Source: a bacterium (GTDB lineage: Bacteria > Zhuqueibacterota > QNDG01 > JAGLOF01). Taken from it: DNA of 64,000 bases. Positions 1-64,000 of the stretch are shown piece after piece. A program made the translations under genes and the position numbers. Below the pieces are notes generated by a model. The model saw only the letters and a program-made list of their open reading frames with translations, had not been told where the DNA came from and did no database searches. Where the stretch lies: assembly GCA_016934955.1 (NCBI GenBank), contig JAFGRY010000009.1:1-64000 (forward strand), written 5' to 3'. The number at the start of each line of letters is the position of its first letter. Position 1 is the first letter of the stretch.

Positions 1-50
1 GATCAGCCGCGACCGCGTCCGCCGCCCCCCGGCGGGCTGGCGCGCCGGTT

Positions 51-102
51 GCCCTACAAGCGTCGTGACGGCAGCGGCCGTCAGCTGCATGCGGAGTTAG
101 GC
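51..102 (-). repeat. attC-like imperfect palindrome (integron recombination site)
   Basis: Read on the minus strand, GCCTAAC (102-96) fits the attC R'' box (RYYYAAC) and lies four bases after the stop of the hydrolase gene. An imperfect palindrome follows, with inner arms TGACGGC/GCCGTCA around a 4-base loop, ending in GTAGGGC (57-51), a degenerate R' box (consensus GTTRRRY, one mismatch). Position and orientation relative to the gene are those of an integron cassette. The weak R' box and the closeness to the window edge keep this tentative. The alternative is one end of a small element bounded by 12-bp inverted repeats. Confidence 0.4.
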
Positions 103-106
103 AGAA

Positions 107-991
107 TCACGGTTGCAGCATCGGGCGACATTTCTCCCGCAGCCAACTTCGCACAGCCACAAGGACCGCTTCCCGGGTATAACGAAAAGCATGATCATCA
201 TCGACGACGATCGGGGTGAGCCTGCTGCCGTCAACTGCCTCGATTGCCCTGGCTATTGGAATCATGATTTTTTCCAATGGGGCCGTATCGTCCCTCCAAC
301 CCCCGACCAGTAACACCGGCTTCCGACTGAGCACCTCACCATGATTGCGAATATCGAATTCGAATGAATTCGCAAGGATCTCTTCGACGGTCTTCTCTCC
401 GCCAACACCACGCGCCGGATTTCCTCGCATCAGTTTTTCAAAAGCATCCTCCCAGTACACTCTGGTCTTCGGATCGCTGCTAATGTCCTCGGCAAGGGCT
501 CCCAGGTTGCCGGCCCCGATCCCTGCCACACATGACACACGGGAATCACACGCACCGGTCATTAGTGCCACCCACCCACCATAACTGTATCCAATGGCGA
601 CAAATCGATCCTTTGCAACAAAGTCAAGACCGGCGTTATCCAGATAGTCAAGAGCCGCCACCACATCCGCTAATGTATGCAATGGAGTGTTTGTGCCCTC
701 GTTCCGGAACATACCCCGATAGTTCATAACCAGAGCATTCCAACCATCCGCCGAAATAGCTGCCCCGATTCCGAACAAATCTCCCTCGCCTCCTGGAAAA
801 CCGTGCAAGATAATGACAGTAGGATGCCCGCCCTCACCCGCTCCGCGAAACAGGATTGCGTGAATCAAATCACCATCGCTGCGGAAGGTCACGTCTTGGG
901 GCCTGAGATGGGATTGCTCTTGACTCCTTGCTCCAGAGCCCAAAGCAATCAAAACCAGGAAAGAAGCAATAGCTATGGTAAAATCGCGCAT
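107..991 (-). CDS. secreted alpha/beta hydrolase, likely integron cassette gene
   Basis: This 294-aa protein belongs to the alpha/beta hydrolase superfamily; the substrate is unknown. It has a signal peptide (MRDFTIAIASFLVLIALGSG, cleaved near ARSQ), an oxyanion-hole HGFPGGEG stretch, a nucleophile elbow GYSYGG, and probable acid and histidine residues in GGWRDD and DDDHAF near the C-terminus. It resembles dienelactone-hydrolase or prolyl-oligopeptidase-like esterases. The frame stays open to 1066, but I choose the ATG at 991: it begins a clean signal peptide and lies about 40 bases inside the cassette boundary (GTTAGGC at 1031-1025), whereas the longer start would cross that boundary. An attC-like site follows the stop immediately. 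Function is likely periplasmic or extracellular ester or peptide hydrolysis. Confidence 0.75.
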   Translation of the reverse strand: MRDFTIAIASFLVLIALGSGARSQEQSHLRPQDVTFRSDGDLIHAILFRGAGEGGHPTVIILHGFPGGEGDLFGIGAAISADGWNALVMNYRGMFRNEGTNTPLHTLADVVAALDYLDNAGLDFVAKDRFVAIGYSYGGWVALMTGACDSRVSCVAGIGAGNLGALAEDISSDPKTRVYWEDAFEKLMRGNPARGVGGEKTVEEILANSFEFDIRNHGEVLSRKPVLLVGGWRDDTAPLEKIMIPIARAIEAVDGSRLTPIVVDDDHAFRYTREAVLVAVRSWLREKCRPMLQP

Positions 992-1019
992 TGGACCCCC
1001 CAAGTAAGAAGAAGTGTCT

Positions 1020-1031
1020 ATTCTGCCTAAC
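1020..1031 (-). repeat. R'-type core GTTAGGC at cassette 5' end; 12-bp inverted repeat partner of 96-107
   Basis: The minus strand reads GTTAGGCAGAAT. GTTAGGC matches the integron R' core GTTRRRY, the point where a cassette is inserted. The same 12 bases occur on the plus strand at 96-107, so the hydrolase gene is bounded by a perfect 12-bp inverted repeat. In an integron this is expected, because R'' and R' are complementary, although the extra AGAAT match is more than that model needs. Confidence 0.45.
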
Positions 1032-1132
1032 ATAATTATCTCTGCCATCTCGCTCTTCAATTTCAATTACCTAAATAGGTAATAAAAGTCCTGTATAGGT
1101 GTTTTTCTAAGGGCATTACCTTTATAAGGTAT
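1032..1132. repeat. AT-rich stretch with three spaced palindromes, attI-like
   Basis: Between the frameshifted small ORF and the cassette boundary lie three short interrupted palindromes of one family: ATTACCT-AAAT-AGGTAAT (1066-1083), CCTGTATAGG (1090-1099) and ATTACCTTTATAAGGTAT (1115-1132). In integrons the attI site next to the first cassette carries extra integrase-binding repeats, and this is where one would lie if the array is read leftward. attI sites are poorly conserved, so this is positional inference only. A regulator-binding region or decayed DNA is equally possible. Confidence 0.25.
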
Positions 1133-1173
1133 AAATGAATTCCCTATATAAGACATCTGATAACATGACAACC

Positions 1174-1499
1174 TTACGATTCCATCCTGCTTTCCAAACC
1201 CAAAGCGACAACCTCCCGATACGGTATCTGCCCCATAAACCACACTGCGGATTCCAGCACGCTCCGACAGATTTAATCATCTTCTGTACATATCTTTCAT
1301 GCTGATATACACGTATCATCACCAGTTTATTGCCGGGTGGTTGTGCCTTCTTCTTTTTCAGCACCGCTTCATCAACAATCACTTCAACCATGGTGTATCT
1401 CTTCCCGGATTTTTGGTCATGTCGATATCGTACACCATATAGAGCCACCCACTTCTTGGTTCCGCTCTGACCGGGGTAGAGTGTTTTAACCGACTTCAT
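1174..1499 (-). pseudogene. frameshifted small conserved ORF downstream of intI
   Basis: The open frame from ATG 1499 begins MKSVKTLYPGQSGTKKWVAL and has a good AGGAGG site about seven bases upstream. It contains a conserved-looking GACWNPQCGLW motif near residue 80. Beyond that motif the reading frame loses sense. Shifting frame at the GGGG run (plus-strand CCCC, 1231-1234) restores a sensible end, QIPYREVVALGLESRMES, stopping at 1174. Uncorrected, the frame runs to 1122. From memory it resembles a family of small proteins of unknown function found near integrases and transposases in proteobacteria; I cannot verify this. It starts just past the intI stop as if co-transcribed. A sequencing error in the G run is the alternative to real decay. 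Confidence 0.5.
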
Positions 1500-1514
1500 C
1501 CTGAAGTCCTCCTA

Positions 1515-2283
1515 TTAATTATCAGCCGGGGTTGTTACGGCCAATCCCCCTTTGTTGAGTACATGCGTATAGATCATTGTTGAAAACGTATTGCCAGATA
1601 AAAGAGTACTCAGCATTCGGATACTTTTATTGCCAAAGCAAATGGCATGTCCACTCTTCCGAAGCCGTTTTCAAGGTCTTTTTTATGCTGCTGCTTAACA
1701 AACAGGTATTGTTGCTTCAACCCGTCCACCGCCATGCGCGGCAGGGGCACAACCCGGTCCTTCCCTCCCTTTGCATCCCGAACGGTTATCTGCCGATAAT
1801 CAAAGTCGATATCCTTGACCCGCAGCCTCAGGCACTCATTCAGCCGCAGTCCAGCGCCGTAAAGCATCGTCGCAATCAGCCGGGGCGTACCGTGAAGATG
1901 CTCTATGACATGTTCAACCTCATTCTTTGACAGCACCGTAGGCAGCCGGGCCGCTTTTTTGCCCACACCAGATTTTCACATGTGCCCATTGGCGCTTTCA
2001 GCACGTCTCTGTATAATAAAACGATCGCACACAGCGCTTGATTTTGCGTGGCAGCAGCCACCTTTCTAACGACTGCCAGATGGTTCAGAAATTCGGTAAC
2101 ATGTTTCTCGTTCAGCTCTTTGGGATGTCTCGTCCCGTGAAACCGTATATATTCTTTAATCCACCTGATATACGCTTTTTCAGTCTGGAAGCTGAGATGC
2201 CGCACCCGCAGAGCGGCACGCACCTGGTCGAGCAGTTTCGGAGGCAGTGAGGTGTGTTCGATGTGAGATGCTGGTCCAGTCAT
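1515..2283 (-). pseudogene. intI: integron integrase (IntI-like tyrosine recombinase), frameshifted and internally deleted
   Basis: From ATG 2283 (AAGGA five bases upstream) the first frame gives the SAM-like N-terminal domain (LLDQVRAALRVRHLSFQTEK..YIRWIKEYIRFHGTRHP). The second frame, entered at an A run (1955-1960), gives the catalytic domain with box I arginine (GAGLRLNECLRLRVKDIDF). A further shift at 1625-1628 gives KYPNAEYSFIWQYVF, typical of IntI. The sequence then jumps, near 1579-1584, directly to TMIYTHVLNKGG, the nucleophile-tyrosine end. About 60-80 residues carrying the box II His-x-x-Arg are therefore missing. The homopolymer shifts could be sequencing errors; the deletion cannot, so the enzyme is dead. 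It points the same way as the downstream cassette, as in the reversed integrases reported from spirochaetes and planctomycetes. Confidence 0.85.
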
Positions 2284-2354
2284 TGCATTCCTTGCACGCG
2301 GGCGTTCAGCTGAATCGAAAACCGGATACTGATGACATTGTTGAGATGATTGAT

Positions 2355-2383
2355 AATATAGGAAACGATTGGTAATTGAGCAA
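2355..2383 (-). promoter_or_regulatory. candidate sigma-70 promoter of the intI relic
   Basis: The minus strand reads TTGCTC, a 17-base spacer, then TATATT. The -10 matches five of six consensus bases and the -35 three of six. It would start transcription about 65 bases upstream of the intI ATG at 2283. Confidence 0.4.
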
Positions 2384-2436
2384 GTATTTATTTGTAATCC
2401 TGCCGAAAAAAGACTTCTGCTGAATCTCGGAACGGA

Positions 2437-2466
2437 TAAAAAAAAGGCGCCCCCGCAGGGGCGCCC
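2437..2466 (-). terminator. rho-independent terminator of the repeat-protein gene
   Basis: GGCGCCCC and GGGGCGCC (2446-2465) form a perfect 8-bp GC-rich stem around a 4-base loop. On the minus strand it is followed by a run of eight T. It lies 33 bases after the stop of the leftward gene ending at 2499. Confidence 0.9.
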
Positions 2467-2498
2467 AATGTCAACAGAAACTGTCCTGCAGCGCGATG

Positions 2499-5400
2499 CT
2501 ACTTGGTGAACAGCATCTTCATCATCTTCATGGTGTCACCGGCTCTCAGGCGGGCGATATACAGCCCGCTTGCCACCCGCTGGCCGTGCATGTCATCCGC
2601 GCGCCAGACCACCTCATGCTGCCCCGCGTCCATCACCTCGTCAACAAGCACTTTCACCCTGCGGCCCCGAATGTCGAACACTTCCAGGATGACCCGGCCC
2701 GGTTTCGCGGCTGTGTAGGTTATGGTGGTGCTCGGATTGAACGGGTTCGGATAGCAGGGAAGCAGTTCGTACGACTGCGGCAGCTGCAGCGGCGCTTCCG
2801 GGTCCTCCGGATCCTCGACATCCGTTTCCGAGGCCACCGCCCAGGCGATCATGGCAGCCATCAGGTTCGAGCTGTTCTCCAGCGTACTGCAGAAATACGA
2901 CATATATCCGATCTTGCCGCTTCCATGCACCCGCACGAAGGAGTGAACGTCATCGACACCTGCATCCCAGCGGGCCACGGGAATGGCATCGGCCTTGAGG
3001 TGATTGATACCCACGGCTGTGTCATTCACGCACTGAGCGACGACTGACCCCGCTCTCAAGGTCGTTCCAAGGGCGTTGTCGACCGTTGTTCTGGCCACGG
3101 CGCTCTGAATTCGGCAGGTGCTGCCGGCGCCGAACCATTCGCGAATCGAGTCGAGATTCTCCTTCGTGTCGCTGATGGCTTCCGGCACATCGTCAAAGAA
3201 AATCACCGACCCGCCGTTGGCGATATAGGTCTCGATTTCTCCGACCCGGCCCTTCGGTACCAGCGATGAGTCGGCCATCAGGTAGAGATCGTAATCCGTG
3301 AGATCGCCGGGTATCGTGTCGGTGAACACATGATACATATCCAGCGTATAAAAAACATTATAGAGCACGGAATCCATTTCGGTGGCGATTACCGCCGCGC
3401 CGTATCCGTCGTAATCATAAGAGACGTAATCCTGGCCGCTTACATGGTCGTAGAGCGGTTCATACTGACGTTTGATAGGCGTGAAACGGTAACGGCCAAC
3501 GCTGGGCGAGATCGTGCCCGACCAGCCGTTGTCCACCCGCACCCGGTAGACGCCGTTGGCGTCGGTTTTCGTGGTGTCGTGAATAGAACCGAAAATAACG
3601 GTGACACCGGCGGTTGGCACACCCTGGGTGTTTCTGATCGTGCCGCTGATCACCACCGTTTTCGGTCCCACCGCTTTATAGTTCTGACTCACCTGGTGGG
3701 TGTCGAGATCGGCGTACACGCGTTCCGCCGGGGTGAAAAGCAGGCTGTCTTTCACCGCGGTCACCGTACCCGTCCAGCCGTTGGGCACGGTGATCGTGTA
3801 GCGTCCGAAGGGGTTGATCGTCACCGAGTCGGTTTCGCTTTCCGAACTGTAGCGCACATAGCCGCTCATCATCGGCGTGGATTCTTCATCATAAAGAATT
3901 CCGGTTATCTCGATCTCGGCCGGACCCCGGTTCGCGAAATCCTGGCCGTCCGCGTCAAAGGCCGCCGCGTCATAGGTTCTCACCTGGGGCTCGAACAGCA
4001 GCTCTCCGTGCATCGGCTGCAGCACACCTGACCAGCCGTGCGGCACCTCGATGCTGTAGTCGCCCTGGCTGTCGGTGAGCACCGAATCGTCGCCGCTGTT
4101 GTAGTAGACCGCGATGCCTTCGGCGGCGCTGCCGTCGGGATTGGTAATGCTTCCTGAAAGCGTGACCACCGCCGGGCCTTCTACCCAGAAATCGTGGTTC
4201 GCGCTGTGCGCGATCACGTTGTTGAAATGCAGCAGCGACGGCTCGAAATCGTGTCCGGTTTTTCTCGGCACCGCGTCGCCGCTCCATCCGGATCCGACAG
4301 TAAACAGGTAGTCGCCGTTCGAGTCACTGAGCACCGAATCGCCGGCGGTGCCGTAATAGACAGCCGCACCGACCACCGGATCATCTGAAGGGCTGTAGTA
4401 CAGACGCCCGGAAATGACCGCCTGGCCCGGACCCACCACCCGGTAATTCTGATCGGCCTGATGGGCGGTGAGCACATTATAGCTGCGGGTCGCCGGCGTG
4501 AAGACCTGGCCGTCTTTGGACGGCATTGCCGAGCCCGTCCAGAGAAAGGGCACGCTGAACGTGTAGGCGCCCGAGGCGTCCGTCATGACCGAATCGGTAT
4601 CACTGTACAGCACCGCCGCATTTTCCAGGGGCGCGCCGCCGACATCGGTGATCACACCGCTGATGTTCAGCATCGGCGCTCCCTCGACCCAGTAGTTCTG
4701 GCCGGTCTGGTGAGCGGTTATCGAATAGTACGGCCGCTTGTTGGGTTCGAAATCATATCCGGCTTTCTGCGGTATCACTTCCCCGCTCCAGCCGCTGGGA
4801 ACGATGATTTCATAGTGCCCGGAACCGTCGCTCATCACCGAATCGTCACCGAAATACACGGCCGCGCCCCCGATGGGTTCGTTGTCCGGGTAAAAATGCA
4901 GTGTGCCAGAAATGGTCACCATGTCGGGACCAAGCACATCGTAATCCTGATCCGGCTGATGACCGGTAAGGATTGTATAGGTTTTACCGGCAGGGACGAA
5001 CAGCAGGTTGTCCTTGGAGGGGGTCACTGTCCCGCTCCAGAGGAACGGAACCGTAAAGCTGTACGCGCCCGACCCGTCGCTGGTTACCGTGCCGTCACCG
5101 TAATCGATGAGCACGCCTGCCAGCAGCGCGCCCCCGGCATCCCTGGTTACCCCGCTGATTATCAGCTCGGGCGCTCCTTCCACCCAGAAATCCTCATCGG
5201 TCCGGTGGGCGCTGACATCGGCGTAGGGGCGGGAGGTGGGCTGAAAACTATAACCGGGTTTCCGCGGCCGCACCGATCCGGTCCACCCGTTGGCGACCGT
5301 GAAAGAGTAATTGCCCCCGGCGTCGCTGAGCACCGAATCACCGCCGCTGCCGTAATAGACGGCCGTATTGGCTATGGACTCTCCCCCGGGCGCGAAAAAC

Positions 5401-7799
5401 AGCTTACCGCTTATGGAGACGATCGCCGGACCGCGCTCCGTGTAGTCCTGGTTCGTACGGTCGGTGGTCAGGAGTGTGTAGGACTTTACGGCCGGGGTGA
5501 ATACCAGATCATCTTTGGCCGGTGTGACCGTGCCTGTCCAGGCAAAGGGCACCGATACGCTGTAATAGCCGTCCGCATCGGTAAGCACCGAATCGCCGTC
5601 AAAGCGCATGGCTATCCCCTCGACACCGCTGCCCCCGAGGCTGGTGACCCGGCCCGTGATGTCAACAAAAGGCGATCCCTCGACCCAGAAATCCTGTCCC
5701 GTCTTATGATCCGCAAGATCCGCCAAAGGACGATAGGTCGGCTGGAACGTATGGGCCGGCTTGGAGGGCCGCACCGTTCCGGTCCAGCCGTTGGCAACCG
5801 TGAAACTGTAGTTACCGTTCGCGTCGGTCGTTGTCGAATCACTGCCGTAATGAACAACCACGTCGCCGATGCCCTCTTCTCCCGGCGTGAAGTAAATGGT
5901 GCCCGAAACCGTCACGTTCGCCGGGCCCAGCACTTCATAATTCCGGTCGTACCAGTGCTCCTGCACATTCGCGTAGGCGTACGACTCGGGAGCGAACAGC
6001 ATGTCACCCTGTGAGACCGTGACCGTGCCGCTCCAGCCCAAGTCGCATCCGATCACATACTCACCGGCCGAATTGGTCATCACCGTATCGCCTGAACCGT
6101 AGGTCAGCACCGCACCCGCAAGCCCCGGTCCGTCGGGCTCATACCGCACCACACCCCTGATGTAGGCCCTGGGCGTACCGTTGACAAGATAATCCTGGTC
6201 CACGGTATGGGCCCTGATATTACTGTAGGTGATATATTCAGGAGTGAACCGGTAGCATTCCTTATACACCGTCACCCTGCCGCTCCAGTCAAAGGGAACG
6301 GTGATCTCATAGGTTCCGTCGGCGGCGCTGTACACCGTGTCGCTTTCCGTTCCGTAAATCAGGGCGGCTCCCTCCACATCATCTCCGCCGTCGAATCCGA
6401 CCCGGCCGCTTATCTTTACCCGGGCCGGACCGATGATCTCATAATTCTGATTGACCTGATGTGTGTCCAGTTCAGTATACGTTTTATAGGCGGAGGCGAA
6501 CATATAATCTTCCTGGGAAGGGCGCACCGTGCCGCTCCAGCCGTTGGGCACGGTAAAGGAATAGTACCCCGATACATCGGTCATTACCGAATCATCGATA
6601 TCGTAGTAGACGGCGACGCCTTCGACGCCGACATCTTCCGGATCATACACGTACCCGCTCACCGTGATCTGAACCGGTCCTTTGATAATATAATCCTCGT
6701 CGGGCATATCGGTTTTCAGAATTGCATATACAGCTGAATCGGGATCGAACAGCCAGTCTGCATGACTGGGCACAACCGTGCCGCTCCAGGCATAGGGAAC
6801 TCCGATTGCGTATTGGCCATTGGCGCCGGTCACCACCGAGTCACCCGCGTCGCCGTAGTAGAGAGCGACGCCGGCGACCCCAGGACCGCCGGCACCCCAG
6901 GTCACCGTACCTGAAACCGTATCGACCGACGCGCCGTCAACCCAGAAGTCCTGGCCGGCGGCATCCGCGGTCAACTCCACGTACGGCCGGTAATCGGGGC
7001 CGAATTCATGATTCTCTTTAGCCGCACTCGCTCTGCCCGAATACAGATAGGGAACGGTCTGCTCGAAGTGGCCGCTGACATCGGTAACCACCGTCGCGCC
7101 GATTTCACTAAAGGTGATTTCAGCGTTCTCTATGGGTTCGCTGTCATCGATAAAGTAGACCGTGCCCGATATTGTCAGGTCAGGACCGCCGGAAGCAGTA
7201 ACGTTCTGGTCATAGATATAGCAGTAGAGAGAATCATGACTCAGTGACATCGGCGCAAAGGTGAAATCCGTCTTTGAAGGAGTGATCGTCCCGGTCCACT
7301 TGTAGGGGAGCTCATGGTCGTACTCACCGTTGGCATCGGTCACGGCCGTGCCGCCGCCGTTACTAAATGTCACCGTTACCCCGGCCAGGCCCTTTCCGTT
7401 GAATTCATGCAGTATCTGTCCCGACACATGAACATTGGGATCCTGTATTTCCCAGTAATCCTGAAACTGCATGTTACTGATCACTCCCGAATAGGTTCTG
7501 GTCGAATCTTCAAAATCGAATCCCGGACAGCTGGGGGTTACCGTACCGCTCCACCCCAGCGGCACCGCCATGGAGTAGAATCCGCTTTTACTGGTTTGTG
7601 TTTCGCCCAGACCGCTGAACGTCAGCGTTACACCCTCCATCATCCGATGGCTGGGGTAAAAGAAAACCACACCGGAAATGACCGGATTCGTCTGCGCGTC
7701 AGCTTGCCCGGCCGTCAATAAAAGACCCAGTAAAAGCAGCACTGCGCCGGTGCGCCGTATGGTATTCTTTGCCGGTTTGACATTCATTCTGAACTGCAT
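2499..7799 (-). CDS. giant secreted protein with 17 tandem beta-sandwich-like repeats and T9SS-like C-terminal domain
   Basis: This 1766-aa protein is exported. It has a signal peptide (hydrophobic GAVLLLLGLLLTAGQADA). Seventeen repeats of about 80-85 residues follow, roughly residues 45-1480, each starting like VTVSGTIYF and containing a TDANGNYSFTVANGWTGTV-like core and an F.P....Y...HQ..QDY.V.GP end. They recall carboxypeptidase-regulatory-like or Cna-B-type beta-sandwich modules. A non-repeated domain (about 1490-1680) with GGSVIFFDD resembles a class-I glutamine-amidotransferase-like or ThuA-like fold. The last 85 residues (YPNPFNPSTTITY, then FDIRGRRV and SGLYIARL) form a FlgD/T9SS-type sorting domain. 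I chose ATG 7799 over 7826 because GGAGG sits eight bases before it. It is probably a surface adhesin or structural protein secreted through the SprA system also encoded here. Confidence 0.85.
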   Translation of the reverse strand: MQFRMNVKPAKNTIRRTGAVLLLLGLLLTAGQADAQTNPVISGVVFFYPSHRMMEGVTLTFSGLGETQTSKSGFYSMAVPLGWSGTVTPSCPGFDFEDSTRTYSGVISNMQFQDYWEIQDPNVHVSGQILHEFNGKGLAGVTVTFSNGGGTAVTDANGEYDHELPYKWTGTITPSKTDFTFAPMSLSHDSLYCYIYDQNVTASGGPDLTISGTVYFIDDSEPIENAEITFSEIGATVVTDVSGHFEQTVPYLYSGRASAAKENHEFGPDYRPYVELTADAAGQDFWVDGASVDTVSGTVTWGAGGPGVAGVALYYGDAGDSVVTGANGQYAIGVPYAWSGTVVPSHADWLFDPDSAVYAILKTDMPDEDYIIKGPVQITVSGYVYDPEDVGVEGVAVYYDIDDSVMTDVSGYYSFTVPNGWSGTVRPSQEDYMFASAYKTYTELDTHQVNQNYEIIGPARVKISGRVGFDGGDDVEGAALIYGTESDTVYSAADGTYEITVPFDWSGRVTVYKECYRFTPEYITYSNIRAHTVDQDYLVNGTPRAYIRGVVRYEPDGPGLAGAVLTYGSGDTVMTNSAGEYVIGCDLGWSGTVTVSQGDMLFAPESYAYANVQEHWYDRNYEVLGPANVTVSGTIYFTPGEEGIGDVVVHYGSDSTTTDANGNYSFTVANGWTGTVRPSKPAHTFQPTYRPLADLADHKTGQDFWVEGSPFVDITGRVTSLGGSGVEGIAMRFDGDSVLTDADGYYSVSVPFAWTGTVTPAKDDLVFTPAVKSYTLLTTDRTNQDYTERGPAIVSISGKLFFAPGGESIANTAVYYGSGGDSVLSDAGGNYSFTVANGWTGSVRPRKPGYSFQPTSRPYADVSAHRTDEDFWVEGAPELIISGVTRDAGGALLAGVLIDYGDGTVTSDGSGAYSFTVPFLWSGTVTPSKDNLLFVPAGKTYTILTGHQPDQDYDVLGPDMVTISGTLHFYPDNEPIGGAAVYFGDDSVMSDGSGHYEIIVPSGWSGEVIPQKAGYDFEPNKRPYYSITAHQTGQNYWVEGAPMLNISGVITDVGGAPLENAAVLYSDTDSVMTDASGAYTFSVPFLWTGSAMPSKDGQVFTPATRSYNVLTAHQADQNYRVVGPGQAVISGRLYYSPSDDPVVGAAVYYGTAGDSVLSDSNGDYLFTVGSGWSGDAVPRKTGHDFEPSLLHFNNVIAHSANHDFWVEGPAVVTLSGSITNPDGSAAEGIAVYYNSGDDSVLTDSQGDYSIEVPHGWSGVLQPMHGELLFEPQVRTYDAAAFDADGQDFANRGPAEIEITGILYDEESTPMMSGYVRYSSESETDSVTINPFGRYTITVPNGWTGTVTAVKDSLLFTPAERVYADLDTHQVSQNYKAVGPKTVVISGTIRNTQGVPTAGVTVIFGSIHDTTKTDANGVYRVRVDNGWSGTISPSVGRYRFTPIKRQYEPLYDHVSGQDYVSYDYDGYGAAVIATEMDSVLYNVFYTLDMYHVFTDTIPGDLTDYDLYLMADSSLVPKGRVGEIETYIANGGSVIFFDDVPEAISDTKENLDSIREWFGAGSTCRIQSAVARTTVDNALGTTLRAGSVVAQCVNDTAVGINHLKADAIPVARWDAGVDDVHSFVRVHGSGKIGYMSYFCSTLENSSNLMAAMIAWAVASETDVEDPEDPEAPLQLPQSYELLPCYPNPFNPSTTITYTAAKPGRVILEVFDIRGRRVKVLVDEVMDAGQHEVVWRADDMHGQRVASGLYIARLRAGDTMKMMKMLFTK

Positions 7800-8040
7800 A
7801 ACCGCCTCCGCGAAATATACAATCACCGCTTATAACTTCTCACAACTCATTGTTTTTTATGAACAAAGCCAACATATAAATTACATTTCATCCACTATAC
7901 TGCATAAATCGTGCCTTTCTCTTTAAATCGGGGGCATGCGATCCCGCTGTACACGGCGAACCCGGAATCAACCGCGTGATCATCACCATGGCCTGTATTG
8001 ATGCTTGCATTTCTTTTAAAAAACAGGTATTTTACCGCTC
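7800..8040. other. divergent intergenic region with candidate promoter for the patatin gene
   Basis: This 241-bp gap separates two divergent genes for secreted proteins. On the plus strand TTGCAT (8005-8010), 17 bases, then TATTTT (8028-8033) would place the transcription start within a base or two of the ATG at 8041, suggesting a leaderless message; no good ribosome-binding site precedes that ATG. No clear promoter was found for the leftward gene, and no RNA gene. Confidence 0.3.
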
Positions 8041-10668
8041 ATGCGACCCGTAACCGCCACACTCCTGCTCTCATTGTGTGTCACCATCTCATCAGCACAA
8101 ACCCGGGACCTGCCGCTGGACCTCCATCTGCGGGAAAGCCGGGTGCTGCCCGGCTGTGACCTGACAACAATGACGCCGAACCGGCCGCGGCTCGCCCTCG
8201 CCCTCAGCGGCGGCGGCGCCCGCGGCTTCAGTCACATCGGGGTGCTCAAAGTGCTGGAAAGCCGGGGTATTCCGGTCGACGCCATTGCGGGGACCAGCAT
8301 CGGCGCCATCGTCGGCGGTCTATACGCAGCCGGATATACCGCTGCCGAGATTGAAAGTCTGGCCGTCGCCATACAATGGGACGAAATAATCAGCAGCGAC
8401 CCTTCGCGGGAGCAGCTTTTTGTCAATCAAAAAGACGAGCGATCCACCCACCTGCTGCAGCTTCGCTTCAAGGGATCGCGGCTCGTCATGTCTTCCGGGT
8501 ACTCGACCGGACATCATTTGTCGGCGCTGCTTCGACGGCTGATTCTGAATACGCCCTATCAATACACTACTGATTTCAGGGATCTTCCCATTTCATTTTG
8601 CGCCGTCACATCAGACCTTGTCAGCGGCCGCAGCGTTCGTCTCACCAGCGGCTCCCTTACCGACGCCATGCGGGCAAGCATGGCGATTCCCCTGCTCTTT
8701 ACACCGCTCCGCAAGGACAGCATGCTGCTCGTCGACGGCGGTCTTATTCAAAATCTGCCCGTCAGCGACGCCCGGGCGCTGGGCGCCGATGTCGTTATGT
8801 GCGTTGACGCCAGTTCGCGGCTTCGTCCCGCCGACGACCTCGACGCTCCCTGGAAAATCGCGGATCAGGTCACATCCATCATGCAGCAGGAAAAACTCGA
8901 GTCGCAGCTCCGCGCCGCTGACATTGTCGTCAGTCCCGAACTGCATGGTGTCACCAATACCGACTTTCAGCGTGTTTCCGAGATCATCGCTGCAGGTGAA
9001 ACCGCCGCGCAGTCGGTCATGTCCGGCCTTCAGGCGCTGCTGGCTGAACAGGACTCCTCGGACCTTGCCGGTCACCGGGTTGATTCGCTTCGCTTTCTCG
9101 GCTTTGAGCGCACGGATCCCGAGCCGTTTCTGAAGGCGCTTCTCCCCTTTACCGCAGGCGACACTCTTTCTCTTGACAGACTCATCTGGGCCGCCGAAAA
9201 TCTTAACCAGACGGGGCGGTACGACCGGATCGGGGCGGCCCTCGACACCGTTTCAGGCACGTTGACCGTTACGGTTCATGAACACCCGGTCATTCATGCC
9301 GTCTCGTTCAGCGGCAACTCAGTGCTGCCTGACTCCGCTATCCTCTCCTGTATCACCATTTCCACCGGCAGCGTGCTCGAGATTCAGCGGCTGAAACAAA
9401 GCGCCGCAGCCATCACGCATGCCTACAAAGACGCTGACTGCGGCCTCGCCCGGATCGACTCTGTCTGGGTCGATCGCGGCACTCTCACGATCCGCATCGA
9501 TGAGGGTATTATCCGGCATATAGGGGTGGAAGGAAACCGCCGTTCTCGACCCTTCGTGATTCTGAGAGAAGTGCGTCAAAAAAAAGGAGACGTGTTTCGC
9601 ACGTCGGAGGCGCTGCAGAGCATCGAAAATATCTACAGTTCCGGATTCTTCGATGAGGCGGGAATGGTGTTCCCGAGCAGCGAAAACAGCCACACTCTCA
9701 CGTTGAAGGTGCACGAGCGGGAAAATTCAATCGCCCGCGTCGGCGCACACTACACCCTCGAGCGCCGGGGTTCCGGTTTTATCAGCCTGATCCGGGACAA
9801 CATTCTCGGATTCGGCGCCCAGGGATCGCTTACCGGGATCGCGGGCCAGCGGGATCTGTACGCGGGGGCGAGGCTCTGGTCAAACCGGTTTCTCTATTCA
9901 TACCTGGCCTATGATGCCACCCTCTCTCTTTCCCGAAGCGAATTCCTCTATTATCGCGATTTGAAAGAGTCGGGGGAGTATGCCTACTACAACCGTGAGG
10001 CGCGACTGACGGTGCTGCTGCAGATGCTTCGCCTCGGCAGTCTCAGTGCCGAGCTCGCCTGGCAAAGCCTGGATATTCACCCCATCAGCGGCAGCGGTCT
10101 GCCCGACGAATATAATAATATCATCAATTTTACAATCCGCTCCGAAGTCGATACACGGGACCGATACCCGTTTCCCAGAGAGGGAAAGCATCACCTGCTG
10201 CAATACGAAACAGCCGGCTCATGGCTCGGCAGCGAAACCGCCTACAGCATTATCTACAGTTTTCTCGACCATTACATACCCCTTACATCCCGCTACACAC
10301 TGCGTCCGAGGGTACGCTGGGGCACCGCGGATATCACTACGCCCTTTGCCAAACAATTTCAGCTTGGTGGTCTTGATTCATTTCTCGGGCTTCCCGAAAA
10401 CGCCCTCATCGGCAGGCGCATGATCGGTCTCAATGTGGGGCTGCAGGCCCGCCTGCCCCGTCTCTTTTCCATCAGGCCGCATCTTACCATCCGCTACGAT
10501 CTTGCCGGTATCTGGCCCAGTTATTCGCAAATAAGTCTCAAGGATTTTCATCACGGCGCCGGCGTCATCCTCGCCGCCAATTCGCCGATCGGCCCCGTAC
10601 GGCTGGGTATCGGCTGGGCCGATCACGGGCAGAAACAGCTCTATTTCAGCGCGGGGCATGAATTCTAA
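8041..10668 (+). CDS. patatin-like phospholipase fused to POTRA and BamA-type outer membrane barrel
   Basis: The 875-aa protein has a signal peptide (MRPVTATLLLSLCVTISSAQ). A patatin domain spans about residues 48-310, with oxyanion loop SGGGARGFSHIG, nucleophile serine in GTSIG and catalytic aspartate in DGG (VDGGLIQNLPV). POTRA-like segments follow (about 350-560), then a C-terminal beta-barrel of the surface-antigen/Omp85 type ending in a terminal aromatic residue (SAGHEF). The architecture is that of PlpD/FplA-type V-d autotransporter phospholipases, predicted to hydrolyse phospholipids at or beyond the outer membrane. The ATG is poorly supported by a ribosome-binding site; the close -10 suggests leaderless translation. 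It converges on the FecR gene through a shared terminator. Confidence 0.9.
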   Translation: MRPVTATLLLSLCVTISSAQTRDLPLDLHLRESRVLPGCDLTTMTPNRPRLALALSGGGARGFSHIGVLKVLESRGIPVDAIAGTSIGAIVGGLYAAGYTAAEIESLAVAIQWDEIISSDPSREQLFVNQKDERSTHLLQLRFKGSRLVMSSGYSTGHHLSALLRRLILNTPYQYTTDFRDLPISFCAVTSDLVSGRSVRLTSGSLTDAMRASMAIPLLFTPLRKDSMLLVDGGLIQNLPVSDARALGADVVMCVDASSRLRPADDLDAPWKIADQVTSIMQQEKLESQLRAADIVVSPELHGVTNTDFQRVSEIIAAGETAAQSVMSGLQALLAEQDSSDLAGHRVDSLRFLGFERTDPEPFLKALLPFTAGDTLSLDRLIWAAENLNQTGRYDRIGAALDTVSGTLTVTVHEHPVIHAVSFSGNSVLPDSAILSCITISTGSVLEIQRLKQSAAAITHAYKDADCGLARIDSVWVDRGTLTIRIDEGIIRHIGVEGNRRSRPFVILREVRQKKGDVFRTSEALQSIENIYSSGFFDEAGMVFPSSENSHTLTLKVHERENSIARVGAHYTLERRGSGFISLIRDNILGFGAQGSLTGIAGQRDLYAGARLWSNRFLYSYLAYDATLSLSRSEFLYYRDLKESGEYAYYNREARLTVLLQMLRLGSLSAELAWQSLDIHPISGSGLPDEYNNIINFTIRSEVDTRDRYPFPREGKHHLLQYETAGSWLGSETAYSIIYSFLDHYIPLTSRYTLRPRVRWGTADITTPFAKQFQLGGLDSFLGLPENALIGRRMIGLNVGLQARLPRLFSIRPHLTIRYDLAGIWPSYSQISLKDFHHGAGVILAANSPIGPVRLGIGWADHGQKQLYFSAGHEF

Positions 10669-10670
10669 TG

Positions 10671-10742
10671 GGGACAGGAGACCGGAAAAAACACTTTTTC
10701 GTCCGCATGTCCCCCAGATACAGCCGTCCGGTCTCCCGTCTC
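10671..10742. repeat. long imperfect inverted repeat after the patatin gene
   Basis: GGGGACAGGAGACCGG (from 10671) and CCGGTCTCCCGTCTCC (ending at 10742) pair over 14 of 16 positions around a loop of about 40 bases. The repeat lies in the convergent gap just before the terminator. It could act in 3'-end processing or be a remnant repeat. Confidence 0.45.
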
Positions 10743-10754
10743 CGGCTTCCGGGT

Positions 10755-10790
10755 AAAAAAAAGCCACCCTCAGGGATGGCTTTTAAAAAA
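10755..10790. terminator. bidirectional terminator between convergent genes
   Basis: AAGCCACCCT and AGGGATGGCTT (10761-10782) form a stem with one G-T pair and a very short loop. It has an A run on the left and TTTT on the right, so it can stop transcription from both sides: the patatin gene (plus) and the FecR gene (minus). Confidence 0.8.
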
Positions 10791-10809
10791 TTATGTTTTT
10801 AGATTGCTT

Positions 10810-11556
10810 TTATTGATGCGCCCCCGTCACCCGGTCACGCTGCCGGTTCCACTGCACCCAAGTGTTTTTCTCATCATAGTCGTTCGTATTGAACTTCCCT
10901 TTTGAAACAATCTTGCCTGATTTGTCAAACGTGATCTGCTCCATCTGCTTGACGATATAGAGCCACTCTTCCACACTCACCTCAACCGGCCCGGGAATCT
11001 CATGGGGGGCTTCGATTTGATGGGGCACCACCGAGGTGGGCGTCAGCGTCCTGTTTTCGGGTGCATTGGTGATGCGCACTTCACCGGTGTACACTTTCAG
11101 CTGGGTGGTCGAGTCCGCGGCGACCTTCAGCCGCAGAACGGTCCCGGTGATGGCCGCGGCTGACACCGGCGAAGAAATATCGAATTCGGTTTCCATCTGC
11201 ACCTTATGCACATTCGCCCAGATCTCTCCCTGTTCGAGGTTGATCTGGGTTTTCAATTTCTTTTCCTCGGTCTCTTCGTAGAGCTTCAAAATATCGATTA
11301 TCGTCTGGGGGGCAAGCCGCACAATATCGAGTTGGGCAAGATCGATTTCGGCACGGGACTGCCGGTAGGTTCGAATCTTGTCACCGGACAGTATCTCTGT
11401 TTTTACCGGTGCCGATTGCCAGAGTTCGTCGGTCAGCGGTTTCCGTTTCACCTGACCGTCTGAATAAGTGACCACACCTTTCTTCTCATCCTGCTGGGCG
11501 AACACGGCCGCCGCGCAGATGAGCATGACAAACAGTACCGCGGTACGCGTGGACAT
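10810..11556 (-). CDS. FecR-domain exported protein
   Basis: A 248-aa protein with a signal peptide (MSTRTAVLFVMLICAAAVFA). A FecR-like beta-rich domain follows at about residues 55-170 (LEQGEIWANV, SPVSAAAITGTVLRLKV, QLKVYTGEVRI), the form found in periplasmic FecR proteins without the cytoplasmic sigma-regulator part. The C-terminal third is charged and predicted soluble. The AGGAGG before its ATG lies inside the last codons of the upstream 502-aa gene, so the two are translationally linked. The role is unknown: such stand-alone FecR proteins often bind glycan or act in envelope signalling, but no sigma factor is adjacent. Confidence 0.75.
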   Translation of the reverse strand: MSTRTAVLFVMLICAAAVFAQQDEKKGVVTYSDGQVKRKPLTDELWQSAPVKTEILSGDKIRTYRQSRAEIDLAQLDIVRLAPQTIIDILKLYEETEEKKLKTQINLEQGEIWANVHKVQMETEFDISSPVSAAAITGTVLRLKVAADSTTQLKVYTGEVRITNAPENRTLTPTSVVPHQIEAPHEIPGPVEVSVEEWLYIVKQMEQITFDKSGKIVSKGKFNTNDYDEKNTWVQWNRQRDRVTGAHQ

Positions 11557-11557
11557 C

Positions 11558-13066
11558 TTATCCTCCTACACTTTCTTCGGGATAGTAGCGGCTGTAGACC
11601 ATATCGACCAGCTTGATGGCTTCCCTGGAAAAGGGATCCACGTCCCGCTTGAACAGTTCGTTGTCGATGAGAATCTTGGCAACCCGCCAGCTTTCCGACT
11701 CATCGAGTTTATCAAAGAGGGAAGTGAACGCTTCCATATCGCCGCTGAACAGTTTCTTTATGAACAGTTTTTCCGTTTTTTCATCGAGCATCGACCTCAA
11801 TCCTGTAAGACCCGTCACAGGAGCGTTGTCGCTTTTTTTCTCGCCCTCGCCCTTTTTACCGCCTTTCTCACGACGAATGATACGCATCGGTTTTTCTTCT
11901 TCAGAGGCGGTTTCTTCGGCAACGAGTTCCGGCGTTCCGGTTTCTTCCTCTTCCGCAGCTATGATCGGCTCTTCCCCGGCGGGCTCCACTTCCGCCATAA
12001 GGGGTTCCTCATCGGCTTCCGGTGCGGGTGCCGGTTCAATCGTCAGCTCCTGCGCTTCATCGGAAAGCTCGTCCGTGATCACATGGTCTTCCTTCAGCAG
12101 GTCTTCCGCCAGCTTCGTATTCTCATTCTCCACCGGCACCTCTTCCCAAACATCACCGAACTGGAAATCACTCTCTTCATTCACGTCTTCCAGAATCGAT
12201 GTCTCATCCTCGGGCTGTAATTCCCTTGTTTTCTCCTCCTCATACACTTTCTCGGGAGTGAAGGGCGAATGCGCAGCACGGCCACCGCCGAATTCGGCAC
12301 GCAATTCAATATAGCGCCGCAGGATCATCTCGATATCGGTGGCGGTGAATTCCGTATTGCCCAGCTTGATCTCGACATCGATCGCCTTGCGGAATTCGTC
12401 CAGGTACCGGTCCGAGAGAAACTCCTGAAAGATCTCACCTTCTATCCTTGTGACCTCTTCTCCCTTGGTCTCGGACAGATATTCGGTGAGCAGCGTGAAA
12501 TCCTTGAGGACGTCGGTGACCTTCTCTGGATCATTCCCGCCGGAGAACAGTGCGTGGGTAATCCGGTCATAGTCGCTCTTTTTCAGTTTGGCCAGCCCCT
12601 CTTTTTCGCAGATCTCCATCAGCTGGTTGGGATAGCTGAGAATAGTGCGGAAGGGCAGCAGTATGTCGGGGATGCGTGCGACCTCCACCGACATTTCATT
12701 TTGAAAAAGATATTGAGACATTGTGGACACGGGCTTGACCATGAAATCCAGCCTGATAATCAGGGCTTCCTGTATGTAGCGCTCGATTTCTTCCCGTGTG
12801 AAGATGGCGGCGTTGAGAATCACCGCTTCGGTGTTCTCTTTAATGAGGGCCATATCGGCCTTCTGAAGGTCAAAGTGGGGAGTTCCCTTGACAGTCAGCG
12901 GCGCTTCCTTGACCTTGTAATAATCTACTTTTTCAGCAATTACGCGTTTAATAAAATCGGGAACGGCCTTGTCATCGTTGATAACGCTGAATCGAATGGT
13001 CTTCTTGTCATCCAGGATGCGCTTTTTGAGACTCGTCAAAAGAACAACTGTTTCATTTTCCCACAT
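11558..13066 (-). CDS. unknown cytoplasmic protein with long acidic linker
   Basis: I do not recognise this 502-aa protein. The first 280 residues are predicted mostly helical (for example ADMALIKENTEAVILNAAIF and TDIEMILRRYIELRAEFGGG). A low-complexity acidic linker rich in Glu, Pro and Ala follows (about 290-410), then a basic patch (RIIRREKGGKKGEG) and a helical C-terminal domain of about 80 residues (MLDEKTEKLFIKKLFSGDME). There is no signal peptide or membrane segment. Start candidates are GTG 13075, ATG 13072 and ATG 13066; I take 13066 because AGGTG is six bases upstream. It follows archease by 12 bases and is coupled to the FecR gene. The two-domain, linker-joined layout suggests a scaffold or adaptor. 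Confidence 0.7.
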   Translation of the reverse strand: MWENETVVLLTSLKKRILDDKKTIRFSVINDDKAVPDFIKRVIAEKVDYYKVKEAPLTVKGTPHFDLQKADMALIKENTEAVILNAAIFTREEIERYIQEALIIRLDFMVKPVSTMSQYLFQNEMSVEVARIPDILLPFRTILSYPNQLMEICEKEGLAKLKKSDYDRITHALFSGGNDPEKVTDVLKDFTLLTEYLSETKGEEVTRIEGEIFQEFLSDRYLDEFRKAIDVEIKLGNTEFTATDIEMILRRYIELRAEFGGGRAAHSPFTPEKVYEEEKTRELQPEDETSILEDVNEESDFQFGDVWEEVPVENENTKLAEDLLKEDHVITDELSDEAQELTIEPAPAPEADEEPLMAEVEPAGEEPIIAAEEEETGTPELVAEETASEEEKPMRIIRREKGGKKGEGEKKSDNAPVTGLTGLRSMLDEKTEKLFIKKLFSGDMEAFTSLFDKLDESESWRVAKILIDNELFKRDVDPFSREAIKLVDMVYSRYYPEESVGG

Positions 13067-13078
13067 AATCATCACCTA

Positions 13079-13537
13079 TTACAGATCCAAGAGAAATTCC
13101 GCTTTCCAAAAGGCTCCGGTTTTTGCCAGCGTAAATCGATGTCTCGTTACCGCTTTTACCTCTTTGCAAATACCGTGCCTCATCTCATCGAACGTCTCTC
13201 CCAGACATATGCCTGTAAAGGCGCATCCGCCGTCCCGGGCACTCGTTTCCAATGAATCTTCTATACTGTATCGGCAGCAGACAAACCCTTCCTGCTCAAA
13301 AAGCAGCAGAATCTCCCGCAGCCATTTCAGCAGACACTCCTCACGTGTCGCCGCCTCTATGTGCAGGGTGCGGCTAAGGGCTTCGGTTTCCGACGGCTTC
13401 TCGGTGAGCTGCGCGGTCAGGGCCGCTGCCGAATCATAAAAAAGTTGTATAAGCGTTTCGGAATGAACAGAAATGAGACAATCAGCGGTATGCTCGAGCA
13501 GCATCCAGCCGAAACGCTTAGTCCGACTCCTCGTCAT
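13079..13537 (-). CDS. archease
   Basis: An archease-family protein (DUF101), about 152 aa from the ATG I chose. Archease activates the RNA ligase RtcB by promoting guanylylation and multiple turnover, in tRNA or damaged-RNA ligation. Family hallmarks are [10 protein letters not shown] near the N-terminus (metal-binding Asp), [15 protein letters not shown] in the middle, and KAVTRHRF plus AEFLLDL at the end. The frame is open to 13579, but family members start shortly before EHTAD, so ATG 13537 or 13504 is likelier. It overlaps the end of gyrA and was probably added to the gyrase transcript. No rtcB gene is in the window. Confidence 0.88.
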
Positions 13538-15959
13538 CTTCTCTGACAACCCGGGCAACATCGGCGACGCTATCGTCATCGTCGAGTCTGATCAGATGCA
13601 CCCCCTGGGTTGCCCTTCCCAGCACCTTCAGCTTGTCGATCTGCTGTCTGATTACCTGGCCGTTGGTGGTGATAATGATCAGATCATCCTCATCTACCAC
13701 ATCCATCATCGCGATCATATTGCCGATTTTATCGTTGCACTTCATCGTGATGACTCCCTTGCCGCCCCGGGAGGTGATGCGGTAATCGGCATTGCTCGAG
13801 CGTTTACCGAATCCCTTGTCCGTCACCACCATGAGCGTTCCTTCCCGGCGCACGACGACCATACCGACAACGAAATCGTTTTTCGAAAGCGTGATTCCCC
13901 GGACGCCGCTGGCTGTTCTGCCCATGGCGCGAACGTTCTCTTCGTTGAAACGGATCGCCTTGCCGTGGGTGGTTCCGAGAATGATATCCTGGTTTCCGTC
14001 GGTCAGTTTCGCGTCTATCAGCTGATCTCCGGTCCGGATCGTAATCGCCTTTATGCCGTCCTTGCGCGGATGACCGAAGGCGGCCAGTTCCGTCTTCTTT
14101 ACCTGCCCAAGCCGGGTGGCCATAAAGAGGAATTTGTCCTCATCAAATGATTTTACCGGAACCACCGCTGCTATCCGCTCACCCTTTTCCACCTGAATCA
14201 GATTGACAATCGCCCGTCCGCGGGAATTTTTCCCCACCTGCGGCAGCTCATGCACCTTCAGCCAGTAACATTTACCGCGGTCGGTAAAGAAGAGAATATA
14301 ATGGTGGGTGGAAGCGATAAACAGATGCTGCACCGAATCTTCTCTGCTGGTGTCGGCGCCCTTTACCCCTTTCCCGCCCCTGTTCTGGCGCTTGTACCCG
14401 CTCACCGGGAACCGCTTTATGTACCCTCCCAGGGAGATGGTGATTACCATATCCTCTTCAGCAATGAAGTCTTCAACGCTGAACTCTTCGGTCTGCCTGA
14501 TAATTTCGGTACGCCTGCCGTCGCCGTACTTCTCCCTTATCTCCTCAAACTCCGTCTTGATCACCGCCATCTGACGATCCTTGCTGCTGAGAATCGACTT
14601 CAGTTTCTGGATCTCCTTGATCAGCGCCAGATATTCGTCTTCTATCTTTTTTCGTTCCAATCCGGTCAGGCGCTGCAGCCTCATGTCGAGAATGGACTGG
14701 GCCTGAATCTCCGACAGCTTGAACGTTTTCATGAGGCCGCTTTTAGCTGTCTCCGGACTGCGGGATTTCTTGATCAGCTGAACAATCTCATCGATATTAT
14801 CCAGGGCGATTTTCAGCCCTTCCAGAATATGGGCCCGTTTTTCGGCCTTGTCGAGAAGAAAGCGGGTCCGCCTCAGGATGATCTCATGACGATGCTCGAT
14901 GAACAGCGTCAGCATATCCTTGAGCGTGAGCACCTGCGGCCTGTCATTCACGAGAGCGAGCAGAATCACTCCGAAGGTGGTCTGCATCTGCGTGTGCTTA
15001 TAGAGACTGTTGAGAATGACCTGCGGCTGTGCGTCGCGGCGGAGTTCGATGACAATACGCATACCGTCCCGGTCCGATTCATCTCTCAGGTCGGAGATAC
15101 CGTCGATCTTCTTGTTCTTCACCAGGTCGGCGATAGAGGTAATCAGGTTGGCCTTGTTCACCTGATAGGGAATTTCTGTTACGATAAGGGCTTCCTTGTT
15201 TCCTTTCCCCTTTTCGACATTGGCCTTCGCCCGCAGCACGATACGGCCCCGGCCGGTACTATATGCCTCTCGTATGCCCTCGGAACCGTATATAATGCCG
15301 CCGGTGGGAAAATCGGGCCCGGAGACATGCCTGAGCAGTTCTTTCGCGTCGATCTCGGGGTTATCGATCACCGCGATCAGCGCGTTGACGATCTCGACGA
15401 GATTGTGGGGAGGAATATTGGTGGCCATGCCGACGGCGATACCCGAGGCTCCGTTTACGAGCAGATTGGGAAAAAGCGAGGGCATCACCTTGGGTTCGGT
15501 GAGCGACTCGTCGAAATTGGGAACGAAATCAACGGTTTCTTTCTCGAGGTCGGCCAGAATATCTTCAGCCACCGCCTTCAGGCGGGCTTCGGTGTATCGC
15601 ATCGCCGCCGCGGAATCTCCGTCGATAGAGCCGAAGTTACCCTGTCCGTCGACCAGTGTATAGCGAAGCGAAAAATCCTGTACCATTCGTACCATGGCGT
15701 CATAAACAGCCGAATCCCCGTGAGGATGGTACTTACCGAGTACGTCACCGACAATACGGGCGGATTTTCGGTGCGGCCGGTTGTGCCGCAGGCCCAGTTC
15801 AAGCATCCCGTACAATATTCTGCGGTGCACGGGCTTGAGACCGTCCCGCACATCCGGCAGCGCTCTGGAAACGATGACCGACATGGAGTAATCCATGTAG
15901 GAACTTCTCATTTCATCTTCAATGTAAATCGGAATTATTCTGTCGCGTTTGTCAGCCAT
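13518..15959 (-). CDS. gyrA: DNA gyrase subunit A
   Basis: The 813-aa breakage-reunion subunit of DNA gyrase introduces negative supercoils with GyrB. The N-terminal winged-helix domain carries the quinolone-determining region [20 protein letters not shown], with the wild-type Ser and Asp positions, and the active-site tyrosine in [10 protein letters not shown] (about residue 123). A coiled-coil arm follows, then the C-terminal beta-pinwheel. The GyrA box reads QNRGGKG rather than the usual QRRGGKG (near residue 555). Length is normal for the family. It lies 20 bases after gyrB in the same transcript. Confidence 0.98.
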
Positions 15960-15979
15960 TCGTGATCTTCGTACCTATT

Positions 15980-17896
<1,917 letters not shown>

Positions 17897-17900
17897 TTAT

Positions 17901-18179
17901 TCACAGTAATATTAATTCAGTAATCGCTGAGTCGAGTGTTCTGTTTATTTTTTCCAGTATTTCTTTTTTATAAAAAATCAGCTCGTTTCTCCAGGCATCG
18001 CTCTCGACTCTCACAAACAATTTCCCGTTACTGATCCGCTCGGGACGGGTCACCGCTGCAATGGTGTTTCCCACGATCGCTGGCCAGTCCTGAAGTGTCC
18101 GGTATCGCCTGATCGGTTCTTCGAGGCCGCTCTCTTTCAGACAGCGCGTGAGAACCGACTGTATCGATTCTGCCGCCAT
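17901..18179 (-). CDS. dciA: DUF721 / DciA-type helicase loader
   Basis: A 92-aa DUF721 protein. DciA, the ancestral loader or operator of the replicative helicase DnaB, shares this KH-like fold. Family features are IQSVLTRCLKESGLEE at the N-terminus, the DWPAIVGNTIAAVTRPERI motif and the LFVRVESDAWRNELIFYKKEIL core with the conserved Trp. Its ATG directly follows the dnaN stop (TAAATG). The position between dnaN and gyrB fits a replication role, and no dnaC/dnaI loader is seen nearby. Confidence 0.85.
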   Translation of the reverse strand: MAAESIQSVLTRCLKESGLEEPIRRYRTLQDWPAIVGNTIAAVTRPERISNGKLFVRVESDAWRNELIFYKKEILEKINRTLDSAITELILL

Positions 18180-19295
18180 TTAGCCGAGCTTGATTGGCAT
18201 AATAAGCATAATAAACGATTCGTTCTCATTTTCAGCCGTCGGCGTTATGAGCGCAGCCCGCACCGGGCTCTTGAGCTTGAAAACGACCTGTTCCGTATCT
18301 GCATGGCGCAGGATATCGAGAAGATAATTGGCGTTATATCCTATCTCCATCGGCTCTCCGTCATATTCGACATCCAGTGTTTCCCGGCCTTCGCCGCCCA
18401 CTTCCAGGTCTTCGGAACAGACGAGCAGCTGATTGGGCGACAATTCGAGCCGTATCTGATGCGTGAGAGCGCTGGCAAATAAAGATACCCGTTTCACCGA
18501 TGAGATGAGCAGTTCACGGTCAACGGTCAGGGTTTTATCATTATCCCTGGGGATTACCCGCTCGTAATCTGGGTACTCTCCCTCCACCAGCCGGGTGTAG
18601 AGCGTGGTGTTGCCGAAATTGAACTGCAGACCGGTCTGATCGATGGTCAATTCGGTATCGCCCTCTTCCTCGAGATTTTTGAGGGCAATCTGCACCGCCT
18701 TGGGGGGAATGATCATTTTAAGAGGAGATACTTCCGCCTTGAATCCCCGGTTGACAATCTTGGAGAGTCTGTGACCGTCAGTTGCCACCATTCTGAATTC
18801 ATCGGGCATGATCTGCAGGAAAACACCCATCAGCGCCGGCCGCAGCTCTTCCGAAGAAACAGCGAAGATGGTCTTCTGAAGCATACGGGCGATCAGCTGA
18901 TTCGGAACGGTAAAATTCTCCGCGTCGGAAAACTGGGGTTGTTCCGGATAGTTGTCTTTTGACAGACCGGATACATGGTACCGTCCCTTGTCCGTGGTGA
19001 TTTTCAGTTTATTATTTTCTTCAAGTTCGAACTGAATGGAAATATCGGGAAGCGACCGGATCATTTCAGTCATCACCCGGGCAGGAAGCGCGATCGAGCC
19101 CGGTGTGTCCACCTGTTCCACGGGAACCCGGGTCGTTATCGACACTTCCAGATCGGTGCCGGTAATTTTCAATCCGCCATCTTCCAGATCGAAGAGTATG
19201 TTCTCGAGAATCGGGGTTGTCGATCTGGTGGGAACGACTCTTCCGATATTTTGCAGCGCTTCAAGAAGTGTGCTTTGATTGATCGAAAATTTCAT
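18180..19295 (-). CDS. dnaN: DNA polymerase III beta sliding clamp
   Basis: This 371-aa protein is the ring-shaped processivity clamp of the replicative polymerase. It starts MKFSINQSTLLEALQNIGRV, has the three repeated clamp domains (TPILENILFDLEDGGLKITG; FRMVATDGHRLSKI; NANYLLDILRHADTEQVVFK) and ends in a typical IMLIMPIKL hydrophobic tail. The frame is open to 19319, but ATG 19295 has GGGAGG upstream and begins the conserved N-terminus. It is separated from dnaA by a 309-bp AT-rich gap that probably forms part of the origin. Confidence 0.97.
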   Translation of the reverse strand: MKFSINQSTLLEALQNIGRVVPTRSTTPILENILFDLEDGGLKITGTDLEVSITTRVPVEQVDTPGSIALPARVMTEMIRSLPDISIQFELEENNKLKITTDKGRYHVSGLSKDNYPEQPQFSDAENFTVPNQLIARMLQKTIFAVSSEELRPALMGVFLQIMPDEFRMVATDGHRLSKIVNRGFKAEVSPLKMIIPPKAVQIALKNLEEEGDTELTIDQTGLQFNFGNTTLYTRLVEGEYPDYERVIPRDNDKTLTVDRELLISSVKRVSLFASALTHQIRLELSPNQLLVCSEDLEVGGEGRETLDVEYDGEPMEIGYNANYLLDILRHADTEQVVFKLKSPVRAALITPTAENENESFIMLIMPIKLG

Positions 19296-19604
19296 GAGAG
19301 TACCTCCCGAGTTTTCCACAGGAACGAACTATAAAGTAACTAAATAATTTATATAATTCAAGATAATAGTTGTTATAGTAAGAGTGTTGATAACCTGCGA
19401 TCAGACCATTTTTTTAAAACATAAGTAAATAAAAAATAGCATTATGACACATCTTGATAACCTGCCGAATATTGTGAATGCGGTGTTGATGTGTGTTGAA
19501 AAAATGAGGATAAGAATCAATGCACGAAAGGAAAAAACAACAGCGTGATTTCATGAACAAATTATTGACATTGAAAACATCGTTTATCAACACTGCGTCA
19601 ACAG
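19296..19604. other. candidate oriC part 1: dnaA-dnaN intergenic region
   Basis: This AT-rich gap holds DnaA-box-like sequences close to TTATCCACA: TTTTCCACA at 19312-19320, TGTTGATAA at 19385-19393 (reverse), TCTTGATAA at 19452-19460 (reverse) and TTATCAACA at 19584-19592. The last three lie inside or near repeated motifs, including a 12-bp direct repeat, TTGATAACCTGC, at 19387 and 19454. Such clusters next to dnaA are the usual form of bacterial origins. No gene is credible here; the small open frames are low-complexity. Confidence 0.55.
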
Positions 19605-20972
19605 TCACAGTGAGGCAATTTCTATCTTTTTTCTAATAGTTTCGACAGCTTCCCGAACTTTAACTTTTTGCGATGGATCTCTCAACGCCTCCTGGATGCT
19701 CTTCACGGCATGGATAACAGTGGAATGGTCGCGGCCGCCGAAATGAAGCCCGATGCTTTTTAGCGAGTAGCTGGTCAGCTCCTTTGCCATATACATGGCC
19801 ATCTGGCGTGCGAATACGATCTCTTTTTTCCTGCTTTTTCCACGCAGCAGATCATCGGGAATGGAATAGTAATCACAGACGACCCGCTGAATATCTTCAA
19901 TGGAAATATTTCTCTTTTTCTTGACGACAATATCCTTGAGAACCATTTTTGCCAGTTCGAGATTGATATCGGTGCCCTTAAGGGAAGAGAACGCCAGTAA
20001 TTTTATCAGCGCGCCTTCCAGTTCACGTATGTTCGAGGTGATATTGGTTGCCATATATTCGATAATATCAGCGGGCAGCGCCAATCCGTCCATGTGCGCC
20101 TTCTGCTGAAGGATGGCAATTCGGGTCTCCAGATCGGGCGGCTGAATGTCGGCAACCAGCCCCCACTGAAAACGGGAAAGCAGACGTTCTTCCAGATCCT
20201 TGAGTTCCTTCGGAGGACGGTCGGACGAGAGAACGATTTGTTTTCCCCGCTGATGGAGGGCGTTGAAGGTATGGAAAAATTCTTCCTGCGTCCGTTCCTT
20301 GCTCATGAAAAACTGAATGTCATCGACGAGCAGCAGATCAACATTTCGGTAGATCTGACTGAATTCCGTCGTGAGATTGTTCTGAATCGAATTGATAAAC
20401 TCGATGGTAAATTTTTCGCTTGAAACATACCTGATGCGTTTCGCTGTTCCGGTCTCGAGACAGTAATTTCCGATAGCCTGGGTGAGGTGTGTCTTTCCCA
20501 GTCCCACGCCTCCGTAAATTACCAGCGGGTTGAACGACGTTTCTCCGGGTTTTTCAGCAACCGCAAGCGACGCCGCTTTTGCGAACTGATTCCCGCTTCC
20601 TTCGACAAAGTTTTTAAAGATGTAGCGGTTATTGAGATCACTGGCGGCATCGAGCCGGGGCCCGGATGTTTTCTGTTTGGTGATGACTGTGGGTGCCTCA
20701 TCAGCGGGAATATTTTTATTTTTCAGCACCGTGTAGAAGATATCGCTTTCCTCTCCCGCAACCTGGGCGAGAGCGGTGCGGATAATATCAGGATAGTGCT
20801 GTTCTATCCATTCATAAAAGAACTGGCTCGGCACATTCAGTGTCAGCTTCTGCTGCTCGAATTTAACGGGTACCAGCGGTTTGAACCAGGTGTGAAAACT
20901 CTGGGGATTCACATTGTCCTGAATGATTTCCAGACACTGCGCCCAGATTTGTTCATGATCGGAGTTTTCCAC
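19605..20972 (-). CDS. dnaA: chromosomal replication initiator DnaA
   Basis: The 455-aa initiator ATPase binds DnaA boxes and melts the origin. Domain I is at residues 1-85 (IWAQCLEIIQDNVNPQSFHT). The AAA+ core carries Walker A GGVGLGKTHL, Walker B LLVDDIQF and sensor motifs (LSSDRPPKEL, ERLLSRFQWGL). Domain IV at the C-terminus has the DnaA signature LHFGGRDHSTVIHAVKSI. The frame is open to a TTG at 21011, but conserved sequence begins at GTG 20972 (VENSDHEQIWAQ). Two DnaA boxes overlap or lie just before this start (TTTTCCACA 20965-20973; TTATCCACA 20986-20994), suggesting autoregulation. Confidence 0.98.
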   Translation of the reverse strand: MENSDHEQIWAQCLEIIQDNVNPQSFHTWFKPLVPVKFEQQKLTLNVPSQFFYEWIEQHYPDIIRTALAQVAGEESDIFYTVLKNKNIPADEAPTVITKQKTSGPRLDAASDLNNRYIFKNFVEGSGNQFAKAASLAVAEKPGETSFNPLVIYGGVGLGKTHLTQAIGNYCLETGTAKRIRYVSSEKFTIEFINSIQNNLTTEFSQIYRNVDLLLVDDIQFFMSKERTQEEFFHTFNALHQRGKQIVLSSDRPPKELKDLEERLLSRFQWGLVADIQPPDLETRIAILQQKAHMDGLALPADIIEYMATNITSNIRELEGALIKLLAFSSLKGTDINLELAKMVLKDIVVKKKRNISIEDIQRVVCDYYSIPDDLLRGKSRKKEIVFARQMAMYMAKELTSYSLKSIGLHFGGRDHSTVIHAVKSIQEALRDPSQKVKVREAVETIRKKIEIASL

Positions 20973-21263
20973 ACCATATCCCAGGTTATCCACAGTAATA
21001 GACACAACCAACCCCTATTCAGTAAAAAGAAGAGAAAAAACCGTGTACAAATATTATAAGTTCTATAAAAACAGACCCATACACCCATTGATATATTTAT
21101 ACAAATCTGAGCTAATTTATGTAATTTCAATAGTAAAAGGGAAGAAGGAAAAGATTTTGATAGTAATTCACAACTTATCAACACAGCGAATCTTACCCTT
21201 GAAAGCGCTGATAATATACCATATTGCCTGCCAATGTCAAGGGGAAAAAAGAAAAAATTTTGT
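20973..21263. other. candidate oriC part 2 / dnaA promoter region
   Basis: A strongly AT-rich stretch upstream of dnaA with a consensus DnaA box TTATCCACA (20986-20994), a second box at the dnaA start (20965-20973, same orientation, 21 bases apart) and a variant TTATCAACA (21175-21183). Long A/T runs between 21030 and 21170 could serve as the unwinding element. A minus-strand TATAAT at about 21046-21051 is a plausible dnaA -10, without a convincing -35. With the boxes beyond the dnaA 3' end this resembles bipartite origins. Confidence 0.55.
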
Positions 21264-21295
21264 AAAAAAAGGGGGGTGCCCGCCGGCGACCCCCC
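21264..21295 (-). terminator. rho-independent terminator of ppdK
   Basis: GGGGGGT (21271-21277) pairs with ACCCCCC (21289-21295) around a short GC-rich loop. On the minus strand it is followed by seven T. It lies about 25 bases past the ppdK stop and insulates ppdK from dnaA. Confidence 0.88.
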
Positions 21296-21317
21296 TGTAT
21301 CCTGCGGTAAGCGATTG

Positions 21318-24038
21318 TCAGCCGGAAATCGCGGCCTGCGCGGCTGCGACTCTGGCGATCGGTACTCTGAATGGGGAACAGCTCACGTAATTCATGCCTA
21401 CCTTGTGGCAGAATTTCACCGAAGAGGGTTCTCCGCCGTGTTCTCCGCAGATACCCACCTTCAGATCCGGTCTGGTGCTCCGTCCCTTGCGGGTGCCCAT
21501 CTCCACAAGCTGGCCGACCCCTGTCTGGTCCAGCACCTGGAAGGGGTCGTTATCGAGAATACCGAGCTGCTTGTAAATATCGAGGAACTTACCGGCATCA
21601 TCCCGGGAGTACCCGAAGGTCATCTGGGTGAGGTCGTTCGTGCCAAACGAGAAGAATTCGGCGTATTCGGCGACTTGATCGGCGGTGAGAGCGGCCCGGG
21701 GAATTTCAATCATCGTCCCGACCAGGAAGTCGATCTTTTCACCCCGCTCCCCGAACACCTTTTCAGCGGTGGCCCGAATGATATCTTCCTGCATTTTGTA
21801 CTCTTTCTGGGTTCCGATGAGCGGCACCATGATCTCCGGATGCGGGTTGATACCCTTCTTTTTACAGTTAAGTGCGGCTTCGATAATGGCCCGGGTCTGC
21901 ATTTCGGTGATCTCGGGATAGGTGTTGCCGAGTCGACAGCCGCGGTGACCGAGCATGGGATTGAACTCTGCCAGATCTTCTACTTTCGCTTTCACCTGCT
22001 CCAGGGAGATGCCCAGTTCCTTTGCCATCTCTTTCTGGTTTTTTTCCTCGTGAGGGACAAACTCGTGCAGGGGCGGATCAAGAAGCCGAATGGTAACGGG
22101 AAGACCGTCCATCGCCTCGTAAATTCCTTCGAAGTCTTCCCGCTGCATGGGCAGCAGTTTCTCCAGCGCTTTTCTGCGGCCCGCCTCATCTTCTGCAAGA
22201 ATCATTTCACGCACGGCCTTGATGCGATCGCCTTCAAAAAACATGTGCTCTGTACGGCAGAGACCGATACCCTGAGCCCCGAATTCACGGGCCCTTCGGG
22301 AATCTTCGGGCGTATCCGCGTTCGTGCGGACGAGCATGCGCGTATACTTGTCGCAAAGATCCATGAGCTTCCCGAAATCACCGCTCAGCTCCGGTTCCAT
22401 GGTTTTCACCTTGCCCTTGATCACTTCCCCGGTGTTCCCGTTAAGAGAGATCCAGTCGCCTTCTTTGTAAACGTTGCCGCCGATGGTCATGGTCCGTTTT
22501 TTATAGTCGATTTTGATGGTTCCCGCACCCGATACGCAGCATTTTCCCATGCCGCGGGCAACGACCGCGGCATGCGATGTCATTCCGCCCCTCGCGGTGA
22601 GAATGCCTTCCGCCGCATTCATGCCGGCAACATCTTCTGGCGATGTTTCGATCCGGGCGAGGATCACCTTCTCTCCCCGGGCGCTCCATTCTTCCGCTTC
22701 GTCCGCAAAGAACACCAGCTTGCCGGTGGCGGCGCCTGGTGATGCGGGCAGTCCCTTGGCCAGGACGGTCGCACTCTGCAGCGCTTCCGTGTCGAAGACC
22801 GGATGGAGCAGCTCGTCGAGCTTGTTGGGTTCAACGCGGTTGATCGCCGTCTTCTCGTCGATCATGGAATCATCGAGCATATCCATGGCGATCTTCAGCA
22901 TGGCCGCGCCTGTCCGTTTTCCATTTCGCGTCTGCAGAATCCAGAGTCTGCCGTCCTCGATGGTGAATTCAAGATCCTGCATGTCGGAATAATGGTTCTC
23001 AAGCTTTGTTTCGAGTTCGATCAACTGCTTGAAAGCCACCGGCATTTTTTCCTCAAGAGAGGGATAGGAGGCCTTGCGTTCCTCTTCGCTGATTTCATTC
23101 AGGGCCGCCCAGCGTTTCGATCCTTCGAGCGTGATCTGCTGGGGGGTACGCACGCCGGCGACCACATCTTCGCCCTGGGCGTTGATGAGATATTCGCCGT
23201 TGAACAGGTCTTCGCCGGTGCCCGCGTCTCGGGTGAAGGCTACTCCGGTGGCGGAGTTGTCGCCCATATTGCCATAGACCATCGACTGCACGTTGACCGC
23301 TGTGCCGATGTCGTGGGGAATGCCGTTCAGTTCCCGATACCGCTGTGCCCGGGTGTTGGTCCAGCTGCCGAACACGGCGCCGATGGCCGCCCAGAGCTGT
23401 TCCCACGGGTCAGAAGGGAATGCATCACCGGTAAAGTCGACAGTGATCTTTTTAAACGTTTCGACCAGCGCTTTCAGGTCGTTGGTGTCCAGGTCCGTAT
23501 CGTCGTGGACGCCTTTTTTCTCTTTCGCATCCTCTATCGCTTTTTCATAGGGATCGATGTCATCCTTTCCGGCCGATTCCACCCCCAGCACCACGTCTCC
23601 GAACATCTGGATGAATCTGCGATAGGAATCCCAGGCAAACCGCTCGTTGCCGGATTTTTCCGCCAGACCCCTGACTGTTTCATCGTTCAGTCCGAGATTG
23701 AGCACGGTGTCCATCATGCCGGGCATCGAGACGGCTGCACCTGACCTGACCGAGACCAGAAGCGGATCAGAGGCGTCGCCGAATTTTTTCTTCATGACAC
23801 CTTCGACGTAGGCAATGCCTTTTTCAACATCCTTTTTGATAGCGGCAAAGGTTTTATCCTTGCCCTCTTTGACATACATGCCGCAAATTTCAGTTGTGAC
23901 CGTGAAACCGGCGGGTACGGGAACGCCGATCTGGTTCATCTCCGCCAGGTTGGCTCCCTTGCCGCCGAGAAGCGCCTTCATCGAGGCGTTTCCTTCCGCT
24001 TTCCCGGCTCCGAACGTGTAGACCGGTTTTTTCGTCAT
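21318..24038 (-). CDS. ppdK: pyruvate, phosphate dikinase
   Basis: A 906-aa PPDK that interconverts pyruvate + ATP + Pi and phosphoenolpyruvate + AMP + PPi; in anaerobes it links glycolysis and gluconeogenesis. The N-terminal ATP-grasp domain (LLGGKGANLAEMNQIGVPVP, VSVRSGAAVSMPGMMDTVLN) is followed by the swivelling phosphohistidine domain with the catalytic histidine in GGMTSHAAVVARGMGK. The C-terminal PEP-binding barrel has GIGLCRTEHMF, MLGHRGCRLG, SFGTNDLTQMTFGYSRDD and the cysteine of GICGEHGGEP. ATG 24038 has GGAGG seven bases upstream; the frame upstream of it is not conserved. A strong promoter enclosed by an inverted repeat lies about 250 bases upstream. Confidence 0.97.
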   Translation of the reverse strand: MTKKPVYTFGAGKAEGNASMKALLGGKGANLAEMNQIGVPVPAGFTVTTEICGMYVKEGKDKTFAAIKKDVEKGIAYVEGVMKKKFGDASDPLLVSVRSGAAVSMPGMMDTVLNLGLNDETVRGLAEKSGNERFAWDSYRRFIQMFGDVVLGVESAGKDDIDPYEKAIEDAKEKKGVHDDTDLDTNDLKALVETFKKITVDFTGDAFPSDPWEQLWAAIGAVFGSWTNTRAQRYRELNGIPHDIGTAVNVQSMVYGNMGDNSATGVAFTRDAGTGEDLFNGEYLINAQGEDVVAGVRTPQQITLEGSKRWAALNEISEEERKASYPSLEEKMPVAFKQLIELETKLENHYSDMQDLEFTIEDGRLWILQTRNGKRTGAAMLKIAMDMLDDSMIDEKTAINRVEPNKLDELLHPVFDTEALQSATVLAKGLPASPGAATGKLVFFADEAEEWSARGEKVILARIETSPEDVAGMNAAEGILTARGGMTSHAAVVARGMGKCCVSGAGTIKIDYKKRTMTIGGNVYKEGDWISLNGNTGEVIKGKVKTMEPELSGDFGKLMDLCDKYTRMLVRTNADTPEDSRRAREFGAQGIGLCRTEHMFFEGDRIKAVREMILAEDEAGRRKALEKLLPMQREDFEGIYEAMDGLPVTIRLLDPPLHEFVPHEEKNQKEMAKELGISLEQVKAKVEDLAEFNPMLGHRGCRLGNTYPEITEMQTRAIIEAALNCKKKGINPHPEIMVPLIGTQKEYKMQEDIIRATAEKVFGERGEKIDFLVGTMIEIPRAALTADQVAEYAEFFSFGTNDLTQMTFGYSRDDAGKFLDIYKQLGILDNDPFQVLDQTGVGQLVEMGTRKGRSTRPDLKVGICGEHGGEPSSVKFCHKVGMNYVSCSPFRVPIARVAAAQAAISG

Positions 24039-24237
24039 TGATACCTCCTTTTTTACTGTATATATATGTGCTCTAATCAAGTCTGGTTAAAGTACACCGG
24101 TGAACAAAAAGCTTCCCTGATGTGAGAGTGTGTAAGTATCGATCGGGCAGGATCGATTAACCGTTTCAGCAGCCGGTAACGGAACGCTTTGCCGGAAAGA
24201 TGGGGCAGGTCGAGGACATGCGGCCGCAACGATCAGC

Positions 24238-24352
24238 CGGCTGTTCGTCCCGACCCGTGACCCGCTGCACGTTTTTGTGCAAGCTTTAATATACTGTATT
24301 TTTCAGCAAAAGTCAAAACATCTGTTGAGTCACGAACCCGGACGAACAGCCG
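24238..24352. repeat. inverted repeat (13 bp perfect, 24 bp imperfect) enclosing the ppdK promoter
   Basis: CGGCTGTTCGTCC at 24238-24250 and its exact reverse complement GGACGAACAGCCG at 24340-24352. Extending inward, the arms match at 20 of 24 positions (24238-24261 and 24329-24352). The 67-bp core contains a complete sigma-70 promoter pointing left and a small hairpin TGCAC/GTGCA (24266-24281). Arm length and spacing are those of invertible promoter segments, but no recombinase is adjacent. A cruciform or transcript hairpin is an alternative. Confidence 0.6.
24288..24316 (-). promoter_or_regulatory. strong sigma-70 promoter for ppdK
   Basis: The minus strand reads TTGACT, exactly 17 bases, then TATATT; both boxes match five of six consensus bases. 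Transcription would start near 24281 and leave a 5' untranslated leader of about 240 bases before the ppdK ATG. Confidence 0.75.
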
Positions 24353-24360
24353 TCAGCCGC

Positions 24361-26013
24361 TTATTTGAGTAACGACAGGTAGGAGTCTCTGTTTTTCAGC
24401 AGATACAATCCTTTCTGATACACCTCATCATCTTTCAATCCCGCTTCAACGGCCCCGGAAACACCGAAGAATTTCGTCGACAATTCCAGACGGAGAAACT
24501 GCCGGATATCCTCTTCGCTTTCCCGGAACAGGGCGGCCTGATGGGCCGCCAGGATGTTTTTCAGAGCATTGATACCGGCAATGACATCCTGATTGTCGCC
24601 GTTGCCTTCCATCTCCTTTTTCAGCTGATCAAGGCTGGTTTCAATGGGAAACTCATAGCGGTAATCGATGGTATTCAGATACGTTTGGAAGGCATTCACC
24701 ATGTCATCGGTTACGGTGAACGATTCGATATCGGCTGAATGCGTATTGGCATAGTCGACCGCAAAATTGAAATACATTGATTTTCGCCGGAGGTCTATGG
24801 CCAGAGGATGCAGGCGCGGCAGCACAACCGGTACATCGGGAGCGATACCGCCGCCGCCGTGCACTTCCCGCCCGCTGTCTGTTTTATAGGTGACCGCCTT
24901 TTCCGCCTTTGTCGTTTCCCTGCGGTTTGCGTAATCGATACGCTGGATGCAGCGGCCGCTGGGAGTGTAATATTTAGCTGTGGTAATTTTTAACACGGCG
25001 TCGGGAGAGAGGTTGATAAGAGACTGCACCAGCCCCTTGCCGAATGTCGTATCACCGACCACAACACCGCGGTCATGATCCTGAATGGCACCGGCCACGA
25101 TCTCCGAGGCCGACGCGCTGATGCCGTTGGTGAGCACGATAAGAGGGCCGTCACCGTAGACCGGGTCGTTGAGTGAATACTCTTCCCTGACAGACTGCGC
25201 GTCACGGCCCCGGGTCGATACGATGAGTGACCCCTTCGGCAGAAACAGATCCGCCATTTCCACGGCCGACCCCAGGACACCGCCGGGATTGGAGCGCAGG
25301 TCGAGAATCAGTCCCGTCATGCCCTGGGCCTTGAATCGCCGTATCGCCTGTTCGACCTCTTCGGCTGCGTTTTTCGAAAAACGGATCAGCAGAATGTAGC
25401 CGATGCCGTCTTCATTGATGCCCGCGTAGCGGACATCTTCAACGACAATGGATTCCCTGATCATGGAAAAATCCAGCAGCTTCGGCTCACCCGTTCGCCG
25501 CACCTTGAGAGTGACGGTCGAACCAATCGGGCCTCTGATTTTTGCGGCGGTTTTGTCGAATCCCATTTCACGGGAGGACTCCCCGTCGACCTCGATGATC
25601 TGGTCACCCTCACGAAGTCCCGCTTTTGCCGAGGGAGTGCCCACAAAGGGAGGATCCGCAACGGTCACCGTTTCATTCCGGTACTGCAGAAGCAGGCCTA
25701 CCCCGCCGTAATTTCCCTGGGTGAGAATATCCAGCTGAGACCGGTCCTCTTTCTCGATGTAGGTCGTGTAGGGATCAAGGGTGTTGAGCATGCCGTTGAT
25801 ACCGGCCTGGAAAAACTCCTCGCTGTCGACTTCATCGACATAGTATGAGAGAACCCCTGTATAGATACCCTTGATCACCTGCAGCTTGTCGGCGATTGTT
25901 TTGTAGAGATTGTCGACCTGATGCGAATTGGTCCAGAGCAGCAATCCCAGAATGAAACCGGGTACCAGGGTCAGTGTCCATGTAACCTTACGGGCGGGGG
26001 TTTTCAGTCTCAT
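24361..26013 (-). CDS. ctpA: S41 family C-terminal processing peptidase
   Basis: The 550-aa tail-specific protease is anchored by an N-terminal hydrophobic segment (TWTLTLVPGFILGLLLW) and acts in the periplasm. A PDZ domain (YGGVGLLLQYRNETVTVADP, KAGLREGDQIIEVDG) sits at about residues 95-185. The S41 catalytic core carries the nucleophile serine in NGISASASEIVAGA and the lysine base in TTFGKGLVQS. A C-terminal extension of about 150 residues is predicted helical. GAGAGGAG precedes the ATG. The start overlaps the end of tmk by 26 bases, so the two are co-transcribed. It probably trims C-termini of envelope proteins. Confidence 0.93.
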   Translation of the reverse strand: MRLKTPARKVTWTLTLVPGFILGLLLWTNSHQVDNLYKTIADKLQVIKGIYTGVLSYYVDEVDSEEFFQAGINGMLNTLDPYTTYIEKEDRSQLDILTQGNYGGVGLLLQYRNETVTVADPPFVGTPSAKAGLREGDQIIEVDGESSREMGFDKTAAKIRGPIGSTVTLKVRRTGEPKLLDFSMIRESIVVEDVRYAGINEDGIGYILLIRFSKNAAEEVEQAIRRFKAQGMTGLILDLRSNPGGVLGSAVEMADLFLPKGSLIVSTRGRDAQSVREEYSLNDPVYGDGPLIVLTNGISASASEIVAGAIQDHDRGVVVGDTTFGKGLVQSLINLSPDAVLKITTAKYYTPSGRCIQRIDYANRRETTKAEKAVTYKTDSGREVHGGGGIAPDVPVVLPRLHPLAIDLRRKSMYFNFAVDYANTHSADIESFTVTDDMVNAFQTYLNTIDYRYEFPIETSLDQLKKEMEGNGDNQDVIAGINALKNILAAHQAALFRESEEDIRQFLRLELSTKFFGVSGAVEAGLKDDEVYQKGLYLLKNRDSYLSLLK

Positions 26014-26689
26014 CGGTAACTCCTCTCAAACTGTCCAACTTTTTTCTGACAATGACATAAATCTTGTTTTCCAGCTCCTCGATGGAGCGCATTCCGTCCA
26101 GATGGTTCACCCGGCCGGGGTCGGCGTGGGCGATCGCCGCATACCCCGTTTTCACACGCTGGAAAAACGCTTTTTGTTCCATTTCCATCCTGTCCGCGTC
26201 TCTGCGTTCCCGGGCGCGTCGCCGCAGGGACTCCTCCCAGGGTATGTCCAGGTAAAACGTGATATCGGGATAGCGGTCCCGACAGGCGACCCCGTTTGCC
26301 TGACGGATGAAACCGGCGTCAAGCTCTCTGCCGTAGCCCTGATAGGCGGTGGTGGAATCTGTAAAACGGTCGCAGATCACCACCGCGCCGCTGTCCAGCA
26401 GCGGTGCCAGGTGCTGACTCATCAGCTGGGCCCTGGCCGCTTCATAGAGAAAGAGCTCCGCGGCGGGGGCCATCTCCATGTGCCCGCGGTCGAGGATGAT
26501 GTCCCGGATTTTTTCCGAGAGGGCCGTCCCGCCCGGCTCCCGGACTGTCTCCACAGCGTATTTCTCCCGGCTGAGCCGGTTCGCCAGGGCCGAAGCCTGC
26601 ACCGATTTACCGCAGCCGTCGATTCCTTCGAACGTAATGAGACAGCCGCCGGGAACGGATAGCATCTCTGTGTGTTCAGTCGCCGGCAT
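25988..26689 (-). CDS. tmk: thymidylate kinase
   Basis: A 233-aa dTMP kinase (dTMP + ATP to dTDP + ADP, nucleotide metabolism). The P-loop FEGIDGCGKSVQ, the DR-loop motif EPGGTALSEKIRDIIL, the DRF motif VICDRFTDSTTAYQGYGR and a LID region (SLRRRARERRDADRME) are present. It is slightly longer than usual at both ends. It overlaps the protease gene downstream. The start at 26689 is preceded only by a weak purine stretch; ATG 26665 is possible. Confidence 0.95.
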   Translation of the reverse strand: MPATEHTEMLSVPGGCLITFEGIDGCGKSVQASALANRLSREKYAVETVREPGGTALSEKIRDIILDRGHMEMAPAAELFLYEAARAQLMSQHLAPLLDSGAVVICDRFTDSTTAYQGYGRELDAGFIRQANGVACRDRYPDITFYLDIPWEESLRRRARERRDADRMEMEQKAFFQRVKTGYAAIAHADPGRVNHLDGMRSIEELENKIYVIVRKKLDSLRGVTDETENPRP

Positions 26690-26749
26690 CTATCTTCTCT
26701 TTATCTGTTTTCCCGTCCACCCGTTCTGCGGGTGATGGTCCGTAATGGT

Positions 26750-28066
26750 TCAATCGTAGTATTCCAGTCCCAGGTGCGTGATCGGATCTTCTCCCATGAG
26801 GTAGCGAAGCGTGTTTTTGCATTTCATGAGCTGAATGAACAGGTCATGTTCGGGGTACAGCTCGGGTGCGACCATGGGACTTTTAAAAAACAGGGACAGC
26901 CATTCCTGAATTCCGTGCATGCCCGCCCGCTGGGCCAGGTCCATGAACATGACCAGATCCAGAACAATGGGGGCGGCGAGAATGGAATCCCGGCAGAGAA
27001 AATCGATCTTTATCTGCATCGGGTACCCCATCCAGCCGAAGATGTCGATGTTGTCCCATCCCTCCTTGTTGTCTCCCCGGGGAGGATAGTAGTTAATACG
27101 CACTTTGTGATAAAAATCCTTGTAAAGGTCGGGATAGACATTCGGCTGAAGTATATATTCGAGTACGGAAAGTTTGGACTCTTCCTTCGTTTTGAAGGAT
27201 TCGGGATCATCCAGCACTTCACCGTCCCGGTTTCCGAGTATGTTGGTGGAAAACCAGCCGTTGAGTCCCAGCATCCGCGCTTTGAGGCCGGGGGCGAGAA
27301 TGGTCTTCATCAGCGTCTGCCCCGTTTTGAAATCCTTCCCGGCAAGCGGCACCCTGTTTTTCCGGGCCAGCTCCTGCAGCGCCGGTATGTCTACGGTGAG
27401 GTTCGGTGCGCCGTTGGCAAAGGGCACTCCGCAGGTAAGGGCGGCATAGGCATAGATCATACTGCTGGCGATCGTTTCGTCGCTGTTCCGCAGTCCTTCT
27501 TCAAACGCGTTCAGAGACTGATGAACCGGTCCCGGTTCGATGAATATCTCCGTGGATGCACACCAGACCATCACCATGCGCTCCACGCCGTTTTCTTTTT
27601 TAAAGGTGGTGATGTCTTCGATGAGCTGATTGGCCAGATCCATTTTATCGCGGCCTTTCTTGATCCAGGTGCCGTGTAATTTCTTTACGTAACGCTGGTC
27701 GAAGACCCCTTTCATCGGCTGTATGGATTCCAGCTTGTGCCGCACCTTTTCAAGATCGGCGTCCTTGAGCACGCCGGCCTTTTTGGCCGCTTCATATCCG
27801 TTGTCTTCAAAAATGTCCCAGGCGCCGATGACCAGGTCTTCCGGTCTCGAAAGAGGGATAAAATCCCTGATAAGCGGCACCCTGTTTTCCGTTCGTTTTC
27901 CCAGACGGATAGTGCCGGTCATGGAAAGGGATCCAATCGGTTTATGATATCCTTTGATGATCGATTCCACACCCGCTATGAAGGTCGTGCCGATCGCTCC
28001 CAGTCCGGGGATGAGTACGCCCAGCTTGCCCGACGGAGGGGCGATCGTTATTGTTTCTTTATTCAA
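26750..28066 (-). CDS. ino1: myo-inositol-1-phosphate synthase
   Basis: A 438-aa NAD-dependent enzyme that turns glucose 6-phosphate into inositol 1-phosphate, the first step of inositol lipid synthesis. The Rossmann motif is LGVLIPGLGAIGTTFIAGVE; the inositol synthase domain includes TGQTLMKTILAPGLKAR, LNGWFSTNILGNRDG and DSILAAPIVLDLVMFMDLAQ. The first codon is TTG (28066) with AGGAGG six bases upstream; no ATG fits better. It follows panD and the CDP-alcohol phosphatidyltransferase in the same direction, consistent with phosphatidylinositol-type lipid synthesis. Confidence 0.94.
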   Translation of the reverse strand: MNKETITIAPPSGKLGVLIPGLGAIGTTFIAGVESIIKGYHKPIGSLSMTGTIRLGKRTENRVPLIRDFIPLSRPEDLVIGAWDIFEDNGYEAAKKAGVLKDADLEKVRHKLESIQPMKGVFDQRYVKKLHGTWIKKGRDKMDLANQLIEDITTFKKENGVERMVMVWCASTEIFIEPGPVHQSLNAFEEGLRNSDETIASSMIYAYAALTCGVPFANGAPNLTVDIPALQELARKNRVPLAGKDFKTGQTLMKTILAPGLKARMLGLNGWFSTNILGNRDGEVLDDPESFKTKEESKLSVLEYILQPNVYPDLYKDFYHKVRINYYPPRGDNKEGWDNIDIFGWMGYPMQIKIDFLCRDSILAAPIVLDLVMFMDLAQRAGMHGIQEWLSLFFKSPMVAPELYPEHDLFIQLMKCKNTLRYLMGEDPITHLGLEYYD

Positions 28067-28089
28067 TGGTTGCCTCCTGACACTGCCGA

Positions 28090-28449
28090 TTATTTGATTT
28101 TATATATGGTATTACGGTCGTCGACGAGAATGATTTTCGGCCGGCAGGACACCAGTTCTTCCTCGGAATACAGACCGTATGAGAGAATGATCACCTTGTC
28201 TCCAACCTGCGCCAACCGGGCAATCGCGCCGTTCATAACGATGTCGCCTCCTCCGCGTTTCTCCTTGATGATGTAGGTTTCGGCGCGGGTGCCGTTTGAA
28301 AGGTTGAGCACATGCACCTTTTCAAATTCCCTCATGCCTGCGGCATCGAGCAGATCTTCATCGATACCGATGCTGCCCTCATACTGGAGATCTGCTTCTG
28401 TCACGGTTGCCGGCTGAATTTTAGATTTTAACATCTGGAGCATCATCAT
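28090..28449 (-). CDS. panD: aspartate 1-decarboxylase
   Basis: A 119-aa pyruvoyl enzyme making beta-alanine for pantothenate and CoA. It self-cleaves between Gly and Ser in YEGSIGID to create the pyruvoyl serine. The RAETYIIKEKRGGGDIVMNGAIARL stretch contains the family's nucleotide-like core with conserved Asn-Gly-Ala. Length is typical. The start overlaps the phosphatidyltransferase gene by 29 bases; AAGGGA precedes the first of three consecutive ATG codons. Its placement within an inositol-lipid operon is unusual. Confidence 0.95.
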   Translation of the reverse strand: MMMLQMLKSKIQPATVTEADLQYEGSIGIDEDLLDAAGMREFEKVHVLNLSNGTRAETYIIKEKRGGGDIVMNGAIARLAQVGDKVIILSYGLYSEEELVSCRPKIILVDDRNTIYKIK

Positions 28450-29089
28450 TCGTTCCCTTCTGCTTCATACAATCATTGGCGTAATTCCCCTGATCACAGT
28501 GCCAGACGTGCAGTATCCGCTGGATGGCGGTGATGTTGGAAAAGACCGCGACTATCCAGATGGCGGCAACCAGGACGTGGACACTGATCAGGCCCCCGAA
28601 TCCCAGCAGGACCAGGCGAAGCGGCCGCTGCATTATCCCCACGGTGCACTCGAATCCCAGGCCTTCCGCCCGGGCGCGTACATAACTCACCATGAGCGAA
28701 CCGCCTACAGCCACGGCAATTCCCAGAGAAGTGATGTACAGCCCCGATTTGACGAAAAAGAACGCCATTCCGAAGAGATAGACCACCTCTGAATACCGAT
28801 CCAGAATAGAATCATAGAGGGCGCCGAATTTCGTCACCTTGCCGCTGTTGCGCGCCAGCCGCCCGTCAATGGAATCCATGGTGCCGGCAAGAAGAATGAC
28901 GAATGATGCGGCCCGAAGCCACCCGCGCGCCCCGAGATAGGCGGCGATGCATCCCATGAGGAATCCCACGGTCGTGAATGTGTTGGGATGGATTCCCAGG
29001 CGGGTGAACAGGGAGATTGCCGGTGTGAGCACCTTGTAATAGAGGGCAACAACCCTCTCCGGGATCGGTTCATTGATTTTAAAATTCAT
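28421..29089 (-). CDS. CDP-alcohol phosphatidyltransferase (phosphatidylinositol-phosphate synthase-like)
   Basis: A 222-aa integral membrane enzyme with about six hydrophobic segments. The catalytic signature D-G-x2-A-R-x8-G-x3-D-x3-D is intact (DSIDGRLARNSGKVTKFG, then ALYDSILDR). These enzymes replace CMP of CDP-diacylglycerol with an alcohol. With inositol-1-phosphate synthase two genes downstream, the likely product is phosphatidylinositol phosphate. Its ATG overlaps the rsmI stop (ATGA) and its end overlaps panD, a tight operon. The substrate is inferred from neighbours only; phosphatidylglycerophosphate synthase is the main alternative. Confidence 0.88.
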   Translation of the reverse strand: MNFKINEPIPERVVALYYKVLTPAISLFTRLGIHPNTFTTVGFLMGCIAAYLGARGWLRAASFVILLAGTMDSIDGRLARNSGKVTKFGALYDSILDRYSEVVYLFGMAFFFVKSGLYITSLGIAVAVGGSLMVSYVRARAEGLGFECTVGIMQRPLRLVLLGFGGLISVHVLVAAIWIVAVFSNITAIQRILHVWHCDQGNYANDCMKQKGTNDDAPDVKI

Positions 29090-29790
29090 GGCGTCTTTCT
29101 TTTTTCTTTTACACTGCCCTGGAGCGTGATCACAAATTCCCCCCGGACCCGGTCCCGGGAAAGGCAGTCGATTGCCCAGCTGAGCGAACCCCGGATCATC
29201 TCTTCAAATTTTTTCGTGATTTCTCTGCCGACACACACCTGCCGGTCTCCCAGGATCTCCCGTAAATCGGTGAGTGTTCTGAGTATCCGGTGGGGGGACT
29301 CATAGATAATTATGGTCCGCTGCTCTTCTTTAAGTGACTCCAGCCGGGTGCGTCTGCCCTTCTTGACGGGCAGGAAGCCTTCGAAGACAAACCGGTCCGT
29401 CGGCAGCCCCGACACCACCAGGCAGGCCAGGGCGGCGCTGGGTCCCGGCACCGGGATCACCCGAATGTCATGCCTGACCGCTTCGCGAACAAGATAGAAC
29501 GCCGGATCGGAAATACCGGGTGTCCCGGCATCCGACACAACCGCCAGCGAGTCGCCGCCGCTCAATCGCCTGATCAGGAGCGGCGTTACCTTTTCCTTGT
29601 TATGGTCATGATACGCCTGCATGTGCGTTTTAATGGCATACTGTTTCAGCAGTATGGCCGTGTGACGCGTGTCTTCAGCGGCGATAAGCGAGACCTCTCC
29701 CAGAATCCGGACACCTCGCATGGTCATGTCTTCGAGGTTGCCGATGGGCGTGCTTACAATATACAGCGTTCCGCTGCCGGGTGTATCCAT
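29086..29790 (-). CDS. rsmI: 16S rRNA 2'-O-ribose C1402 methyltransferase
   Basis: A 234-aa SAM-dependent tetrapyrrole-methylase-fold protein (YraL). Motifs: GTLYIVSTPIGNLEDMTMR at the N-terminus, AAEDTRHTAILLKQY, VVSDAGTPGISDPAF, VPGPSAALACLVVSGLP and YESPHRILRTL. It modifies C1402 in the ribosomal decoding centre. Length is slightly short because the C-terminal winged region is reduced. It sits six bases after the saccharopine dehydrogenase gene and overlaps the next gene by four. Confidence 0.95.
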   Translation of the reverse strand: MDTPGSGTLYIVSTPIGNLEDMTMRGVRILGEVSLIAAEDTRHTAILLKQYAIKTHMQAYHDHNKEKVTPLLIRRLSGGDSLAVVSDAGTPGISDPAFYLVREAVRHDIRVIPVPGPSAALACLVVSGLPTDRFVFEGFLPVKKGRRTRLESLKEEQRTIIIYESPHRILRTLTDLREILGDRQVCVGREITKKFEEMIRGSLSWAIDCLSRDRVRGEFVITLQGSVKEKRKTP

Positions 29791-29795
29791 ACCTG

Positions 29796-31121
29796 TCAGG
29801 CCGTCATCGTTTTCTCGCTGAATGAGATTCCCATATCCGTCAGCTCATCAAGAACGGGATCGTAGATCTCGGGCGTCACCGGAATCTGCACTCCTGTCAG
29901 GGAAATCCTGTTCTCCAGGATAAGCTTCACGGCGATCGCCGCCGGCAGACTCACCGTCCTGGCCATGGAGGAGTCACCGCCCGGTTCTCCATAGGCGATC
30001 AGGGTGGAGGTGATTTTTTCCGTCCGCTTCTGCGGATAGTCAGCGATGAATTCATGGTGAAGCACGATCATGTCACGTTCTCCGGGGTCGTACTGCATGT
30101 GTTTCAGCAGCTGCGCAGAGAGAATGTCCAATACTGTTTTCTGCCCTGCCGGGACCGTTTCCCCGGAAAAAAGCCCCAGCCATTCCAGGTTCGTCACGGC
30201 GGGTGCGTTTTCAGCGACATTGAACCGTCGGGCGAACGCGGATTTCAGTTCCGGGCCCGGGGGCAGGCCGGTTACATCGGCAACGAGACTGTTGAAGGTG
30301 CGTCCGTCGAGATCGCTGCGCTCTTTCAGGTCAAGAAGGCCGGAGCGGGAGATCAGCAGCCAGGAATCGCACCAGCCGGGGTACCGAAGCGTTCCACGGT
30401 AGAGAGAGGCCGCGTCCCCGAGTCCGTAGAGATCGAGATAGGGCAGCGAATCCCGGTTTGGATAGGCTTCCAATTTTCCGATACCTTCAAATTCGAGCAT
30501 CCAGGTATGGGCGAAGAGATCCGCGTTTTCTACCGTGACAACGGCGTTGTTTTTCCTGTATTGGGCTGCGTTCCTGCCGGCGAGTACAACGCCCCGCGGG
30601 CTCCAGGAAAATTTATATCCCAGCGGATTGGTGTTGGCATCCGGTGCCGGCAGCCCTCCACAGTATGAGTAAAACGACGATATGGTGCCGCCTTTTTCCT
30701 TTACTCCATGAATAATGCGCATTGCCGACATATGATCGATGCCCGGGTCGAGGCCGATTTCATTGAGCAGAATGATGCCTTTGGCCCGCGCCGCACTGTC
30801 AAGCCGGCGCATGGCGTCACTTACATAGGAAGCGGTCACCATCGGTTTTCCCGCTTCGATACAGAGCCCGGCGACCAGCGGGTGGTAGGTATAGGGGACC
30901 AGGCTGACGACAATGTCCGCCCGGGCGACCAGGTTCTTCAGATGATCCCGATCAGTGACATCCAATTTTTCAGCGACTGCATTTCTTCTGCCGGCGATGA
31001 TAGCTTCCGCCTTTTCCGGGGCGACATCGGCCAGCAAGATCCGCATGTCCGGCTGCCGTGAGAGGTAATCGACCATCGGTGCGGTCACCATGCCGGCACC
31101 CAGTATCAGAACGGTATGCAT
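29796..31121 (-). CDS. saccharopine dehydrogenase (LYS9/SDH type)
   Basis: A 441-aa NAD(P)-dependent enzyme corresponding to the SDH half of the bifunctional animal and plant LKR/SDH. The Rossmann motif HTVLILGAGMVTAPMVDYL starts the protein. The NEIGLDPGIDHMSAMRIIHG and GGLPAPDANTNPLGYKFSWS motifs are characteristic of the SDH/saccharopine-reductase family. It acts on saccharopine, giving glutamate and 2-aminoadipate semialdehyde in the catabolic direction. AAGGA precedes the ATG. It follows the LKR-like gene by 15 bases, so the two halves form an operon. Confidence 0.92.
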   Translation of the reverse strand: MHTVLILGAGMVTAPMVDYLSRQPDMRILLADVAPEKAEAIIAGRRNAVAEKLDVTDRDHLKNLVARADIVVSLVPYTYHPLVAGLCIEAGKPMVTASYVSDAMRRLDSAARAKGIILLNEIGLDPGIDHMSAMRIIHGVKEKGGTISSFYSYCGGLPAPDANTNPLGYKFSWSPRGVVLAGRNAAQYRKNNAVVTVENADLFAHTWMLEFEGIGKLEAYPNRDSLPYLDLYGLGDAASLYRGTLRYPGWCDSWLLISRSGLLDLKERSDLDGRTFNSLVADVTGLPPGPELKSAFARRFNVAENAPAVTNLEWLGLFSGETVPAGQKTVLDILSAQLLKHMQYDPGERDMIVLHHEFIADYPQKRTEKITSTLIAYGEPGGDSSMARTVSLPAAIAVKLILENRISLTGVQIPVTPEIYDPVLDELTDMGISFSEKTMTA

Positions 31122-31136
31122 TTCAGATCCTTCTCA

Positions 31137-32444
31137 TTAGAGGTGTTTTTCCAGATAACGATAGTCGGGCGTCAGCTCGCCTTTATGCATGATGAGCGCC
31201 GACGCAAGCGGTTTCGACAACGTAAGCCGATCCAGCGGCTGTGAAAAGTCGGTGCTGCTGATTTCCGGAATGAAATTCATGAGAACATCGCTGAAATAGA
31301 GCGATGATTCTCTTGGCAGTTCAGCCGGGAAATTGTCGATGGGCAGCACGGTGAGTCCGGTGTCGAAGAATCCGTATTTTACCGTACCAGTACCCGGAAA
31401 CACGGTATAGACGGGATTGTCGGGCTGGGTGGCCTTGATGGTGCATTGAATGGACCCTTCGATATCACAGGTGATGTCTCCGGCAACCCGGAAACGCGGC
31501 TGCTTTTTTTCGTAAAACAGTTTTTTAAGGTCTTCATTGGTGACCAGTACCGGATACCGGCTGTCCCAGTAGATGGCGTTGACCATTACGGTGATATGGG
31601 GGAGATATTCGTGAAACAGGGATTTGTAGCGTTCGGGATGCGTGTAATATTCCTGAAGATCGAACGGACGGCCTTCCGCCACGGGGGCAACCATGTCCGC
31701 TTCTTTGAACACGGCTTTGTAGAGCACATCGGTGCGTGCCTCGTTGATGAAACCGGGATCTTTCACCCTCTCGGGCTCGACGGTCAGATGGGGCAGCAGG
31801 TCGAACACCTCCTGGGCGCCGTTCGAGACGTGTCCATAGCCGGTGAAGGCGGTCACCAGGGGCGTGATCTCCGGGGGCAGGCCATGTTCCTGTATGCTAT
31901 TCCCGGCTTCGCGCACGGCATCTTCCGCTTCCGCCAGACAGCTGTAGTGATACGCCTGCCTGATCCCTGAAAACGGGGTTTCGATCCCTTCCGCTTCAAA
32001 GCGCTTGCCGAGCGCCCAGAGGGTATCGATCATTCCCGCCAGACCCGCGTATCGTCCGAAAAAGATCAGCCGCTGGTTTTTTTCGTTCACAATGCGCTCG
32101 TAATCGATAAGTGAACACCCCAGGTTCAGCATCTGCCTGAGCATCGGCATGTTATGCTTTTGACCCTTGATCGTATGCGAGAAAAAGAGATACACTTTAT
32201 CCGGCTCGAAAAAAGACGGCGGTATTTCCTTGAGCCCGAAGATCACCGGACAGGCTGAAAGGGAAGCATTCAGTTCCGCGCCCGCTTTTTCATAATCAGC
32301 GTCGGGAAAAATGCGCGTCGGCGACGGCTGCACAACTGTCGTGATGCCGTGTTCTTTGAGCAGTTTTTCGACATTTTCAGGGGAGATGACCGTTCTTCGT
32401 TCCCAGGAACTCTTGTCTTCGTGCCGTAATCCTATTTTCACCAT
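31137..32444 (-). CDS. lysine-ketoglutarate reductase domain protein (LKR/LYS1 type)
   Basis: A 435-aa protein of the alanine dehydrogenase/saccharopine dehydrogenase N-terminal family, matching the LKR half of bifunctional AASS. It begins KIGLRHEDKSSWERRTVISP, contains VYLFFSHTIKGQKHNMPML, VTAFTGYGHVSNGAQEVFDL and RVAGDITCDIEGSIQCTIKA. LKR condenses lysine and 2-oxoglutarate to saccharopine. I prefer ATG 32444 over the TTG three bases earlier. With the downstream SDH half it makes a complete saccharopine route, catabolic if the chemistry follows the eukaryotic LKR/SDH enzymes. Confidence 0.9.
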   Translation of the reverse strand: MVKIGLRHEDKSSWERRTVISPENVEKLLKEHGITTVVQPSPTRIFPDADYEKAGAELNASLSACPVIFGLKEIPPSFFEPDKVYLFFSHTIKGQKHNMPMLRQMLNLGCSLIDYERIVNEKNQRLIFFGRYAGLAGMIDTLWALGKRFEAEGIETPFSGIRQAYHYSCLAEAEDAVREAGNSIQEHGLPPEITPLVTAFTGYGHVSNGAQEVFDLLPHLTVEPERVKDPGFINEARTDVLYKAVFKEADMVAPVAEGRPFDLQEYYTHPERYKSLFHEYLPHITVMVNAIYWDSRYPVLVTNEDLKKLFYEKKQPRFRVAGDITCDIEGSIQCTIKATQPDNPVYTVFPGTGTVKYGFFDTGLTVLPIDNFPAELPRESSLYFSDVLMNFIPEISSTDFSQPLDRLTLSKPLASALIMHKGELTPDYRYLEKHL

Positions 32445-32741
32445 CAATCCCTTTCGTTGAATAATCAGCTATAACCACGAATTATAACTAAAATTAGCAA
32501 GAAAGTCAAGGCGTTAGGGTCCCATGCGAGGAAACCCGTTAACCTGTGTGAGAAAACCAGCGAAGGACCCGAAAAAAAACCGAAGAGAAAACAGAAGGCC
32601 GATCAGCGAATAAAGACAGCGCTTCAAGCGAACGTTGTGGTGAGCACGCCGGAGGGCAGCAATATCGAGGAATACCGTTTTTTTGTTTTTCGGGGCTTTC
32701 GTTGGAGATCGGGGTGCGGGGCGGTCCTGATATTCCGGGTT

Positions 32742-35700
32742 TTATCCCGACAGCGATATCCGTGCGTTGATTCCGAAAGCGGTGAATTTCGTGGTGCCGG
32801 TGCGGGAATTTTTACGCTCACCAAGTTCGAAATGAACGCCGCCCCTGACGTTCCGGGAAAACGAGTAGGTCATGCCGGGTTTGATGGACCAGTTTTTCGT
32901 TTCCATGATAACCTGGAATTTCTTTCCGGCTTCCGCTTTCTGCAGCTTTGACTGATTCGAGACCGAGGCATTGAGAGTGAAATCGATGTTGTTGTCCAGC
33001 TTCTTTCCCTTCAGAAAGGGGATCTTGATGCCGCCGCGTTTTTTATAGCTGAGCGCAAAGGTCATGTCCGATCCGACATCCTTGGAAATGCTCTTTCCGA
33101 ACGCGGTCTGCAGCGTCACCATTTCAGTTGCGCTGTATTTGAAATTGGACGTGATGCCGTTTTTGAACGTGATGTCAAACCCTATGAGCGGACGGAAATT
33201 GATCGTATATTTGGTTTGCGTTTTAACCGACTCATTCCAGGTCTCGGCCATATCTCCTGAATATGAGTGATTGAGAGTAAACGACGTGAGAAAAGGCTCG
33301 AAGAAAAACAGTTTCTCAATGCCGCTCCAGCGCACGGTCCAGTTCGGCATGGGTATCGCTTCGTACTCACCAATCATGAATATCGATTTTGAAACACTCT
33401 GGGATGACTGGGTCGAGATCGTTTTAGTGTCGGAGAACTGGTAATCCATGGTCGCGTTGAGCTGACGGGTAAATTTCAACCCTGAACGAACGCTCACCGT
33501 CGATGATGCCTGGGAGCGACTTCTGTCGGAGGTGAGGTTTTGAGAAATCGGCACTCCCGGATCCTCCTGAAATCCCAGCTGGAATTTCAGCACCGGCATA
33601 CTGAGAATTCCGAACGTCGTCACACTGTTCGTTTTTCTGTAAGTGATGCTGACCGGATCGATAATACTGACACCTTTACCGACACCCGCCAGCAGAGAAC
33701 CGAGACTGAAGCCCCCGGTTTTTTCCTCTTTTTCCGCCTCTTTTGGGGTATCCGTGTCCGTCGCGCGGGCCGCCGGTTTTCTGCGGGTCGAGGCCTGCCT
33801 TCTGTTTGCAGCTCCTCCGGCAGGTGCTGATTTTTTTGCGAATGACTGCACCAGTTTCTGGGGATCTAATTTAGAGGTCACGTTTATTGATGTGTTGACC
33901 TTGGCGCTTTTCCCGCTGCCGGTGGACGCCATTTGAGGGTTGTAATTGTATCCGTAATCCGTTGTATATTTAAAATTGGCGGTCAGCCAGGCAGAGAGCT
34001 TCGGAGTGAAACTCGCGTTTATCCGCTGCGTTTTGGCCACCAGGCTTTCTTCCGCGAGTTCTCCCAGAATATCGTACCAGCCCGCGGTGCTGTCCGCATT
34101 TAAATCGTAATTATTTGAGAGCGAATAATCCATTGAGACCGGCTTCACCGGACTCCAGGAAGCGGCATAGGATTTGGAGAATGTCGCCCTGTCCACAAGA
34201 CTCGTGACACCCCCTACCGTTTTCGACTGCTGTTCAACATCGTTGCCGTCGAGTTTGAAATTGATTTTCGACGGCAGATAGAATTCCGTGTTCGCGAGTT
34301 TTTTCAGAAGACCGTCCGTCCCGAGCCATTTCAGCAGTTTGAAGGAGTTCCTGTCGCTGAACGTGAGGTCGTACTGGAAGGATCCGTTATAGGTTTCTCC
34401 GTCAGAGGTCCCTGTTCTGGGATTCTGGCTGTTCGTCCCCGAGTAATTCACGTTACCGCTGACCGGATCGAGGAGAAATCGTCCCAGGAAACTGCGGGAT
34501 TTTACCGTTTTATTGAAGCGCAGCCCAACGCTTTTCGTTTCATTGATGGTTTGCGAGGCGGCGAGAACCGAGTCTCCGGCGGTTTTTTCATTCAGCAGGA
34601 TATCACTCCCCGGCAGATATTTCGGGGTGGAAGTCGTTCTCGCGATACGTCCGGTAATCGGGACCTTGATACCCCAGTGGGAGGGCATCAGCCGGTCGAT
34701 GTTGAGATTGATATTGGCGTTATAGCCCTCGATTGTCGCCCCTTCCCCGGTTGAGGTTTCGTTTATGGTGTGGAAATCCGCATCCTTGCGGTCATACTGG
34801 CCGTTCACCGACAGCAGGTCCCCGACGGTAAGAATGGCCTTGGCGCGCATGGCCATGCCTTTTTCCTTGTGTACGTCGGACAGCCGCAGCTCATCCATCC
34901 AGATCTGTCCGGTCCATGATTGCGGGCCTTTATTGCGGACACCGGCGATCAGCCAGCGGATGTTCCTGAGGGACGGGTTGCCCTTGATGAAAATGGTATA
35001 GGGGCTCAGGTCCCGCGATATGGTGTCCTGGGCGAGCAGCTCCTTTTCCAGTTTAATGGCGCTGAGATCTTCAAAGGCGATTTCGATGTCGTTTCCAATC
35101 CATCCCGGCTCCACCTCCGGGAGCATGATCTCATAATAAATTTCATCCTGTGTGTCAGATCCCAGGCGCAGAAAGAATTCGATCTCTCCCTGGGGAATTT
35201 GTTCATTCGCGTCACCGCCGTGTACGAACATTTTAAGTTTTTTGTACTGGATAAGGTTCTGCGGCTCATAAAACCGTTTTTTGGCGATGACCCGCTCTCC
35301 GGAACCGAGGTCGTTCAGCTGCAGGACAAGGGACTGCTCTTTCGAGCGGATTTTCAGGGTCGGATCGATGACCCCCTCGACCCCCTTGGGGGGTTCGTAG
35401 TCGGGGTTTTCATGCGTATTGGTGACCGCGATGGAAAGCGTCGTGTCCGTTTCGCTCAAGGTATACAGAGAGTCGCCCGCGGCCATTTTCCCGTGATATT
35501 TCCATTCGTTGCTGACAAGCTCCATTTCAGCGATCTGCAGATACGACCGCCTGGTAACGCCGTTCACCCATATTCTCGCGTTTTCGATGCGGGACCAGTC
35601 GGGCGATTCAATTTCGTCGCCCTGGATGAGAGGGATGCGATAGAGCCGCCAGCCTTTTTCGGTCTCAGAGGCGATGAAGCGGGCGTCACTGCTGTTGGGA

Positions 35701-38700
35701 TCAAGAGAAACGGAATATTTAAAGTAATTGTTTCTGGTATCAATCGAGCTGTTGCCGTTCATGTCTTCGCTGTCGGGGTACCGGATGGAGCCGTCGTCCT
35801 TGTTGTCTTCGTATCCGTTGATAGTGCCGCCGTCGTCCTCTTCCGACACATCATATCGCAATTTGTAGGGATTTTTATCGCTGTAGGTATAATCATCGTA
35901 TGACCATGGTTCATTTGCATCTTTGACCCGGTCATTGTCCAGATCCCAGAAGTCATACAGTGTCGCCCGCAGCACCGGAACACCGCCGACCGTATCCAGG
36001 ACGGCGGCGGCAGTGCCGTCATGCGGATAGAAAAGCCGCGGCGGATCGTCGCCGAACATGTGGTCGAGACCGGTATCTTCTTTATCCGGCTCCAGGTTGG
36101 TGTCCCGGATGCCGCCGTCGGGCTTGTAGTCTTCCGTATCCCATTCGCCGTTGGGGATGATGTCTTCCGAGATCTGTCCCAGTTCGATGTGGAGCGTGAG
36201 ATATTCAGGAGCGGTTTCATCGGGGAACGACTTCACCCAGATCTCGAGGAAGCGGCTGTCGGTCTGGTCATAGTAGCCGGTATTGAGGCCGCGCTGAATA
36301 CCGCCCCAGGATGTCCGGGGATCGGGAAGCGTGTCATTCGGAATAAAGTCGAAGGTGAGCACATCGGTACCGGTCTGGCCGCCGAAATTGGTGGTTACTT
36401 CTTTGTCCGGCCAGATATCCTGAATCGGTACTTTATTGTACGGGTTGTACCAGACCAGACTTCCCTTGTTCTCCAGGTAGTAATTCACGGTGTCGGGCTG
36501 GGCCGATGGTGAGGGAATGGACGATGCAAGCCAGTGCTTTCTGAGCACGCCCAGAGATATTTTTCTCTTGGCCCCTTCAAAATCATCCAGATAGGCGACA
36601 CCGTTATAGTCCCCGGTTGACTCGCTGTTAAGCGTGTTGGGGTTGGGGGTTATTTCGGCAATTTCTCCCTCGAATTTTATCGACGAGGCACCGGTCATAT
36701 CAAGGAGGGGCAATTTGTTCAGATAACGGGTGACCTTGTCCGATGAGTAGCCAAGCGACGTATTCACGTCCCAGACGAAATTGCTCATCGGCGCTTCCTT
36801 GCCCAGCCGAATGCGCTGGTCAAGAGATGTTCTGCTGAGATAGAGCAGGGTCGCCCCGATGAACGATCGCTGATTATCCTGCTCCCAAAGGGTGTATTCG
36901 GCGCGCGTGCCCAGCAGCACTTTTTTGTCCGGCGCGAACATACGCTGGCTTTCATAGCCGATATCGACCTGGGCATTGGGATCCGTGGCTCTGTCGCTGG
37001 TAAGCACCAGCGTTCCGCTGAAATAATCGATGGTGTAATCGACATCCTTGATCAGCTTAGCGCCGTTGCAGATAATTTCCTCCGTCCCCTCGATGACGTT
37101 GAATCCCAGCTCGAATTTGGGACTGCGCCGTGAGGAGGTGATCTCTATTTTAAACTTGCTGGTGTTCGAGATGTAATCCCGCTTTGTTGTGTCATACACC
37201 GCGCTGTAACGGTATTCATCACCCTCTTCGCCGCCCCAGAGGTCACTTGCCGGACCTGTCCCCGGCTGCGGGTCGAAGGGGCGCAGGTTCGGGAAAATAA
37301 TTTCCCCCCGGGACTTATTGATGATGTTGGGATTGTTGTCTATTTTATTGTCCGGAATACGGGCACCATTCAGGTCGATGTCGTCAAGGCCGAATATGTG
37401 GAGAAAGCTCTGTGCCGCTCCATTGACCAGCGCTGATTCCTTGGGCTGCCCAGAGGGATCCTTGTAAAATATCTTGACCTTGAAATTCTGAGCGAATTCA
37501 TCATCCGTGATATCGGGGATGCCGATATTATAGACGTTTTTCCATTCCAGGTCCCAGGTTTCAAAACTGGGAAGCGGCGCCTGGGCCTTGATCAGTTTCA
37601 ATACGGGAATTCCGGTCTGGGCCGTTTCCGTGGCCTGCAGATCTCCGAATACCCGGCCGGAAGAATCACGGTAGGCTACGGCCAGAATTTCGCTTTCCCG
37701 CAGGGATACGCTCATTTGAATATACCCCAGTTCCCGGTTGACGTAGTAGTCCTTGATCGGCTCCAGGCGGAGGAAATAGCGTTTGACGGTTTCATTGTCC
37801 GCGTTGACCGGTGTGCCCTGACTCAGGTCCGCCGCCGCCCAGGCCTGGAATGCTCCCGGCTGGCTCTCGTACTGAACATCGGATTTATAGATCTGAATGG
37901 TGGTGATGATGTTCAGGGGATCGACGATGTGGGCGCCGTTGGGCGCGTAGTTGGTGAATTCGTTCCGGTAGAGCGTGTCGAGGAAAAAATAGGTAGCCTT
38001 TTTATAATCGTAGTCCTCGATTTCGATGATCTGTTCCTTGCCCTCTCCTGAAAGCGAGAGTTTGTTCTTTTGCCCTTTTTCCATACTGGCGATGGCGGTG
38101 AGGGAGAGCGGCCCCAGCTGCATGTCTGCCTTGAGACCGAACAGGCCGGCGTTGCTCTGGCTCATGGTCACGAAGTTGGTGCCCGGCAGCGAGAGATTGA
38201 CGTTTCCGGCGTCAATCCGTTTGATGATGCCGTCTTCATCATTATTGTACTGCAGCTTGACCGCGTTTTGAAACTCGAATTCGTTCTCACTGTCCTGGGC
38301 CACATCAACGATGATCTTTTCGCCGATTTTACCGGTGACGGTAAAATTCTGCTTCATTTTCATCTGAAAATTGTTGTTCGGCTGACGGTCCGATGCGATC
38401 TTTTTGCTGCTTCGCTTTTCATTTTTATAGGTGCCGTCTATGTCGATGTTGCCGTTAATGGTGAGACTGATATCATCACCGCCGAAGGCTTTTCTGAATG
38501 CTTCGCTTTTTATCTTTCCGGTTCTGAACACGAGACCCTGTGACGAGCCCCTCCCTCCCTTGAGAGCGGTGACATTGCCGCCGAGGAACTCTCTCCACTG
38601 ATCCTGTTTATTATAGAGGGAACGGGCGCTGATGAAATCCGGAAAGAGGTAATACCGCTCATGTTCCACCGGAGTGCCCCTGAACAGCCGCTTCAGGGTC

Positions 38701-38963
38701 ACGAATGACATGGATGAATCAAACACGGATGTATAGGTGAACGAAGACGGGTATTCGGTAAACCGCAATGAATAGGGATAGACGAATGAATAGGTCCGGG
38801 GCGCGGCGTTCTGCAGTGATGTTCCGGGAAAGCGGACAGGGGGCATGCGCAGCCCTGTCTGCGCAGATGCGGATTGCAACGGCAGCAGCTGTATCAATAA
38901 AAAGATCGACAGGACTGTTGTCAACAGTTTTCCGGTCGACCGGGGTTGTGACTTATCAGCCAT
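32742..38963 (-). CDS. sprA: SprA-type type IX secretion translocon
   Basis: A 2073-aa outer-membrane protein homologous to SprA (Sov), the very large beta-barrel through which T9SS cargo leaves the cell. It has a signal peptide (LLTTVLSIFLLIQLLPLQSASA). The N-terminal SprA family region is at about residues 60-500 (FRTGKIKSEAFRKAFGGDDI, KMKQNFTVTGKIGEKIIVDV, LNIITTIQIYKSDVQYESQP). Carbohydrate-module-like beta domains follow in the middle (YLDDFEGAKRKISLGVLRKH), then a long barrel region with many Ser/Asn-rich strands. A Pro/Ala/Lys linker (about 1690-1730) interrupts the barrel. AAGG precedes the ATG. Other T9SS genes (porV, gldKLMN) are not in the window, but two probable cargo proteins are. 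Confidence 0.93.
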   Translation of the reverse strand: MADKSQPRSTGKLLTTVLSIFLLIQLLPLQSASAQTGLRMPPVRFPGTSLQNAAPRTYSFVYPYSLRFTEYPSSFTYTSVFDSSMSFVTLKRLFRGTPVEHERYYLFPDFISARSLYNKQDQWREFLGGNVTALKGGRGSSQGLVFRTGKIKSEAFRKAFGGDDISLTINGNIDIDGTYKNEKRSSKKIASDRQPNNNFQMKMKQNFTVTGKIGEKIIVDVAQDSENEFEFQNAVKLQYNNDEDGIIKRIDAGNVNLSLPGTNFVTMSQSNAGLFGLKADMQLGPLSLTAIASMEKGQKNKLSLSGEGKEQIIEIEDYDYKKATYFFLDTLYRNEFTNYAPNGAHIVDPLNIITTIQIYKSDVQYESQPGAFQAWAAADLSQGTPVNADNETVKRYFLRLEPIKDYYVNRELGYIQMSVSLRESEILAVAYRDSSGRVFGDLQATETAQTGIPVLKLIKAQAPLPSFETWDLEWKNVYNIGIPDITDDEFAQNFKVKIFYKDPSGQPKESALVNGAAQSFLHIFGLDDIDLNGARIPDNKIDNNPNIINKSRGEIIFPNLRPFDPQPGTGPASDLWGGEEGDEYRYSAVYDTTKRDYISNTSKFKIEITSSRRSPKFELGFNVIEGTEEIICNGAKLIKDVDYTIDYFSGTLVLTSDRATDPNAQVDIGYESQRMFAPDKKVLLGTRAEYTLWEQDNQRSFIGATLLYLSRTSLDQRIRLGKEAPMSNFVWDVNTSLGYSSDKVTRYLNKLPLLDMTGASSIKFEGEIAEITPNPNTLNSESTGDYNGVAYLDDFEGAKRKISLGVLRKHWLASSIPSPSAQPDTVNYYLENKGSLVWYNPYNKVPIQDIWPDKEVTTNFGGQTGTDVLTFDFIPNDTLPDPRTSWGGIQRGLNTGYYDQTDSRFLEIWVKSFPDETAPEYLTLHIELGQISEDIIPNGEWDTEDYKPDGGIRDTNLEPDKEDTGLDHMFGDDPPRLFYPHDGTAAAVLDTVGGVPVLRATLYDFWDLDNDRVKDANEPWSYDDYTYSDKNPYKLRYDVSEEDDGGTINGYEDNKDDGSIRYPDSEDMNGNSSIDTRNNYFKYSVSLDPNSSDARFIASETEKGWRLYRIPLIQGDEIESPDWSRIENARIWVNGVTRRSYLQIAEMELVSNEWKYHGKMAAGDSLYTLSETDTTLSIAVTNTHENPDYEPPKGVEGVIDPTLKIRSKEQSLVLQLNDLGSGERVIAKKRFYEPQNLIQYKKLKMFVHGGDANEQIPQGEIEFFLRLGSDTQDEIYYEIMLPEVEPGWIGNDIEIAFEDLSAIKLEKELLAQDTISRDLSPYTIFIKGNPSLRNIRWLIAGVRNKGPQSWTGQIWMDELRLSDVHKEKGMAMRAKAILTVGDLLSVNGQYDRKDADFHTINETSTGEGATIEGYNANINLNIDRLMPSHWGIKVPITGRIARTTSTPKYLPGSDILLNEKTAGDSVLAASQTINETKSVGLRFNKTVKSRSFLGRFLLDPVSGNVNYSGTNSQNPRTGTSDGETYNGSFQYDLTFSDRNSFKLLKWLGTDGLLKKLANTEFYLPSKINFKLDGNDVEQQSKTVGGVTSLVDRATFSKSYAASWSPVKPVSMDYSLSNNYDLNADSTAGWYDILGELAEESLVAKTQRINASFTPKLSAWLTANFKYTTDYGYNYNPQMASTGSGKSAKVNTSINVTSKLDPQKLVQSFAKKSAPAGGAANRRQASTRRKPAARATDTDTPKEAEKEEKTGGFSLGSLLAGVGKGVSIIDPVSITYRKTNSVTTFGILSMPVLKFQLGFQEDPGVPISQNLTSDRSRSQASSTVSVRSGLKFTRQLNATMDYQFSDTKTISTQSSQSVSKSIFMIGEYEAIPMPNWTVRWSGIEKLFFFEPFLTSFTLNHSYSGDMAETWNESVKTQTKYTINFRPLIGFDITFKNGITSNFKYSATEMVTLQTAFGKSISKDVGSDMTFALSYKKRGGIKIPFLKGKKLDNNIDFTLNASVSNQSKLQKAEAGKKFQVIMETKNWSIKPGMTYSFSRNVRGGVHFELGERKNSRTGTTKFTAFGINARISLSG

Positions 38964-39207
38964 TCTCTGCCTTGCTTCTGTTCATGGGTGCGCCCGCAGA
39001 CGTGTGCCGCGGGATGAATTACCTGTTAATGACAACAGTAGCAAGGGCCGATAAGCATTCCTATAATGTATAAACAATTATTGCTTAAGGAGAAATTAAT
39101 GCATATTTTTTAAAATTGCAAGAAAAAAGTTAGGATAAAATGCTCTTGGAAAAGATATGAGCGTTTGATACATTTCAGGAAACGGCTATCATCCGGCAGG
39201 CGGACGA
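38964..39207. other. divergent promoter region between sprA and lptF
   Basis: AT-rich 244-bp gap. On the plus strand a TATAAT (39062-39067) is followed by AAGGAG (39087-39092) and a four-codon frame, ATG CAT ATT TTT TAA (39099-39113), well before lptF. No strong -35 is seen. No RNA gene or terminator was recognised. The switch of gene orientation occurs here. Confidence 0.4.
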
Positions 39208-40572
39208 GTGAAGACACTTACCTGGTATACAATCAAAGAACATGTCGGCCCCTTTATTTTCGCTCTGGTCACCATTACGTTTGTGTTTATTCTCAATGCC
39301 GTCTTCAGGGATCTGGGCAAGCTTCTCTCCAAAGGCGTCTCCCTCTCGATTATTCTCCGGTTTTTCGGGCTGAATATCGCCTGGATCATCGCCCTGGCCG
39401 TGCCGATGGCCGTACTTGTCGCCACCCTTATGGCCTTCGGGCGGATGTCGGCTGATCACGAAATCACCGCCATCAAGGCAGGCGGCATCAATTTTTACCG
39501 GCTCATTTCTCCCGTTCTGTTCATTTCGCTTCTCCTCGCCTTCGGGCTCGAGCGGTTCAACAACATCGTTCTGCCCGAGTTCAATCATCAGTACCGGCTG
39601 CTTTATCGGGATATCTCCCGGAAGCAGCCGACACTGACGCTGGAGGAGGGTATCTTCAATTATATCAACGATGATTACAGTCTTCTCGCCCGCAAAATCG
39701 ACACGAAACGGAACACGATGGAAGACATTATCATCAACGATATCAGCAAAACCGATCAGTCCCGAACGATCACGGCAAAACGTGGCAAGATTTTCTTTTC
39801 GGAAGTGCAGGAAAAACTCGTTTTTGAATTGTACGCCGGCGAGATCCACGAGATCGACTACAAGCATCCGGAAAACTACCGCCGGGCAGCCTTCGAGCGC
39901 CAGAGCCTGACGATCGCCATTCCCAATACCAATCTGACGCACCAGGATTCATCACACCGCGGCAACCGGGAAAAAAGCGTTTCAATGCTGATGGACGACG
40001 TTCGCAGGGAGCGCGGATCGATTCAGAACCGGTATCAGCGAATCCGCGCCATGGCCATAAACGAGCTGCGGGCGACGCTGCCCGACACTCTTTTTCTGCA
40101 GGCCGATTCCGCCGCGCGGGCTCCGGTTCGGGGATTTGCCCGGGATAATCCCGGACAGCGCGTCGCCTCCGTGCAGCGGCAGGTTGAGAACGAACTGAAG
40201 ATCATCTCCAGCCACAGGAAGTCGATCAGCCAGCTACTGGTAGAGGTGCACAAGAAGTATTCGATTCCTCTTACCTGTGTCGTTTTCGTGCTGATCGGCG
40301 CCCCCCTGGGGATCATGGCCAGGCAGGGGGGACTGGCCGTCGGCGGCGGGCTGAGCATTATTTTCTTCATTATCTACTGGGTCTTTTTAATCGGCGGCGA
40401 ACAGCTTGCGGACCGGCAGCGGCTTTCACCGCTGGTCGCCATGTGGCTGCCGAATGTCCTTATGATCATTCTCGGAGTGTATCTGATGCGCCGGGCCGTT
40501 ACAGAACGGGCGTCCCTGCACCTTGAGAAGCTGGCCGGGCTGTTCAAAAAGAAAAACCGGAGACAAGAGTGA
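39208..40572 (+). CDS. lptF: LPS export permease LptF
   Basis: A 454-aa YjgP/YjgQ-family membrane protein. It has three N-terminal membrane helices (VGPFIFALVTITFVFILNAV; ILRFFGLNIAWIIALAVPMA), a long periplasmic beta-jellyroll domain (about 105-330), and three C-terminal helices (PLTCVVFVLIGAPLGIMARQ). With LptG and an LptB ATPase it extracts lipopolysaccharide from the inner membrane. The start is GTG at 39208. The jellyroll region is longer than in E. coli LptF. It overlaps lptG by four bases. Confidence 0.93.
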   Translation: MKTLTWYTIKEHVGPFIFALVTITFVFILNAVFRDLGKLLSKGVSLSIILRFFGLNIAWIIALAVPMAVLVATLMAFGRMSADHEITAIKAGGINFYRLISPVLFISLLLAFGLERFNNIVLPEFNHQYRLLYRDISRKQPTLTLEEGIFNYINDDYSLLARKIDTKRNTMEDIIINDISKTDQSRTITAKRGKIFFSEVQEKLVFELYAGEIHEIDYKHPENYRRAAFERQSLTIAIPNTNLTHQDSSHRGNREKSVSMLMDDVRRERGSIQNRYQRIRAMAINELRATLPDTLFLQADSAARAPVRGFARDNPGQRVASVQRQVENELKIISSHRKSISQLLVEVHKKYSIPLTCVVFVLIGAPLGIMARQGGLAVGGGLSIIFFIIYWVFLIGGEQLADRQRLSPLVAMWLPNVLMIILGVYLMRRAVTERASLHLEKLAGLFKKKNRRQE

Positions 40573-41648
40573 CCACGCTGCTGCCCGCATACATTTTGCG
40601 CAAATTTACCGGACTTTTCCTGCTCTGCGTTCTCAGCGTCATTGTCCTTTTCCTGGTCATCGACGGCATTGAAAACATGGACAAATTTATCGACAGGGAT
40701 GTGCCCTTTGGCGTGACGTTCAAATACTATCTTTATTATATACCCTACATTCTGGTCTTGACCCTGCCTGTGGCCACCCTGCTCGCGGCGGTGTTTGCCG
40801 TCGTCGGCCTGGCCCGCGGCAATGAAATAGTTGCCATGAAGTCCCTGGGATTCAGCCTTTACCAGCTGTTGATCCCGATGCTGGGGGCCGGCATGGTCAT
40901 CAGTATGATCTCCTTTTTTACCGCGGAGGTGATAGTCGCCCGTACCACCGAAAAAAAGGATGCCATAGAACAGGAATATTTGAGAGGCGGCAGTTCCACC
41001 AAATTTCTTTCCCGTTTCCGCAATATGCAGATAAAGGACGAAGACACAATTATCACCATCGGTTATTTCGATATCAAGCGGAGATTGGCCCACCGCGTGC
41101 GCATTCAGGAAATCGTCGACGGCAGACTGGCCTATCGCCTCGACGCGGATTCCATGTCCTGGGAAAACGGCGGCTGGATCATACGCAGGGGCATCGAGAG
41201 GACCTTCAATGATTCAACGGAGGTGGCGGCCGATCTTGCCAGTCCCGCGGTTTTCCGCTTTCACTTCAACCCAGAAGAGCTCATCCAGGCCCAGGGGTCG
41301 CCGGAGGATATGGGCTACTGGGAACTGAAAAAATATGTGGACCGCATTCGCCGCAGCGGCGGAGAAACGAGCCAGTGGCTCACCGAGCTGCATTTGCGTA
41401 TTTCCTATCCGCTCAGCAATCTGCTCATTATCCTCTTCAGTGTCCCCCTCGTCTACAACCGGCGCAAGAAAAACATCGCTCTCGGCTTCGGCATCAGCCT
41501 TACCGTCGTTTTTTTCTACTTCGGACTCGTTAAAATGGGGCAGACGCTTGGCCAGAACGGCAATCTGCCGCCGCTGCTCGGAGCCTGGATGGGGAATATG
41601 ATCATGTGTACCGGCAGCGTGATTAATTTGCTGAAAACCAGAAAATAG
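40569..41648 (+). CDS. lptG: LPS export permease LptG
   Basis: A 359-aa partner of LptF with the same architecture: membrane helices at the N-terminus (FTGLFLLCVLSVIVLFLVID; YIPYILVLTLPVATLLAAVF), a periplasmic domain (about 125-270) and C-terminal helices (ISYPLSNLLIILFSVPLVYN). The GTG start overlaps the lptF stop (GTGA). The pair implies an LPS-bearing outer membrane; lptB is not in the window. Confidence 0.93.
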   Translation: MTTLLPAYILRKFTGLFLLCVLSVIVLFLVIDGIENMDKFIDRDVPFGVTFKYYLYYIPYILVLTLPVATLLAAVFAVVGLARGNEIVAMKSLGFSLYQLLIPMLGAGMVISMISFFTAEVIVARTTEKKDAIEQEYLRGGSSTKFLSRFRNMQIKDEDTIITIGYFDIKRRLAHRVRIQEIVDGRLAYRLDADSMSWENGGWIIRRGIERTFNDSTEVAADLASPAVFRFHFNPEELIQAQGSPEDMGYWELKKYVDRIRRSGGETSQWLTELHLRISYPLSNLLIILFSVPLVYNRRKKNIALGFGISLTVVFFYFGLVKMGQTLGQNGNLPPLLGAWMGNMIMCTGSVINLLKTRK

Positions 41649-41649
41649 C

Positions 41650-41677
41650 TTGACTTTTTCGAATAAAAGATTAATAT
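41650..41677 (+). promoter_or_regulatory. promoter of the rpmH-rnpA operon
   Basis: TTGACT (41650-41655), 16-base spacer, TAATAT (41672-41677). It lies directly after the lptG stop and about 45 bases before the rpmH ATG. The -35 is near consensus; the -10 matches four of six. Confidence 0.5.
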
Positions 41678-41722
41678 TCAAAGTTCGGAAATAAAACATG
41701 TTTGTTGAAAGGATGACGATAC

Positions 41723-41869
41723 ATGAAACGCACGTACCAGCCCAGCCGAAGAAAACGGAAGAACAAGCATGGGTTCAGGTCCAAAATGGCAACCAGGTCT
41801 GGACGCATGCTGTTAAAGCGCAGGCGCGCAAAGGGCAGGAAGAGACTGACCGTTAGTGATTCTATGTAA
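41723..41869 (+). CDS. rpmH: ribosomal protein bL34
   Basis: A 48-aa, extremely basic protein beginning [20 protein letters not shown] and continuing [20 protein letters not shown], the hallmark bL34 sequence of the large ribosomal subunit. AAAGGA lies nine bases upstream. Its 3' end overlaps the likely GTG start of rnpA, as is common. Together with rnpA, yidD, yidC and mnmE it marks the conserved origin-proximal gene string. Confidence 0.97.
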
Positions 41870-42215
41870 TCCAGACAGTCTCGACTGTCGACTTCCTAAA
41901 CACGAGATTATCCGCGGACGGGATGATTTCAGACGAATTCTTCAAAAGGGCAGCCAGGTTAACGGGTCTGCCCTGCGTTTTTTTATAGTGCAGGCCCCCC
42001 GGCGCCGGGTAGGCTTCATCGTTCCCAAGCGGGTAATCAGAACGGCGGTTGAACGGAACCGGATCAAGCGATGGCTGCGGGAGCTCTACCGCTGCAATAA
42101 ACAGATGTTTTCATCCTGTCACCTCATTATAAAAATAGAACGGCGGCCGCAGGGGTTCCGGGAGCTGGAAGCGGAATTCCTCTCTCTGGCAGCGGCCGGG
42201 AAAACAAGCAGATGA
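41856..42215 (+). CDS. rnpA: ribonuclease P protein component
   Basis: A 119-aa basic protein that assists the RNase P RNA in cutting tRNA 5' leaders. It starts before [20 protein letters not shown] and carries the family signature [18 protein letters not shown] (the RNR motif). The start is probably GTG 41856, inside the end of rpmH; no ATG lies between it and the conserved region. It overlaps yidD by four bases. Confidence 0.95.
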
Positions 42216-42430
42216 CTATCGGACAAAGAATATGTATCGCCCTTATCCGGTTATATAAGAAGATCATTTCGCCCCTGCTGCCGAACACCTGCCGTTTTTA
42301 TCCGACGTGTTCCGCGTATATGGCGGAGGCGATTGAAAAAAAAGGTCTGGGAAAAGGCGTGTACCTGGGGATGAAACGGCTTTTACGCTGTCACCCGTTT
42401 CATCCCGGCGGGTACGATCCCGTTGAATAA
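42212..42430 (+). CDS. yidD: membrane protein insertion efficiency factor YidD
   Basis: A 72-aa protein with the YidD signature: [33 protein letters not shown] and [17 protein letters not shown]. It has three conserved cysteines. It is thought to assist YidC-dependent insertion at the inner face of the membrane. It overlaps rnpA and is followed by yidC after 26 bases. Confidence 0.96.
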
Positions 42431-42456
42431 TCATCAAAAGGAAACGGACAGAGATT

Positions 42457-44112
42457 ATGGACAAAAACACCATTGTCGGACTGGTTCTGATCGGATTGAT
42501 CCTTGTTTTATCACCCTGGCTGATGAAGCAGCTCGGCTACAATCAGCCGGCGGCGTCCCCTCCTGAAGAGGTGCAGATCGCGCCGGTCCAGGCCGGGGCC
42601 ACCGAAGAAGCCGTTCAGACGACTCCCGCGCCCGTTATCGCTCGGGCCGTCTCCCCACCGGCCTCAGCTGCCGTAACCGCACCGGCGGATACGGTTGTTA
42701 TCGAAACCGATCTGTATACGGCCGTTGTCACCAATATCGGAGGAGGGACCATCATCGGGTGGGAGCTCAAGAAGCACCTGGTCGGGGACAAAGCCGATAA
42801 TCGGCCCGTAAATCTGGTGCCCGAAAACAGCAGCGGGAACCTCGGGATCATGCTCGACGGCGCCAATCTCGATCTGGGGAATGTCCCTTTCCGTCTTTCC
42901 GGCCCCAGCAGCTACTCGGAGGGGGGCGTGGCATATCAGAAACTCGTCTTTTCCTATCCCTTTTCGGGCGGCGGGTCACTTGACCGGGAGTACACCTTCA
43001 GGGACGACACCTATGCCGTACAGATGGAAGTATCGTTCAATGATGTGTCACCGACCGAATATCACATTTACTGGAACAGCGGCATCGCTCCAACGGAGAA
43101 GGACGACGCCGCCGGAGAACGCTATCTTGAATCCTTCGCGCTTCAGGCCGGTGAACTGTTGAAAACCAAAGAAAAGGCGACCGGCTACACCGAAGGGTAT
43201 ACCGACTGGACCGCCCTGCGGAACAAGTATTTTGTGGCCGCGATCATACCGGCCGATGAGCCGGCTGCGGGCGCGTCTCTTGAAGGTGAAAAAATTGAGC
43301 TGCTTGACGAGAATGGCAAACAGTTCCGGTGGAAGCGCATGCAGATGGCTCTCTTCATGCCCGGAGACAGATCCTCCGAAACGTATGCCGTGTATCTCGG
43401 GCCCCTTGATTACCATATGCTGAAAAACATGGATGTCGGCCTGGAAAAAGTGATGAACTGGGGCTGGTCACTGATCAAGCCGATCAGCATCGCCTTTTTC
43501 TATGTGCTTCAGTTTCTCTACGGCATCGTCGGCAATTACGGGTGGGCTATCATAATTTTCTCCATTATGATAAAAATCGTCCTGTATCCTCTGACCCGGA
43601 AAAGCTACGAGTCGATGCAGGCGATGCAGGCCCTTCAGCCGCAGATGGAAGCGATCAAGACCAAGTTTAAAGACGATCCCCAGCGGATGAACCAGGAAAC
43701 GATGAAACTGTACAAGAAGCATGGCGTCAATCCCATGGGCGGGTGTCTGCCCATGCTGCTGCAGATGCCGGTTCTCTTCGCGCTTTTTAATTTGTTTCGC
43801 ACGACCATTATGCTGCGCCAGGCTGAATTTCTCGGCGGTCTCATTCCCGATCTTTCCGCCCCCGACGGGATTATCGGCGGCACCATTCATGTCCTTCCCA
43901 TCCTCATGGGTATTACCATGATCGTGCAGCAGCGCCTCACCATGCGTGATCCCAAGCAGAAGGCCATGGCCTATATGATGCCGATCATGTTCAGTTTCAT
44001 ATTTTACCGCATGGCATCGGGGCTCAACCTGTATTACCTCATGTTCAATCTGCTGACCATTGCCCAGGAAGTACTGATAAAAAAGCGGAAGCCGGAGGAG
44101 ACTGAGGGATAA
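42457..44112 (+). CDS. yidC: membrane protein insertase YidC
   Basis: A 551-aa YidC/Oxa1 insertase. The N-terminal helix (IVGLVLIGLILVLSPWLMKQ) is followed by a Pro/Ala-rich linker, a large periplasmic beta-supersandwich domain (about 85-330) and the five-helix insertase core (SIAFFYVLQFLYGIVGNYGW, MGGCLPMLLQMPVLFALFNL, LPILMGITMIVQQRLTM). The hydrophilic-groove arginine is plausibly in IIIFSIMIKIVLYPLTRKSY. A perfect terminator follows the stop. Confidence 0.96.
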   Translation: MDKNTIVGLVLIGLILVLSPWLMKQLGYNQPAASPPEEVQIAPVQAGATEEAVQTTPAPVIARAVSPPASAAVTAPADTVVIETDLYTAVVTNIGGGTIIGWELKKHLVGDKADNRPVNLVPENSSGNLGIMLDGANLDLGNVPFRLSGPSSYSEGGVAYQKLVFSYPFSGGGSLDREYTFRDDTYAVQMEVSFNDVSPTEYHIYWNSGIAPTEKDDAAGERYLESFALQAGELLKTKEKATGYTEGYTDWTALRNKYFVAAIIPADEPAAGASLEGEKIELLDENGKQFRWKRMQMALFMPGDRSSETYAVYLGPLDYHMLKNMDVGLEKVMNWGWSLIKPISIAFFYVLQFLYGIVGNYGWAIIIFSIMIKIVLYPLTRKSYESMQAMQALQPQMEAIKTKFKDDPQRMNQETMKLYKKHGVNPMGGCLPMLLQMPVLFALFNLFRTTIMLRQAEFLGGLIPDLSAPDGIIGGTIHVLPILMGITMIVQQRLTMRDPKQKAMAYMMPIMFSFIFYRMASGLNLYYLMFNLLTIAQEVLIKKRKPEETEG

Positions 44113-44145
44113 CGCCGGACTTCTGTAAATAATCGTTTTGAATAC

Positions 44146-44181
44146 CGCCCCGCCATGATTATTTTATGGCGGGGCGTTTTT
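44146..44181 (+). terminator. rho-independent terminator after yidC
   Basis: CGCCCCGCCAT (44146-44156) and ATGGCGGGGCG (44166-44176) form a perfect 11-bp stem with a 9-base loop, followed by TTTTT. It ends the rpmH-yidC transcript and separates it from mnmE. Confidence 0.95.
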
Positions 44182-44281
44182 CTTGCGCTCATTTGAATAA
44201 AGCCAGTGAAAATAAGACCTTACGATTTATCCGGACAATCGGGTTTATGTGCAAGCACAATAAAAACAAATGGATAGGAAC

Positions 44282-45679
44282 ATGAGCCGGGAAAATGGTT
44301 CGGGGACACATGAAACGATCGCCGCGATTTCCACTCCTCCGGGTGAGGGCGGAATCGCGGTTGTTCGGCTTAGCGGGCCCCGGGCGGTGGAGATTGCCGC
44401 GTCCCTGTTTCAGGGCATGAATCCACTCACCGAGGCAAAACCGCGAACCGCCTGTCATGGATGGCTGGTGCAGAACGGGACCTGTCTTGATGAAGCGGTT
44501 GTCACCGTTTTCCCCGGGCCCCGCTCCTATACCGGTGAGGATGTCGTTGAGATCTCCAGTCACGGCGGCACCTGGGTGACCCGCCGCATTCTCGATGCGC
44601 TGGTCGCCGCGGGGGCGGAGCCGGCGGCGGCCGGAGAATTTACCAGGCGCGCATTTCTTAACGGGCGTCTTGACCTGGCCCAGGCGGAAGCGGTGGCCGA
44701 TCTTATCAGGGCAAAAACCGAAGCATCACGACGAGTGGCGATGGCACATTTGCGGGGAAGACTCACGGAACAGCTGGACCACATCCGCGAACGCCTTCTC
44801 GGGATCTGTGCCCATCTCGAGCTGGAGCTGGACTTCAGCGAAGAGGATGTCGAGTTTACATCCCGGGAAGAGGTCTCCGGCAGTCTGGCCGCCGCGGTAA
44901 GCGAGATTGAAACACTGATCCGCAGTTACGCGAGGGGCCGGGTTTGCCGTGAAGGCTTCAATCTGACTATTGTCGGCCGGACCAACGTGGGCAAGTCTTC
45001 ACTGCTGAATGCCCTGATTGAACGGGAACGCGCGATTGTCACCGATATTCCCGGGACGACCAGGGACACCATCGAAGACGTCCTCGATATGGACGGCATC
45101 TGCTTCACCATTACAGACACCGCCGGAATTCGCGAGACCAGCGATCCGGTTGAACGTGAAGGAGTGCGCCGCACCCGTATCGCCATTGAAGACGCCGATA
45201 TGGTTGTCGTTGTGTTTGACGGCAGCACGCCCTTGACCCCCGAAGACAGCGCGGTGGTCGATGTCGTCAACGGGAGCGGCAAGCCGGTTCTTGCCGTTGT
45301 CAATAAATCCGATCTGAAACAGAACATCGAACTTCCGCTCCTGAAGCAGCGGCTGCCCGCCGGAGAGACGGTGTTCGTTTCCGCGAAAAGCCAGGCGGGT
45401 ATTCCAGGGCTGATCGCCCGCCTGGAAGAGGCTGCGCTGCAGGGAGGGATTCCCGAAAGCGGAGAAGTGGTCATCACCCACGCGCGTCATCACGCCGCCC
45501 TGGAACGGGCCCGCTCCAGTTTTCTCTCCGCAGGGGACACGCTTAAATCCGGGTTGTCCCAGGAGTTTGTCGCCCTTGACCTGCGGGCCGGGCTCGATGC
45601 TCTTGCCGAGATTACCGGGGCGGTGACCTCCGATGATGTGCTGAACCACATTTTTAACGAGTTCTGTATCGGCAAGTGA
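44282..45679 (+). CDS. mnmE: tRNA-modification GTPase MnmE
   Basis: A 465-aa GTPase that with MnmG makes the 5-carboxymethylaminomethyl (or taurine-like) modification on wobble U34 of certain tRNAs. The formyl-THF-binding N-terminal domain ([20 protein letters not shown]) and helical domain surround a G domain with [33 protein letters not shown] and NKSD motifs. The C-terminal FCIGK carries the conserved cysteine. I chose ATG 44282 because AGGA lies just upstream; ATG 44270 lacks a ribosome-binding site. Confidence 0.97.
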
Positions 45680-45695
45680 TGTTCCACGTGGAACA
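45680..45695. other. parS centromere-like site 1
   Basis: TGTTCCACGTGGAACA is a perfect 16-bp palindrome (18 bp with flanking A and T) equal to the parS consensus bound by chromosomal ParB. It begins one base past the mnmE stop codon. Chromosomal parS sites cluster near oriC, which agrees with dnaA 25 kb away. Confidence 0.92.
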
Positions 45696-45762
45696 TGCAC
45701 GCCGACCCGGGGGGCGCGACGAAGCCGCCGGTAAAGATGCCGGGACAGGAGTCCCCGTCCGA

Positions 45763-45778
45763 TGTTCCACGTGGAACA
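45763..45778. other. parS centromere-like site 2
   Basis: A second identical TGTTCCACGTGGAACA, here extended to a 20-bp perfect palindrome (GATG...CATC), 83 bp from the first and just upstream of mnmG. The two copies in one intergenic gap would nucleate ParB and load SMC. The parA and parB genes are not in this window. Confidence 0.92.
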
Positions 45779-45816
45779 TCGGGTTGGCCGTGCTGAGGCG
45801 GCCGGAGAAAGAGAGT

Positions 45817-47706
45817 ATGAAAACCCACAGAGACTATGACGTCATCGTTGTCGGGGGCGGCCACGCCGGGTGCGAAGCCGCGCTCGCCTGCGCCCGTATG
45901 GGCATGCGCACACTGCTCACGACCATGAACATTCCCGCGGTCGCCCAGATGTCCTGCAATCCCGCTATCGGCGGACCCGCCAAGGGGAACATGGTGCGGG
46001 AGATCGATGCGCTCGGCGGAGTGATGGCCAGGGCTATCGATGCAACCGGCATTCAGTTCCGGATGCTTAACCGATCCAAGGGGCCGGCCGTCTGGTCCCC
46101 CCGGGCCCAGGCGGACCGCATGGCCTACTCGGCCCATATGCGCTGGGTGCTCGAGAGCCAGGCGGGGCTGGATCTTTTTCAAACGATGGTCACCGGCGTT
46201 GATACTGAAGACGGGCGGGTCAGGGGCGTGGAGACGGAGACTGGGCGGCACATCGCCGCCGGAGCGGTGATCCTTACCTGCGGCACGTTTTTAAACGGCC
46301 TGATTCACATCGGGCTGAAAAGCTACAGCGCCGGGAGAGCGGGCGAATTCCCCGCCTCCGGGCTGACCGAGTCGCTGACAGCGCTGGGCTTCTCCGCCGG
46401 CAGGCTGAAAACCGGTACCCCTCCGCGGGTGGACGGACGGTCCATCGATTTTTCCGGACTGGAGCCGCAGCCCGGCGATGAGCCGCCGCAGCCGTTCTCT
46501 TTCAGTACCGCCGCTATCACCTGCGAGCAAATTCCCGTGTGGCAGACCTATACCAACAGGAAAACGCACGAGATCCTCGGGTCGGGCATGGATCGTTCCC
46601 CCCTTTTCTCAGGAGTGATCAAGGGCACGGGGCCCCGTTACTGCCCCTCCATTGAAGACAAGATCGTGAGGTTCAGTGACAAGGACCGGCACCATATTTT
46701 TCTGGAAGTGGAGGGCCGCCACACCCACGAATACTATGTCAACGGGTTCGCGACCAGCCTTCCCGAGGATATCCAGCTGCAGGCCCTGAAGACGATTCCG
46801 GGACTGGAGCATGTCACGGTTACCCGCCTCGGCTACGCCATCGAGTATGACTATTTTCAGCCGACTCAGCTGCGTCCCAGTCTCGAGACGAAGCGTGTCT
46901 CCGGGCTCTTTTTCGCAGGGCAAATCAACGGGACCTCCGGGTATGAAGAGGCCGCGGCCCAGGGGCTCATGGCCGGAATCAACGCGGTGCTGGCGCTCAG
47001 AGGAGAAGAGCCGTTTGTGCTGGATCGTTCCCGGGCCTATATAGGGGTGCTCATAGACGACCTCGTTACCAAGGGGACGAACGAGCCCTACCGCATGTTT
47101 ACCTCCCGGGCCGAGTACCGGCTGCTGCTGCGACAGGATAACGCGGATATCCGGCTCATGGAATACGGGTACCGTTTCGGTCTTCTTCCTGAGAGTGCAT
47201 ATCGGGCCATGGAGCAGAAGCGAGATACGGCAGCAGGGATAATCGCCGCTGCCCGCACGCTCAAGCCGGAGCCGGAGGTGATCAATCCTGTTCTCGAACG
47301 GCTCGGCACCGCTCCCGTGTCGGAGAAACAGAGTGTGCAGCGGCTGCTGAAACGGCCGGAAGTGAGTCTGGAGTCGCTTGTCGATATCCCTGCTGTCGCA
47401 GAGCTGCTCGAGGCGGCCGGTCCGCAGCGAACGGCCGTTGCCGGGCAGGTGGAGATCGAGATCAAGTATGAGGGGTATTTCCAGCGGCAGCGGGAGCAGG
47501 TGGAGAAATTTGTGCGCCAGGAGGAGAAGCGAATTCCCGACGATATGGATTATAACCGGCTGCCGGCACTTTCCACTGAAGCGCGGGAAAAACTGAAACA
47601 GATCCGGCCGGTCTCGCTGGGACAGGCTGCCCGTATTTCGGGTGTATCTCCGGCGGACATATCGATACTCTCCCTGATGATCGAGAAACACAAACACAGG
47701 ACATGA
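45817..47706 (+). CDS. mnmG: tRNA uridine-5-carboxymethylaminomethyl synthesis enzyme MnmG
   Basis: A 629-aa FAD protein partnering MnmE in wobble-uridine modification. The FAD-binding motif [20 protein letters not shown] is at the N-terminus; family blocks [36 protein letters not shown] and [16 protein letters not shown] follow; the C-terminal helical domain ([18 protein letters not shown]) is complete. The frame is open back to 45676 across both parS sites, but ATG 45817 is the conserved start and has a purine-rich site upstream. Confidence 0.97.
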
Positions 47707-47709
47707 TCC

Positions 47710-48369
47710 ATGCGGCAGGAAATCCTTTTACATGATCAGCTGCAGGCAGCCGGCCTCCCGGCGGGCCCGGATGTTATCGCTCTGTTCTCCGCCTTTCATG
47801 ACCTGCTGGTCTCCTGGAACCAAAAAATGAACCTGGTCTCTCCGGCGGATATGGAACGGCTGGTGCCGAGGCATTTTCTTGAGTGCGCCGGACTCGCGAT
47901 CACTGTCCCGATGTCCGACAGAGCAAAGGTGCTTGATCTGGGATCGGGGGCGGGATTTCCGGGCATACCGCTAAAAATAGTACGTCCCGATCTGGAGATG
48001 GTCCTGGTCGAGTCACGGCGGAAACGAGCCCTGTTCCTGCAGGAAGCGGTACAGGTGCTGGGCCTGCGGGAAGTTGAGATCGCGGCAATGCGGGCCGAGG
48101 ATCTGGCCGCGCCGCATCCCGGCTTTGATGTCGTGGTCTCCCGGGCCGTTGCCGACCTGTCCAGCCTGTATCGCTGGACGATGCCGCTGCTCACACCCGG
48201 CGGAGTATTGGCCGTGCTCAAGGGGATGGCTATTGAGAAGGAGCTGGAAGGGCTGATCAAAACCGCCGCGAACGCGGGTTCCGGCGGTGTCAGCGCCGCG
48301 CCCTATGATCCATTTTCCATTTCCCTGCGGGAAAGGGGATCCATGCTGGTGACGGTGACGAAACGGTGA
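47710..48369 (+). CDS. rsmG: 16S rRNA (guanine527-N7)-methyltransferase
   Basis: A 219-aa SAM-dependent methyltransferase (GidB) modifying G527 of 16S rRNA. Motif I is VLDLGSGAGFPGIPLKIVRP; VLVESRRKRALFLQEAVQVL and VVVSRAVADLSSLYRWTMPL follow. The N-terminal WNQKMNLVSPAD is typical. It lies three bases after mnmG. In many bacteria parA-parB come next; here they do not. Confidence 0.96.
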   Translation: MRQEILLHDQLQAAGLPAGPDVIALFSAFHDLLVSWNQKMNLVSPADMERLVPRHFLECAGLAITVPMSDRAKVLDLGSGAGFPGIPLKIVRPDLEMVLVESRRKRALFLQEAVQVLGLREVEIAAMRAEDLAAPHPGFDVVVSRAVADLSSLYRWTMPLLTPGGVLAVLKGMAIEKELEGLIKTAANAGSGGVSAAPYDPFSISLRERGSMLVTVTKR

Positions 48370-48544
48370 GCCCGCTAGCACTTTATTTTTTCATAATAAA
48401 TTACAGGGGCGCGCCTCTCCCGGAAAACATCCCGAAAAGGAAATATAGTAATAAATCATAATTTTTTTGGGATGCCCTTACGGAACAGTATGGTGCCCGT
48501 ATAAAGCAGTAAACGGTAAAGTAAAAAAGGATTGCCGGGCGCTG
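48370..48544. other. AT-rich intergenic stretch after rsmG
   Basis: I see no terminator with a clear T tract and no RNA gene here. A possible stem is weak. The opposite-strand open frame (48401-48862) has no family likeness and unusual composition. This is where parA would be expected in the canonical order. Confidence 0.4.
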
Positions 48545-48685
48545 ATGGCCGTCACCGTCAGGGGGCTGTCCCGGTTGTACGCGGATGCGGATCGGGAGGT
48601 GCAGCGCCTCTCCGGCGAACATAGGGGCAGGCTGCGATGCGGACGCGGCTGCAGCAGGGGCTGCGGTGATGACAGTACGGTATAA
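48545..48685 (+). pseudogene. possible truncated YkgJ-like cysteine-cluster protein
   Basis: The frame MAVTVRGLSRLYADADREVQ continues to a cysteine cluster, RLRCGRGCSRGCGD, and stops after 46 residues. The spacing recalls the N-terminus of YkgJ-family putative zinc/iron-chelating proteins (C-x3-C-x2-C-C), but the last cysteine is shifted and the rest of the domain is absent. The stop overlaps the AAGGAG of the next gene. It may be a decayed gene fragment, a tiny cysteine-rich protein or chance. Confidence 0.3.
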
Positions 48686-48697
48686 GGAGACCAGGGT

Positions 48698-49192
48698 ATG
48701 CACCCGTCCCTCTCGTTTCATTCCGCGGTTGTATTTGTTGATGACATCACTGTTTCCCGCCGTTTTTATACGGAGGTCCTCGGACAGACGATCCGGGATG
48801 ATTTCGGCCGATGTATCGTCTTCGACTGCGGACTCAGTCTCTGGCAGATGCCGAAGGATCATGTCATCGCCCGCAGTCTCGAGGGGCGGCAGGGAGAGCG
48901 GGCCACGGTGGAACTCTGCTTTGAAACGACGGCGATCGATGAGATCCTCGTGAGATTACGGGAAAGGGGCGTCGAGTTCCTGCACGAAATCCGCGAGGAA
49001 TCCTGGGGGCAGCGGACGATCCGCTTCTATGATCCCGACAGCCACCTGATCGAGATCGGGGAGCCGCTGGAGACGTTCGTTACCCGTCTCTACCGGGAGC
49101 TGGGATCGGTGGCAGCGGTACGGTCAAAGACCTCTGTGAGTGAAGGCAGGATAGAGGCGATCATTCGGCAGGGCCGGCACCTATCCGGATGA
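48698..49192 (+). CDS. VOC (glyoxalase/bleomycin resistance) family protein
   Basis: A 164-aa protein of one VOC module: SAVVFVDDITVSRRFYTEVL, then GRCIVFDCGLSLWQMPKD, and QRTIRFYDPDSHLIEIGEPL, with candidate metal ligands His (start), Glu (VELCFET) and Glu (IEIGE). VOC enzymes include glyoxalases, dioxygenases and epimerases; the substrate cannot be told. A C-terminal helical extension of about 35 residues is unusual. AAGGAG lies nine bases upstream. Confidence 0.85.
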   Translation: MHPSLSFHSAVVFVDDITVSRRFYTEVLGQTIRDDFGRCIVFDCGLSLWQMPKDHVIARSLEGRQGERATVELCFETTAIDEILVRLRERGVEFLHEIREESWGQRTIRFYDPDSHLIEIGEPLETFVTRLYRELGSVAAVRSKTSVSEGRIEAIIRQGRHLSG

Positions 49193-49219
49193 TGCCCGGC
49201 TTCCGGGGCCGGGTGCTGC

Positions 49220-49903
49220 TCACCAGGGCAGCACCGCCAGATTATCCGTCCCGGCAGTGATCATGAGCACGCTGCTGTGCACGCTCAGGTCGCGCACCCG
49301 CAGATAATCGCCGGGTCGGTAGAGGTTGGGCAGGCCCTTCGCCAGGGCGATCTCGAAAAAGAGGATGCGGTTTCCCGCGGGCAGCCGCACGCCCGCGCCG
49401 ATCATCATCCCGAAGTCATTGGGAACCGCGTGGTCATTCAGGTCCACATCGATGTCCAGTGAGTAATCCCCGCGTATTTCACCGGTTGCGTACCCGCCCA
49501 GTCTTGACGCTCCATAGGCGCCGACCAGCGCGTATCCCATAATACCCTGCCTCACCTCAACGTAGTACCGCACGCTGAGCGGAAAAAAGAGATAGTTGCC
49601 GCGTATCGTCACTTCCTCCGAGGTTTTAAAATCCGGCTGATTCGTTTCTTCCCGGTAAAAACCTCCGTACTGGGACAAGCTGATTCCCAGCTGAACGGCC
49701 AGGGACCGGCTCAGCGGTTTGGTGAAGCATACGCCGGCATTGAACCCGGCGCGCGGGCTGAAATGCTGCAGTGAGGGATCGCTGACGGTGAGTGATGCCG
49801 CGTTCATCCCGACGCTCATGCCCAGGCCGGTCTGAGCATGCATCCGTCCCGGGAAGAAGACGATCACCGTCAGGGACAGGAATATGGAAACCGGTTTGGT
49901 CAT
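49220..49903 (-). CDS. PorT-like outer membrane beta-barrel protein
   Basis: A 227-aa protein with a signal peptide (PVSIFLSLTVIVFFPGRMHA) and alternating hydrophobic strands typical of an eight-stranded barrel (LGMSVGMNAASLTV, RAGFNAGVCFTKPL, LAVQLGISLSQYGGFY, FFPLSVRYYVEV, MGYALVGAYGASRLGG, DFGMMIGAGVRL). This is the OMP_b-brl_2/PorT pattern of the FCB group; PorT itself is a T9SS accessory protein, but this barrel class is broad. It converges on the VOC gene with 27 bases between stops. Confidence 0.75.
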   Translation of the reverse strand: MTKPVSIFLSLTVIVFFPGRMHAQTGLGMSVGMNAASLTVSDPSLQHFSPRAGFNAGVCFTKPLSRSLAVQLGISLSQYGGFYREETNQPDFKTSEEVTIRGNYLFFPLSVRYYVEVRQGIMGYALVGAYGASRLGGYATGEIRGDYSLDIDVDLNDHAVPNDFGMMIGAGVRLPAGNRILFFEIALAKGLPNLYRPGDYLRVRDLSVHSSVLMITAGTDNLAVLPW

Positions 49904-49937
49904 GTATGTCTCCATGCTGATATTGCAGCTGTCCGGC

Positions 49938-50459
49938 TCAGACGCGGGTGAAGCGGGTAATTATCTCCCGGTGCTGCGGAAAGCGGCGGGTCAGCTCATC
50001 CCGGGCGGGCATGTGAAAATCCGCGAATTCGAATCCCGGCGCCACGGTGCAGCCGGCCAGCGTATAGGTATGCTCCTCCGTCTCAGCGGCAAACAGCCAT
50101 CCTGAGGGAATGGTGATCTGGGGAGACGGACTCCCAGCACCGGAGAGTCCCAGGCTGTATCGGCGGTAATCGCCCTCGGGATCTAACACATGCAGTGTCA
50201 GAGCACCGCCGTCATAAAAATGCCAGGTTTCGTCCTGGTTGATGGAGTGGAAGGCCGAGAATTCTCCCTTCTGCAACAGAAAGTAAATACCCGTGGCAAA
50301 GGTACGCTCTCCCCGGAAGCGGGAGGGAAGTGCGGATTCAGCGATCACCTCCCTGCTGCGATAGGTCTCCCGGAACCATCCCCCTTCGGGATGGGGAGCG
50401 AGACGAAGCCGTTCCATCCAGTATTCAGCCGATCTGTCCATTGCCTTTTCATTACCCAT
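49938..50459 (-). CDS. cupin DUF985 family protein
   Basis: A 173-aa cupin of the DUF985 (YML079w-like) family: RLAPHPEGGWFRETYRSREV at the N-terminus, TGIYFLLQKGEFSAFHSINQ then DETWHFYDGGALTLH in the first cupin motif, and TYTLAGCTVAPGFEFADFHM in the second. Function is unknown; some members are sugar isomerases or epimerases. Its ATG overlaps the nth stop by one base, so it is probably co-transcribed with nth. Confidence 0.9.
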   Translation of the reverse strand: MGNEKAMDRSAEYWMERLRLAPHPEGGWFRETYRSREVIAESALPSRFRGERTFATGIYFLLQKGEFSAFHSINQDETWHFYDGGALTLHVLDPEGDYRRYSLGLSGAGSPSPQITIPSGWLFAAETEEHTYTLAGCTVAPGFEFADFHMPARDELTRRFPQHREIITRFTRV

Positions 50460-51115
50460 TATCTGCGCTTCCCCACCCGCACTTTTTCACAGTACCGTTC
50501 CACCGGACAGCGGCTGCACCAGGGGCTTACCGGCCGGCAGAGGGACTGGCCGAAGGCGACGAGAATGTCGTTGATCGGAATCCACCATTCCCGGGGCAGG
50601 ATGTCCCGCAGGGCGAACTCCGTTTCTTCCGGCGTTTTGGTCCTCACATACCCGAATCGGTTGCTGATGCGATGCACGTGCGTATCAACGCAGATGGCGT
50701 CTATCCCGAAGCCCAGGGTCAGCACGAGGTTTGCCGTTTTCCGTCCCACACCCGGGAACGTCAGTAGTGTATCCAGATTCGCCGGGACGGTTCCGCCGTG
50801 CTCGTCGATGAGGATACGGCAGACCGCGTGGATGCTTTTGGCTTTCTGTTTGTAGAATCCCACCGGGTAAATAATCGATGACAGCTCCTCCCGCGGGATT
50901 GAGAGGATAGCGTCAGGCGCAGCCGCCCGGGCGAAGAGGCGTCGGGCGGCGTCGGTGGTCGTTTCGTCCTTGGTGCGCAGGCTGAGAATCGTGGTGATCA
51001 GCACCCGGAACGGATCCGAGGTCTGATCCGCGATGAGCGTGACGATCGGCACATCCCAGGATTTCGATTCTTTCTGAAGGATGGAGAGGACGGTGACGAG
51101 GGTCGGGGTGTCCAT
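50459..51115 (-). CDS. nth: endonuclease III (DNA glycosylase/AP lyase)
   Basis: A 218-aa base-excision repair enzyme removing oxidised pyrimidines. The helix-hairpin-helix LLTFPGVGRKTANLVL carries the catalytic lysine; CVDTHVHRISNRFGY carries the catalytic aspartate. The C-terminal [4Fe-4S] motif C-x6-C-x2-C-x5-C is intact (CRPVSPWCSRCPVERYC). It lies between the 2-hydroxyacid dehydrogenase and the cupin gene on the same strand. Confidence 0.95.
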   Translation of the reverse strand: MDTPTLVTVLSILQKESKSWDVPIVTLIADQTSDPFRVLITTILSLRTKDETTTDAARRLFARAAAPDAILSIPREELSSIIYPVGFYKQKAKSIHAVCRILIDEHGGTVPANLDTLLTFPGVGRKTANLVLTLGFGIDAICVDTHVHRISNRFGYVRTKTPEETEFALRDILPREWWIPINDILVAFGQSLCRPVSPWCSRCPVERYCEKVRVGKRR

Positions 51116-51123
51116 GCGCCGCC

Positions 51124-52098
51124 TTATCCGAGCACATCGGGGTTGACGATATTGGGAGGACGCCTGCTGGAAAGTCCGGCGATTAGGTTTTCCGCCGCCA
51201 TCACCGCCATGCTGTCCCGGGTGCCCCAGGTGGCGCTGCCGGTGTGAGGGGTGAGCACGACATTGTCCAGCTCCAGAAGTCCCGGGTGGATTGCCGGCTC
51301 TTCTTCAAATACATCGAGGGCGGCCCCGGCGATATCACCGTCCTTGAGCGCCTGCACAAGCGCCGCTTCGTCCACCACCGGCCCTCTGCTGGTGTTGATC
51401 AGATAGGCGGTCTTTTTCATACCGGCCAGCTCCTCGCGGCCGATCAGGTGTTTCGTCTCGTCGGTGAGGGGCACGTGCAGGCTGATGACATCCGCCTCCC
51501 GCAGCAGGGTCTCCAGGGGAACGCGACGGGCTGGCAGTGACTGTTCGAGGTCCTTATTTAGGGAGCGGTTCGTATACAGAATGGTCATGTCGAATCCCGC
51601 GGCCCGCCGGGCAACGGCGGATCCTATGCGACCGGCCCCGACAATGCCGATGGTACGTCCGGCCAGGTCGCCGCCGCGCAGCAGCATGGGCGCCCAGCCG
51701 TGAAAGTCGCCGGCGCGGGTGAAGCGGTCGCTTTCGACGATACGCCGGCAGATTCCCAGGATAAGGGCCCAGGTCAGGTCCGCGGTGGCGTCGGTGAGCA
51801 CGCCGGGTGTGTTGGTCACTATGATTCGTTCGGCGGTCGCCGCCGCCACATCGATATTGTTGTACCCGACCGCGTAGTTAGCGATAATCCGCAACCTGTC
51901 ACCGGCCTCTATTATCCGCCGGTCGATGGTATCGGTGAGAAGACAGAGCAGCCCGTCCCGGCCCGGGACTTCCCGCATGATTTCCGCATGGGTCATGACC
52001 CGGTCTTCCGGAAAGACATCGACGGTGCCGCAGTGCTTCCTGAGCAGGTCGAGCCCCGCGTCGGGGATGCGGCGGGTGACGAAAACATTCACACTCAT
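51124..52098 (-). CDS. D-isomer-specific 2-hydroxyacid dehydrogenase (glyoxylate/hydroxypyruvate reductase-like)
   Basis: A 324-aa NAD(P)-dependent oxidoreductase. Motifs: IIANYAVGYNNIDVAAATAE, the Rossmann GIVGAGRIGSAVARR, the arginine in LINTSRGPVVDEAALVQAL, Glu in ALDVFEEEP, and the catalytic histidine in VVLTPHTGSATWGTR. Closest to glyoxylate reductases (GyaR). ATG 52098 is preferred over TTG 52101; it overlaps the S4 gene's stop (TGATG). Confidence 0.92.
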   Translation of the reverse strand: MSVNVFVTRRIPDAGLDLLRKHCGTVDVFPEDRVMTHAEIMREVPGRDGLLCLLTDTIDRRIIEAGDRLRIIANYAVGYNNIDVAAATAERIIVTNTPGVLTDATADLTWALILGICRRIVESDRFTRAGDFHGWAPMLLRGGDLAGRTIGIVGAGRIGSAVARRAAGFDMTILYTNRSLNKDLEQSLPARRVPLETLLREADVISLHVPLTDETKHLIGREELAGMKKTAYLINTSRGPVVDEAALVQALKDGDIAGAALDVFEEEPAIHPGLLELDNVVLTPHTGSATWGTRDSMAVMAAENLIAGLSSRRPPNIVNPDVLG

Positions 52099-52517
52099 CA
52101 ATGATTCTCCTGGTGGAATTCGGATTTCTCTCTGTCCATTTTTCTGCGTTCTCTTTTTGTCGGACGTCCCTTGTAGCGGGGACGGACAGCCATCGCCTGC
52201 GCTGCCAGCGCGATCAGCTCCCGTTCTTCCCCGCTGAAACGGTCCTCCGGCCTGTCCTCACGGTAGAGCAGGCGGGCCTCTTTTGCGGGAAGGCCCCGCT
52301 GAGCGAGGCCTGTTACTTCCAGACTGCGGTAGGTTCCGTGAAGAAAGAGAGTGATCCTGTCACCGATTTTAAGAAACGTATGCGGCTTGGCGGTCTTGCC
52401 GTTTACTTTGACTTTGCGCCCCCGGCAGAGCTCGCCCGCCTGCGATCGCGTTTTACAGAACCGGGCCGCATTCAGCCAGCGGTCGAGGCGGACGGTTTCA
52501 AGTGCTTCCTGTTTCAT
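52098..52517 (-). CDS. S4-domain RNA-binding protein (HslR/Hsp15 type)
   Basis: A 139-aa protein with an N-terminal S4 domain (VRLDRWLNAARFCKTRSQAG, VKVNGKTAKPHTFLKIGDRI) and a basic C-terminal tail (RPRYKGRPTKRERRKMDREK). Hsp15 rescues stalled 50S subunits carrying peptidyl-tRNA. It is co-directional with and overlaps the dehydrogenase gene. Confidence 0.9.
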   Translation of the reverse strand: MKQEALETVRLDRWLNAARFCKTRSQAGELCRGRKVKVNGKTAKPHTFLKIGDRITLFLHGTYRSLEVTGLAQRGLPAKEARLLYREDRPEDRFSGEERELIALAAQAMAVRPRYKGRPTKRERRKMDREKSEFHQENH

Positions 52518-52530
52518 GATTCGATATCGG

Positions 52531-55293
52531 TCACTTCACCAGGGTGCAGCGGCCGGTTCGGACGATGCCGCCCGCTTCCAGACGGTAAATATACACGCCC
52601 GAGGACACGGGACGTCCTGTATCGTCGGTTCCGTTCCAGGTGACGGTGTGGCTGCCGCTTTCAGCGGTTCCGTCGACCAGGGTTTTAACACTCCGCCCCT
52701 TCAGGTCGTAGACAACGAGGGTCACGGCTGCCGGATGGTTCAGTTCGTAGGTGATTTTGGTCACCGGATTGAACGGGTTCGGGTAGTTACCGCGCAGGAC
52801 AACACTGCCGGGGACCGCCGGCTGTTCAGCCTCTTCGACCTCCGTGGTGACGGCGGCCTTGAATACGCCTTTGCCGTGGGTGCCGATGACGACAACGCCG
52901 TCTGATTCCCGGGAGTCGATCATGTCGACGACGACGCTTCCGATAACGGAGGCGCCCTCCTGTGCCCAGACAGTGGACTGGCCGTTAAGCGCTGATGTGG
53001 AATAGAGGCCGGTGCTGGTGCCCATGAAATAGACCGTACCGCTCTCGCTGTGCACGATTTCGGCCCAGCGGCAGGAGGGGCCGTTGCCGGCTCCACTGGG
53101 GTATTCTTCCAAATTGCCGCTGATATCGGTCCAGGTCGAGCCGCCGTTGGTAGTCATGTAAAGGCTGCGGACACTATAGTTGCTGAACACGGCGAGCACT
53201 CTGTCACCGTTCTCGGGATCGGCTGCCAGGCAGTTGAGATAGGCGCCATCGGGATGGGCGAACAGGTAGCTGACAGCGGGGTTGCCTGTGTTTGCGTTGT
53301 CGATTCGGTATATGTAGCCATCCTTCGTACCGTAGTAGAGCCGGTTGGCGGGATTAGACGTGGTCACCTCGAGAGCGGTTAGCGCGGTGTCTCCCTGGGC
53401 GGCGACATTGGTAAGGGCCGACCAGTTGACTGATGTCTGGTTGTTGGCATAGAGGCCGATGTGCGAGGCGTTGGAATTGCGCCAGATCCGGTCGCGTCCA
53501 ATCATGTAGACGAGATTGCCGTTGTTGGGATCGACGATAAAAGGGTTGATGAAGTTGTTCACCTGCGATCCCAGGGGATCGATGCGGGTCCAGTTAGTGT
53601 AATTGCCCGAGGCGCCGATGGTGAACATATACATGACGCCGTTCTGGGACGAGGTGTAGGCGGTGGTGCCGTTGTTGGCGATGGCGCAGAAGGCGCCGTC
53701 ACCGCTGAGATACTTGGTCCAGGAGGTCGTGGGGCTCGATGAGCGCACAAAATAGGTGCCGTTATCCTGCAGCCCGCCGATGATATCATGGGGATAGGTG
53801 CCGCTGTGGTCGAGGCCGATGGTGTAAAATTGGGTTGTATGATAGGCGTTGTTCAGGCTGCCCCAGATCACGGTGGGCGATGTGCAGTTGGTGGTCAGGG
53901 AAAGTCCGCCGTCGTGGGAGCTGATCATGCGGGCCGGAAAGCCCGGAATGAACTGGATATCGTGTTGATCGCAGAAATGGTTGCTGATCATGTCATAACT
54001 GCTCGGGCTGGCGTAGCCGCCGATCCGGGTCGTGTTTGCCATTGAGGCGAATCCGTCGGTGGAACGGTAGAGCACGGTGCCGCCGATAAAGACGGTGTTG
54101 GGATCGTCCGGCTTGACCTTTACGACCAGGTCGTAGCCGTTCTGGGAATCGAAATTGCCGGTGTTGCCCCCATCGGCCGGCAGATTTATCGAGCGGTTCT
54201 GCCAGGATCCGCCGGCGCCGCTGCCGTCGCCCGAGACGTAGGTGTATTTCCAGAAGCTGTGGCCGTTTTTGCCGTAGCCGGGGGTCGTGGCAAGAAAGTA
54301 GACGATGTCTTCATTTGAAGGCGCGATGGCCAGGACGACGCGCCGGTACTCGGCCGGCCACCCTGAGGCCGTGGGCGTGATGTTCGTCCAGTTGGTTCCG
54401 TCGGTCGAGCGCCAGATGCCCCGGGAGCTGCCGTAACTGTTTAATGTGGCGTAGAGCACGCCGTTGGACGTAATGGCCACATCCGTGAAATTCGAATAAG
54501 GGGAGGAGCTGCTGAGCACCGGCGTCCAGGAGAATCCGCCGTTGGTGCTTTTTTGAATGGTGCCGTAGGTGGCGGCATAGACCTCATCCTGGGAAGCGTT
54601 CGACTGATCGACGACCACCCGCCAGATGTAGTCGAAGAAAGAGTCAAAGGAGTGCGGTGTGCTGCTTGACGTGCTGTTGAGAAGCGTCCAGGTCAGGCCC
54701 TGATCGGTCGATTTGAAAATGCCGTCACCGCTGTAGTATGCGCCGCCGCCGCTGGCGGAGTTACCGGTGTATTCGCCGGTGCCGTAGTACCAGGTGGCGG
54801 TTTTCCCGGACCGGGTGTCCTGGCAGATACAGGTGGAACTGTGCAGCGCGCCCGGATTGGTGGTATTGGTCCAGGTGGCGCCGCCGTCGGTCGACCGGTA
54901 CATGCCGCCGGAAACCCCGCCGGCCAGGATATAGTTGTTGTTTATGTCGATACCCAGCGCCCGGGTGCGGCCGCCGACGTTGTAAGGCCCAACGGCATTC
55001 CAGGTGAGCAGCTGCGCTTTGGCAAGCCTGCCGGAGCGGATCAGCGCTTCTTTATCGGGCAGTGTTTTCGCGAAGGCCGTTTCCAGCGCCTTGATGTCCT
55101 TCGGTATTTCCCCGGTGTGCGGATTCCGTGTTCTCAGATATTCAAAGCGGATTCGGCCCCGGGGGTCTTCCTCAAGCCCCTCGATTGAGGGCGCCTGCCT
55201 GATGGCCGGTGTTTCGGATCCATACTGCCGTGCAATAAAGATACCGGCGACACCGGTAAGCAGTACCAGTACAGCGAGTGACGATTTTTTCAT
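52531..55293 (-). CDS. secreted BNR/sortilin-like beta-propeller protein with T9SS-like C-terminal domain
   Basis: A 920-aa exported protein. After the signal segment (KKSSLAVLVLLTGVAGIFIA) a long propeller region contains repeated Asp-box-like motifs (MYRSTDGGATWTN, IFKSTDQGLTWTL, IQKSTNGGFSWTP, IWRSTDGTNWTN, LYMTTNGGSTWTD), as in sialidase/BNR or VPS10-like propellers. The last 85 residues (NYPNPFNPVTKITYEL, VYDLKGRSVKTLVDG, SGVYIYRLEAGG) are a FlgD/T9SS-type sorting tail very like that of the 1766-aa protein at 2.5 kb. Start ATG 55293 rather than the TTG at 55308. Probably surface-attached; ligand or substrate unknown. Confidence 0.88.
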   Translation of the reverse strand: MKKSSLAVLVLLTGVAGIFIARQYGSETPAIRQAPSIEGLEEDPRGRIRFEYLRTRNPHTGEIPKDIKALETAFAKTLPDKEALIRSGRLAKAQLLTWNAVGPYNVGGRTRALGIDINNNYILAGGVSGGMYRSTDGGATWTNTTNPGALHSSTCICQDTRSGKTATWYYGTGEYTGNSASGGGAYYSGDGIFKSTDQGLTWTLLNSTSSSTPHSFDSFFDYIWRVVVDQSNASQDEVYAATYGTIQKSTNGGFSWTPVLSSSSPYSNFTDVAITSNGVLYATLNSYGSSRGIWRSTDGTNWTNITPTASGWPAEYRRVVLAIAPSNEDIVYFLATTPGYGKNGHSFWKYTYVSGDGSGAGGSWQNRSINLPADGGNTGNFDSQNGYDLVVKVKPDDPNTVFIGGTVLYRSTDGFASMANTTRIGGYASPSSYDMISNHFCDQHDIQFIPGFPARMISSHDGGLSLTTNCTSPTVIWGSLNNAYHTTQFYTIGLDHSGTYPHDIIGGLQDNGTYFVRSSSPTTSWTKYLSGDGAFCAIANNGTTAYTSSQNGVMYMFTIGASGNYTNWTRIDPLGSQVNNFINPFIVDPNNGNLVYMIGRDRIWRNSNASHIGLYANNQTSVNWSALTNVAAQGDTALTALEVTTSNPANRLYYGTKDGYIYRIDNANTGNPAVSYLFAHPDGAYLNCLAADPENGDRVLAVFSNYSVRSLYMTTNGGSTWTDISGNLEEYPSGAGNGPSCRWAEIVHSESGTVYFMGTSTGLYSTSALNGQSTVWAQEGASVIGSVVVDMIDSRESDGVVVIGTHGKGVFKAAVTTEVEEAEQPAVPGSVVLRGNYPNPFNPVTKITYELNHPAAVTLVVYDLKGRSVKTLVDGTAESGSHTVTWNGTDDTGRPVSSGVYIYRLEAGGIVRTGRCTLVK

Positions 55294-55308
55294 GACATCC
55301 CCGATCAA

Positions 55309-55632
55309 TTATACAGTAGCTTTGCGCAGCGCATGTTTGAGTTCTTTAATTTTTTTCCGGGCGGCCCGGTATTCATCAGGTTTTTTAGCGGCGAGGGCGT
55401 TGTCCCGTTTTTTCTTGAGCTCGCGAATATTCTGCCTGATGGCTGTTTTATTGACACCGACGACTTCGTGGTGTTCGTGCATCGGAATATCCATCGCTTT
55501 GCAGATGGCTTCGATCAGATGATCCTTGTTCATCTGTGTGTATCCCTTGACGGCTTCATGGTCAAGGCCCTTGGCGATTTCCAGGAGCTGGGGTTTGTTC
55601 ATGTGTTTCATTTCTTTGAAAGAGGCCGGCAT
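55309..55632 (-). CDS. small Rho-N/SAP-like protein
   Basis: A 107-aa basic protein. Residues 8-50 (MKHMNKPQLLEIAKGLDHEA, MNKDHLIEAICKAMDI) resemble the Rho N-terminal/SAP-type helix-extended-loop-helix that binds nucleic acid. The C-terminal half is a lysine- and arginine-rich helix (IRELKKKRDNALAAKKPDEY). AGGAGG precedes its ATG. It ends one base past the open frame of the propeller gene, so co-transcription is likely. It could be a nucleoid- or RNA-binding protein; this is inference from fold likeness. Confidence 0.65.
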   Translation of the reverse strand: MPASFKEMKHMNKPQLLEIAKGLDHEAVKGYTQMNKDHLIEAICKAMDIPMHEHHEVVGVNKTAIRQNIRELKKKRDNALAAKKPDEYRAARKKIKELKHALRKATV

Positions 55633-55903
55633 GATTATTCCTCCTTGTTCACTACTGACAGGCTGAATACCTCTGGCGAATGGCGTGAGAAATGGACAAT
55701 GAAAGTCTGTGTAGTGAATCTACGAAAAAAAATCTGGAAAATAAAGAAAAAATGTGGAATAGCGTTGAGAGAGCATGAGGAAAGGCGGCGTGAGTGAAAA
55801 TAGTGAAAAAAGGTTTTGTTTAGCCCTAAAAATTATTACATTACTCGATGTTCTGAGCATGAACGGTAAACGGCGTTTTAAATAACAGGAGTACCAGTAA
55901 GTT
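55633..55903. other. divergent regulatory gap upstream of the methylmalonyl-CoA operon
   Basis: AT-rich 271-bp gap that must hold the promoter of the eight-gene operon. TTGTTT (about 55816) with an ACATTA-like -10 is the best plus-strand candidate, weak. AGGAG lies about 12 bases before the mutase ATG. I looked for a cobalamin riboswitch (B12 box) because the mutase is B12-dependent and saw none. Confidence 0.35.
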
Positions 55904-57577
55904 ATGTCTGAAAAAAAGAAGCTGGAAAAGGCCCTGCAGGAGTGGGAAGACAGGGTGTTGAAAAAGACACTTGACCATTTTCCGGAACGCAGGGAGACAT
56001 TTACCACCGGCTCCGGCATGGAGATCGAGCGCCTGGCGCTGCCGGATGGGGGAGACGCGGACCGCTACACGGAAAAACTCGGGTTCCCGGGCACGTATCC
56101 ATTCACCCGGGGCGTGCAGCCGACCATGTACCGGGGACGCTTCTGGACCATGCGCCAGTATGCCGGATTCGGCACCGCGGAAGAGTCCAATCAGCGGTAC
56201 AAATACCTGCTCGGCCAGGGCCAGACAGGGTTGTCGGTCGCATTCGATCTGCCGACTCAAATCGGATACGACTCCGATGATCCCCATTCCGTGGGAGAGG
56301 TCGGGAAAGTGGGCGTGGCCATCGATACGCTTCGTGATATGGAGATACTTTTCGACGGCATCCCCCTGGACAAAGTGTCCACTTCGATGACGATAAACGC
56401 TCCGGCTTCTGTCCTTCTCGCATTTTATATCGCCGTGGGAGAGAAGCAGGGAGTATCCCGCGATCAGCTGCGGGGTACGATCCAGAACGACATTCTCAAG
56501 GAGTACATCGCCCGCGGCACCTACATCTTTCCGCCGAAGCCGTCGCTGCGGCTGATCACCAATATTTTTGCATACTGCGCCAAAGAAGTGCCGCAGTGGA
56601 ACACTATCAGCATCTCCGGATACCACATCAGAGAGGCCGGATCGTCAGCAGCCCAGGAAGTGGCTTTTACGCTTGCCGACGGTATTGCTTACGTCAAGGC
56701 CGCGCTTGCCGCCGGGCAGGATGTGGACACGTTCGCCGGGAGGCTGTCGTTTTTCTTTAACGCCCACAATGATCTCCTGGAAGAGGTGGCGAAGTTTCGG
56801 GCGGCCCGCCGAATCTGGGCGAGAGTGATGAAAGAGCAGTTCGGCGCGAAACAGCAGAAATCCATGATGCTCCGCTTTCATACTCAGACCGGCGGCAGCA
56901 CCCTGACCGCGCAGCAGCCCGACAACAATATTGTCCGGGTTGCCATCCAGACGCTGGCCGCGGTGCTGGGCGGGACCCAGAGTCTCCACACCAACTCCCG
57001 GGACGAGGCGCTGGGGCTTCCCACTGAAGAGGCCGTCCGCATCGCCCTGCGCACCCAGCAGATCGTTGCCCATGAATCGGGAGTCGCCAATACCATCGAT
57101 CCTCTTGCCGGTTCCTATTTCGTCGAGTCGCTGACCGACCGGATCGAGCAGCAGGTCAATGAATATCTGGCTAAGATCGAAGAGATGGGCGGCATGGTGC
57201 AGGCGATTGAAAAAGGGTATGTCCAGAAGGAGATACAGGATTCAGCGTACCGGTACCAGAGGGAAATCGAGAGCGCCGAACAGGTTGTCGTCGGTGTGAA
57301 CAAATTTCAGATCCAGGAAGAGGCGCCCAAGGACATTCTCAAGGTCGATCCGGCCCTGAGAGAGCTGCAGTCGAAAAAGCTGGCTGCGGTACGGGCGGAG
57401 CGGGATCAGTCCGCGGTTGATGCCGCTCTCGCCGCGCTTCGTGCAGCGGCGAAAGATACCGGGATCAACCTCATGCCCCATATTCTCGAGGCGGCAAAGC
57501 GGTATGCGTCCCTGGGTGAAATCTGCAATGTGCTCAGGGATGAATTCGGCGAATACAGGGAGTCTATTATTCTCTAA
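55904..57577 (+). CDS. mcmA1: methylmalonyl-CoA mutase large (catalytic) subunit
   Basis: A 557-aa catalytic TIM-barrel subunit that interconverts succinyl-CoA and (R)-methylmalonyl-CoA by a radical mechanism. Hallmarks are [78 protein letters not shown] and [20 protein letters not shown]. The B12-binding domain is absent here and encoded by the next gene, the split form common in archaea and many bacteria. First gene of the propionyl-CoA operon. Confidence 0.97.
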
Positions 57578-57604
57578 TAATACTATTTTAACAACGGATA
57601 GCGT

Positions 57605-58012
57605 ATGGCAAAAAAGATACGAATACTGATCGGCAAACCGGGACTGGACGGCCACGACCGGGGTGCAAAATACATCGCCCGCGCCCTCAAGGATGCGGGA
57701 TATGAAGTTGTCTATACCGGTATCAGACAGTCTCCGGAAGCCATTGCCCGCACCGCGGTACAGGAAGATGTCGATTTTGTCGGCCTCAGCCTTCTTTCCG
57801 GGGCGCACAATGAGCTGTTCCCGGAGGTGATCAGGCAGCTGAAGCAGGAAAAGGCTGACGACATCATCGTCTTCGGCGGCGGTGTGATTCCCGATGACGA
57901 CATTCCCGGTCTCACGGCAGCGGGGATCGAGGCGGTCTTCACACCGGGCACGCCGATCAAGGATGTCATTGCATTCATAGAAGCCAACAGGGAACGGGTT
58001 GAGAGCAAATGA
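57605..58012 (+). CDS. mcmA2: methylmalonyl-CoA mutase B12-binding subunit
   Basis: A 135-aa cobalamin-binding domain protein with the base-off/His-on signature: GKPGLDGHDRGAKYIARALK (DxHxxG), VGLSLLSGAHNELFPEVIRQ (S-x-L) and VFGGGVIPDDDIPGL (GG). It completes the mutase with the preceding gene, 27 bases away. Its stop overlaps the meaB start (ATGA). Confidence 0.97.
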   Translation: MAKKIRILIGKPGLDGHDRGAKYIARALKDAGYEVVYTGIRQSPEAIARTAVQEDVDFVGLSLLSGAHNELFPEVIRQLKQEKADDIIVFGGGVIPDDDIPGLTAAGIEAVFTPGTPIKDVIAFIEANRERVESK

Positions 58013-58965
58013 GCCTTGCCCGGAACATCATTCAGGGTGATATCAGAGCTATTGCCAGGGCGATGACCTGGATCGAAAACGAGCATGAAGCCAAGGAACA
58101 ACTGATCGACGAAATTTTCCCCGACTGTGGAAGGGCCACGGTCTGGGGCATCACCGGCCCGCCCGGGGCCGGAAAATCAACACTGACCGATCAGCTGATA
58201 ACCCGGGAGCGCCGGCAGGGCAGAAAAGTGGGGATTATAGCAGTGGATCCCAGTTCTCCCTTCTCCGGCGGCGCGATCCTTGGTGACAGACTCCGCATGC
58301 AGCAGCACGCCACCGATGACGGCGTGTTCATCCGCTCCATGGCCTCGAGAGGGCACCTGGGCGGTGTTGCCGGCAGCACCGGCGACGCCGTGAAAGTGCT
58401 CGATGCCGCGGGTTTCGACACAATTATCGTGGAAACCATCGGTGTGGGCCAGACGGAAATCGAAGTGATGGGCATGGCGGATATCGTGCTTCTTGTTCTC
58501 GTCCCGGGACTCGGCGACGAAATACAGGCTCTGAAAGCCGGTGTCATGGAGATCGGCGATCTCTTCGTGATCAACAAGGCCGATCGTGACGACGCCGGCA
58601 AGATCAAGGCGGAAGTCGAGTATGTGCTGGGATTGAAATACGCGGAGAATATGGCCGCGAAAAACCCGGTGCTCATGGTTTCCGCGCTGACAGGTCAGGG
58701 AATCGACGACCTGCATCACTCCTTGTACTCCTACCTGAATCTGATCCGTTCCAGCGGCACGCTCGAACAACGGCGGAGAGACCGCCTGGCCGGCGAACTG
58801 CGCACGATAGCCGCCGCCAAAATCGAAGCACTCGTGCATTATCATCTGGACTTCGAAGACCGGCTGGACAGCTGGGTAGAGATGCTCTATTCCAGGAAGG
58901 AGAGTCCTTATGGATTAATGAACGGGCGGATTGAATCATTAATCAAGGAGCTTACAGACAAATGA
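58009..58965 (+). CDS. meaB: MeaB-type GTPase chaperone of methylmalonyl-CoA mutase
   Basis: A 318-aa G3E-family GTPase (MeaB/ArgK/MMAA) that protects and reloads the B12 mutase. P-loop GITGPPGAGKSTLTDQLI, switch regions VGIIAVDPSSPFSGGAILGD and DTIIVETIGVGQTEIEVMG, and the base motif FVINKADRDDA. It sits between the mutase and the epimerase with four-base overlaps on both sides, a translationally coupled set. Confidence 0.97.
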   Translation: MSLARNIIQGDIRAIARAMTWIENEHEAKEQLIDEIFPDCGRATVWGITGPPGAGKSTLTDQLITRERRQGRKVGIIAVDPSSPFSGGAILGDRLRMQQHATDDGVFIRSMASRGHLGGVAGSTGDAVKVLDAAGFDTIIVETIGVGQTEIEVMGMADIVLLVLVPGLGDEIQALKAGVMEIGDLFVINKADRDDAGKIKAEVEYVLGLKYAENMAAKNPVLMVSALTGQGIDDLHHSLYSYLNLIRSSGTLEQRRRDRLAGELRTIAAAKIEALVHYHLDFEDRLDSWVEMLYSRKESPYGLMNGRIESLIKELTDK

Positions 58966-59378
58966 TTTCGAAGATCAATCACATTGGAATCGCCGTAACG
59001 TCTCTGGACGCTCACATCCCCTTTTACCGGGATGTGCTGGGACTGGAGATGACCGGAGAAGAGGTGGTCCCGGAACAGAAAGTGAAAGTGGCGATGTTCA
59101 GGGTCGGGGAGGTGCAGATCGAACTGCTTGAACCGACCAGTGAGGACAGCCCCATTGCCGGGTATCTGGCGAAAAAGGGCGAAGGCATCCATCACATCGC
59201 CTATGCAACGGACGATGTCGCCGCCGAAATAGACGGACTCAAGCGGAACGATATCCGCATGATAGATGATCAGCCCCGGAACGGCGCTCATGGCACGCGG
59301 ATCGCATTTCTGCATCCGGCATCCTCCGGGAGAGTGCTGACAGAGATCTGTGAGTCCGGGAGCGGGTCCCATGAATAA
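58962..59378 (+). CDS. mce: methylmalonyl-CoA epimerase
   Basis: A 138-aa VOC-fold metalloenzyme swapping (R)- and (S)-methylmalonyl-CoA. Family features: INHIGIAVTSLDAHIPFYRD (first metal His), VQIELLEPTSEDSPIAGYLA (Glu), KGEGIHHIAYATDDVAAEI (His), FLHPASSGRVLTEI (Glu). It overlaps meaB by four bases and the carboxyltransferase gene by eight. Confidence 0.96.
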   Translation: MISKINHIGIAVTSLDAHIPFYRDVLGLEMTGEEVVPEQKVKVAMFRVGEVQIELLEPTSEDSPIAGYLAKKGEGIHHIAYATDDVAAEIDGLKRNDIRMIDDQPRNGAHGTRIAFLHPASSGRVLTEICESGSGSHE

Positions 59379-60921
59379 AGAACGGAAAATCCTTGAACTA
59401 AAGGAGAAACAGGAACTGGCCAAGATGGGCGGCGGCCAGAAGCAGATAGACAAACAGCATCAGAAAGGGAAGCTCACCGCCCGGGAACGGATCTCGCTGC
59501 TGCTCGATGAAAACAGCTTTGAAGAGCTGGATATGTTCAGAGTCTCGAACAATGAGGCAAACAGCGCCGAGACCGCCCACATGTACGGTGACGGTATCGT
59601 CACGGGCTACGGGACGATTCACGGACGACTCGTGTTCGTCTACTCCTTTGATTTTACCGTGTTCGGCGGATCGCTTTCCCAGGTCGTGGCTGAAAAAGTG
59701 GTCAAGATTCAGCAGATGGCGGCCAAGGTCGGCGCGCCCATCGTCGGCATCAATGATTCCGGCGGCGCCCGCATTCAGGAGGGTGTCGATTCCCTTGCGG
59801 GTTACACCAGTATTTTTCTCAACAACGTTCTCTACTCAGGAGTCATTCCCCAGATCAGCGCTGTTGTCGGCCCAGCGGCCGGAGGGGCGGTCTATTCTCC
59901 GGCGCTTACCGACTTCATCTTTATGGTCCGAAGCACCAGTTTCATGTTTCTCACCGGGCCCAAGATTGTCAAGGCGGTGAACCATGAAGATGTCACCGCG
60001 GACGAACTGGGCGGGGCCGATGTACACGCATCCCGAAGCGGCATTACGCATTTTACCTACGATGACGAACAGACCCTGTTCGCGGGTATCCGGACGCTTA
60101 TGAAGTATCTGCCGCAGAACAACACGGAGGAGCCCCCGGTCATCCCCAACGACGATCCGGTGGACCGCATCGAGCCCGATCTCAATTATATCGTCCCCGA
60201 TAATGCCAACAAGCCGTATGATATGAAAGAGGTGATCCTGAAAGTGCTCGACAACGGGGAGTTCGTCGAGGTGCAGGAGGCCTTCGCCCCCAATGTCGTC
60301 ATCGGTTTCGGTGAGCTCAACGGCCGGGTCGTCGGGGTGGTCGCCAATCAGCCGAAGCATCTTGCCGGTGTTCTCGACTGCAACGCCTCAAGCAAGGCGG
60401 CCCGCTTCATCCGCACCTGCGACTGCTTCAACATCCCCCTCATCACGTTCGAGGACGTTCCCGGCTTCATGCCCGGCACCGTGCAGGAGTTCAACGGGAT
60501 CATCAAGCACGGGGCGAAAATGCTCTATGCCTACGCGGAGGCGACGGTGCCGAAAATCACCGTCATCACCCGCAAGGCGTACGGCGGCGCCTTCTGCGTC
60601 ATGAATTCCAAGCATCTGCGGGGGGATATCAGCTATGCCTGGCCGTCGGCGGAAATCGCGGTGATGGGGCCCGAAGGGGCGAGTCAGATCATCTATGCCA
60701 AAGAGGTCCAGGACGCGGAAAATCCGGAAGAGAAGCTCCAGGAGAAAATTCAGGAGTACCGGGATAAATTCGCGAATCCCTACGTCGCCGCGGGCAAGGG
60801 AATCATCGATGAGGTGATCGAGCCCAAAGTGACCCGTTACAAGCTTATCAAGGCGCTGGAGATGCTCCAGAACAAGCGGGATACCAATCCCCCCAAAAAG
60901 CACGGCAACATTCCCCTGTAA
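59371..60921 (+). CDS. mmdA: methylmalonyl-CoA decarboxylase alpha subunit (carboxyltransferase)
   Basis: A 516-aa acyl-CoA carboxyltransferase with two crotonase-type halves: GKLTARERISLLLDENSFEE, GSLSQVVAEKVVKIQQMAAK, GINDSGGARIQEGVDSLAGY and GGAVYSPALTDFIFMV in the first; VVGVVANQPKHLAGVLDCNA, FEDVPGFMPGTVQEFNGIIK and KAYGGAFCVMNSKHLRGD in the second. The same fold serves propionyl-CoA carboxylase, but the adjacent OadB-type pump and absent biotin carboxylase favour the Na+-pumping decarboxylase. The ATG at 59371 matches the conserved start. Confidence 0.93.
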   Translation: MNKERKILELKEKQELAKMGGGQKQIDKQHQKGKLTARERISLLLDENSFEELDMFRVSNNEANSAETAHMYGDGIVTGYGTIHGRLVFVYSFDFTVFGGSLSQVVAEKVVKIQQMAAKVGAPIVGINDSGGARIQEGVDSLAGYTSIFLNNVLYSGVIPQISAVVGPAAGGAVYSPALTDFIFMVRSTSFMFLTGPKIVKAVNHEDVTADELGGADVHASRSGITHFTYDDEQTLFAGIRTLMKYLPQNNTEEPPVIPNDDPVDRIEPDLNYIVPDNANKPYDMKEVILKVLDNGEFVEVQEAFAPNVVIGFGELNGRVVGVVANQPKHLAGVLDCNASSKAARFIRTCDCFNIPLITFEDVPGFMPGTVQEFNGIIKHGAKMLYAYAEATVPKITVITRKAYGGAFCVMNSKHLRGDISYAWPSAEIAVMGPEGASQIIYAKEVQDAENPEEKLQEKIQEYRDKFANPYVAAGKGIIDEVIEPKVTRYKLIKALEMLQNKRDTNPPKKHGNIPL

Positions 60922-60933
60922 GGAGAAAACGGT

Positions 60934-61296
60934 ATGATTGAGAATATTATCGGAAATCAGGGGTTCGTTATCGCGTTGAGCGGGCTTCTTGTCGTGTTCA
61001 GCGGACTGGTGCTGATCGCGCTGGTGATCCATCTGTTCAACCGCGTTTTTGAAACATCCCAGCCCGGCAATAACGCCGGAACCGGTACAGCTGGTGAACG
61101 GCCGGTACGGAAACGGCTGCTGAAGAGCACACCGGTGCCGCCGGAGCATTTATGCGCCATCACCGCCGCTCTGGAAATCTACCGGAAACTCTACTATGAC
61201 GCCCTTGACAGTAAAATCACCTTTATCAGGGGAGAGCAGCAGACGGCATGGAAAACGGGCGGCACATTCGGACAGAGATCGCATTTTCAGAGGTAA
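60934..61296 (+). CDS. mmdD: OadG-family (delta/gamma) subunit of the sodium-pumping decarboxylase
   Basis: A 120-aa small membrane protein with one N-terminal helix (GFVIALSGLLVVFSGLVLIA), a charged linker and a soluble tail. It matches the OadG/MmdD role of anchoring and assembling the decarboxylase. AAGGAG lies eight bases upstream. The C-terminal part (LCAITAALEIYRKLYYDALD) resembles that seen in many MmdD proteins. Position between the carboxyltransferase and biotin carrier is canonical. Confidence 0.85.
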   Translation: MIENIIGNQGFVIALSGLLVVFSGLVLIALVIHLFNRVFETSQPGNNAGTGTAGERPVRKRLLKSTPVPPEHLCAITAALEIYRKLYYDALDSKITFIRGEQQTAWKTGGTFGQRSHFQR

Positions 61297-61299
61297 TCG

Positions 61300-61767
61300 A
61301 TGAAAGACAAAGAACTTGTTTTGGAAATAAACGGCCGGGAATACACTGTTGTTGTCAATGAGTTTTCGGCCAGGGAAGCAACCGTCAGTGTGGACGGGAA
61401 AAAATACACGGTTGGATTGAAGGACCTGGGCGCCGAACAGGCGGCCGCGGTGAAACCCCATGCGCCGGTCGTGAAAGCGAAAACGGTTACCGTCAGTCAC
61501 GGCGGCGGCAAGCCGCTGCATCGTCCCGAAGCGCTTGCCAAAGCGAATACGATACTGGCTCCCCTGCCGGGCCAGATCATCGACATATTCGTCGAAGAAG
61601 GAGAGACGATCGAAGCGGGGCAGCGGGTCTGCATGCTGGAAGCGATGAAGATGGAGAACGAGGTGAACGCCACCATCGGCGGCGTTGTCGTCGATATCCG
61701 GAAAAAAATCGGGGAAACGGTCAACCAGGGCGACGCGCTCTTCATCCTGAAGCCCGTGGAGGGCTGA
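61300..61767 (+). CDS. mmdC: biotin carboxyl carrier subunit
   Basis: A 155-aa biotin carrier. The C-terminal biotinyl domain has the biotin lysine in CMLEAMKMENEV and the GQIIDIFVEEGETIEAGQRV strand pattern. The N-terminal part (VLEINGREYTVVVNEFSARE) is a beta-rich linker. It carries CO2 from the carboxyltransferase to the OadB-type membrane subunit. Confidence 0.93.
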   Translation: MKDKELVLEINGREYTVVVNEFSAREATVSVDGKKYTVGLKDLGAEQAAAVKPHAPVVKAKTVTVSHGGGKPLHRPEALAKANTILAPLPGQIIDIFVEEGETIEAGQRVCMLEAMKMENEVNATIGGVVVDIRKKIGETVNQGDALFILKPVEG

Positions 61768-61768
61768 T

Positions 61769-62938
61769 ATGGATGTATTCCTGAAAGTAATAGAAACCAC
61801 CGGGTTCGCCAATATTTCACCGGGGAACCTGGTGATGATCGCTATCGGCTGTATCGCCATCTATCTTGCAATCGTGAAACACTATGAGCCGCTGCTGCTG
61901 CTGCCCATCGGGTTCGGCGTCATCGCCGGAAACATCCCTTCCCTGGCCTCGCTGCCCATCGGCGTCTATGACACGGTGGCGAACGGGTACGGGCAGAACA
62001 GCGTGTTCAGCCTCCTCTATTTCGGGGTCACATCCGGCATCCTGCCGCCCCTGATTTTTCTCGGGATCGGAGCGCTGACGGATTTCTCCTCCCTCATATC
62101 CAATCCCAAATCAGTGCTTCTGGGCGCGGCCGCCCAGCTCGGCATCTTCGTCACCTATCTGGGGGCGCTGATGCTCGGGTTCACCAACCTGGAGGCCGCC
62201 TCCATCGGGATCATCGGCGGCGCCGACGGGCCCACGTCCATATTCATTTCGTCCCAGCTGGCGCCCCACCTGCTGGGGCCGATCGCCATTGCGGCCTACT
62301 CCTACATGGCCCTGGTGCCGCTGATTCAGCCGCCGGTGATGAAGCTGATGACGACGAAAAAGGAGCGGCTGATTCGCATGAAGCCGCCCCGCATGGTGTC
62401 GAAGCGGGAAAAGATTATTTTCCCGATCATTGTCACCATCGTTTCCGCGCTTATCGCTCCCGGATCACTTTCGCTGGTCGGTATGCTCATGCTGGGGAAC
62501 CTGCTCAAGGAGAGCGGCGTCACCGAACGGCTGGCAAAGTCGGCGGGAAGCGCCCTGCTCGACATCTGTACGGTGCTGCTGTCATTCGCGGTGGGCGCGA
62601 GCACCCAGGCGACACGCATCGTCGACGGGGTCAACGTCGGCTTCCTGACGCCGAAATCGATCCTCATTTTCGGGCTGGGACTGCTCTCCTTTATCATCGC
62701 TACCTTCGGCGGTCTGCTCTTCGCCAAGATCATGAACCTGTTCCTCAAGGAAAAGATCAATCCTCTGATCGGAGCGTCGGGCGTTTCCGCTGTCCCGGAT
62801 TCGGCCCGGGTGGTGCAGCAGTTTGCGCTGAAATACGACAAGGACAACCATCTGCTGATGCAGGCGATGGCATCGAATGTGTCGGGCGTGATCGGATCGG
62901 CGATCGCGGCGGGGGTGTTTATCGGGATATTCGGATAG
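61769..62938 (+). CDS. mmdB: sodium ion-translocating decarboxylase beta subunit
   Basis: A 389-aa membrane protein with about nine to eleven helices. The family signature IIGGADGPTSIFISSQLAPH contains the conserved aspartate of the Na+ path; LLPIGFGVIAGNIP and MLMLGNLLKESGVTERLAKS are also conserved. It decarboxylates carboxybiotin and exports Na+. Last gene of the operon, one base after mmdC. The set gives energy-conserving propionate formation. Confidence 0.97.
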   Translation: MDVFLKVIETTGFANISPGNLVMIAIGCIAIYLAIVKHYEPLLLLPIGFGVIAGNIPSLASLPIGVYDTVANGYGQNSVFSLLYFGVTSGILPPLIFLGIGALTDFSSLISNPKSVLLGAAAQLGIFVTYLGALMLGFTNLEAASIGIIGGADGPTSIFISSQLAPHLLGPIAIAAYSYMALVPLIQPPVMKLMTTKKERLIRMKPPRMVSKREKIIFPIIVTIVSALIAPGSLSLVGMLMLGNLLKESGVTERLAKSAGSALLDICTVLLSFAVGASTQATRIVDGVNVGFLTPKSILIFGLGLLSFIIATFGGLLFAKIMNLFLKEKINPLIGASGVSAVPDSARVVQQFALKYDKDNHLLMQAMASNVSGVIGSAIAAGVFIGIFG

Positions 62939-62972
62939 GATTATAGAGCAGCATGGACCTTCATCGACGCGA

Positions 62973-63001
62973 CCCTGACAGGGTCCAAGACCCTGTCAGG
63001 G
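62973..63001. repeat. nested palindrome between convergent genes (REP-like)
   Basis: CCCTGACAGGGTC (62973-62985) and GACCCTGTCAGGG (62989-63001) form a perfect 13-bp stem with a CAA loop; each arm is itself a near palindrome (CCCTGACAGGG). It fills the short convergent gap and ends at the stop of the next gene. It lacks a T tract; it may act as a bidirectional barrier or be a dispersed repetitive palindrome. Confidence 0.75.
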
Positions 63002-64000
63002 TTAGAATCCATAGACCGTGAACGGTATCTCATCCGGCCGTCCGGGCGAGATGTGAAATGCAGGATCGGATCCATGTTCCATGATGATGCAGCCGAATGT
63101 CGACGTGTTGTTGATGTAAGATGAGCGGGAGGCAAAGACCGCCTTGAGGATGTCGATATCGACGGGGACGGAATTGCTGCTGAAGTGCTGGAGCAGATTG
63201 CTGTACCGGTAGCAGTAGAATGTATACTCCTCCGGCGTTTTCCCCTGAGCGGCAAGATCCGCGACGAGCTCATCCGTAAGATTGAAATTGGCGAGCGGGT
63301 GGTTGGTGTGATAGGTGAAGCGGGCGCCGGGAAAGGGCAGATGAGCGGCGACCGTGTTCCGGGAGCATTCATAGGACGCGGCGCTGTCAGCGGATCCGAT
63401 GAGATAATTCTGTCCCGAGGCATGGGTGACGGTGCTGATGAACTCTATCGCTTCCTCGAAGGAATTCAGACCGAGAATCCCCCGCACGATAAACGCCACC
63501 GGCAGGCCGTCCCGTCCCGATTTGAGCTGCAGGATCGAATTGACCGTGACCGAGAGGGGGCTTTCGTTCATACCGCAGGCGCCGATCAATCCGGGATAAG
63601 TGAATACATAGGTCTGCGGACCACCCTCCGGCACCAGGTGAAGCACTGTCTGGTAGCCGTGGAAAAAGGGGATGTCGAGATTCTGGCCGGTGAGGACCGG
63701 GTGGTCCGCTGTTTTGTTGACACCGAAGGTCGTGCAGGAATGAAAGTCCGGACTGCCCCCCTGACACCAGATCTCATCCACCAGCTGAAATACAAACATC
63801 GTTTCCAGATCCACTTCGGCCCCCGCGGCCAGACCCTCCAGCTCCCGCCACAGTTCAGGTGTGTACTGTTGAATCGCCGTTTTATAATCGGTTCGCGCGG
63901 CGAATTCGTGAATGAACGCGTCGGGTGACACCAGCAGCGTATTTCGAAGATAGTCTTTCCACTGAATGACCAGTGACCTGATCACCGGCTTCAGCCCGCT
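63002..64000 (-). CDS. C45/choloylglycine hydrolase-like Ntn hydrolase, truncated by the window end
   Basis: At least 327 residues of a peptidase C45 (acyl-CoA:6-aminopenicillanic acid acyltransferase-like) protein. The helix LEGLAAGAEVDLETMFVFQL precedes the probable nucleophile cysteine in SCTTFGV, where autocleavage exposes the N-terminus; TGQNLDIPFFHGYQT and RFTYHTNHPLANFNL follow. The frame continues past GTG 63985 to the window edge (SGLKPVIRSLVIQWKDYL), and the family normally has a further 30-50 N-terminal residues, so the true start is outside. Linear amide hydrolysis is likely; substrate unknown. Confidence 0.85.
   Translation of the reverse strand, partial: SGLKPVIRSLVIQWKDYLRNTLLVSPDAFIHEFAARTDYKTAIQQYTPELWRELEGLAAGAEVDLETMFVFQLVDEIWCQGGSPDFHSCTTFGVNKTADHPVLTGQNLDIPFFHGYQTVLHLVPEGGPQTYVFTYPGLIGACGMNESPLSVTVNSILQLKSGRDGLPVAFIVRGILGLNSFEEAIEFISTVTHASGQNYLIGSADSAASYECSRNTVAAHLPFPGARFTYHTNHPLANFNLTDELVADLAAQGKTPEEYTFYCYRYSNLLQHFSSNSVPVDIDILKAVFASRSSYINNTSTFGCIIMEHGSDPAFHISPGRPDEIPFTVYGF

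Follow-up and report, generated by a model that had tools for sequence, protein, structure and literature searches.

The first 2283 nucleotides of the DNA stretch analysed here, a window of 64,000 nucleotides, are a broken chromosomal integron in which the integrase gene intI and a cassette run in one direction, a relic rather than a working integron. Within it lies an open reading frame of 125 amino acids (1499–1122) that is a decayed copy of a conserved protein family of about 115 residues, here termed the companion, and beyond this an array of palindromes. The usual description of an integron names intI, attI and a promoter as its three components. While the relic itself is of a known integron type, the companion-palindrome module is apparently an undescribed addition to integrons; a full-text literature search found the companion gene and the attI palindromes unmentioned, but most subscription papers lay outside its coverage and an earlier description is possible.

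A relic integron in the window

The window starts where contig C29 (213 kb) starts, in a genome of 4.4 Mb in 52 contigs, and its position 1 is a contig end rather than an origin. Read from right to left on the minus strand, the relic presents two IntI frames, the 125-aa open reading frame, a non-coding stretch, GTTAGGC, a hydrolase gene and GCCTAAC, with the following features.

1903..2283, minus: N-terminal piece of IntI, SAM-like domain (TIGR02249 positions 1–94, E 2e-28; PF13495, E 7e-30)
1610..1966, minus: middle piece of IntI (TIGR02249 positions 93–204, E 6e-37)
about 1518..1595, minus: out-of-frame remnant of the IntI C-terminus with the catalytic-tyrosine segment TMIYTHVLNKGGLAVT, from comparison with intact relatives
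1174..1499, minus: decayed companion gene of the conserved ~115-aa family, frameshift near 1233 (hmmsearch E 8e-39; E 1.9e-25; alignments A1 and A2)
1143..1152, minus: attI palindrome 1, CTTATATAGG (spacings of 24, 29 and 20 the same in contig C50)
1119..1128, minus: attI palindrome 2, CTTATAAAGG
1090..1099, minus: attI palindrome 3, CCTATACAGG
1070..1079, minus: attI palindrome 4, CCTATTTAGG, 20 bp from palindrome 3
1025..1031, minus: crossover core GTTAGGC between attI and the first cassette (homology with C50 stops at G^TTA, then different cassettes)
107..991, minus: cassette gene for a secreted alpha/beta hydrolase of 294 aa, ATG at 991, stop at 109–107 (PF12697, E 1.4e-9; PF00561, E 2e-9)
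51..102, minus: candidate 5′ half of the attC site of the hydrolase cassette, R″ box GCCTAAC at 102–96, complementary to GTTAGGC at 1031–1025

The preliminary description of this DNA had read the recombinase as a broken and inactive IntI, and this is borne out on each count. TIGR02249 scores far above the Xer models (E 6e-37 against 1e-14 for the XerC model on the same piece) and both pieces align with the intact IntI of relatives, comparison with which places frameshifts near IntI residues 107 and 218 and the loss of about residues 229–303, including the HxxR of box II.

The genome holds two further integron relics, on contigs C35 and C50. In C35 a second broken intI, open over its C-terminal two thirds, scores 308 bits on TIGR02249 (family cut-off 265) against 130 on the XerC model. 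Behind it, in the same direction, come the 125-aa open reading frame in shortened form, an attC-like site (15122–15230; a weak best model match, E 0.85) and a toxin-antitoxin cassette of the Phd/VapC type. C50 has no intI and carries 184 bp that are 82% identical to window positions 1211–1028, then a HEPN gene and array. The aligned window and C50 sequences are alike through GATAATTATG^TTA and diverge after it, into GTTAGGC and the hydrolase in the former and GTTATAC and the HEPN gene in the latter; shared sequence running into different cassettes therefore marks the attI/cassette boundary, with two insertions at one attI. The point of divergence supplies one defining trait of an integron, a G^TTRRRY crossover in an attI beside intI; this crossover was located through junction comparison in the source genome only. 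The GTTAGGC core recognized beforehand at 1031–1025, with the hydrolase ATG (991) 40 bases inside it, is in agreement with this.

Of the attC-like site originally proposed at 51–102, the GCCTAAC box (102–96) is present four bases past the hydrolase stop, but the site itself is unsupported, as neither of two attC covariance models, R1 and R2, gave a match at 51–102 on the cassette strand. The candidate presents the 5′ box only; with the contig stopping at position 1, its 3′ half is either absent or situated past that end. One of the covariance models comprised 15 sites, none of them from the source genome; a simple home-made attC finder gave too many background matches and served only to choose the seeds. 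In C50, attC sites were found by covariance model in the cassette direction at L155:2275–2397 (E 1.7e-4) and L007:10561–10659 (E 0.039). Genome-wide, R2 found some sites and R1 none, because the attC sites of this genome are too divergent for it. The empty R1 search, together with the unconfirmed attC in the window, is what could be said for a quite different reading, in which a decayed XerC-like recombinase merely adjoins an unrelated hydrolase and the repeats arose by chance. This reading is scarcely credible, given an IntI family score well over Xer, the paralogous relic with a VapBC cassette in C35, the attI that the window shares with C50, the cassette-specific divergence from G^TT and the best of the C50 attC sites; the attI/cassette junction and C50 already refute it.

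Some further observations concern these loci and their surroundings. A perfect 12-bp inverted repeat, GTTAGGCAGAAT..ATTCTGCCTAAC, flanks the hydrolase cassette at 96–107 and 1020–1031 and extends five bases beyond what the att boxes require. The C50 relic (L007:8539–16001, L155:1–5750) has kept attI and the last companion codons, with intI gone, and its array near tRNA-Phe contains HEPN, FISUMP, SUMF1-like, beta-propeller, SnoaL-like, BrnT/BrnA-like and MazF-like genes, all but HEPN assigned by eye. Next to the relic, window positions 2499–7826 (minus strand) encode a protein of 1775 aa built from repeated beta-sandwich-like units, with an end resembling a C-terminal secretion/sorting domain.

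Every part of the window relic lies on the minus strand, and C35 is likewise arranged, so that intI does point in the cassette direction, as had been noticed at the outset. The rarity then ascribed to this arrangement was overstated: it is the rule in the order to which the window belongs, its phylum (Calditrichota/KSB1) shows it frequently, and Treponema had already provided examples (PMC3607928). Contigs of the same order with an intact intI are arranged alike (G001, G003, G004, G006, G008), and the relatives L063, L080, L056 and L058 have attC sites downstream of intI on the intI strand (those of L063, L056 and L058 being model seeds), which makes a same-direction intI usual in the group. 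Reversed integrases are documented for Treponema (PMC3607928) and for Spirochaetota (PMC9668308), and there, as in the window, transcription of intI runs toward attI and with the cassettes; the passages of these two papers that deal with the arrangement mention neither a companion nor a palindrome array, and the window copy differs in being broken and in belonging to Calditrichota/KSB1. Taken alone, the same-direction intI is a further instance of a known variant and a modest point. The earlier assignment to an FCB-type genome is supported by a phylum shared with metagenome-assembled genomes named Calditrichota and candidate division KSB1. In one relative (L051, G006:C41) intI (486–1274, minus strand) is split by an open reading frame resembling a GIY-YIG homing endonuclease.

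The companion gene and its distribution

The relatives carry the companion as an intact gene, about 115 aa long, which starts just after intI or overlaps it; in reversed loci it overlaps or abuts intI by 0–20 bp. An alignment of 60 members shows G10, G13, G22, R29, Y30, D33, T42, E44 and W94 to be invariant. No Pfam or NCBIfam family scored over threshold, and the C-terminal half resembles DUF5710 (PF18974) with the motif GGxWN..KxWxLPY in 28 of the 60 members (best E 3e-6); the likeness is confined to this half, the N-terminal half (PGQxGTKK...CVRYRYD...KTVELIVEE) being without a known family. Close pairs with unsaturated synonymous sites give dN/dS values of 0.10–0.23, which indicates that the protein is maintained under purifying selection. 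A Foldseek search with a structure model of the companion (pLDDT 88) matched no solved fold, with nothing at E<0.001, so that DNA binding is without structural support and the structure decides nothing; the truncated C35 companion, folded alone, gave a poor model.

Scanning 85,000 species genomes yielded 240 relatives of the companion, the best 80 of which were taken with their flanks. These 80 loci are spread over Calditrichota, KSB1, Geobacter and other Desulfobacterota, Chloroflexi, Acidobacteria, Spirochaetes, Rokubacteria, Beta- and Gammaproteobacteria and Lentisphaerae; a search of plasmids for the companion found none. Among the same best 80, IntI is encoded within 3 kb in 40, and intI is absent from 36 despite at least 1.5 kb of upstream sequence. 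A comparison of 59 relatives places the companion in 17 of the 28 genomes with an IntI over the cut-off against 4 of the 31 others (p=2.8e-4). Three locus orders occur, intI then companion, companion then intI, and divergent, yet in every one of them the companion points toward the attC array, whichever way intI faces. On the IntI tree the companion appears in two deep clades and the order switches several times. Companion loci contain about 57 attC sites at E<=0.0084, every one of them downstream and on the companion's strand, with none upstream, the seed sites among them having been picked with strand in view and the other sites not.

Heading the array side and pointing in the cassette direction, the companion might be taken for a very common first gene cassette. 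That it overlaps or abuts intI in reversed loci, that palindromes and the crossover rather than an attC site come after it, and that it is also found upstream of intI on the same strand make this most improbable, and it is rejected because no attC precedes the companion (none at E<=0.01).

Seven loci (L085, L089, L110, L134, L137, L138 and L143) present a companion followed by attC sites with no intI nearby. The isolate RBC074 carries one of these, L143, alongside a complete locus, L109, so that IntI could act in trans.

Palindromes between the companion and the crossover

The attI-like repeat region reported after intI proves to contain four palindromic repeats (1152–1070, minus strand), but it is better described together with the open reading frame as a conserved gene with an iteron array, found across phyla. 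The palindromes lie directly past the companion stop, or past intI where the companion comes first, and the crossover follows. They are of about 16–20 bp, in 3–9 copies and often 20 bp apart, with forms such as GCATCTA-N4-TAGATGC in Geobacter, GTTTCTA-N4-TAGAAAC and close variants in several groups, and TTGTCTA-N4-TAGACAA in a Desulfobacteraceae; the half-site may be written RG[TC][TA]TCTA-N4. Spacings cluster at 20 bp (49 cases, the mode), 24–26 bp (31) and 43–45 bp (21). The four palindromes of the window share their spacings (24, 29 and 20 bp) exactly with those of C50 and are of a shorter form, CCTA-N2-TAGG, that is CTA-N2-TAG instead of CTA-N4-TAG.

At least three palindromes are present in 30 of 73 regions downstream of a companion, whereas 73 shuffled regions gave no such case. 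Their presence follows the companion, with palindromes in 20 of 34 integrons that have it and in 0 of 14 IntI loci that do not (p=9e-5); by this test some 40% of companion loci have fewer than three. The half-sites also diverge in step with the companion (Mantel r=0.375, p=2e-4, 34 loci), and in the 15 loci with IntI their divergence correlates with the companion (r=0.31, p=0.01) and less with IntI (r=0.12, p=0.16), the sequences in both tests being related so that p values are only a guide.

These comparisons bear on whether the palindromes are instead extra binding sites of IntI itself, to which the companion's role would be unrelated. Class 1 attI1 offers a precedent, in that repeated accessory sites adjoin its crossover and are bound by IntI1 (PMC8191803), and the palindromes here lie near the crossover in all locus orders, even where the companion leads and they come after intI. 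The attI1 repeats are however direct, whereas the present palindromes are tied to a separate conserved gene, and most attI sites have no repeats of the IntI1-bound kind (PMC8191803). The lack of palindromes from the 14 IntI loci without a companion, half-sites such as GCATCTA that are unlike GTTRRRY core sites, and a half-site divergence that goes with the companion rather than IntI, albeit in a small sample, render this explanation unlikely.

Accessory factor or regulator

The region is probably a decayed sedentary chromosomal integron platform whose companion would bind the palindromes and act at attI, the binding being inferred from sequence comparison. In this platform intI, companion, palindrome array, attI crossover and cassette follow one another in one direction throughout. 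The companion would be a small DNA-binding protein that occupies the palindromes, probably in dimeric form along a single side of the DNA, since a 20-bp spacing sets the sites on nearly the same helix face and would suit a cooperative complex at attI. This complex may shape or regulate attI, either by aiding IntI on double-stranded attI in its reaction with attC or by setting cassette expression. We lean slightly towards a recombination accessory factor bound at attI over a pure expression regulator. The former agrees with the link of the companion to IntI; the 36 loci without intI are explained by an expression role no less well than by a recombination role.

The companion could be a local transcription regulator of the cassette promoter, and of its own and intI expression, with no part in recombination. 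The palindromes sit where a cassette promoter would be expected, between companion and first cassette, and many loci that have lost intI have kept both the companion and the palindromes. Set against this are the statistical link of the companion to IntI, its place directly against intI in most reversed loci, and regular arrays of 4–6 sites ending near the crossover, which exceed the needs of a simple operator. We regard the regulator as a serious but somewhat less probable alternative to a companion that acts in recombination at attI.

Accessory proteins have been proposed for the attI × attC reaction of Vibrio cholerae but not found, and are a proposed cause of the poor performance of its integrase in other hosts (PMC8946536, PMC8191803). 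The V. cholerae sedentary integron resembles the present loci in its chromosomal cassette array and in the accessory proteins that attI × attC is thought to need (PMC8946536, PMC8191803); unlike them, it has a divergent intI and an attI without repeats (PMC8191803). A companion with its own palindromic sites at attI across phyla is a testable accessory-factor candidate for the lineages that carry it. Whether many chromosomal integrons encode a small accessory protein of their own that binds helically phased attI palindromes, and that cassette insertion or expression either requires or is controlled by, is on the sequence comparisons evenly balanced; if they do, the companion would be the first partner of IntI to be encoded by integrons themselves. 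It also provides a marker for integron platforms in genomes, including those without intI.

Three IntI-like recombinases of 447–463 aa (L039, L040 and L041) have no companion gene and cluster with the Geobacter-type IntI in a deep clade. They were considered as IntI-companion fusions and rejected as such, the extra length looking like a second SAM-like DNA-binding domain placed in front.
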